Shown here: piece after piece, positions 1 to 32,396 of the stretch
Numbering within the stretch: the stretch's first letter is position 1
How the letters are laid out: the number at the start of each line of letters is the position of its first letter
Assembly: GCA_947624565.1 (NCBI GenBank)
Contig: CANQKX010000002.1
Coordinates: 66,059 to 98,454 of the forward strand
DNA from: an uncultured Bacilli bacterium
GTDB taxonomy: Bacteria > Bacillota_I > Bacilli_A > RF39 > UBA660
Length of the DNA: 32,396 nt
Direction: 5' to 3'
Notes under the pieces: generated by a model
The model's database searches: none
The model's input: the letters and a program-made list of their open reading frames with translations, nothing else
Told to the model about the DNA's origin: nothing
Position numbers and translations under genes: made by a program

Positions 1-1560
1 TATTGGATGAGAGTTAATGATTTATTTATGATAAGACATACTACATTTGAAGAACCTATATTTGATTATAGGCGTCATAGCGGTTCACTTACTAGTCATG
101 CAAATCAATTAAATATATCACATAATACAGATTTATTAATGCAATTTGAAGATTTTAGACAAGATTACTATTTAATGCCATTAATATGGGTAATAGATGA
201 TAAAGAAAATCATAAAGAACTAGTAGATGAGATAATAAAAAGAAATCATATGATTATTGACTCTAATCAGGCAAATAATTGTGTATTAAATGATATTTAT
301 AGTAATTTAGTATATGTTTGTTTTGAAAATGATGATAAATTAAAAAAAGTTCCTTCTTCTGCATATAAAGTATTAATATCTAATAAGCAGTTTGATGGTA
401 AAAACTATAATTTATATATTACAACTAATATGAATGAAGAAATAATTAATATTGATAACCGAAAGGGGTTCTTTGCAATAGAAGATTATAATACAATATT
501 TTCATTTATAGATACAAAGGCAAAAGAATTTTTCTTAAGAAAAATGGAAGATGTTGCCATGGATGAAAATAAAAAAGAAAAATTAAAATTATCTGCTATT
601 GTTTGTACGTATAAAAGAACAGAAAAAGTTGTAAATGTACTTAAAACTTTATTAGATCAAACAGAAGATAGAAAAAACTTTGAAGTATTAGTTGTAAATA
701 ACGATATTAATAATAGTGAATTATTGGATTTAGTAGAAGATTTTAAAACAAAATATAAATTACCTAAAGAATTTTTTAGATATGTAGAAGCACCAATTAA
801 AGGTTTATCATATGCTAGAAATGTTGGTATGTATGAGGCAAAAGGTGAAATATTGTTATATTTAGATGATGATTCATTAGCAGATAAAAATAATATAAAA
901 GAAATAATTAATACATATAAAAATAATCCTTCAGCAGGTGTTGTAGGTGGTAATATAATACTTAAAAAACCTAAAGTGATACCAGAAATATTAATAGATG
1001 GTAAAGAAGGATTTTGGAGTCAATATTTAGTAAATTCTGATAAAGATAAAATAGTTACTGAGTGGTATGAGTTTCCTTATGGAGCAAATTATTCTGTATG
1101 GAAAAAAGATTTACTTAAAATAGGTGGATTTAGAGTTACTTACGGAAGACAAGGACATAATTACCTAGGAGGCGAAGAGGTGGTAGTCTCTAGTTTAATT
1201 CAAAAATTGGGAAAGAAGGTAGTTGTTTCTCCTAAGGCAATTGTGCACCATGATGTTGATGAAAGTAGATTTACATATGAACATGTTGAAAAAACAACAT
1301 TATCAGGATCAATGACAAGATTAAAAATGGAACAAGATTTAATTATAAGACCAGAATTTCATGATATTGATATTAGTAAAAGAGAAATAAGATATTTAAA
1401 AAATCAAAAAAGAAAAACTAATAATCAAGTTGAAAAATATTATTACAATGAGCAAATTAAATCAAATAAAAAAGCATTAGAAAAAATGAGAATGTCAATT
1501 AATGAGAGAATAAAAAGTACTAAATATAGAAAAGATAATTTAATATTTATTGAAAAGTAG
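1..1560 (+). CDS. Tandem family-2 glycosyltransferase, 5' end missing
   Basis: This is the 3' part of a larger gene. The frame is open to the window edge (Tyr-Trp before the first Met), and the first ~30 residues, with a YWMRV-like start and the YRRHSGSLTSH segment at 21-31 (counting from the Met at base 7), look like the end of a first GT2 catalytic domain. A linker of about 160 residues follows. A second, complete GT-A domain then starts at ~194: beta-strand SAIVCTYKR (196-204), metal-binding LDDD (286-289), the acceptor region GGNI (~314) and GGEE (388-391) in the place of the usual ED motif. The C-terminal ~90 residues are charged and helical. GT2 enzymes transfer sugars from nucleotide-sugars in the cytoplasm. 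The neighbours are glycan genes, so a role in building a surface polysaccharide or teichoic-type polymer is likely; donor and acceptor cannot be read from the sequence. Confidence 0.85.
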   Translation, partial: YWMRVNDLFMIRHTTFEEPIFDYRRHSGSLTSHANQLNISHNTDLLMQFEDFRQDYYLMPLIWVIDDKENHKELVDEIIKRNHMIIDSNQANNCVLNDIYSNLVYVCFENDDKLKKVPSSAYKVLISNKQFDGKNYNLYITTNMNEEIINIDNRKGFFAIEDYNTIFSFIDTKAKEFFLRKMEDVAMDENKKEKLKLSAIVCTYKRTEKVVNVLKTLLDQTEDRKNFEVLVVNNDINNSELLDLVEDFKTKYKLPKEFFRYVEAPIKGLSYARNVGMYEAKGEILLYLDDDSLADKNNIKEIINTYKNNPSAGVVGGNIILKKPKVIPEILIDGKEGFWSQYLVNSDKDKIVTEWYEFPYGANYSVWKKDLLKIGGFRVTYGRQGHNYLGGEEVVVSSLIQKLGKKVVVSPKAIVHHDVDESRFTYEHVEKTTLSGSMTRLKMEQDLIIRPEFHDIDISKREIRYLKNQKRKTNNQVEKYYYNEQIKSNKKALEKMRMSINERIKSTKYRKDNLIFIEK

Positions 1561-1569
1561 GTGATTTTT

Positions 1570-2748
1570 ATGAAGTATGCTGCATTATATTATAAAAATA
1601 CTGAAAATTTTGGAGATGATATTCAAACTTATGCATCTTTGCAATATTTGAAGAAAATAGACTATATAATTGATAGGGAAACAATCGATGATTTTGTACC
1701 AGATAAAAAAGAGTATGTAGCTGCAATTTTAAATGGATGGTATCAACATAAAAAATATAATTTTCCTATGTCACCTTATATATATCCAAAATTAGTTTCA
1801 ATGCATTTTACTAGTGATGATCCATATGATATAATTACAACAAAGAAAAATTATGATTATTTGGATGGATTTGCAAAAGATGTTATAACAAAATTTGGAA
1901 AGGTAGGATGTAGAGATTACGGTACACTTAAAGTGTTACAAGAAAAAGGATATGATTGTTATTTTTCAGGATGTTTAACACTTACAATAGACAATATTTC
2001 AAAAGTGGAAAAAAAGCCATATATATGTTTAGTTGATCTAGATGATAAGATTGTAAATTATATTAAAAGTATAACTAATTTAGAAGTTAAAGTAATGACT
2101 CATGAAGTTAATCAAGTTAAATATTCTAAATTATCATTTGATGAAAGAATGAATAGAGTAAAAGAATATTTAACTATATATCAAAATGCCCAACTTGTAA
2201 TTACAAATAGACTTCATGTTGCACTTCCTTGTTTAGCACTAAAAACTAATGTGGTATTAGTATATTATGATTGCTTTAAGGATAGATTAGAAACATATAA
2301 AGAATATTTAAATGTATATAGTGAAAAAGAAATTTTAAAAGAAAGTATAGAGAATCTTTTAAAATTAAAAAATCCAAAAAAATATTTAAAAATTAGGGAA
2401 AATTTAAAAAAAGAATGTACTGATTTTATAAATGAATGTGAAAATATTAATCTTGATACAAAAAAATTACCTGATATTGAATTTTATAAAAACTACTTAA
2501 TTCCTAAGTGTAATTATATGGAAAATATTTTCTTAAGTGGTATAAATGAGAAGAAAGAACATATAAAACAGATGCAAAAGAAAATATGGGATTTAGAAGG
2601 AACTGTTAAGTGGTATAGAGAAGATGAGATAGAAAAAATAAAAAAATTTGATGAATTACAAAATATCGTTAATGAATTACAAGATAATATAAATAGAAGA
2701 TTTATTAACAGAGTAATTAGAAAAGCTAAGTCAATATTCAAAAGATAA
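1570..2748 (+). CDS. Polysaccharide pyruvyl transferase family protein
   Basis: The family is recognised from NFGDDIQ near the N-terminus (13-19) and the TNRLHVA signature (212-218), which corresponds to the conserved S/T-x-RLH motif of PF04230 (WcaK/CsaB-like). Members transfer pyruvate from phosphoenolpyruvate to sugars, although some homologues act differently, so the reaction is inferred. A GTG directly after the upstream stop (1561) is in frame, but it lies inside AGGTGAT, a good ribosome binding site five bases before the ATG at 1570; I take the ATG. The last ~90 residues (about 300-392) are a charged helix or coiled coil ending in a basic tail, which may tether the enzyme to the membrane or to partner enzymes. 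It sits between a GT2 enzyme and three membrane transferase-like genes, probably one operon. Confidence 0.8.
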   Translation: MKYAALYYKNTENFGDDIQTYASLQYLKKIDYIIDRETIDDFVPDKKEYVAAILNGWYQHKKYNFPMSPYIYPKLVSMHFTSDDPYDIITTKKNYDYLDGFAKDVITKFGKVGCRDYGTLKVLQEKGYDCYFSGCLTLTIDNISKVEKKPYICLVDLDDKIVNYIKSITNLEVKVMTHEVNQVKYSKLSFDERMNRVKEYLTIYQNAQLVITNRLHVALPCLALKTNVVLVYYDCFKDRLETYKEYLNVYSEKEILKESIENLLKLKNPKKYLKIRENLKKECTDFINECENINLDTKKLPDIEFYKNYLIPKCNYMENIFLSGINEKKEHIKQMQKKIWDLEGTVKWYREDEIEKIKKFDELQNIVNELQDNINRRFINRVIRKAKSIFKR

Positions 2749-2758
2749 AAGGAATTAT

Positions 2759-4147
2759 ATGAAAAAATTAAAAACATTAATACCAATTATATTATCTTTA
2801 ATTATATGGTTATCTTTATGTAATAACAATAATATTTGGTATGATGAGTATTACACAATAGGTATGTTAGATCATAATATTATGGATATTATAAAAATAA
2901 CATCTTTTGATGTTCATCCGCCTTTATATTATATTTTGTTAAAATTATATACATTTATTTTTTCTAACTCACTTTTAAGTCTAAAAATCTTTTCAATGTT
3001 GCCTTTAATAGGAATTATCATATTAAATGAAATAGAAATAAAAAAAATATTTGATGAAAGAATTTCAAATATTTTTAATGTCTTATTTATAACATCATCT
3101 ATTGTTATGCAGTATGCACTTGAAGTAAGAATGTATTCTTTATCAATGTTTTTACTTTTTGGTATGGTTGTGTATGCCATAAAATATTTAAAAAATAATA
3201 ATTCTAAAGATTTAGTATTTATGACAATTTTTAGTATACTTGGAATATATAGTCACTATTATGTATTATTGTCTGCTATTATAATATATTTAATTTTATT
3301 AATAGTTAATATAAAAAATAAGAAATTCTTATTAAATATTTTTATATCTGGTGTTTTTAATGTAATATTGTATATTCCATGGTTATATACACTGATTAAT
3401 CAATTATTAAAAGTAAAAAAACATTTTTGGATTAGTAAATTAACGATAAGTGGATTATTGAAATATCCAAAAGAATTATTTTTATATGGAAAATACACAA
3501 ATATATTTTTAATATTTATATTAATAATTATGTTAATTGCTTTTATAATTTTTGTTAAGAAGAAATTGCAATATAAAAGAGAAATTATATTTTGTATTTT
3601 AGTTTTTATGTTAACCTTTATAGTTGGAATAGTAGTATCATTTTTATATAAGCCAGTATTGATTTCTAGGTATTTAACAATACAAATAGTTTCATGTTTA
3701 ATATTATGTTTTGCATTATTAATTGGTAATATAAATAATAGAATATTAAATTATTTTATAATTATAATATTTATATGCTTTGGTATTGTTTCATATACAA
3801 ATAGGTATAATTTAGAAATAGATAATTCAAATAAGTATACAAAAACAATAAAAAACTACATTAAAGATAATGATTCTGTAATTTTTATATCAAATGCAGA
3901 TCATGCAGTAGTTATTAATTATTATTTCGATAATTATCAGTATTATGCTTTTAATATCTATAATTATTCTCCATTTTATAATATAAAAAAATATAATGAA
4001 GACAAATTAAAAGAAAGCAATAATGTATGGTTTATCGAAAGAACAGATACTGAATATAAATTTAAAAATTGTTCTTTAGAGAAAGTAGATACTTTATATC
4101 TTGATGAGTGGTTAAGCTTTGATCTATATAAGGTTATATATAACTAA
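2759..4147 (+). CDS. GT39-like (PMT/ArnT-type) membrane glycosyltransferase
   Basis: This is a 462-residue hydrophobic protein with roughly ten membrane spans. After the first span comes WYDEYYT (27-33), an acidic Asp-Glu pair in the first extracytoplasmic loop, then DVHPPLYY (51-58). Both are hallmarks of the GT39/PMT_2 GT-C fold, in which the loop acidic residue is catalytic and the donor is a polyprenyl-phosphate sugar. A soluble tail of ~100 residues follows the last span at about 345. AAAGGA lies six bases before the ATG. The likely job is adding a sugar to a lipid-linked or cell-surface acceptor on the outer membrane face. The family is well supported; the substrate is not identifiable. 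Confidence 0.75.
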   Translation: MKKLKTLIPIILSLIIWLSLCNNNNIWYDEYYTIGMLDHNIMDIIKITSFDVHPPLYYILLKLYTFIFSNSLLSLKIFSMLPLIGIIILNEIEIKKIFDERISNIFNVLFITSSIVMQYALEVRMYSLSMFLLFGMVVYAIKYLKNNNSKDLVFMTIFSILGIYSHYYVLLSAIIIYLILLIVNIKNKKFLLNIFISGVFNVILYIPWLYTLINQLLKVKKHFWISKLTISGLLKYPKELFLYGKYTNIFLIFILIIMLIAFIIFVKKKLQYKREIIFCILVFMLTFIVGIVVSFLYKPVLISRYLTIQIVSCLILCFALLIGNINNRILNYFIIIIFICFGIVSYTNRYNLEIDNSNKYTKTIKNYIKDNDSVIFISNADHAVVINYYFDNYQYYAFNIYNYSPFYNIKKYNEDKLKESNNVWFIERTDTEYKFKNCSLEKVDTLYLDEWLSFDLYKVIYN

Positions 4148-4164
4148 TATAGGAGATGATCTAA

Positions 4165-5601
4165 ATGAAAAAATTTATTAAAAATAATAAGTGGTTATTA
4201 TTATTTAGTATAGTATTTTATATTACAATATTTTATTGTTGCTTGAATACATTTATTATTAGTGATGATTTACATTATTCCTTTTATTTACATAATGGAG
4301 AAAGAATAACTAATATATTTCAGATTATAAAAAATCAAATATATGATTATAGTCATTATAATGCAAGGTTAGTTGTTCACTTTATCGTACAATTTTTATT
4401 AATATGGGGTAAAAAATTATGGTATATATTAAATCCTTTAGTTATTTTGATTGGATTGTATTATTTTGCTAAAATAATACAATTAAAAACACAAAAAAAA
4501 GTTAATATAGTATTTTATATGATTGCATCTGCAATATGCTTTTTACTTTTATATGAAAGAAGATCACTTATATATTGGGTCGCAGGCTCAGTAAATTATA
4601 CATGGGTATTTACTGTATTAATTATATATTTATATTACTATTTAACTGGTAAATTAGAAAATAAGACAATTTTAAATATGGCATTTATTTTATTTTTTTC
4701 TAGTTTACACGAATGTACAATGGTAATGATGGTTATTTTTGTTTTAGGTAATATAATATTAAAATGTATAAAAGACAAAAAATTAAATAAAAAAATATTA
4801 TTATATTTAATACCATTATTCATAGGGATTTTATTTACAATATTATCACCTGGGAATCAATATAGACAGGGATTAAACGTTGAATGGAACAGTTTATCAC
4901 TAATTGAAAAAATTATGAAATCTTTACCAGTGGTTTCCTATAACTTATTTAAATTAGATTATATTTATTGTTTATTTCCAATTTTATATATTACAAGTAT
5001 TATTATAAATTTATTTAAAAATAAGAATATTAAAAGTAAAATATGTATTTTAATTATATTAATAAATGCAATTTTATGTTTATTAATAAAAAATAATTGG
5101 TTATATGTCTTACTTGCAGTTGTATTATTTATTGTAACTTTAATTCAATTTATAAAAGAAAAAGATTATAAAATGTTAATCTTATTAATAATGTTTTATG
5201 CTAATGGATTCTTTATAATATTAACACCAGAATATCTATACGGTAGAGTAAATTATCATACACATTTATTTATGGGATTGTATGCATTTATTTCGTTTTA
5301 TAATATTGATAGTTTTGATAATATCATTAAATGTTTGAGCACAATATTTGTTTTTATATTATTATTAATAGAAGTAAATGTATATCATGAAATAGGAAGT
5401 GTTATAGATGATAGAATGCAAGCTGTTATGAGGGTACAAAATAAAGAAACAAATATATTAGAAGTAAAACAACTAGATTATAAATATTGTATGTTTCATA
5501 TTGATTGCAATTCTCCTGATAGTGAAGATTATTGGGCATATAATTATTATCTAAAATATTATAATTTAGATAATAATACGAAAGTTAAGGTGGTAAAATA
5601 G
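4165..5601 (+). CDS. Multispanning membrane protein, DUF6056-like (putative GT-C)
   Basis: A 478-residue polytopic protein. The first span (about 10-30) is followed by SDDLHYSF (33-40) and later NARLVVHF (66-73), a pattern I associate with DUF6056 proteins: an acidic DD pair in loop 1, then an N/G-R and His segment. The arrangement resembles GT-C glycosyltransferases, with many spans and a soluble C-terminal end (about 410-478) holding DCNSPDSEDYW. It starts 17 bases after the previous gene with an AGGAGATGAT ribosome binding site and ends one base before the next. An enzymatic role is inferred from fold and position; no substrate can be assigned. Confidence 0.6.
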   Translation: MKKFIKNNKWLLLFSIVFYITIFYCCLNTFIISDDLHYSFYLHNGERITNIFQIIKNQIYDYSHYNARLVVHFIVQFLLIWGKKLWYILNPLVILIGLYYFAKIIQLKTQKKVNIVFYMIASAICFLLLYERRSLIYWVAGSVNYTWVFTVLIIYLYYYLTGKLENKTILNMAFILFFSSLHECTMVMMVIFVLGNIILKCIKDKKLNKKILLYLIPLFIGILFTILSPGNQYRQGLNVEWNSLSLIEKIMKSLPVVSYNLFKLDYIYCLFPILYITSIIINLFKNKNIKSKICILIILINAILCLLIKNNWLYVLLAVVLFIVTLIQFIKEKDYKMLILLIMFYANGFFIILTPEYLYGRVNYHTHLFMGLYAFISFYNIDSFDNIIKCLSTIFVFILLLIEVNVYHEIGSVIDDRMQAVMRVQNKETNILEVKQLDYKYCMFHIDCNSPDSEDYWAYNYYLKYYNLDNNTKVKVVK

Positions 5602-5602
5602 T

Positions 5603-7267
5603 ATGAAAAAAAATTATAAATATATATTAATCATATTATTAGTGACAATATTGATTATGTCTCGTATGTTTAGTAATGCATATTATGTAGGACATGATAC
5701 TATATATCATTCATCTGTTATTATTGATTTAGTTAATAGAATTAATGCAGACAATATAATTCCACCGAAAATATCAAGTATAGTCGGTTATGGATTTGGA
5801 TATGGTACAAGCTTATTTTATCCACCATTTACGCATATTGTAACTGCATATATTGCAAAAGCTATTGGTTTTTTGACTAAAAATCCTTATTATAGTATGA
5901 AAATAATGCATTTTATTTGTATGTTTTTGTCAGGAGTAGTAATGTATTTCTTGTCTTTAAAGTTATTTAAAAATAAAAAAGTAGCTTTAACCTCAAGTGT
6001 AATTTATATGTTTTTTCCATATCATCTAAGTGATATATTTATAAGAGATGCATTTGCAGAATCATGGATATTTGTATTTCTTCCTATTATATTATTAGGT
6101 TTATTTGAATTACTAGATAAAAATTATTTTAAATTTTTTGTGTTTTTTACATCAGGATATGTGCTTGGAATGTATAGTCATCTAGTTAGTATGGTGTATT
6201 TTACAATATTATTGATTCCATTTTTTATTGTATATTTTAAACAGATATTTACTAAGAAAAATATATTATATTTATTAATGTCTAGCTTATTAATATTATG
6301 TCTTACTTCACCATTTATAACTACATTATTAGAACATAAAATAAATGGAAGTTATAAAGTTTTTAGTGAAGGAATAATGGCAAGTGGTGCTTCATTAAAC
6401 TTTTCATCTATAAATTTATTAGATTATTTTTCACAAACTCCAAATACTAAATATGAAGGTATTTTGATATTTATTAATATTTTTATAATATTATTATTTG
6501 TTATATCGTTAATTATGTATAGAAAGTTGAAATTTACCAAAGAACAAAATAAAATCGTATTAAGTATATTTTTAATATTGTTATTTACAATAATAATAAT
6601 GTCTCCATTAATTGATTGGAAGAAGTTACCAGATTTTACATATATGATTCAGTTTTTATGGAGACTTGAAATAATGATTGCGATATGCATAAGTTTAATC
6701 GCACCTTTATGTATAAAAATAATAAGTGAAAAAAATCAAAAAATATTTACTACTATCATTATTATAGGTGTCATTTTGTTCGGATGGTCAAACATAAAAT
6801 TTAATAGTAGTGAAATAACAAATTATAAAACAGGTAATGTAAAAGATTGGGGTATGGGATGCGAAAAAGAATATTTACCTGTGAAATGTTCTTTTGAATA
6901 TTTACTTGAAAGAGAGCAAAATCCAGGAATATTAATTGTAGATGGTAATGCAAAAATTAAAATAGAAGAGGATGCTGTTCCATATTTAAAATTTAGCATT
7001 GAAAATATAGATAAAAATGTTACAATTGAACTTCCTAGAATCTATTACTTAGGATATCAGCTTACAGATAGTAAAAACAATAAAATAAAAATAAAAGAAA
7101 GTGATAATGGATTTTTACAAGTAACACTTAATAAAAATGATACATATAAATTGGATTATGTTGGTACGAAAGCATATAAAATTTCAGTTATAGTATGCAT
7201 AACTACTATATGTAGTATAATAATATTATTAATTTATTATAATAAAAAAATGGGTATAAAAAAATAA
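5603..7267 (+). CDS. Multispanning membrane protein, PTPS-related/GT-C-like
   Basis: A 554-residue polytopic protein. The first extracytoplasmic loop has GHDTIYH (30-36), a basic/aromatic stretch, Pro-Pro (54-55) and the aromatic/glycine stretch at 63-75 ending in FYPP. This pattern matches membrane proteins annotated as 6-pyruvoyl-tetrahydropterin synthase-related (PF10131), which despite the name look like GT-C enzymes. After about twelve spans there is an extracytoplasmic beta-rich domain (about 405-520, containing a Cys pair near GMGCEKEYLPVKC) and a last span before a short basic tail. It begins one base after the previous stop, with AAGGTGG as ribosome binding site, and is the last gene before a terminator. 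It may be a transferase or polymerase of the same glycan pathway; this is inference. Confidence 0.55.
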   Translation: MKKNYKYILIILLVTILIMSRMFSNAYYVGHDTIYHSSVIIDLVNRINADNIIPPKISSIVGYGFGYGTSLFYPPFTHIVTAYIAKAIGFLTKNPYYSMKIMHFICMFLSGVVMYFLSLKLFKNKKVALTSSVIYMFFPYHLSDIFIRDAFAESWIFVFLPIILLGLFELLDKNYFKFFVFFTSGYVLGMYSHLVSMVYFTILLIPFFIVYFKQIFTKKNILYLLMSSLLILCLTSPFITTLLEHKINGSYKVFSEGIMASGASLNFSSINLLDYFSQTPNTKYEGILIFINIFIILLFVISLIMYRKLKFTKEQNKIVLSIFLILLFTIIIMSPLIDWKKLPDFTYMIQFLWRLEIMIAICISLIAPLCIKIISEKNQKIFTTIIIIGVILFGWSNIKFNSSEITNYKTGNVKDWGMGCEKEYLPVKCSFEYLLEREQNPGILIVDGNAKIKIEEDAVPYLKFSIENIDKNVTIELPRIYYLGYQLTDSKNNKIKIKESDNGFLQVTLNKNDTYKLDYVGTKAYKISVIVCITTICSIIILLIYYNKKMGIKK

Positions 7268-7287
7268 TTATAGATAACAATAATAAT

Positions 7288-7306
7288 GTCATATGAAAAA
7301 TATGAC
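7288..7306. other. Small hairpin in the 3' UTR of the glycan operon
   Basis: A perfect 7-bp inverted repeat, GTCATAT/ATATGAC, closes a GAAAA loop 20 bases after the last glycan gene. No T-run follows, so it is not itself a terminator; it may stabilise the 3' end of the mRNA. Confidence 0.4.
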
Positions 7307-7316
7307 GATAAGTTTG

Positions 7317-7350
7317 AAGGACCTAATTATTATTAGGTTCTTTTTTATTT
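7317..7350 (+). terminator. Rho-independent terminator of the glycan operon
   Basis: AGGACCTAA pairs with TTAGGTTCT (one G-T pair) over a short loop and is followed by a run of six T, then ATTTTT. It separates the glycan genes from the downstream pair. Confidence 0.8.
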
Positions 7351-7380
7351 TTATGTTATTATATTATTAGGAAGTGTTGT

Positions 7381-7647
7381 ATGAAAAATAAAGTAGTAAT
7401 ATTTATTTTAAGTGTTTTAATATTATTAATGGTTGGTTTTATATTATTTTTTGATAATTATTTAAAAAGTAATGATAAATTATCAATTAAAATAGATAAT
7501 CAAATAAAAAATGAAGAAAATAATATAATTTTAAATAATAATAAATTAAATAAAAAAATAAGTGAAAATAATATTAAGTATAAAAATGTTGAAAATATGA
7601 ATAATTATATAGATTCATTAAATAAAAGGATAAAACAATATGAATGA
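7381..7647 (+). CDS. Small bitopic membrane protein with coiled coil
   Basis: This 88-residue protein has one N-terminal membrane span (about 4-25, inside-Lys orientation) and an Asn/Lys/Glu-rich, probably coiled-coil, outer segment (30-88). AGGAAG precedes the ATG. Its last 8 bases overlap the start of the polysaccharide deacetylase gene, so the two are translationally coupled, and the deacetylase has the same plan at its own N-terminus (one span, then a coiled coil). The two proteins could pair through their coiled coils at the membrane. The topology recalls FtsL/DivIC-type proteins, but I see no specific homology. Function unknown. Confidence 0.7.
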   Translation: MKNKVVIFILSVLILLMVGFILFFDNYLKSNDKLSIKIDNQIKNEENNIILNNNKLNKKISENNIKYKNVENMNNYIDSLNKRIKQYE

Positions 7648-8542
7648 AAAACAAATAGTAAAAATGATTCTTATAATTTTATTATTTTCTTTATTAATTA
7701 TATTTGGGTTAATAGTTAGAAATACATATATAAATAAAATAAAACCAATAAATGAAAAAAAAGTTTATTTAGAAAAACTTAAGCAAAATAATAAGAATAT
7801 TATAAATAAAATAAAAGAAGAAAATAGAAAAAGTAAAAATATAGATAATATATTAAAAGAAAACAAAGCAAAAAGGGAACAGTTAGAAAAGAAAGTATAT
7901 GAAAAAGAAAGTAATATAAGTGGAAAAGTTATATATTTAACTTTTGATGATGGACCTTCAATATATACAAATGAAATATTAAATATTTTAGATAAATATA
8001 AAATAAAAGCAACATTTTTTGTTGTATGTTCAAATAACTTAGAAGAATATACTAAAAAATATATTGAAAAAGGGCATACTATTGGGCTTCATTCTTGCAC
8101 TCATAAATATTCTAATATATATTCATCTGAAGAATCATATTTTAATGATTTAAATTACTTAAGTAGTTTAGTAGAAAAATATACAGGATATAAAAGTAAA
8201 TACATTAGATTTCCAGGAGGATCTAGTAATACAGTTAGTAGATTTAATAGAGGTATAATGACTAGATTATCTAATAAATTAAAAGAAAATGGTTATAAAT
8301 ATTTTGATTGGAATATAGATTCAAATGATGCCGCAGGTGCAAATTCAAATCAAATATATTCAAATGTTATAGGAGCACTTGAAAATAATAATAGAAATAT
8401 ATCTATGGTACTTATGCATGATACTAAATCATCAACAAAAGATGCACTAGATAGTATAATAAAAGATGCACTACAGATGGGATATACATTTGCTAATATA
8501 AATGACTATACTCCAGAAGTTCATCATGGAATAAATAATTAA
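7640..8542 (+). CDS. Membrane-anchored polysaccharide (peptidoglycan) deacetylase, NodB/CE4
   Basis: Residues 8-28 form a membrane anchor and 35-92 a charged coiled coil, followed by a complete NodB domain from ~96. All five CE4 motifs are visible: TFDDG (101-105) with the catalytic base Asp and metal Asp, HSCTH (151-155) with the two metal His, RFPGG (190-194), DWN (223-225) and LMHD (258-261) with the late catalytic His. The family removes acetyl groups from N-acetylglucosamine or N-acetylmuramic acid in cell wall or surface glycans, often giving lysozyme resistance. The outward-facing anchored architecture fits a PgdA-type peptidoglycan deacetylase; the exact substrate is inferred. The gene overlaps the 88-residue membrane protein upstream by 8 bases. 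Confidence 0.88.
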   Translation: MNEKQIVKMILIILLFSLLIIFGLIVRNTYINKIKPINEKKVYLEKLKQNNKNIINKIKEENRKSKNIDNILKENKAKREQLEKKVYEKESNISGKVIYLTFDDGPSIYTNEILNILDKYKIKATFFVVCSNNLEEYTKKYIEKGHTIGLHSCTHKYSNIYSSEESYFNDLNYLSSLVEKYTGYKSKYIRFPGGSSNTVSRFNRGIMTRLSNKLKENGYKYFDWNIDSNDAAGANSNQIYSNVIGALENNNRNISMVLMHDTKSSTKDALDSIIKDALQMGYTFANINDYTPEVHHGINN

Positions 8543-8586
8543 AATATAAAGTTTACTATATGTGTCAAATAATAGAAATAAAATAT

Positions 8587-8614
8587 TTGTATTTTAAAAG
8601 AAATGTGCTATAAT
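8587..8614 (+). promoter_or_regulatory. Promoter of typA (extended -10)
   Basis: TATAAT at 8609-8614 is preceded by TG-C, an extended -10 element; a weak TTGTAT lies 16 bases upstream. The typA ATG is 31 bases downstream with a GAGGAGTGA ribosome binding site. Confidence 0.65.
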
Positions 8615-8645
8615 ATCAAAGGTTAAAACGAGGAGTGAAGTATTT

Positions 8646-10460
8646 ATGAAAGTAAGAAATATTGCCATAATTGCGCATGTAGACCATGGTAAAACAACAT
8701 TAGTTGATCAACTTTTAAAACAATCGGGTACTTTTAGAGAAAATGAAGAAGTAAATGAAAGAGCAATGGATTCAAATGATATTGAAAGAGAAAGAGGAAT
8801 TACAATACTTGCTAAGCCTACAGCTATTAATTACAAAGATTATAGAATAAATATATTAGATACTCCAGGACATGCTGATTTTGGAGGAGAAGTAGAAAGA
8901 ATAATGCACATGGTAGATGGTGTATTACTTGTCGTAGATGCTTATGAAGGTGTTATGCCTCAAACAAAGTTTGTATTAAAAAAAGCTATGGAAGCAAAAT
9001 TAAAACCAATAGTTGTAATAAATAAAATAGATAAGCCATCAGCAAGACCAAAAGAAGTAATTGATGAAATACTAGATTTATTTATTGAACTTGATGCAAA
9101 TGAAGAACAACTAGATTTTCCAGTAGTTTATACATCAGCAATCAATGGTACATCTAGTATGAGTGATGATTTATCTACGCAAGAGTCTACAATGGATCAT
9201 ATTTTTAATTTAATAATAAATGAAGTTCCAGAACCATGTATGGATGATAAAAGTCCTCTTCAATTTCAACCAGCATTATTAGATTATAACGATTATGTAG
9301 GAAGAATTGGTGTAGGTAGAGTATCTCGTGGAACTATGAAATTAAATGAAATGGTATCATGCGTAAGATTAGATGGAAGTATAAAAAAATTTAGAATACA
9401 AAAAATATATGGATATCTAGGTTTAAAAAGAATTGAAATAAATGAGGCACATGCTGGTGATATAGTAGCAATTGCTGGGCTTCCAGATTTAGAAGTAGGT
9501 GAAACTATATGCACTGATGGAAAAGAAGAAGCATTAGAACCACTTAGAATAGATGAACCAACACTTCAAATGACATTTGGTGTTAATACATCTCCATTTG
9601 CAGGAAAAGAAGGTAAATTTGTAACAGCAAGTAAGATAGAAGAAAGACTAAGAAAACAAGCAGAAAGTGATGTATCTCTTAAAATAAAAGAAAATGATTC
9701 AGAAAGTTGGATAGTTTCTGGTAGAGGAGAACTTCATTTATCAATATTAATAGAAAATATGAGAAGAGAAGGATATGAGTTACAAGTATCAAAACCTGAA
9801 GTAATATTAAAAGAAATAGATGGCAAAATATGTGAACCATATGAAGATGTACAAATAGAAGCACCTGAAGAAAATGTTGGATCAGTTATTGAAGCATTAG
9901 GTAGACGTGGTGGAATAATGGAAAATATGACTAATCTTCCAGGTATAGTTAGACTTAATTATATTGTTCCATCAAGAGGATTAATAGGATTTACAACTGA
10001 TTTTATGACGATGACTAAAGGATACGGGATATTAAATCATACTTTTAGAGAATATTTACCAAAAGCAGATGCTGAAGTAGGAGAGAGAAGTTTAGGAGTT
10101 TTAGTATCTATGGAAAATGGAAAAACAACTGCATATGCTCTTGGAGCACTTGAAGATAGGGGTATAATGTTTGTTGAACCTGGTGTAGATGTTTATGAAG
10201 GTATGGTAGTAGGTGAAAATAATAGAGAAAATGATTTAGCAGTTAATGTTGTTAAAGGAAAGAATTTAACTAATACTAGAAGTGCTGGTAAAGATCATAC
10301 TGTTGTACTTAAAAAGCCAAGATTATTAACTTTAGAATATGCACTTGAATACATAAATACTGATGAACTTGTAGAAGTTACACCACTTAATTTTAGAATA
10401 AGAAAAAGAATATTAAATACAGAAGAAAGAAAGAAATTTGACGCAAGAAAAAATAAATAG
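8646..10460 (+). CDS. typA: Ribosome-associated GTPase TypA/BipA
   Basis: TypA is a translational GTPase related to EF-G and LepA that binds the ribosome and supports 50S assembly and growth under stress, notably cold. At 604 residues this is normal family length. The G domain is intact: P-loop HVDHGKTT (11-18), the switch I segment RERGIT (~49-54), DTPGH (~72-76) and NKID (~127-130). Domain II, the EF-G-like domains III and V, and the TypA-specific C-terminal domain (conserved PSRGLIGF and GILNHTF segments) follow in order. The gene has its own extended -10 promoter and is followed at once by a small terminator, so it is monocistronic. Confidence 0.97.
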
Positions 10461-10480
10461 GTATTTTATATACCTTTTTA
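10460..10480 (+). terminator. Short terminator after typA
   Basis: GGTAT/ATACC with a five-base loop, followed by TTTTTA. The stem begins in the typA stop codon. It is short, so termination may be partial. Confidence 0.55.
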
Positions 10481-10504
10481 TAATTCTATTTTTTATTAAA
10501 AAAT

Positions 10505-10533
10505 TTGCAAATTATATAATTTTGATATATAAT
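10505..10533 (+). promoter_or_regulatory. Promoter of the zinc-ribbon membrane protein gene
   Basis: TTGCAA (10505-10510) and TATAAT (10528-10533) are separated by 17 bases, 28 bases before the ATG, which has a strong AGGAGG site. Confidence 0.7.
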
Positions 10534-10561
10534 AGTCGATAAATTTATCAGGAGGCAAATT

Positions 10562-11275
10562 ATGAAAAAAATCTTAAAATATTTAATTTGGATACCTTTT
10601 GCATTATCATTAGGTTCACTGTTGATATATATTATAAATATAGTAATAATAAAAATGAATCCAAATGCAATTGTTACTGAAAAAACAACTATAACACTTA
10701 AAACATATTTATTAATAGCACTTGTTTCTTTATTTATCGGTTTATTTATTGTACTTATTAAAAAAATATATAATTTATTAACTATTAATAATATGTATAA
10801 AACAAAAAGAAAAAAAATTAAAAAATCAAAAAAAATCAAAAATGAAGAAATTTCAAATAAAAATGATGTATTAAAAGTTCAAATAGCAAATCCAGAAGTA
10901 AAAGAAGATAAAATAGTAGGTAAATTAACAGATACTATGCAAGATGTTGAAATTTATGTAAACAATAAAAAAGATTACAATTTTAAATTAGATGGAATAT
11001 CTTGTCCAGAATGTTCTGGATTAATATCAAAAGATGCAGCAATATGTCCACATTGTGGAATATTATTTGATGATGCGGTTATGCGTGTTTTATCAAATAA
11101 TACATCTTTAGGTGTAAAAAAGAAAAAAAGTGGGAAAAAAATTATTATAGTAAATATATTATTAATTATATTATTTATATTTTTAATATTCTTAATATCA
11201 AATTTAATTTTTAATAAAGGAAAAGAAAATAATAATAATATTAATCCTGTTGTACTAAATGAAGAAAAAGCATAA
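10562..11275 (+). CDS. Membrane protein with central zinc ribbon
   Basis: A 237-residue protein. Two N-terminal spans (about 8-30 and 47-68) are followed by a very Lys-rich cytoplasmic segment (80-100), a four-Cys zinc ribbon with CPEC (148-151) and CPHC (162-165), a second basic stretch (186-193) and a third span (193-215) with a short Asn-rich tail. Zinc-ribbon plus transmembrane proteins are common in Firmicutes, mostly uncharacterised; the ribbon may bind protein or nucleic acid at the membrane. It is expressed from its own promoter and ends in a bidirectional terminator shared with the convergent gene. No specific function can be assigned. Confidence 0.75.
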   Translation: MKKILKYLIWIPFALSLGSLLIYIINIVIIKMNPNAIVTEKTTITLKTYLLIALVSLFIGLFIVLIKKIYNLLTINNMYKTKRKKIKKSKKIKNEEISNKNDVLKVQIANPEVKEDKIVGKLTDTMQDVEIYVNNKKDYNFKLDGISCPECSGLISKDAAICPHCGILFDDAVMRVLSNNTSLGVKKKKSGKKIIIVNILLIILFIFLIFLISNLIFNKGKENNNNINPVVLNEEKA

Positions 11276-11288
11276 AAATGCTTTTTTT
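11265..11288. terminator. Bidirectional terminator between convergent genes
   Basis: A 9-bp perfect stem, AAAAAGCAT/ATGCTTTTT, with a four-base loop gives a T-run on both strands. It overlaps the 3' end of the + gene and abuts the stop of the - gene. Confidence 0.75.
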
Positions 11289-11688
11289 AAATTAAAGGAT
11301 TTTCTACATCTGAAATTGTTAAAGATTGTTCTTGTCTATTTAAGTATGATACATAAAGTATTATTAATGCACCTATTAAAGTAAGTACATTTGTAGATAA
11401 TAAAAGTCTACTTTTATATTTACCAATAGTATTATCATCTTCACTTACATAACTTTTATACCCAACATAAAGTGATATTAACACAGCAACTAAAATAGCT
11501 ATTCTATTATAATATGAAATATTTAATGCTTGTTTAGTAGAAAAATATTTTTTACCTTTTAACACTGTACCTTTTTCATCAAATGTAATTGCTAAAGATA
11601 TTATTGAACATATAATAAATAATATAGATGATATGATATTTAAATTAACTAAAGCGGCATCTTCTTTTTTATTACTAGAATTATTCAT
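11287..11688 (-). CDS. Hypothetical small membrane protein
   Basis: This 133-residue protein is the only chromosomal gene clearly on the minus strand before the integrative element. It has three predicted spans (about 17-35, 60-78 and 95-113) with a Lys/Asp-rich N-terminus and an acidic segment between spans 2 and 3. No motif is recognised. It is supported by a normal amino acid make-up, the fit of its stop to the shared bidirectional terminator and a TATAAT-like box on its own strand (11718-11723). The ribosome binding site before the ATG is weak. Function unknown. Confidence 0.6.
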   Translation of the reverse strand: MNNSSNKKEDAALVNLNIISSILFIICSIISLAITFDEKGTVLKGKKYFSTKQALNISYYNRIAILVAVLISLYVGYKSYVSEDDNTIGKYKSRLLLSTNVLTLIGALIILYVSYLNRQEQSLTISDVENPLI

Positions 11689-11717
11689 ATTTAATTATAT
11701 TCAAAATGTACTTTATT

Positions 11718-11768
11718 ATTATATTTAACAAAGTAACACTTTGTTTTTTTTATATTTTGTTATATAAT
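11718..11768. promoter_or_regulatory. Divergent promoter region with central palindrome
   Basis: For the flippase operon (+), TTGTTT (11741-11746) and TATAAT (11763-11768) are 16 bases apart. On the minus strand TATAAT reads at 11723-11718. A perfect palindrome with 8-bp arms, AACAAAGT-AAC-ACTTTGTT (11727-11745), lies between them, overlapping the + strand -35 and the minus-strand spacer. With the T-run after it, it could also act as a + strand terminator. An operator role is inference. Confidence 0.5.
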
Positions 11769-11794
11769 TATATACGAGGAAAGTAGGAATAGAT

Positions 11795-13429
11795 GTGAAA
11801 GAGAAAAAGAAAAATTCATTTATAAGTAATGTACTAATGTTAATGTTCTCACAAGTTTTAATAAAACTACTAGGTTTAGTATATAGACTTGCAATTACTA
11901 ATGTAAAAGGTTTTGGTGATTTAGGTAACGGATATTATTCTGCAGGGTATCAAGTATATGCTGTTTTATTAATAATATCATCACAAGGTATTCCAGGTGC
12001 TGTATCAAAACTTGTATCTAATAAAGTAGCTCAAAATAAATATAATGAAGCACATAGAATATTTAAAGTATCACTTTTAGTATTTGCAATAATTGGTGCA
12101 TTATGTTCATTAATATTATTCCTTTTATCTGACTTTATTTCTACTAATATATTAAATGTACCAGATGTAACATATGTATTAAAAGTATTATCACCTGCAA
12201 TATTCTTTGTTTGTGTATCTGCAGTTATAAGAGGATATTTCGCAGGACTTGGTACGATGAAAGCATCAAGTATTTCTCAAGCATTAGAACAATTCTTTAA
12301 CTGTGTATTAACTATCACTTTTGTATATTCTTTAGTTGGACAAGAACCATATATAATGGCTGCAGGTGGTAATTTATCAACTACACTTGCAATATTAATA
12401 TCATTTTCATATTTATTATTATTTTATAAAACAAATATTAAAAAATATAAAGAAGAATCTGATGATAAAGTTGATAAGGTTAAAAATCCTACATCTAAAC
12501 TTGCTAAAGCAATTATTTTAACAGCAATACCACTTACAATAGGATCAGTTATATCTGTTGTAACCACTTTTATAGATACAGTAACTGTTAGTAATTTAAT
12601 TCAAATTGCATATGATGGTATTTTAGGTAGTAAAGAATTACTTGAAAAAGAGGCCATGAGACTTGCTGGAATACTATCAAAAGTAGATACTTTAGTAAAT
12701 CTTCCAATAGCAGTTAATTTATCATTTTACTCTGCATTAATACCTGCGATTACTTCAGCAATTGCTCAAAAAGATTATAAATCAGCATCAAGAAAAATAT
12801 CATTTTCAGTATCAACATCACTTTTAATAGTAATACCATGCGCAATTGGATTCATAGTACTAGCAGATCCAATACTTAAAATGCTTTATCCAAATGCATC
12901 AGATGGAGCCCATATACTTCAAATTGCAGCTGTTACTATGGTATTTGTAGCAGTAAATCATACACTTCAAGGTTCTTTATTTGGACTTGGTAAAATGTAT
13001 ACTCCTGCATTAGCATTATTATGTGGTAGTATTGTAAAAATAATATTAAATTTAATATTAATAAGAAATCCTAATATAAATATTTATGGTGCAGTAATAA
13101 GTTCATTCATATGTCAATTAATAACATTTTTGATAATTTATATAACTATAAAAAAATCTATAAAATTTAAAATAGATATTAAAAATGGAATATTAAAACC
13201 ATTATTATCAGGTTTTGTTATGGCATTATTTATATTAATTATTTATACACTTTTAAATAATGTAATAGGTAACTCTATTTCAACAATTATATGTATATTA
13301 TTTGGTGCATTTATATATTTATTAATGGTATTTATTTTAAAAGTATTTAATAAAGATGAAATAAAATCATTACCAATGGGTAATAAAATATATAGTATGT
13401 TATTAAAATTAAAATTATATAAGGAGTAA
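11795..13429 (+). CDS. SpoVB/MurJ-type lipid-linked precursor flippase
   Basis: A 544-residue membrane protein of the MOP/MVF superfamily with about 14 spans. The N-terminal KLLGLVYR segment (24-31) and the cytoplasmic loop between spans 6 and 7 are typical of the Bacillus SpoVB/YtgP group; YtgP is a lipid II flippase (MurJ), and SpoVB works in spore cortex synthesis. The expected role is to move an undecaprenyl-linked precursor across the membrane. It starts with GTG, because the nearby ATG at 11793 runs straight into a stop; AGTAGGA precedes it. It is the first gene of a four-gene unit with a racemase-like gene three bases downstream and MurT/GatD-like genes after that, tying it to peptidoglycan precursors. 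Confidence 0.82.
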   Translation: MKEKKKNSFISNVLMLMFSQVLIKLLGLVYRLAITNVKGFGDLGNGYYSAGYQVYAVLLIISSQGIPGAVSKLVSNKVAQNKYNEAHRIFKVSLLVFAIIGALCSLILFLLSDFISTNILNVPDVTYVLKVLSPAIFFVCVSAVIRGYFAGLGTMKASSISQALEQFFNCVLTITFVYSLVGQEPYIMAAGGNLSTTLAILISFSYLLLFYKTNIKKYKEESDDKVDKVKNPTSKLAKAIILTAIPLTIGSVISVVTTFIDTVTVSNLIQIAYDGILGSKELLEKEAMRLAGILSKVDTLVNLPIAVNLSFYSALIPAITSAIAQKDYKSASRKISFSVSTSLLIVIPCAIGFIVLADPILKMLYPNASDGAHILQIAAVTMVFVAVNHTLQGSLFGLGKMYTPALALLCGSIVKIILNLILIRNPNINIYGAVISSFICQLITFLIIYITIKKSIKFKIDIKNGILKPLLSGFVMALFILIIYTLLNNVIGNSISTIICILFGAFIYLLMVFILKVFNKDEIKSLPMGNKIYSMLLKLKLYKE

Positions 13430-13432
13430 AAT

Positions 13433-14518
13433 ATGAATGAGTTAATTATAAATAAAGAAGATTTACTACATAATATAAATATTATAAGAAAGCAAGAAAA
13501 ATCAAATGATTATACATATATTGCTGTAGTAAAAGGTAATGCTTATGGACTTGGATTAATAGAATTTACTAAATTTTTAATAGATAATAATTTTAATTAT
13601 TTTGCAGTAGCAGCAGTTAATGAAGCACTTACTTTAAGAAAAAATAATATAAAAGAAAAAATATTATTACTTTCAGCATGTTATGATGAAAATGATATAG
13701 AGTCATTAATTAGTAATGATATAATCCTTACAATTGATTCAAAAAAATCTTTTGATATGATTAATGAAATATCTAAAAAATTAAATAAAAAAGTATATGC
13801 TCATATAAAGATAGATACTGGTTTATCTAGATATGGATTTAACTATGATGATATTTATACAATTAAAGAAATATGTAAAACAAATAGCAATATAATATTT
13901 GAAGGTATTTATTCTCATTTTTCTACTTCTTTATCAAAAGATTCAACATTTAGTAATATTCAATTTTCAAGATTTAATAAAGTTTTAGATGAGTTAAATA
14001 AAGATAATATAGATTTTAAACTAAAACATATATGTAATTCTTCAGGATTTTTTAAATATAAAAATATGCATTTAAATTGTGCTAGAATAGGATCAGCATT
14101 TACAGGTAATGCTGTTGGAATAAAATCTGATTTAAAAAAAATAGGATTATTTCATACTAAAATATCAAGAGTAAGAGATGTAAATAAAAATGATTATATT
14201 GGATATGCTAATTCATATAAAGTAAAGAAACCTATGAAAATAGCAATATTACCAGTAGGATATTATGAAGGAGTTGGATTATCTTTAAAAGAACAAAGAT
14301 TTAGATTTTTAAGTAAATCAAAAAATGCTCTAGTAAGTATTATGAATATTTTTAAAGATAATTCACTTCATTTAGGTAAATTTAAAGTACTTGGTCAAAT
14401 TGGAATGCATGATGTAGTTATTGATATAACTAATTTAGATTATAAAGAAAATGATGATATATATTTTTATGTAAGACCTGTATTAATAGATTCAAGTGTA
14501 AAAAGAAAATATAAATAG
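13433..14518 (+). CDS. Alanine racemase-like PLP enzyme, divergent
   Basis: A fold-type III PLP barrel enzyme of the Alr family. The PLP lysine is K34 in VVKGNAYGLG (usually VVKANAYGHG), the IDTGLSRYG (127-135) segment is present, R218 in CARIG matches the pyridine-N-binding Arg, and Y277 in GYYEG matches the second catalytic base (usually GYADG). By hand alignment with the Geobacillus enzyme the C-terminal beta domain is divergent: the CMD segment reads GMH (324-326), and the Tyr of the SYRVPR segment becomes Ser (354). The protein is short (361 against ~385 residues). Both catalytic bases survive, so racemase activity is plausible, but the substrate may not be alanine. It follows the flippase gene by three bases and precedes murT by 17. 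Confidence 0.8.
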   Translation: MNELIINKEDLLHNINIIRKQEKSNDYTYIAVVKGNAYGLGLIEFTKFLIDNNFNYFAVAAVNEALTLRKNNIKEKILLLSACYDENDIESLISNDIILTIDSKKSFDMINEISKKLNKKVYAHIKIDTGLSRYGFNYDDIYTIKEICKTNSNIIFEGIYSHFSTSLSKDSTFSNIQFSRFNKVLDELNKDNIDFKLKHICNSSGFFKYKNMHLNCARIGSAFTGNAVGIKSDLKKIGLFHTKISRVRDVNKNDYIGYANSYKVKKPMKIAILPVGYYEGVGLSLKEQRFRFLSKSKNALVSIMNIFKDNSLHLGKFKVLGQIGMHDVVIDITNLDYKENDDIYFYVRPVLIDSSVKRKYK

Positions 14519-14535
14519 TAAAGGAAGTAATTATT

Positions 14536-15903
14536 ATGAGAAAATTATATTTTATATTTGTACTTTGGGGAGTAAAATTTGGACAATTGCTTTGTAAAAT
14601 ATTTAAACAAGGTGGATCAATGATATCTGGTAAAGTAGCAGTTATGTTTCAGAAAAATTTTGTTAAGTATTTTACTAATATAGATTATGATAAAGTTATT
14701 TTTGTAACAGGAACAAATGGTAAATCTACAACAACTAATTTAATTTATCATACTTTAAAAAGTGCAGGTAAAAAGGTTTGTACTAATGGTGAAGGTGCAA
14801 ATATGATGAGTGGAGTAGCAACTACTCTTATAAAAAATTCAAATGTGTTTGGAAGATTTAATAAAGAATTTTTAGTATTAGAAGTTGACGAAAGAAGTTT
14901 AAGAAACATATTTAAAGTATTACCCGCTAAAAATTTATGCATAAGTAATTTACAAAAAGATCAAGTACAAAGAAATGGTGACCCAGATTTTATATATCAA
15001 ATGTTTAAAAATTCTCTTAATAAAGATGTAACACTTTTTGTAAATAATGAAGAACCAAGAAGTAGATCTTTAGAAGATTATGTTGATAAAACTATTTATT
15101 TTAGTATTGAAAAAAATATTAAATCATTTGTTAAAAATGACTTTTATGATGTAACTATGCCTTGTCCTAAGTGTTCTCATAAAATAGAATATGAATATTA
15201 TAATATTGAAAATATTGGTAAATTTAAGTGTAGTAATTGTAATTATAAAAGTTTAAAAAAATCAAATGTAAATATTAAAGATATAGATTATGATAATTAT
15301 ACATTTAAATGTGGTAAAGATACTTATAAGGTTAATTATATAAATCCATTTTATATATATAACTATGCCCTTACAATTGCAGTTTGTAAAAAATTTAATA
15401 TAGGATATGAAGATATACAAAAAGGTTTTGAGACATTTGTAAATCCTGCCAATAGAAGAGAAGTATATAAATATCATGGTAAAACAATTCATTATTTAAG
15501 AATCAAACAAGAAAATCCAGAGACACTTCAAAATGCTTTAGATACAGTTTTAAGAGATAAAAAAAGTAAAGCAATATGGATGGGATTATATGAAATAAAA
15601 GATTTTAAACCGGCATACACTAACACATTTTATTTCTTTGATTGTAATTTTAAAGATGTAGTTAAATCAAATGTAGAAAAATATGTATGTTTTTCAAAAA
15701 CAGTATGTTATGATACAGCAAATAGAATGATTTATGCAGGAGCAGATGAGAAAAAAATTAAAGTTTATGATGTTGAGGATGATTTTGATATAATTTTTGA
15801 AGATTTAGATAAATTAAAGACTGATAATATTTATCTAATAACAGGAATGAAACCATATAAAAAATTAAAAACATTCTTTGAAAAAGGTGATAAAAATGAG
15901 TAA
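14536..15903 (+). CDS. murT: MurT-like Mur ligase, altered amidation motif
   Basis: MurT is the ATP-dependent subunit of MurT-GatD, which amidates the alpha-carboxylate of D-Glu in lipid II. The ligase part looks functional: P-loop GTNGKST (59-65), EGANMMSG (86-93), EVDER (116-120), a four-Cys zinc ribbon (C210, C213, C232, C235) and the NPANRRE segment (303-309). The C-terminal DUF1727 region starts at about 320. There the usual ND-x3-ADG-x-D-x-SW stretch is replaced by a different sequence (about 350-370), and hand alignment places N363 where the S. aureus enzyme has D349, the Asp that completes the GatD catalytic triad. The 3' end overlaps the GatD-like gene by 8 bases. Family assignment is firm; the reaction is open. 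Confidence 0.85.
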   Translation: MRKLYFIFVLWGVKFGQLLCKIFKQGGSMISGKVAVMFQKNFVKYFTNIDYDKVIFVTGTNGKSTTTNLIYHTLKSAGKKVCTNGEGANMMSGVATTLIKNSNVFGRFNKEFLVLEVDERSLRNIFKVLPAKNLCISNLQKDQVQRNGDPDFIYQMFKNSLNKDVTLFVNNEEPRSRSLEDYVDKTIYFSIEKNIKSFVKNDFYDVTMPCPKCSHKIEYEYYNIENIGKFKCSNCNYKSLKKSNVNIKDIDYDNYTFKCGKDTYKVNYINPFYIYNYALTIAVCKKFNIGYEDIQKGFETFVNPANRREVYKYHGKTIHYLRIKQENPETLQNALDTVLRDKKSKAIWMGLYEIKDFKPAYTNTFYFFDCNFKDVVKSNVEKYVCFSKTVCYDTANRMIYAGADEKKIKVYDVEDDFDIIFEDLDKLKTDNIYLITGMKPYKKLKTFFEKGDKNE

Positions 15904-16627
15904 TATAATAAATGTAGGTTGGATGTATCCAGATATACTTAATTTACATGGAGAAAGAGCAAATGCAAAATCATTTGAGTTAGTATCAAAAAAGATGAAA
16001 GTAAAACTTAATATTGATAGAATAGATAATATTGACGAATTAGTAGATTTTGAAAAATACGATATACTTTTATTTAATGCAGGAGAATTAAAAGAAATAG
16101 AAAATATTTCTAATTGTCTAAATAATCAAAAAGAAAGTCTTAATAAATATATAAAAGAAAATAAGGTTATATTACTGACAGGTACAACAGGTGCTTTATT
16201 TTCTAACAAGGTAGAAAGATTAGATGGATACTCATTTGAAGCACTTAAAATACTAGATATGGATGTAAAAGAAAGAGATAGTGTAATAGGTGATGATTTA
16301 TATTATATTGCAAATAATATGCAAATAATGGGTTCTCAAATACAAATGATTGACATAACATTAAATAATGTAAAACCATTTGGAAATATAAAATATGGTT
16401 ATGGTAATAATGGTAATACAAAAGAAGGAGCAAGATATAAAAATGTAATATTTACTAATGCACTAGGGCCTGTTTTAGTTAAAAATCCATGGTTTACAGA
16501 GTATCTAATAAAACTTGCATTAAAAAATAAAAATATACAACTAGAAAATAAAAAAATAAATTATGATTTAGAAAAGAAATCACTTGAAAGTAGTAAAGAA
16601 TTTATAGATAAAAAAATAAATAGTTGA
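15896..16627 (+). CDS. gatD: GatD-like protein lacking glutaminase catalytic residues
   Basis: Homology to GatD, the class I glutamine amidotransferase partner of MurT, is clear over the full 243 residues: DILNLHGE (13-20), the YGYGNN-x3-KEG-x2-YKN block (167-183), GPVLVKN (191-197) and the usual length. Yet the active site is gone. The nucleophile segment ICGGYQ reads LTGTTG (94-99, Thr95 for Cys), the LHGP segment reads ALGP (Leu190 for His), and the oxyanion GGG and NHGG segments are also changed. The only Cys is C74, far from the site. The start is the ATG at 15896 inside the murT end, with AAGGTGAT before it; an in-frame TTG at 15878 is less likely. It probably keeps a structural or regulatory role with MurT. 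Confidence 0.8.
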   Translation: MSNIINVGWMYPDILNLHGERANAKSFELVSKKMKVKLNIDRIDNIDELVDFEKYDILLFNAGELKEIENISNCLNNQKESLNKYIKENKVILLTGTTGALFSNKVERLDGYSFEALKILDMDVKERDSVIGDDLYYIANNMQIMGSQIQMIDITLNNVKPFGNIKYGYGNNGNTKEGARYKNVIFTNALGPVLVKNPWFTEYLIKLALKNKNIQLENKKINYDLEKKSLESSKEFIDKKINS

Positions 16628-16651
16628 TTTAAAACAATTATAATGTATAAT
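16624..16651 (+). promoter_or_regulatory. Promoter of yebC
   Basis: TTGATT (16624-16629) and TATAAT (16646-16651) are 16 bases apart. The -35 begins within the gatD-like stop codon. Another TATAAT (16639-16644) overlaps but is too close to this -35. Confidence 0.65.
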
Positions 16652-16682
16652 ATTAATTTGAACAGAAAAAGGAAGTGTTGTA

Positions 16683-17405
16683 ATGGGAAGAGCGTATGAG
16701 GTTAGAAAGGCATCTATACAAAAAAATGGTGCAATAAAGGCTAAATTATATTCAAATTTTGCAAAAGAAATATATTTAGCAGCAAAACAAGGAGGTACAG
16801 ATCCAGATACAAATGCTAATTTAAAAAGATTAGTTGAAAAAGCAAAAAGAAGTCAAGTACCTAGCGATATCATAAAAAGAGCAATAGATAAAGTTAATAG
16901 TGGTGTAGATGAAAATTATATATCATGTAGGTATGAAGGATTTGGTCCGTCATCATCAACTATTATTGTTGATTGTTTGACAGATAATGTTAATAGAACT
17001 GTTGGTTTTGTTCGCGCAGCATTTACTAAATGTAAAGGTAAACTTGGAGTTGAAAATTCTGTTTCACATTCATATGAAAATTTATCAATTATAGGATTTA
17101 AAGGTTTAAATGAAGAAGAAGCACTTGATGCAGTTATGTCATGTGATATAGATATAAAAGATATACAAACAGATGATGACTTAACAATTATATATGCTGA
17201 TGCAAGAGATTTACATAGAGTAAAAGAAGCAATAACAAAAGCAAAAGATAATATTGAATTTGAAATAGATGAGATAAGTATGATTCCACTTGATAAAATT
17301 ACTCTTGAGGGTGAAGATAAGGAAATGTTTGAAAAATTATTATCAATGCTTGATGATATTGAAGATGTACAAAATGTATACCACAATGTAAAATTAGAAG
17401 ACTAA
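16683..17405 (+). CDS. yebC: YebC/TACO1 family protein (YeeI-type)
   Basis: The 240-residue protein matches the family throughout. It has the short N-terminus MGRAYEVRKAS typical of the Firmicutes YeeI/YebC2 branch rather than the MAGHSKW start of E. coli YebC, then KLYSNFAKEIYLAAKQGG (about 21-38), the PSDIIKRAIDK segment (60-70) and YEGFGP (84-89). YebC proteins were long listed as DNA-binding regulators, but recent work places YebC2/TACO1 on the ribosome, easing synthesis of proline-rich stretches. It has its own promoter, a GGAAGTG ribosome binding site and a terminator directly after the stop, so it is monocistronic. Confidence 0.93.
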   Translation: MGRAYEVRKASIQKNGAIKAKLYSNFAKEIYLAAKQGGTDPDTNANLKRLVEKAKRSQVPSDIIKRAIDKVNSGVDENYISCRYEGFGPSSSTIIVDCLTDNVNRTVGFVRAAFTKCKGKLGVENSVSHSYENLSIIGFKGLNEEEALDAVMSCDIDIKDIQTDDDLTIIYADARDLHRVKEAITKAKDNIEFEIDEISMIPLDKITLEGEDKEMFEKLLSMLDDIEDVQNVYHNVKLED

Positions 17406-17422
17406 AATGTCTTTCTTTTTTA
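17397..17422 (+). terminator. Terminator after yebC
   Basis: GAAGAC pairs with GTCTTT over a six-base loop, starting in the last codons, followed by TTTCTTTTTTATT. Confidence 0.6.
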
Positions 17423-17440
17423 TTATATTGATAAAACTTA

Positions 17441-17469
17441 TTTATAAAAAACTATTAATTTGATATAAT
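17441..17469 (+). promoter_or_regulatory. Promoter of the LdcB/VanY-type gene
   Basis: TGA-TATAAT (extended -10, TATAAT at 17464-17469) with TTTATA 17 bases upstream. Confidence 0.6.
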
Positions 17470-17495
17470 AAATTTAATGGTAGGAAGTGATTTCT

Positions 17496-18845
17496 ATGAA
17501 GAAAAAAAGAAAGAAGAAAAGAAGACTAAGAGTTGACAGAGTATTATTAGTTTTATTTATTTTAGTTTTATTTATTTTTCTTTTAAAATTTATTCCATAT
17601 GTATTTTATAATCAAAAAATATATAAAAAGATTGATTCTTCTAAAAACAATATAGTTGAAATAGATAAAAAATATAATAAATTAAAATTATATAATAAAA
17701 CTATCAATTTAATTAAGAAAAAAAATATAACTTTAATCATTAAAGATAAAAAATATAAAATAACACTACAAGCAAGTGAAATTAAAAAGAATATGAAAAT
17801 AAATATTAATACTTATAATAAGCGTATAAATTATGAAGGGTTTTCAAAAAACAAATCATATTTTATAGATTCAAGTTTATTAAAAAAAGTTAAAAATATT
17901 GAAATAACATTACCAAGATATTTGATAAAAAATAAAATAGTAGATATATATGCTGTAGTAAATGATAAAAAAATTGAAACAATAAAAAAAGGTTATAAAG
18001 TAAAAAATAACAGTATATCAATAGATTTAGACAAAAAATATACTAAATATTTTATAACATATGTAAAATTAAAAGATATAAAAGTAAGAGACATTACAGT
18101 AAACAAAGGTAGTAAAGTAAATTTAGCATTAGAATATATACCTAAAAATGCTACTATAAAAAATTATGAATATATTAAATTAGGTGAAATATTTATGTTA
18201 AATGAAAATAATGAGGTAATTGCAAAAAAAACTGGTAATGGAAAAATAACAATAAGACATACTGTTAGTAATATACAAAAAACTATAAATGTTAAAGTAA
18301 CAAATAATAAAATTAAAAAGATAGATGGTATAACATATGTCGATGATATATTAATCGTAAATAAGACATATTCACTTCCAAAAGATTATGATCCAGGAAA
18401 ACTAAATGATGATGCACTTAATGCATTTTATGATATGAGAGAAGATGCATCTAAAGATGATATTACATTATGGATTGCATCTGGATATAGATCATATAAT
18501 ACTCAAAATGATTTATATAATTCATATGTTGAAAAAGATGGGCAAAAAAAAGCAGATACATATTCAGCAAGAGCAGGTTATTCTGAGCATCAAACAGGAC
18601 TAGCAATGGATTTAAATATAGTTGATTCATCATTTGAAGGTACTAAAGAGGCTATATGGATAGAAAAAAATTGTTATAAATATGGTTTTATTATTAGATA
18701 TCCAAAAGAAAAAGAAGATATAACAGGTTATAAATACGAACCATGGCATATTAGATACCTTGGTAAAAAACTTGCTAAAAAAATATATGATAGTGGATTA
18801 ACATTAGAAGAATATCTTTCTATAGATTCAAAGTATAGCAACTAA
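17496..18845 (+). CDS. Membrane-anchored D,D/L,D-carboxypeptidase, VanY/LdcB family
   Basis: A 449-residue peptidase that should trim the terminal D-amino acid from peptidoglycan stem peptides outside the membrane. A very basic N-terminus (1-13) precedes one span (about 15-37). A beta-rich region of about 240 residues follows; its end (200-268) looks like a BIG2-type Ig fold. The catalytic VanY domain fills ~290-445: SGYRSYNTQ (329-337), SEHQTGLAMD (363-372) with zinc ligands H365 and D372, and EPWHIRY (415-421) with H418. An in-frame GTG at 17487 lies within the GGAAGTGAT ribosome binding site, so the ATG at 17496 is chosen. D,D versus L,D specificity cannot be read from the sequence. Confidence 0.88.
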   Translation: MKKKRKKKRRLRVDRVLLVLFILVLFIFLLKFIPYVFYNQKIYKKIDSSKNNIVEIDKKYNKLKLYNKTINLIKKKNITLIIKDKKYKITLQASEIKKNMKININTYNKRINYEGFSKNKSYFIDSSLLKKVKNIEITLPRYLIKNKIVDIYAVVNDKKIETIKKGYKVKNNSISIDLDKKYTKYFITYVKLKDIKVRDITVNKGSKVNLALEYIPKNATIKNYEYIKLGEIFMLNENNEVIAKKTGNGKITIRHTVSNIQKTINVKVTNNKIKKIDGITYVDDILIVNKTYSLPKDYDPGKLNDDALNAFYDMREDASKDDITLWIASGYRSYNTQNDLYNSYVEKDGQKKADTYSARAGYSEHQTGLAMDLNIVDSSFEGTKEAIWIEKNCYKYGFIIRYPKEKEDITGYKYEPWHIRYLGKKLAKKIYDSGLTLEEYLSIDSKYSN

Positions 18846-18898
18846 AAAAATATTACTGTAAAATTAATAATTGTATATGTATAATGGTGTAAATTGTA

Positions 18899-18928
18899 TT
18901 GACAAAAGCCAAATATGAGTAATAAAAT
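18899..18928 (+). promoter_or_regulatory. Promoter of the pyrophosphatase gene
   Basis: A consensus TTGACA (18899-18904) and TAAAAT (18923-18928) are 18 bases apart, upstream of a GGAAGTGA ribosome binding site. A separate TATAAT at 18880-18885 has no good -35. Confidence 0.65.
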
Positions 18929-18951
18929 ATTAGTGTTTAGGAAGTGACAAA

Positions 18952-20571
18952 ATGCAGAAAATATATATTTTTGGACATCAAAATCCAGATACAGATTCAG
19001 TAACATCATCAATAAGTTTAGCATATTTGAAAAATAAACTTGGAATGAATTGTGAAGCAAGAGTTTTAGGACATGTAAATAAAGAGACAAAATTTGTACT
19101 TAATTATTTTAATCAAAAAGAGCCAAAATATTTAAATGATGTAAAATTACAACTTAAAGATGTAGAATACCATAAAGGCTTATATATAGATGAAAATGAA
19201 TCTATAATTAATGTATACAATTATTTAAATGAAAAAAATGTAACAGGTACACCTGTAGTTGAAGATGGTAATAAATATAAAGGAATTATAACTGTAAAAG
19301 ATATTACAAAAGAACTAATGATGGGAGATTTTAATAAACTCGATGCATTTTATGATAATATTTTATCTTGTATAGATGGAGAAGAAATACTTAAATTTGA
19401 TGATAGAATAGAAGGTAATATATTAGTCGCATCATATAGAAGTACTACATTTTTAAATAGCATAAATTTATCTAAAGATAATATATTAATTGTAGGAGAT
19501 AGACATAGTATTATAGAAGATGCTGTAAATAGTAAGATAAAATTGCTTATATTAACAGGTAATGGTGAAATAAAGCAAGAACATTTAAAGATTGCACAAA
19601 AAAATAAAGTTAATATTATAAGAACTTATAAAGATTCATATCATACATCAAAATTAATTAATCTTGCTAATTCTGTGAAATCATTATTAAAAGATGATGA
19701 GACATCAATAATATTTAGGGAAAATGATTATTATACTGATTTTATTGAATCTTCTAGAAAATTAAAACATAATAACTATCCTATATTAAATAATAAAAAT
19801 GAGTGCTTAGGATTAATTAGAATAACTGAAATTTTAAAGAAAAATAATAAACAAGTAATGTTAGTAGATCACCAAGAAAAAGAACAAAGTGTAATAGGTT
19901 TAGATGAAGCAGATATACTTGAAATTGTAGATCATCATAAGATAGGTAATATTAATACAAATAACCCAATTAATTTTAGAAATATGACAGTTGGTAGCAC
20001 GAATACAATTTTATATTTTATGTATGATGAAAGTAATATAAAAATACCAAAAGATATTGCTGGAATAATGCTTTCTGGTATTTTATCAGATACATTATGC
20101 CTTCAAAGTCCAACTACTACATCTTTAGATAAAAAAGTTGTAGAAAATTTATCAAAAATTGCTGAAGTTGATTATAAGAAATATGCAAATGAAATGTTTA
20201 AAGCGGGTACTTCACTTGAAGGCTTAACAAAAGAAGAAGTAATAAAAAGTGATTTTAAATCATTTCCTATTGGTGATGAAAAAATTGCAATAGGACAAGT
20301 ATTTACATTAGATGTAGATAGAATATTTAATGAACTTGATTTATATTTAGAAAAATTAGAAGAGATAAATAATAAAGAAGGTTATAAATTTATTATATTA
20401 GTAATTACTGATATATTAAAAAATGGTTCTTATTTAATATTTACAAATGAAGCAAAAAAAGTACTTGAAAATGTATATTCAGTAAAAGATATAAAACAAA
20501 CATATTTCGTAGATGGATTAGTATCTAGAAAAAAACAAATTTTGCCAGCAATACTTGATAATATTAATTGA
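18952..20571 (+). CDS. ppaC: Mn-dependent inorganic pyrophosphatase with CBS and DRTGG inserts
   Basis: A family II (DHH-type) pyrophosphatase that hydrolyses PPi to phosphate in the cytoplasm. The catalytic half-domain is split: GHQNPDTDS (8-16) opens the DHH domain, then a regulatory insert of roughly 240 residues carries one CBS motif (about 70-130), a DRTGG-like domain (about 150-245) and a second CBS motif (about 245-300). DHH resumes with VDHQEKEQS (~305) and the VDHH metal motif (~325), and the DHHA2 domain closes the protein. CBS pyrophosphatases of Firmicutes are controlled by adenine nucleotides (AMP/ADP inhibit, ATP activates); the same is expected here from the architecture. It has its own TTGACA promoter. 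Confidence 0.93.
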   Translation: MQKIYIFGHQNPDTDSVTSSISLAYLKNKLGMNCEARVLGHVNKETKFVLNYFNQKEPKYLNDVKLQLKDVEYHKGLYIDENESIINVYNYLNEKNVTGTPVVEDGNKYKGIITVKDITKELMMGDFNKLDAFYDNILSCIDGEEILKFDDRIEGNILVASYRSTTFLNSINLSKDNILIVGDRHSIIEDAVNSKIKLLILTGNGEIKQEHLKIAQKNKVNIIRTYKDSYHTSKLINLANSVKSLLKDDETSIIFRENDYYTDFIESSRKLKHNNYPILNNKNECLGLIRITEILKKNNKQVMLVDHQEKEQSVIGLDEADILEIVDHHKIGNINTNNPINFRNMTVGSTNTILYFMYDESNIKIPKDIAGIMLSGILSDTLCLQSPTTTSLDKKVVENLSKIAEVDYKKYANEMFKAGTSLEGLTKEEVIKSDFKSFPIGDEKIAIGQVFTLDVDRIFNELDLYLEKLEEINNKEGYKFIILVITDILKNGSYLIFTNEAKKVLENVYSVKDIKQTYFVDGLVSRKKQILPAILDNIN

Positions 20572-20596
20572 AATATTAATAATTATATTGTAGAAT
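20568..20596 (+). promoter_or_regulatory. Promoter of frr
   Basis: TTGAAA (20568-20573) and TAGAAT (20591-20596) are 17 bases apart. The -35 starts in the stop codon region of the pyrophosphatase gene. Confidence 0.6.
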
Positions 20597-20621
20597 ATTT
20601 ATAAAAGAAAGGATGAGTTTT

Positions 20622-21164
20622 ATGGATGATATTTTATTACAAGTAGAAGAAAAAATGGAAAAGACTATGGAAAATTTAAATGTTAGGTTATCTAATATAA
20701 GAGCGGGTAGAGCAAATCCAGCAATATTAGATGGAGTAAAAGTTAATTATTATGGTTCATTAACTCCACTTAATCAGTTAGCAACTATATCAGTTCCAGA
20801 AGCAAGGAAACTACAAATTAAGGCTTTTGACAAATCTTGTTTAAGTGATATAGAAAAAGCAATATATGAAGCAGATTTAGGATTAACACCAAATAATACA
20901 GGAGAATTAATTTTTATAAATATTCCAGAACTTACAGAAGACAGAAGAAAAGAATTTGTTAAACAAGCAAAGGCACTTGCAGAAGAAGCAAAAATAGCAC
21001 TTAGGAATATAAGACAAGATGCGAATAATGCAGTTAAAAAATTAGAAATAAATGACGATGAAGAAAAATCATTAATGCAAGATGTACAAGAATTGATAAA
21101 TAATTATAATAAAAAAGTAGACGATAGATTAAAAGAAAAAGAACAAGAATTAATGACAATTTAA
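20622..21164 (+). CDS. frr: Ribosome recycling factor
   Basis: Frr acts with EF-G to split post-termination ribosomes. The RAGRANP motif (27-33), the SVPEARKLQI segment and the NIRQDANN helix region identify it, and at 180 residues it has the usual length. An ATG at 20613 is in frame, but the AAAGG site touches it. From the ATG at 20622 the site is well spaced and the N-terminal helix (MDDILLQVEEKMEKTME) aligns with the family start, so I take 20622. In most Firmicutes frr follows tsf and pyrH and precedes uppS; here it stands alone between a pyrophosphatase and a hypothetical gene. Confidence 0.96.
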   Translation: MDDILLQVEEKMEKTMENLNVRLSNIRAGRANPAILDGVKVNYYGSLTPLNQLATISVPEARKLQIKAFDKSCLSDIEKAIYEADLGLTPNNTGELIFINIPELTEDRRKEFVKQAKALAEEAKIALRNIRQDANNAVKKLEINDDEEKSLMQDVQELINNYNKKVDDRLKEKEQELMTI

Positions 21165-21180
21165 TTAATATGAGGTTTAT

Positions 21181-21882
21181 ATGAAAAAAAATATTAGATT
21201 TTGTATAATGATCTTTGTAATATTAATATTATTTTTAGTTATATTCATATTTGCTAGAAATATGTCTTTAAATAATTATCTAAATAAAACTATTGAATAC
21301 TCACCTAAAATAAATTATTCAACAAGTATAATTCTTAATATTAAAGATTTAAATAATAGTTCTAAAATAGAATATAATGTATCAAAATTTTCTCATATAC
21401 GAAAAATTAAAATAGATAATTATCAGAATAATAAACTTATTAATAATATTGAAAAATATATAGTAACTAATGGAAATAAAAAAGGAACTTATATTTATGA
21501 TAATAGCGAATATAAAAAAGTAAACAATATTAAAGAAGATTTTGTTGTTAATTATGAACTAATAAAGAAAAATATAAAATCTATAAAAAAAGTAGAAAAT
21601 GTTGTTATTAATAATATTAGTTATAAGAAGTATATAGTAAAAATGAAAGCATACGATGCTTATAATATAATATATAAAGATGAGATATTAAAAAAAGAGG
21701 ATTTAAATAAAATTATAGACGTACAAATATATATTGATAAATCAAATAATTTTGTTTATAAAATAAAATATGATATACAAAATTTAAATAATGCAGATGA
21801 AAAAAATATTATTTTGAATTATGATGCTGAAATAACAAATACTAATATAAATAATTATAATGAAATTAAATTACCTTTTTAA
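21181..21882 (+). CDS. Hypothetical exported or membrane-anchored protein
   Basis: A 233-residue protein with an N-terminal span (about 6-26) without a lipobox, so probably membrane-anchored and outward facing. The rest is Asn/Lys/Ile-rich with alternating short beta strands, resembling beta-sandwich or LolA/LppX-like surface proteins in general shape only; I recognise no family. It starts 16 bases after frr with GAGGT before the ATG, so it may be co-transcribed with frr, and it ends in a strong terminator. Function unknown. Confidence 0.65.
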   Translation: MKKNIRFCIMIFVILILFLVIFIFARNMSLNNYLNKTIEYSPKINYSTSIILNIKDLNNSSKIEYNVSKFSHIRKIKIDNYQNNKLINNIEKYIVTNGNKKGTYIYDNSEYKKVNNIKEDFVVNYELIKKNIKSIKKVENVVINNISYKKYIVKMKAYDAYNIIYKDEILKKEDLNKIIDVQIYIDKSNNFVYKIKYDIQNLNNADEKNIILNYDAEITNTNINNYNEIKLPF

Positions 21883-21914
21883 AAAAAAGTGCATTTTATA
21901 GGCACTTTTTTTAT
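21882..21914 (+). terminator. Strong terminator after the frr unit
   Basis: A-run plus GTGC pairs with GCAC plus T-run around a nine-base loop (stem about 11 bp), followed by TTTTTTTATTTTTT. Confidence 0.85.
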
Positions 21915-21948
21915 TTTTTATCATAAATTAAAGTAGAGGAGTGATAAA

Positions 21949-22479
21949 ATGTCTAATTACAAAGAAATTGTAACTAAAGCTGTTATTGGTAAAGGTAAAA
22001 AATATTTCAAAAATAAATATAATGTAACTAGTGAAGTAACACCATCAACAATATTAGGATGTTGGATTATAAATAATAAATTCAAAGGGTATGTTCAGGG
22101 TGATGATGTTGTAGTAGATGGATCATTCGATATTAATATTTGGTATTCATATGATAATGATTCAAAAACAAATGTTATAAATGATACAATAAAATATAAT
22201 GAAGTTATAAATGTTAAAACAAAATTAGATGTTGATTTTAATGATTCTGAAATAATTGTAAGAGCATTAAAACAACCAACATGTAGTAATGTTCAAATAA
22301 ATGGTAATACAATTGATTTTGATATAGAAAAAGAACTTGGTATTGAAATAGTTGGAGATACAAAAGTTAAAATAATGATAGAAGAAGATGAAGATAAATG
22401 GGAAGTATTTGATGATACAGTTACAGAAGAAGTAGAAGAAGAAATTGATAATGAAGTTAATGAAGACTTTTTACAATAA
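21949..22479 (+). CDS. cotE: CotE-family outer spore coat morphogenetic protein
   Basis: The 176-residue protein aligns by eye along its length with Bacillus subtilis CotE, which organises the outer spore coat on the mother-cell side. Matching blocks include EIVTKAVIGKGKK (6-18, against EIITKAVVAKGRK), PSTILGCWIINNK (32-44, against PSSILGGWIINHK), NIWYSY (63-68), a SKT-x-V segment (72-76), KQPTC (104-108) and VVGDTKV-like IVGDTKV (134-140). The C-terminus is very acidic and ends in EDFLQ, like the acidic CotE tail. AGAGGAGTGAT precedes the ATG. It is monocistronic between two terminators. Its presence implies sporulation or a retained coat-like scaffold. Confidence 0.88.
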   Translation: MSNYKEIVTKAVIGKGKKYFKNKYNVTSEVTPSTILGCWIINNKFKGYVQGDDVVVDGSFDINIWYSYDNDSKTNVINDTIKYNEVINVKTKLDVDFNDSEIIVRALKQPTCSNVQINGNTIDFDIEKELGIEIVGDTKVKIMIEEDEDKWEVFDDTVTEEVEEEIDNEVNEDFLQ

Positions 22480-22494
22480 AGGTCTTTTTTTTTA
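22463..22494 (+). terminator. Terminator after the cotE-like gene
   Basis: AAGACTTTT pairs with AAAGGTCTT (one G-T pair) around a short loop, followed by nine T. The stem overlaps the last codons. Confidence 0.75.
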
Positions 22495-22503
22495 TAAAAA
22501 TAA

Positions 22504-22532
22504 TTGAAATAATTTATTATAAATAGTATAAT
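22504..22532 (+). promoter_or_regulatory. Promoter of the lipoprotein gene
   Basis: TTGAAA (22504-22509) and TATAAT (22527-22532) with an ideal 17-base spacer. Confidence 0.75.
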
Positions 22533-22576
22533 TAAATAAAGAATTAAATAATAATAGAAAAAGGAGAAGTGGTTAA

Positions 22577-23053
22577 ATGAAAAAAATATTAATAGGAATT
22601 ATGGTATTTGCTAGTGTTTTTTTACTAGTTGGATGTGATAGTAAAGAAGAAAAAATAGAAGAAAAAAATGAATATATTAATGATTTAGTAGAAGAATCAG
22701 TAAAAAATGGGTATGAAGTAGAAACATTGCAAGAGTTAGATTCAAATATATTGATGACATCACTTGGATTAGATGCAGATGAAGTAGAAGAATATATTGG
22801 AAAAATACCAGTATATAATAATCCAGTAGGTACAATGTATATTGCTATAAAACCTAAAAAAGGTTCAGAAAAAAGAGTAAAGAAGATATTAGATTTATAT
22901 GTTAACACTTTAGAATTAAAATTAAGTGAAAATGAAGATGAACTAAAAAAAATAAAAGATAAAACTAAACAAGAATATAAGGGATATTATATATATGTTT
23001 CAGGTAGTGAAAAAGATACCATTTTAAAAATATTAAAAGATAATATAAAATAA
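22577..23053 (+). CDS. Lipoprotein, DUF4358-like
   Basis: A 158-residue protein with a classic lipoprotein signal: Lys-Lys, a hydrophobic core and lipobox LVGC with C20 as the lipidation site. A very acidic/Lys linker (21-35) leads to a domain of about 120 residues with the pattern of DUF4358 lipoproteins of Clostridia and Bacilli: a mid-domain VGTMYIAIKPKKGS segment (about 75-90), a helix with Arg/Lys that pairs with the membrane side, and a GYYIYVSG strand near the end. The role of this family is unknown. AAAAAGGAGAAG lies upstream of the ATG. Lipobox confidence is high, DUF assignment moderate. Confidence 0.72.
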   Translation: MKKILIGIMVFASVFLLVGCDSKEEKIEEKNEYINDLVEESVKNGYEVETLQELDSNILMTSLGLDADEVEEYIGKIPVYNNPVGTMYIAIKPKKGSEKRVKKILDLYVNTLELKLSENEDELKKIKDKTKQEYKGYYIYVSGSEKDTILKILKDNIK

Positions 23054-23058
23054 TTAAA

Positions 23059-23085
23059 AAGTGTCAACAAAAACAGTTGACACTT
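23059..23085. repeat. 10-bp inverted repeat before rpsP
   Basis: AAGTGTCAAC-N7-GTTGACACTT is perfect over 10 bp per arm and sits five bases after the lipoprotein stop. The right arm supplies the TTGACA -35 of the rpsP promoter. The T-run after it is weak (ATTACTTTTTAT), so it may be a terminator, an operator or both. Confidence 0.6.
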
Positions 23086-23105
23086 ATTACTTTTTATAGT
23101 ATTAT
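23077..23105 (+). promoter_or_regulatory. Promoter of rpsP-khpA
   Basis: A consensus TTGACA (23077-23082) and TATTAT (23100-23105) are 17 bases apart; TATAAT (23103-23108) overlaps the -10 with a 20-base spacer. Confidence 0.65.
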
Positions 23106-23140
23106 AATTGTAACATTTATTGAAAAGGAGGAACAATATT

Positions 23141-23407
23141 ATGGCAGTTAAAATTAGATTAAAAAGAATGGGTGCTAAAAAAAGACCTTTTTATAGAGTT
23201 GTAGTTGCTGATTCTAGAAGCCCAAGAGATGGAAAAGTTATTGATACAATAGGTCATTATAATCCATTAGATGGTAAAATTGAAATAAAAGAAGATGCTG
23301 CATTAAAATGGTTAAAACAAGGTGCACAACCAACTGATACAGCAAAAGATATATTATCTAAATCAGGTATTATGACTAAATTTCATGAAGAAAAAAGAGG
23401 TAAATAA
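23141..23407 (+). CDS. rpsP: 30S ribosomal protein S16
   Basis: S16 is a primary assembly protein of the 30S subunit. The 88-residue product [14 protein letters not shown]...KRGK has the complete fold, with [17 protein letters not shown] (about 15-31) and IGHYNPL. An upstream in-frame start at 23120 is rejected because AAAGGAGG lies eight bases before the ATG at 23141. khpA follows two bases later. In most Firmicutes rpsP lies in ffh-rpsP-khpA-rimM-trmD-rplS; here only the rpsP-khpA pair is kept. Confidence 0.98.
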
Positions 23408-23409
23408 AT

Positions 23410-23652
23410 ATGTCTTTAGTTGAGTTAACACAAATGATAATAAATTCTTTAGTAAAAGATCCAGAATCAGTATCTATTAAAGAATTTGAAACTGATAATG
23501 AAGTTTTAATTGAAGTAATTGTAAAAGAAGATGAAATGGGTTCATTAATTGGAAAAGATGGAAAAATTGCTAATTCTATTAGAACAATAGTTCAAGCAAG
23601 TTCATATTTAAAAGATAATAAAAGAGTAAAAATTAATATAAATTCTATATAA
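23410..23652 (+). CDS. khpA: KH-domain RNA-binding protein KhpA
   Basis: An 80-residue single KH domain (YlqC/KhpA). The nucleic-acid-binding GKDG loop (53-56, in LIGKDGKIA) is intact and followed by the conserved helix SIRTIVQA. KhpA binds RNA as a dimer or with KhpB and affects cell division and envelope gene expression in streptococci and other Firmicutes. It lies two bases after rpsP and ends in a terminator, so the usual rimM-trmD-rplS continuation is missing. Confidence 0.93.
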   Translation: MSLVELTQMIINSLVKDPESVSIKEFETDNEVLIEVIVKEDEMGSLIGKDGKIANSIRTIVQASSYLKDNKRVKININSI

Positions 23653-23672
23653 GAAATCAATGATTTCTTTTT
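23651..23672 (+). terminator. Terminator after khpA
   Basis: AAGAAAT/ATTTCTT with a CAATG loop, followed by TTTTTTTATT; it starts at the stop codon. Confidence 0.75.
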
Positions 23673-23708
23673 TTATTAAATTATTACTTTTATAATAATA
23701 TGAAAAAA

Positions 23709-23737
23709 TTGACAAAATAAGTCAAATGTTATATACT
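23709..23737 (+). promoter_or_regulatory. Consensus promoter with inverted repeat over the -35
   Basis: TTGACA (23709-23714) and TATACT (23732-23737) are 17 bases apart. The -35 is the left arm of TTGAC-N7-GTCAA (23709-23725), which could be an operator. Confidence 0.7.
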
Positions 23738-23764
23738 ATTTGCCATTGAAAGAGGGGTATTTTT

Positions 23765-24955
23765 ATGGAAAAGATATTTACGATGGGTCAATATGAAGAA
23801 ATCATAGAAAAAATAAGTACTTCAGTAGAATATTATAATAAAGTTTATCAAAATGGTAATATTTATACATTATATTTGGCAAATGGGGACAAAATACGTT
23901 ATTCAATTGATAAAAATAAAATAGCTCATTTACTTGGTGTAAATTTAGACTATTTAGTTAATTGTGGTATATTAAGAAAAGGTAATTCAAAAGAATTATT
24001 AGATAAATTTATAAGAGATGGTTTTTCAATGTATAGTAAATTTAATAGTCAAATATTAAACTTTTCTAATTTTTTTTCATATCATATTGAAGATAAGTTA
24101 GATGTATTTAAAGAACAATTAAAAATACCATATCCTAATAATATTTATTTCATTTGTAAGTATGATAAAACAAAAAATTATGATACAGGTGAAATTGATG
24201 GATATACAGCAGATTATTATATTGTAAGAAAACTAAGGAATGAAGATTTAATTTTGCTTGGTCTTGTAAAAAATGATAACAACAATAATTATTCAGTTCA
24301 AACAAGTAGAGTAATTAAAAAAAGTCCTGAACAATTAGAAGAATTAACTAAGTTTTTATCTAAACAGGAAGTAACATATGCGACAAATTTATATTTAGAA
24401 AACTATGATAGAGAAATTAGTACACAACAAAATTTATTTTTAGATGAAAAAAGAGAATATTTAGAAACAATAGTTAATATTTGTAAAAAAACAGGTGCAA
24501 AACCTAATACAACTAAAGCTCATTTGTATGATATTAATGGTTACGTGAATATTAAAAATAAAATTAATAATAAAAAATTAATATTATCTCAATTAACCGA
24601 TGCACTTAATCAAAATAATGTATTTGCTATATCTGATATTTTATTAGATGAAGATTTAAGTTCTTCGTTAGATGAAGAAACAAAAGAACTAGTAAAAAAA
24701 TGTAATGATTTAATATGTAGTTTTAATCCGGATAGTTCAAATAGTAATCAATCATATTCAAAATTAGAAGAGGAAAAAATAAAATTAGAAGAACAAAATA
24801 AGGATTATGATGAAAAAATAAAAAAACTAGAAGAGGAAAATAAAAAATTACAACAACAAAGAGAAGAACTTTTACAATATAAACAGGCATATGAAGAATT
24901 TACTTCTAAAATATATGAGTTAACTGAAAAAGAGAAAAATAGAGAAATAAAATAA
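23765..24955 (+). CDS. Uncharacterised protein, possibly PBECR-like domain plus C-terminal coiled coil
   Basis: A 396-residue soluble protein. The N-terminal region (about 1-75) has the pattern YTLYLANGDKIRYSIDKNKIAHLLGVNLDYL, recalling the HLLG motif of PBECR4-type (barnase/EndoU/colicin/RelE-like) nuclease domains known from phage and toxin settings. That match is from memory and weak. A middle beta/alpha region (110-215) contains YIVRKL and LLGLVKND; a third part (about 230-315) is helical. The last ~65 residues (330-394) form a Glu/Lys/Gln heptad coiled coil, predicting oligomers. AGAGGGG lies before the ATG, a consensus promoter precedes it and a strong terminator follows. It may be a housekeeping protein of the lineage, a toxin-like nuclease or a regulator. 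Confidence 0.5.
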   Translation: MEKIFTMGQYEEIIEKISTSVEYYNKVYQNGNIYTLYLANGDKIRYSIDKNKIAHLLGVNLDYLVNCGILRKGNSKELLDKFIRDGFSMYSKFNSQILNFSNFFSYHIEDKLDVFKEQLKIPYPNNIYFICKYDKTKNYDTGEIDGYTADYYIVRKLRNEDLILLGLVKNDNNNNYSVQTSRVIKKSPEQLEELTKFLSKQEVTYATNLYLENYDREISTQQNLFLDEKREYLETIVNICKKTGAKPNTTKAHLYDINGYVNIKNKINNKKLILSQLTDALNQNNVFAISDILLDEDLSSSLDEETKELVKKCNDLICSFNPDSSNSNQSYSKLEEEKIKLEEQNKDYDEKIKKLEEENKKLQQQREELLQYKQAYEEFTSKIYELTEKEKNREIK

Positions 24956-24981
24956 GATTTATATATTAAATCTTATTTTTT
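24950..24981 (+). terminator. Strong terminator after the coiled-coil gene
   Basis: A perfect 12-bp stem, AAATAAGATTTA/TAAATCTTATTT, with a five-base loop and further T residues. It starts in the last codons. Confidence 0.8.
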
Positions 24982-24983
24982 AA

Positions 24984-24992
24984 TGGTATAAT
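24984..24992 (+). promoter_or_regulatory. Extended -10 promoter of nifJ
   Basis: TGG-TATAAT (TATAAT at 24987-24992). No good -35 is visible because the terminator stem occupies that place. Transcript start would be about 15-20 bases before the ATG. Confidence 0.55.
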
Positions 24993-25016
24993 TATTATGT
25001 TAGGATTGTGATAAAT

Positions 25017-28000
25017 ATGGAAAAATATAAAGTAATGGATGGAAATGAGGCTTGTGCACATATTTCATATATGTTTACGGAAGTCGCTGGAATATATCCT
25101 ATAACACCCGCATCACCAATGAGTGAATATATTGATGAATGGTCAAAATCAGGAAAAGAAAACATTTTTGGTAGTAAAGTAAAACTTGTAGAAATGCAAA
25201 GTGAAGCAGGTGCAATTGCACTTGTACATGGTTCACTTCAAACAGGGACATTTGCAAGTACTTATACAGCAAGTCAAGGATTACTTTTAATGATACCATC
25301 AATGTATAAAATTGCAGGAGAAATGCTTCCTTGTGTAATAAATGTCGCATCAAGAACAGTTTCTACACATGCACTTAGCATATTTGGTGATCATTCAGAT
25401 GTATATGCAGCAAGAACAACTGGATTTTGTATTCTTTCATCTTCATCAGTCCAAGATGTAATGTATATGACTTTAATATCATATTTATCTTCTATTAAAG
25501 GTAGATTACCATTTATTAATTTTTTTGATGGTTTTAGAACTAGTCATGAATTAAATAAAATAAATGTAATTGATAAAGAAGATATTATAGATTTATTACC
25601 TGAAAAAGAAATAAATGATTTTAGAACAAATAGTATGTTATATGAGAAAAAAATTAGAGGAACAACTCAAAATGATGATGTATATTTTCAAAATTTAGAG
25701 GTAAGAAATAAATATTATGATCAAATGCCAGATATAGTAAATGATTATATGGAAAAAATAAATAAGAAATTTTCTACAGAATTTAAACCATTTAATTATT
25801 ATGGATCATCAAATGCAAAAAAAGTAATAGTTGCGATGGGATCAGTATGTGATTCTATTAAAGAACTTATTGATATATTATTAGAAAAAGGAGAAGAAGT
25901 AGGATTAATAGAAGTTCATTTATTTAGACCATTTTCTAAAAAATATTTATTAAATGTACTTCCTAAGTCTGTTAGAAAAATTGCAGTTTTAGATAGAGCA
26001 AAAGAAATAGGTGCATCAGGAGAGCCATTATATTTAGATGTAGTTAATGCATTAAATGATGTTAAAAATAAACCATTTATAATAGGGGGTAGATATGGAA
26101 TATCAAGTAAAAACACTACTATAGAAGATTTATATGCAGTATATAAAAATTTAGATAGTAAAAATCCTATAAATTCATTTACAATAGGTATAACAGATAA
26201 TGTAACAAATAAAAGTTTAAAAAGAGTAAAAATAAAAAATAATAGAAAAAATATAGAAATGCTTATATATGGATATGGTTCTGATGGTATGATTTCAGCC
26301 TCTAAAGATTTAATTAAAATGGTAGGTGATAATACTTTAGGATTTGTTCAAGGTTATTTTGAATATGATTCAAAAAAAAGTGGTGGAGTAACAAAAAGTC
26401 ATATTAGAATTGGTAAAGAAGTAATAAGACAATCTTATTATGTAGATAATCCTCATATAGTAGTTTGTACAAAAGATGTATATTTAAATAAATATGATAT
26501 TATTGATAATATTAGAAAAAATGGTATTTTTATACTTGTTACAGATAAAAAAGAAAATAATATAGGTAAGATATTACCTGATAAAGTAAAAAAGATATTA
26601 AGTGAAAGAAATATTAATTTTTATGTAATAGATGCATACAAGATATCTACTAAGAATAATATACCAAATAAGATTAGTACTATTATGGAGTCTGTTATTG
26701 TATATATTACAAAAGTATTACCTTATAATGAATATTTAGAAAAAGTAAAAGAAACAATAAAATTACATTTTCTAAAAAAGGGTGAAGAAATAGTAACTAA
26801 TAATATAAATGCAGTTGATGAGGCTATTAATAATATACATCAAGTACAAATTCCTATACAATGGAAAAATTTAACTATAGAAGATAAAAAATTATCTAAA
26901 ACATTTGAATATATGAGTCATTTAAAAGGAAATGAATTAACAGTAAAGGATTTTGAAATACATAAAGATGGTACATATGAAGTAGATACTAGTAAATATG
27001 AAAAAAGAAATATTGCACAAAATATACCAAAATGGATAAAAGAAAATTGTATTCAATGTAATCAATGTTCAATTGTATGTCCTCATTCAGTTATAACTCC
27101 TAAACTAATGACTGATGATGAAATAAAGAAAAATAAAAATGTTGTTACTATTCCTTGTATGGGTAATAATGAATATAAATATGCACTTGAAATAAAATAT
27201 GAAAATTGTACAGGTTGTGGTGTATGCGCAAATACATGCCCTGGTAAATTGGGTGCAAAAGCACTTATTATGGAAAATGCTAATGAAGTAGAAAGAATAA
27301 ATAATTCTATTGATAAAGTAACTAATAAAAAATTATATATGGATACTACAATAAAAGGTCTTGCATTTAACGAGTCATTATTTAAATATTCAGGAGCATG
27401 TGCAGGATGTGGAGAAACACCATATTTAAAATTACTTACTCAAATATTTTCAGATGGAATAATAATTGCAAATGCTACTGGATGCTCATCTATATATGGT
27501 GGTAGTATGCCATCTAGTCCATATAATGTATCTTGGTCAAATTCATTATTTGAAGATAATGCTGAATATGGATTAGGTATGAAAATGACAATAGATGTTA
27601 TGAAAGAAAAAATAACTAATATAATGAAAGATAAATTAACTAAAAAACTAGGTCTAAAAAATATAGAAATGTTTAATAAATGGTTATCTAATAAAGATAA
27701 TCCAGAAATAACTAAACAAGTAATGGAAAATATTAATTATGATGAAGTAAAAGAATTAATACCATTAAAAGGATATATTCATACAAAAAATGTTTGGATA
27801 GTTGGTGGAGATGGATGGAGTTATGATATAGGATTTAGTGGAATTGATCATGTAATGGCATCTGGTGAAAATGTAAATATATTGGTACTTGATACAGAAG
27901 TATATTCTAATACCGGTGGTCAATCAAGTAAATCTACTAAAAAGGCAGCAGTAGCTAAATTTTCAAGTGATGGTAAAAAAACATCTAAAAAAGATTTGGC

Positions 28001-28421
28001 TAGAATGATGATGAATTATCCTAATGTATATGTTGCTCAAATAAGTTTAGGAGCTGATATGAATCAAACTATTAAGGCAATAAAAGAAGCAGGAAAACAT
28101 AATGGACCATCGCTTATAATTGCATACTCTCCATGTATTAATCATGGCATAAAAAAAGGTATGAGTAAATCTATTGAAGAAGAAAGACTTGCTGTTAGAT
28201 GTGGATATTTTCCAATATTTAGATATAATGGAAAAACAAATGAATTTAATTTAGACTTTTCTAATCCAAATTTTGATTTATATGATGAATTCTTAGATGG
28301 TGAAAATAGATATTCAATGATAAAAGTAGTGAATCCAAAATTAGCAGATACATTACTTGAAGAAAATAAAAAAGAAGCAATAGAAAGATTTAATTATTAT
28401 AAAAATTTAAAAACTAAGTAA
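25017..28421 (+). CDS. nifJ: Pyruvate:ferredoxin (flavodoxin) oxidoreductase
   Basis: A single-chain PFOR of 1134 residues that converts pyruvate and CoA to acetyl-CoA, CO2 and reduced ferredoxin or flavodoxin, the typical anaerobic route. Domains occur in order: pyrimidine-binding domain I (VMDGNEA start, IYPITPASPMSEY at about 24-36), domain II (~250-400), gamma domain (~410-600), a ferredoxin domain with two CxxCxxC-x3-CP clusters (C677 region and C730 region), the CAGCGET cluster ligands (~795) and the TPP-binding GGDGWSYDIG (~929-938) with SNTGGQ. The ATG at 25017 is chosen over an in-frame GTG at 25008, which is part of the ribosome binding site. All cluster cysteines appear intact. It is monocistronic with its own terminator. 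Confidence 0.97.
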   Translation: MEKYKVMDGNEACAHISYMFTEVAGIYPITPASPMSEYIDEWSKSGKENIFGSKVKLVEMQSEAGAIALVHGSLQTGTFASTYTASQGLLLMIPSMYKIAGEMLPCVINVASRTVSTHALSIFGDHSDVYAARTTGFCILSSSSVQDVMYMTLISYLSSIKGRLPFINFFDGFRTSHELNKINVIDKEDIIDLLPEKEINDFRTNSMLYEKKIRGTTQNDDVYFQNLEVRNKYYDQMPDIVNDYMEKINKKFSTEFKPFNYYGSSNAKKVIVAMGSVCDSIKELIDILLEKGEEVGLIEVHLFRPFSKKYLLNVLPKSVRKIAVLDRAKEIGASGEPLYLDVVNALNDVKNKPFIIGGRYGISSKNTTIEDLYAVYKNLDSKNPINSFTIGITDNVTNKSLKRVKIKNNRKNIEMLIYGYGSDGMISASKDLIKMVGDNTLGFVQGYFEYDSKKSGGVTKSHIRIGKEVIRQSYYVDNPHIVVCTKDVYLNKYDIIDNIRKNGIFILVTDKKENNIGKILPDKVKKILSERNINFYVIDAYKISTKNNIPNKISTIMESVIVYITKVLPYNEYLEKVKETIKLHFLKKGEEIVTNNINAVDEAINNIHQVQIPIQWKNLTIEDKKLSKTFEYMSHLKGNELTVKDFEIHKDGTYEVDTSKYEKRNIAQNIPKWIKENCIQCNQCSIVCPHSVITPKLMTDDEIKKNKNVVTIPCMGNNEYKYALEIKYENCTGCGVCANTCPGKLGAKALIMENANEVERINNSIDKVTNKKLYMDTTIKGLAFNESLFKYSGACAGCGETPYLKLLTQIFSDGIIIANATGCSSIYGGSMPSSPYNVSWSNSLFEDNAEYGLGMKMTIDVMKEKITNIMKDKLTKKLGLKNIEMFNKWLSNKDNPEITKQVMENINYDEVKELIPLKGYIHTKNVWIVGGDGWSYDIGFSGIDHVMASGENVNILVLDTEVYSNTGGQSSKSTKKAAVAKFSSDGKKTSKKDLARMMMNYPNVYVAQISLGADMNQTIKAIKEAGKHNGPSLIIAYSPCINHGIKKGMSKSIEEERLAVRCGYFPIFRYNGKTNEFNLDFSNPNFDLYDEFLDGENRYSMIKVVNPKLADTLLEENKKEAIERFNYYKNLKTK

Positions 28422-28444
28422 AAAAAATATACTTAGTTTTTTTA
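28410..28444 (+). terminator. Terminator after nifJ
   Basis: AAAACTAAGTA/TACTTAGTTTT (11 bp) over a nine-base A-rich loop, followed by TTT. It begins in the last nifJ codons. Confidence 0.8.
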
Positions 28445-28445
28445 T

Positions 28446-28481
28446 AAAAAAAAGAAGCTGTCCCCCCTGAAGGGCAGCTTC
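28446..28481 (-). terminator. GC-rich terminator on the minus strand
   Basis: The GAAGCTG/CAGCTTC stem plus T-G, C-G, C-G pairs encloses a loop of eight; on the minus strand it is followed by eight T (A-run 28446-28453). On the + strand no T-run follows, which sets the direction. Confidence 0.7.
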
Positions 28482-28548
28482 ATAAAAAAGAATAAAAAGG
28501 GGTTGGCTAGTGTGATACTAGCACCAATTCGCCATTTGGGAATTGGTA
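28446..28548 (-). ncRNA. Candidate minus-strand small RNA (~100 nt)
   Basis: This is one of the two most GC-rich, most structured non-coding patches of the window. Read on the minus strand, a promoter (28583-28555) leads into a hairpin with 8-bp arms ACCAATTC/GAATTGGT (28547-28523), a second with 6-bp arms GCTAGT/ACTAGC (28522-28506), a U-rich single-stranded stretch, and a terminator hairpin GAAGCTG/CAGCTTC (28481-28454, extended by three pairs) followed by eight T. TTGG at 28503-28506 could instead pair with CCAA at 28524-28527, so alternative folds exist. I do not recognise an Rfam family and see no good coding frame. Alternatives are a type I antitoxin, a palindromic repeat element, or a recG leader on the other strand. 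Confidence 0.5.
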
Positions 28549-28554
28549 GCATAT

Positions 28555-28583
28555 ATATTACTTATAAAAGGTATTTTTGTCAA
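28555..28583 (-). promoter_or_regulatory. Promoter of the candidate minus-strand RNA
   Basis: On the minus strand TTGACA (28583-28578) and TAATAT (28560-28555) are 17 bases apart. It lies back to back with the recG promoter. Confidence 0.6.
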
Positions 28584-28600
28584 GTACTTTTTTAAAAATA

Positions 28601-28609
28601 TGTTATAAT
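28601..28609 (+). promoter_or_regulatory. Extended -10 promoter of recG
   Basis: TGT-TATAAT, TATAAT at 28604-28609. TTGTCA at 28577-28582 is 21 bases upstream, too far for a normal -35. Confidence 0.6.
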
Positions 28610-28632
28610 ATTTTTAAAGTGAGGCAATTATT

Positions 28633-30597
28633 ATGATACAGTTAAAAGATATAAAAGGAATTGGACCAAAAACTATAGAAAGTTTAAATAAATTAAATAT
28701 AAATAATATTAATGATTTACTTGAACATTATCCTTTTAGATATGAAATATTAAAGCAAACAACATTATATGAAGAAAAAGTAATAGTATCTGGTATTATA
28801 GAATCGCAAGTAACTTTAAACTTTTTTAGAAACATAAATAAATTAACATTTAAATTTAATACAAATGATAGATTAATTAATGTAGTAATATTTAATAGAA
28901 GTTTTTTAAAAAATAATTTAACTATAGGAAAAAAGATTACTGTAATAGGTAAATATGATGAAAGATTAAATACTTTAACAGCAAGTGATATTAAGTTATT
29001 TGATTTATCTAAAAATACTATAATAGAACCAATTTATCATTTAGTAAAAGGTATAAATAGTAAGCAATTAAATAAGATTATAAATTTATCACTTAATAAT
29101 TATGATATTGTTGATTATGTACCTAAATATATATCTGATAAATATAATTTTATAAATAAAAATCAAGCATTAGAATATATACATAATCCTATAGATTTAA
29201 ATTTATTAAATAAAGCATTAGAAAGATGTAAATATGAAGAATTATTTTTATTTATGTTAAAAATAAATGCATTAAAAAGAAAAAATAATACCTTAAATGT
29301 AGGATATAAAAAAGATATAGATACAAAAAAAATAAATGAATTTATAAATAATTTACCATTTAAATTAACTACAGATCAATTAAATACAGTAAATGATATA
29401 TTTAATGATTTAAAAAGTAATAAAAGAATGAATAGATTAATTGAAGGTGATGTTGGATCAGGTAAGACTGTAGTAGCAGTTATAAGTATGTATGCATTAT
29501 ATTTATGTAATTATCAAAGTGCTTTAATGGTACCAACTGAAGTACTTGCTAAACAACATTATTTAAATATAAAAGAATTATTTAAAGATTATAATGTTAA
29601 TATCGAGTTATTAGTGGGAAGTATGAAAAAAAGTGATAAATTAAAAGCATATGAAAGAATTAAATCAGGTGAATCTAATATAATAATTGGTACACATGCT
29701 ATTATACAAGAAGATATAGAATATAATAATTTAGGACTTGTAATAACTGATGAACAACATAGATTTGGAGTTAATCAAAGAAATAATTTAAGAAATAAAG
29801 GTAATTTACCAGATGTACTTTATATGAGTGCAACTCCAATACCAAGAACATATGCACTTACTATATATGGTGATATGGATATATCTATTATAAATAGTAT
29901 GCCAAATGGTAGGAAGAAAATAATAACAGAAATAGTTGATACAAAAAACATAAAAAATGTACTTTATAAAATAAAGCAGCAACTTGATGATAATCATCAA
30001 ATATATATAATATCTCCATTAATAGAAGATTCATTGGATGATGAGGAAGATATAGTAAAACTAGAAAAGAAGTTTAAATTAGCATTTAAAAATTATAATA
30101 TTGGTGTATTACACGGAAAAATGAATTCAAAAGAAAAAGATAAAATAATGGATGATTATTTAAATAAAAAAATAGATATACTAATAAGTACTACAGTAGT
30201 AGAAGTTGGAGTAGATGTAAAAAATGCAACTATGATTGTAATATTTGATGCTTATAAATTTGGACTTGCGACACTTCATCAATTAAGAGGAAGAGTAGGT
30301 AGAAATTCATATCAATCTTATTGTATTTTAGTTACTAATAAAGATACAAAAAGACTTAATATCATGAAAGATGTTGATGATGGATTTACACTAGCAAGAG
30401 AAGATTTAAAGTTAAGAGGCCATGGAGATTTATTTGGAATAAAACAAAGTGGAGATATGTCTTTTAAATTAGCAGATATAACTAAAGATTATGATATTTT
30501 ATTAAAAGCAAAAGATGATTCTAATGAAGTATTAGATAATATAAATAATTATGAAATTCTTAAAAATATATTAAAAGAAAATATAAATATGGATTAA
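28633..30597 (+). CDS. recG: ATP-dependent DNA helicase RecG
   Basis: RecG remodels stalled replication forks and Holliday junctions. The 654-residue protein is slightly shorter than usual (~680) but complete. It has an N-terminal HhH-like and wedge/OB region (IKGIGPKTIESL at 5-16), Walker A GDVGSGKT (272-279), DEQH box (373-376) followed by RFGV, MSATPIPRT motif III, and in the helicase C domain VLHGKM, STTVVEVGVD and HQLRGRVGR. The RecG-specific C-terminal LKLRGHGDLFGIKQSG segment is present. GTGAGG lies nine bases before the ATG. It is the last chromosomal gene before the integrative element. Confidence 0.97.
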   Translation: MIQLKDIKGIGPKTIESLNKLNINNINDLLEHYPFRYEILKQTTLYEEKVIVSGIIESQVTLNFFRNINKLTFKFNTNDRLINVVIFNRSFLKNNLTIGKKITVIGKYDERLNTLTASDIKLFDLSKNTIIEPIYHLVKGINSKQLNKIINLSLNNYDIVDYVPKYISDKYNFINKNQALEYIHNPIDLNLLNKALERCKYEELFLFMLKINALKRKNNTLNVGYKKDIDTKKINEFINNLPFKLTTDQLNTVNDIFNDLKSNKRMNRLIEGDVGSGKTVVAVISMYALYLCNYQSALMVPTEVLAKQHYLNIKELFKDYNVNIELLVGSMKKSDKLKAYERIKSGESNIIIGTHAIIQEDIEYNNLGLVITDEQHRFGVNQRNNLRNKGNLPDVLYMSATPIPRTYALTIYGDMDISIINSMPNGRKKIITEIVDTKNIKNVLYKIKQQLDDNHQIYIISPLIEDSLDDEEDIVKLEKKFKLAFKNYNIGVLHGKMNSKEKDKIMDDYLNKKIDILISTTVVEVGVDVKNATMIVIFDAYKFGLATLHQLRGRVGRNSYQSYCILVTNKDTKRLNIMKDVDDGFTLAREDLKLRGHGDLFGIKQSGDMSFKLADITKDYDILLKAKDDSNEVLDNINNYEILKNILKENINMD

Positions 30598-30603
30598 AAT
30601 CTA

Positions 30604-30632
30604 TTGACTTTTATGACAAAATATTTTATTAT
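30604..30632 (+). promoter_or_regulatory. Promoter downstream of recG
   Basis: TTGACT (30604-30609) and TATTAT (30627-30632) are 17 bases apart on the + strand, and the only thing downstream is the structured non-coding stretch before the integrase. Confidence 0.55.
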
Positions 30633-30638
30633 TAATAT

Positions 30639-30750
30639 AGCGTAACGTATGTTACGTAACAACACTTTTACAGAATAAGTGAAAGTGTAACCAAAACCCC
30701 CTGAAATCTCAGCCGAAAGGCTGAGATACTTTGTTTTATAAGGGTTTTTA
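30639..30750 (+). ncRNA. Candidate + strand small RNA next to the integration boundary
   Basis: Starting just after a plausible promoter, the sequence holds CGTAAC-GTAT-GTTACG (30641-30656), then ACACTTTTAC/GTGAAAGTGT (30662-30688, one T-G pair), then a very stable ATCTCAGCC-GAAA-GGCTGAGAT stem (30706-30727) nested inside AAAACCC (about 30693) and GGGTTTT (30742-30748), ending in TTTTTA. This looks like a folded RNA of about 110 nt with a terminator-like end. It contains GGCTGAGAT, but the second half of a TPP riboswitch is missing. I recognise no family. It might also be DNA structure for integrase binding, since it is at the element edge. Confidence 0.45.
30693..30750 (+). terminator. Nested terminator-like hairpin
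   Basis: The outer AAAACCC/GGGTTTT helix encloses the GAAA-capped 9-bp stem; TTTTTA follows on the + strand. The minus strand reads GGGGGTTTTGG on the far side, so it may also slow transcription from the integrase side. Confidence 0.5.
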
Positions 30751-30771
30751 ATGATTATTTTTTGTTTCAAC

Positions 30772-30802
30772 CACCATTTAACCACCCAAAATGGTGTTTT
30801 TT
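30772..30802 (+). terminator. Terminator-like hairpin beyond the integrase gene
   Basis: CACCATTT/AAATGGTG (8 bp) with a nine-base loop is followed by TTTTTT on the + strand. It would shield the antiparallel integrase gene from + strand transcription. The loop holds the ACCACCC sequence that recurs inverted at 32018-32025. Confidence 0.6.
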
Positions 30803-30806
30803 AATA

Positions 30807-30846
30807 AGTTTAAAGTGGTTTAGAATAGTTTAATTTAGTTTAACTT
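30807..30846. repeat. Four GTTTA repeats in 10-bp phase at the integrase 3' end
   Basis: GTTTAA, GGTTTAG, GTTTAA and GTTTAA start (at the GTT) at 30808, 30818, 30828 and 30838, an exact 10-bp period that puts all copies on one face of the helix. The last copy overlaps the integrase stop codon. The position fits accessory (arm-type or excisionase) sites of an att region; function is inferred. Confidence 0.55.
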
Positions 30847-31952
30847 AAACTATTTATGGTAGATACAATATCATTTAGTTTATTTTTATACATGTGTGAA
30901 TATGTGTTTAATGTTTCATCAATTTTAGTATGTCCGAGATATTTTGCAACTATTGTGATATTTGCCCCATTATTGATTAGTAGGGAAGCACAACTATGCC
31001 TAAAATCGTGTATTCTTATTTGTTTAAGTCCTGCTTTCTTACACAATGAATTTTTATGACATCTAACTGTAGAATTAGTAATTGGATCAGTATTACCAAA
31101 AACAAACCATTTATTATTAAATCCATATAATTGATTATCACTTTCTAATAGTATTTTAAGGTCATTTAAGAGTATTTCAGGTATTGGTATATTTCTTATA
31201 CTAGATTTAGTCTTTGGGGTTGTAATAGAGTAGAATTTAGATGATTCACTACCTATTGAAACGACATTTTTATTTACTCTTAATTCTTTATTCTCAAAAT
31301 CTATATCTTCCCAAGTCAATGCTCTTGCTTCTCCTTTGCGAAGTCCACAATAGTATAGAGTTTCATATAAACATTTAAATTTGATGTTATCTTCACAAGA
31401 TATAAATTGTTTAAACTCATCAAGAGTATAAAAATCCATTTCTTTTTTTATTTCATTTGGATTAACGAATTTAGTTATTTTGTTATAGAATAACCTAAAA
31501 TCAAATCCATACATTTTTGTTCCCCAATTTAAAACTATTTTGATAAATTTTTGAATATCATTTTTAGTGCTAGTTTTAATATCCACCTTTGATATTTCTT
31601 TTCTCCATAATTCATAATGAGCCACATTTAAATCTTTAAGTTTTACCTTATCTAGTAATTGCATATATTTTATTCTATCTCTATAAGTTTTTAAAGTTGT
31701 TGCCTTGACTTTATCTTCTTGATATTCATAATATGCAGTATATAAGTCTTTAAATGTCATACCTTTATCTTCAGTAAATACGGTTAATTTTGAAACATAT
31801 TCACGTTCGGCTTCTAATGCCTCTTTTTTCGTATGAAATGCTTTAGAAGTATATTTTTTCCTTTTTCCATCTAAAGATTGAGTCCAAGTATAAAATACCC
31901 ATTTACGACCATCTTTAGTCCATTTATACTTTTCTAATTGTCTTGTAGCCAT
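30840..31952 (-). CDS. int: Tyrosine recombinase/integrase of an integrative element
   Basis: A 370-residue phage/ICE-type integrase. The N-terminal ~55 residues (WTKDGRKWVFYTW, with DGKRKKYTSKAFHTKKEA) match the AP2-like arm-binding domain, residues 65-160 the SAM-like core-binding domain, and 172-370 the catalytic domain. All catalytic residues are visible: R205 (GLRKGE), a Lys near 247-249 (PKTKSS), H315 and R318 (HDFRH), H341 (LGHTK) and the nucleophile Y351 (TYSHMY). A strong AAAGGAGG site precedes the ATG. It should be an active enzyme that integrates and excises the element extending right, outside the window. The gene order int, small acidic gene, further minus-strand gene fits an ICE or prophage edge. 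Confidence 0.93.
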   Translation of the reverse strand: MATRQLEKYKWTKDGRKWVFYTWTQSLDGKRKKYTSKAFHTKKEALEAEREYVSKLTVFTEDKGMTFKDLYTAYYEYQEDKVKATTLKTYRDRIKYMQLLDKVKLKDLNVAHYELWRKEISKVDIKTSTKNDIQKFIKIVLNWGTKMYGFDFRLFYNKITKFVNPNEIKKEMDFYTLDEFKQFISCEDNIKFKCLYETLYYCGLRKGEARALTWEDIDFENKELRVNKNVVSIGSESSKFYSITTPKTKSSIRNIPIPEILLNDLKILLESDNQLYGFNNKWFVFGNTDPITNSTVRCHKNSLCKKAGLKQIRIHDFRHSCASLLINNGANITIVAKYLGHTKIDETLNTYSHMYKNKLNDIVSTINSLS

Positions 31953-31987
31953 TTATTCAATCCTCCTTTGCTAACAAAACAATCACG

Positions 31988-32041
31988 CACTCCTAACTAC
32001 CATTTTACCATCTTTTTGGGTGGTTGAGAATGTTAGGAGTG
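31988..32041. repeat. Inverted repeat upstream of the integrase gene
   Basis: CACTCCTAAC (31988-31997) and GTTAGGAGTG (32032-32041) are perfect 10-bp arms 34 bases apart. The spacer contains TTTTTGGGTGGTT (32013-32025). On the minus strand the stem lies between the stop of the small upstream gene and the integrase start, so it may be an attenuator, an operator or a recombinase binding array. Confidence 0.55.
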
Positions 32042-32048
32042 GTAATTG

Positions 32049-32246
32049 TCATAATTCGATTTCAAAATCATTTTTATTTTGTAGTTCTTCTAATACCTTT
32101 TTGTGTTCTTCAAAAGCCATAATATGATATTTAAGGCTTTTGAAATCATTATTTTGTTTATCTTCAATAATAGATTTTTCTAAAGATTCAATAATAAACT
32201 TTTCCTTATCAATATTTGTATTTTTATCAATAATAATTTCCATCAT
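32049..32246 (-). CDS. Small acidic hypothetical protein of the element
   Basis: A 65-residue, Glu/Lys-rich, probably all-helical protein with no motif I recognise. AAAGGA (32261-32256 on the minus strand) stands nine bases before the ATG pair at 32246; a TTG farther upstream in frame (32255) overlaps that site and is rejected. It lies between a gene truncated by the window end (stop at 32262) and the integrase. Small genes in this place are often excisionases or regulators, but this one is acidic and lacks a visible helix-turn-helix, so that role is doubtful. Confidence 0.55.
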   Translation of the reverse strand: MMEIIIDKNTNIDKEKFIIESLEKSIIEDKQNNDFKSLKYHIMAFEEHKKVLEELQNKNDFEIEL

Positions 32247-32261
32247 ATTAACCAATCCTTT

Positions 32262-32396
32262 CTATCTTCCAATTTCAAAATCATCTTTATCATTTTCGTA
32301 GTTTTTATCATAATTGTAGTAGTCATAGTTGATAGCATCTGCTATATTTTCATAATCTTCTAAATTATCTTTAGGTTTATCTCTACCTAATACTTT
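32262..32396 (-). CDS. C-terminal fragment of an element gene, cut by window end
   Basis: On the minus strand an open frame enters from the right edge and ends with TAG at 32264-32262, giving 44 residues: KVLGRDKPKDNLEDY, then a Tyr/Asn/Asp-rich stretch, ending DDFEIGR. The residue make-up looks like a disordered acidic tail. The stop is two bases before the ribosome binding site region of the next small gene, so the two are probably co-transcribed. Family not recognisable from the tail; replication or transfer proteins are common in this position. Confidence 0.6.
   Translation of the reverse strand, partial: KVLGRDKPKDNLEDYENIADAINYDYYNYDKNYENDKDDFEIGR

Follow-up and report, generated by a model that had tools for sequence, protein, structure and literature searches.

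A natural clade of MurT/GatD pairs without a glutaminase site in Bacilli, with a possible glutamine-independent route to amidated lipid II

The MurT/GatD complex is a target for antibacterials, and its chemistry is generally considered glutamine-dependent. MurT shares its middle domain and ATP chemistry with MurC-F and the pseudomurein ligases, whose nucleophiles are amino acids or peptides and whose UDP-binding domain is absent from MurT. In Staphylococcus aureus, MurT and GatD are each inactive alone and the complex does not use free ammonia at pH 7.5; a complex of MurT with GatD C94G retained ammonia-dependent amidation of lipid II at pH 8.5 (PMC3266927). In Streptococcus pneumoniae, the acid equivalent to S. 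aureus MurT Asp349 is part of a 'negative gate' facing GatD, and a D355A substitution lowered activity but did not abolish it (PMC6085368). In S. aureus MurT, D349N severely reduced activity (PMC6113224).

An overlapping murT-gatD pair was encoded in the window, the whole stretch of 32,396 nucleotides that was analyzed, which belongs to a genome of 1.06 Mb that is 94% complete. Reading of the open reading frames and the DNA placed the overlap, proposed in an initial annotation of this DNA, at 8 bases. The relevant features are:

11795 to 13429, + strand: MurJ/SpoVB-type flippase gene, upstream (matches to PF01943, PF03023 and TIGR02900; synteny)
13433 to 14518, + strand: alanine racemase gene, directly upstream of murT (TIGR00492, 215 bits, cut-off 168)
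14536 to 15903, + strand: murT homologue, 455 aa, with Mur ligase middle domain, Cys4 zinc ribbon and MurT C-terminal domain
14800 to 14802, + strand: MurT Asn89, retained (S. pneumoniae Asn85, acceptor carboxylate; alignment; role from PMC6085368)
15508 to 15513, + strand: MurT Gln325-Glu326, two-residue insertion in the K-N-P loop (alignment counts)
15622 to 15624, + strand: MurT Asn363, at the position of Asp349, which completes the triad and belongs to the 'negative gate' (alignment)
15896 to 16627, + strand: gatD homologue without a glutaminase site, 243 aa from the ATG at 15896 (PDB matches 5n9m and 6gs2)
16178 to 16186, + strand: GatD Thr95-Gly96-Thr97, nucleophile elbow (alignment, model secondary structure and DNA)
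16463 to 16465, + strand: GatD Leu190, at the position of catalytic His189 (alignment)

The MurT homologue matched MurT among the sequences of solved structures (E 6.6e-36; PDB 7q8e, 6gs2 and 9sq9) and scored above the cut-offs of PF08353 (53.5 bits, cut-off 25) and PF08245 (45.6 bits, cut-off 24), but below that of the NCBIfam equivalog NF045635 (147.8 bits, cut-off 800). Its AlphaFold model (pLDDT 88.5) best matched 9sqj (Z 36.1, rmsd 2.8 over 389 residues). An alignment of about 110 pairs with the S. aureus and S. pneumoniae references, from which the triad columns were also taken, showed that the P-loop Gly-Lys, Asn89, Glu116, Asp118 and Glu119 were kept and were invariant or nearly so, Asn89 being invariant across all aligned MurTs. 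The first three zinc-binding cysteines were likewise retained, and the complete ribbon (C210, C213, C232, C235) was present in all four sequences of the window genus. The preservation of P-loop, acidic motif and zinc ribbon that had been read from this sequence was thereby borne out, and the window pair resembles the S. aureus and S. pneumoniae systems in gene pairing, in both folds, in the ATP, Mg and acceptor residues of MurT and in the zinc ribbon. In MurT it differs from them by the two-residue K-N-P insertion and the absence of Asp349, which faces the GatD site and is replaced by Asn363, as originally proposed; Asn was also found in G761 and G763. The acceptor-side loop (DNAAD, Asp346) and the channel loop were altered relative to known MurTs.

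The GatD homologue matched GatD among the sequences of solved structures (E 2e-18). Its AlphaFold model (pLDDT 95.6) confirmed the GatD fold, with S. aureus GatD (6h5e_A) as best match (Z 31.2, rmsd 1.8 over 240 residues), clearly above the Z of approximately 19 obtained with other glutamine amidotransferases. The catalytic site was nevertheless missing. The Cys94 column was occupied by Gly96 in an alignment that was gap-free from Asp54/Asp56 to the Cys94 site, and in the model the strand ended at residue 95 and the helix started at residue 96. Thr95, to which the initial annotation had assigned the Cys94 position, was excluded by the alignment and by this strand/helix boundary and corresponds to Ile93; the loss of the cysteine stood, the position was one residue off, and the correction leaves the conclusion on the lost site unchanged. 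The replacement of His189 by Leu190 was upheld (His in 26/26 canonical sequences, Leu in 4/4 of the window genus), as was the disappearance of the oxyanion segment G59-G60-G61 (N-A-G in the window GatD) and of the NHGG block (I-Q-M-I-D). The position of the glutamine-capturing Arg128 held Val in 4/4 sequences of the window genus, which also lacks the gate Asp and Trp352. In contrast to the S. aureus and S. pneumoniae proteins, the window GatD had no Cys, His or oxyanion glycines and was invisible to the GATase_3 profile PF07685, and its score with the equivalog NF045636 was 76.4 against 400.

Values of pN/pS of 0.27–0.36 for gatD and 0.15–0.30 for murT indicated purifying selection, so that neither gene is decaying; the gene order MurJ-Alr-MurT-GatD and the overlap were kept in five genomes of the window genus. 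Both observations agree with an earlier argument against decay. The genome of the window was searched family by family. A second, canonical gatD, for which a check had been suggested, was not found in it: PF07685 gave no match and a profile of the glutaminase-less GatDs retrieved the window copy only. The only clear PF00117 matches (L116, L117) were apparently stand-alone, gamma-glutamyl hydrolase-like proteins, and a search for class I amidotransferase-type proteins showed no CarA, GuaA or PyrG. The PF08245 search (L112-L114) recovered MurD, MurE and MurF, with a DNPR motif in MurE that makes it probably of the meso-DAP type; MurC was not found by this search; its gene may belong to the 6% that the assembly lacks, or the search may have overlooked it. 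Within the limits of sequence evidence, the window GatD is without glutamine hydrolysis. The pair belongs to MurT/GatD by fold, gene order and MurT chemistry, while its GatD lacks the catalytic features that define the subunit, and the name glutaminase is not appropriate for it.

The loss is not peculiar to the window genome; it was inherited from the ancestor of a clade that extends through the family. Of 276 genomes of the order, 92 (about a third) contained a gene matching a MurT profile. Among the pairs read in the family, three were canonical (L073, L075, L077) and the rest, from about 70 genomes, were dead, i.e., without the glutaminase site. Dead GatDs of the family carried a conserved T-G-N motif at the elbow, which is T-G-T in the window genus. 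Five groups were distinguished: canonical (27 loci), TGN1 (68 MurTs), TGN2 (9; in four genomes it is an extra copy in addition to TGN1), the window genus and IEQ. The latter comprised two loci (L176:2908-8308, + strand, and L177) from another family of the class, in which Cys94 is replaced by Glu, His189 by Arg and Asp349 by Ile; dead pairs L083, L086 and L088 come from genomes belonging to yet another family of that class. This survey spans one class, the only one whose members were returned by a phylum-level profile search.

Cys and His were absent from all 81 GatDs of the dead clade (77 TGN, 4 window genus). Each of the five groups was monophyletic, and a branch with support 99/96.5 set TGN1, TGN2 and the window genus together apart from the other groups. 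The two-residue insertion in the K-N-P loop of MurT was found in 68/68 TGN1, 9/9 TGN2 and 4/4 window-genus sequences and in none of the canonical (0/27) or IEQ (0/2) sequences, i.e., in 81/81 versus 0/29. Monophyly, branch support and shared insertion are most simply explained by a single loss of Cys and His in the ancestor of TGN1, TGN2 and the window genus, with a second, independent loss of the glutaminase in IEQ. Within the clade, a topology joining the window genus to TGN1 was not rejected (p-AU 0.273).

Loss on the two subunits had been described as coordinated, which applies to some branches only. In TGN1, an acid (Asp or Glu) was present at MurT position 349 in 67 of 67 readable sequences, alongside GatDs without Cys and His, whereas it was lost in the window genus (4/4), IEQ (2/2) and most of TGN2 (6/9). 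The MurT acid was therefore lost later and in some lineages only, and its retention in TGN1 without the triad indicates a role beyond the triad. TGN1 MurTs carried new conserved residues (K-x-E-N and S-x-R-Y), and the TGN1 elbow was among the most conserved columns of GatD (Thr93 99%, Gly94 100%, Asn95 93%). No description of a glutaminase-dead GatD clade was found in the open-licence literature.

Since the glutaminase site is gone and both genes remain under selection, another source of nitrogen, or another nucleophile, is needed. The initial annotation had suggested a changed reaction with GatD as partner, a reading that glutaminase loss in an otherwise selected pair supports. From retained and lost residues, the best explanation, with a probability just short of even, is that the pair acts as a glutamine-independent lipid II isoglutaminyl synthase with a non-catalytic GatD. 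MurT would bind ATP and Mg and activate the D-Glu alpha-carboxylate of the lipid-linked precursor by forming an acyl phosphate on D-Glu. GatD would have a structural and perhaps a regulatory part, completing the MurT site and gating it. The amine would arrive from solution, with free ammonia as the likeliest nucleophile, and the product would be the usual D-isoglutamine, made by an ammonia-dependent route; the window genus would additionally have lost the gate Asp of MurT.

Ammonia is favored by the C94G data, by the distribution of glutamine synthetase, which was not found in the genome of the window or in 263 of 264 genomes of the order, and by the gate acid kept in TGN1, whose retention fits the ammonia-gate role described for that residue. 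The S. aureus C94G complex is the hand-made equivalent of the natural lesion, although it is a single laboratory mutation and the window pair an evolved enzyme. Vertebrate CPS I likewise combines a non-glutaminase amidotransferase domain, which lost its catalytic Cys, with the use of free ammonia (PMC7657897), but its synthetase and substrate are unrelated and it serves as an analogy only. Absence of glutamine synthetase was rejected as the driver of glutaminase loss: it is near-universal in the order and does not separate dead from canonical pairs. Canonical GatDs persist in the family, in which the enzyme is just as scarce (G014 has none); a lack of glutamine synthesis therefore does not make the loss inevitable. 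Against ammonia stand the indifference of S. aureus MurT/GatD to it at pH 7.5, the changed MurT loops and new TGN1 residues, which a new substrate would explain as readily as a new gate would, the absence of gate Asp, Arg128 and Trp352 from the window genus, and the racemase and flippase order of the window, which resembles TGN2 clusters that are reminiscent of amino-acid ligation.

An amino acid as nucleophile is the main, serious rival, with its best case in TGN2 and a possible one in the window genus. MurT and the dead GatD, the latter as scaffold, would join it to the D-Glu alpha-carboxylate of lipid II, as in a group B-like peptidoglycan; in TGN2 it would perhaps be a D-diamino acid such as D-Orn or D-Dab. 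That the entire dead clade or, more narrowly, its TGN2 and window branches have become such a ligase (for a D-diamino acid in TGN2) is possible but on balance doubtful. Its appeal comes from the neighborhoods of the TGN2 pairs, most of which adjoin, in the family, at least one of an ATPgrasp_ST ligase, a MurJ/SpoVB flippase and an ornithine racemase-like protein. The TGN2 murT-gatD clusters are:

L170:4833-7897, - strand: TGN2 cluster, with ATPgrasp_ST fused to MurT
L171:3452-8897, + strand: TGN2 cluster, with a diaminobutyrate transaminase (EctB equivalog, 562.9 against a cut-off of 552.2)
L172:5317-8575, - strand: TGN2 cluster
L180 and L181: TGN2 clusters

The ornithine racemase-like proteins at TGN2 loci matched NF040742 with E values of 1e-101 and 5e-116, below its cut-off. 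These clusters look like a D-diamino acid pathway for the cell wall; no link of ornithine racemase to peptidoglycan was found in the open-licence literature. At IEQ locus L176, a glutamine synthetase gene lies directly upstream of murT and a flippase gene downstream. Loss of the 349 acid tracked such neighbors (7/9 loci versus 1/26; Fisher 4e-5), an association in which the neighbors were picked post hoc; the genomes share ancestry, and no more than three lineages (TGN2, window genus, IEQ) count as independent. The MurJ-Alr-MurT-GatD order of the window points the same way, but its racemase scores as an ordinary alanine racemase and, as the sole Ala_racemase_N gene found in its genome, is in any case required for D-Ala. 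No such neighbors accompany TGN1, which makes up most of the clade: its pairs stand alone, with no conserved operon partner in about two dozen contexts. The yebC-ldcB neighborhood of the window genus also occurs at two TGN1 loci of genus g22. Moreover, attachment of the amino acid could be the work of the ATP-grasp protein, and a pocket for an amino acid is putative in the window MurT. We know of no identified enzyme that ligates an amino acid to the D-Glu alpha-carboxylate of lipid II, and none was found in the open-licence literature.

It is improbable that the dead GatD is a regulatory or stabilizing remnant of a pair that no longer modifies D-Glu, through decay or a shift to another substrate, e.g., in recycling. 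The genomes are reduced, only about a third of the order keeps any MurT, and the DNAAD muropeptide motif is changed; against this weigh purifying selection, the kept ATP and Mg residues and acceptor Asn, the strong conservation of T-G-N in TGN1, and the gene order and overlap shared by five genomes. Slightly less probable still is a supply of glutamine-derived ammonia from another, diffusible glutaminase, with GatD as adaptor only. The glutamine synthetase upstream of murT at L176 shows that nitrogen genes can adjoin a dead pair, but there was no candidate glutaminase beside the window pair or in the TGN1 contexts, and class I amidotransferases were few in the genome of the window. Finally, an alignment or sequencing artefact concealing an intact triad is scarcely conceivable, as nothing in its support was found, the Cys site aligned without gaps, the model is confident, and triad-site letters identical in all five genus genomes in which the pair was read make a sequencing error very unlikely.

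Retention of GatD across a large natural clade that has lost the glutaminase implies that this subunit does important non-catalytic work, and the clade supplies ready-made variants for testing this. Should the TGN2 clusters prove to ligate amino acids, they would be candidate enzymes for substituents on the D-Glu alpha-carboxyl group in peptidoglycan.
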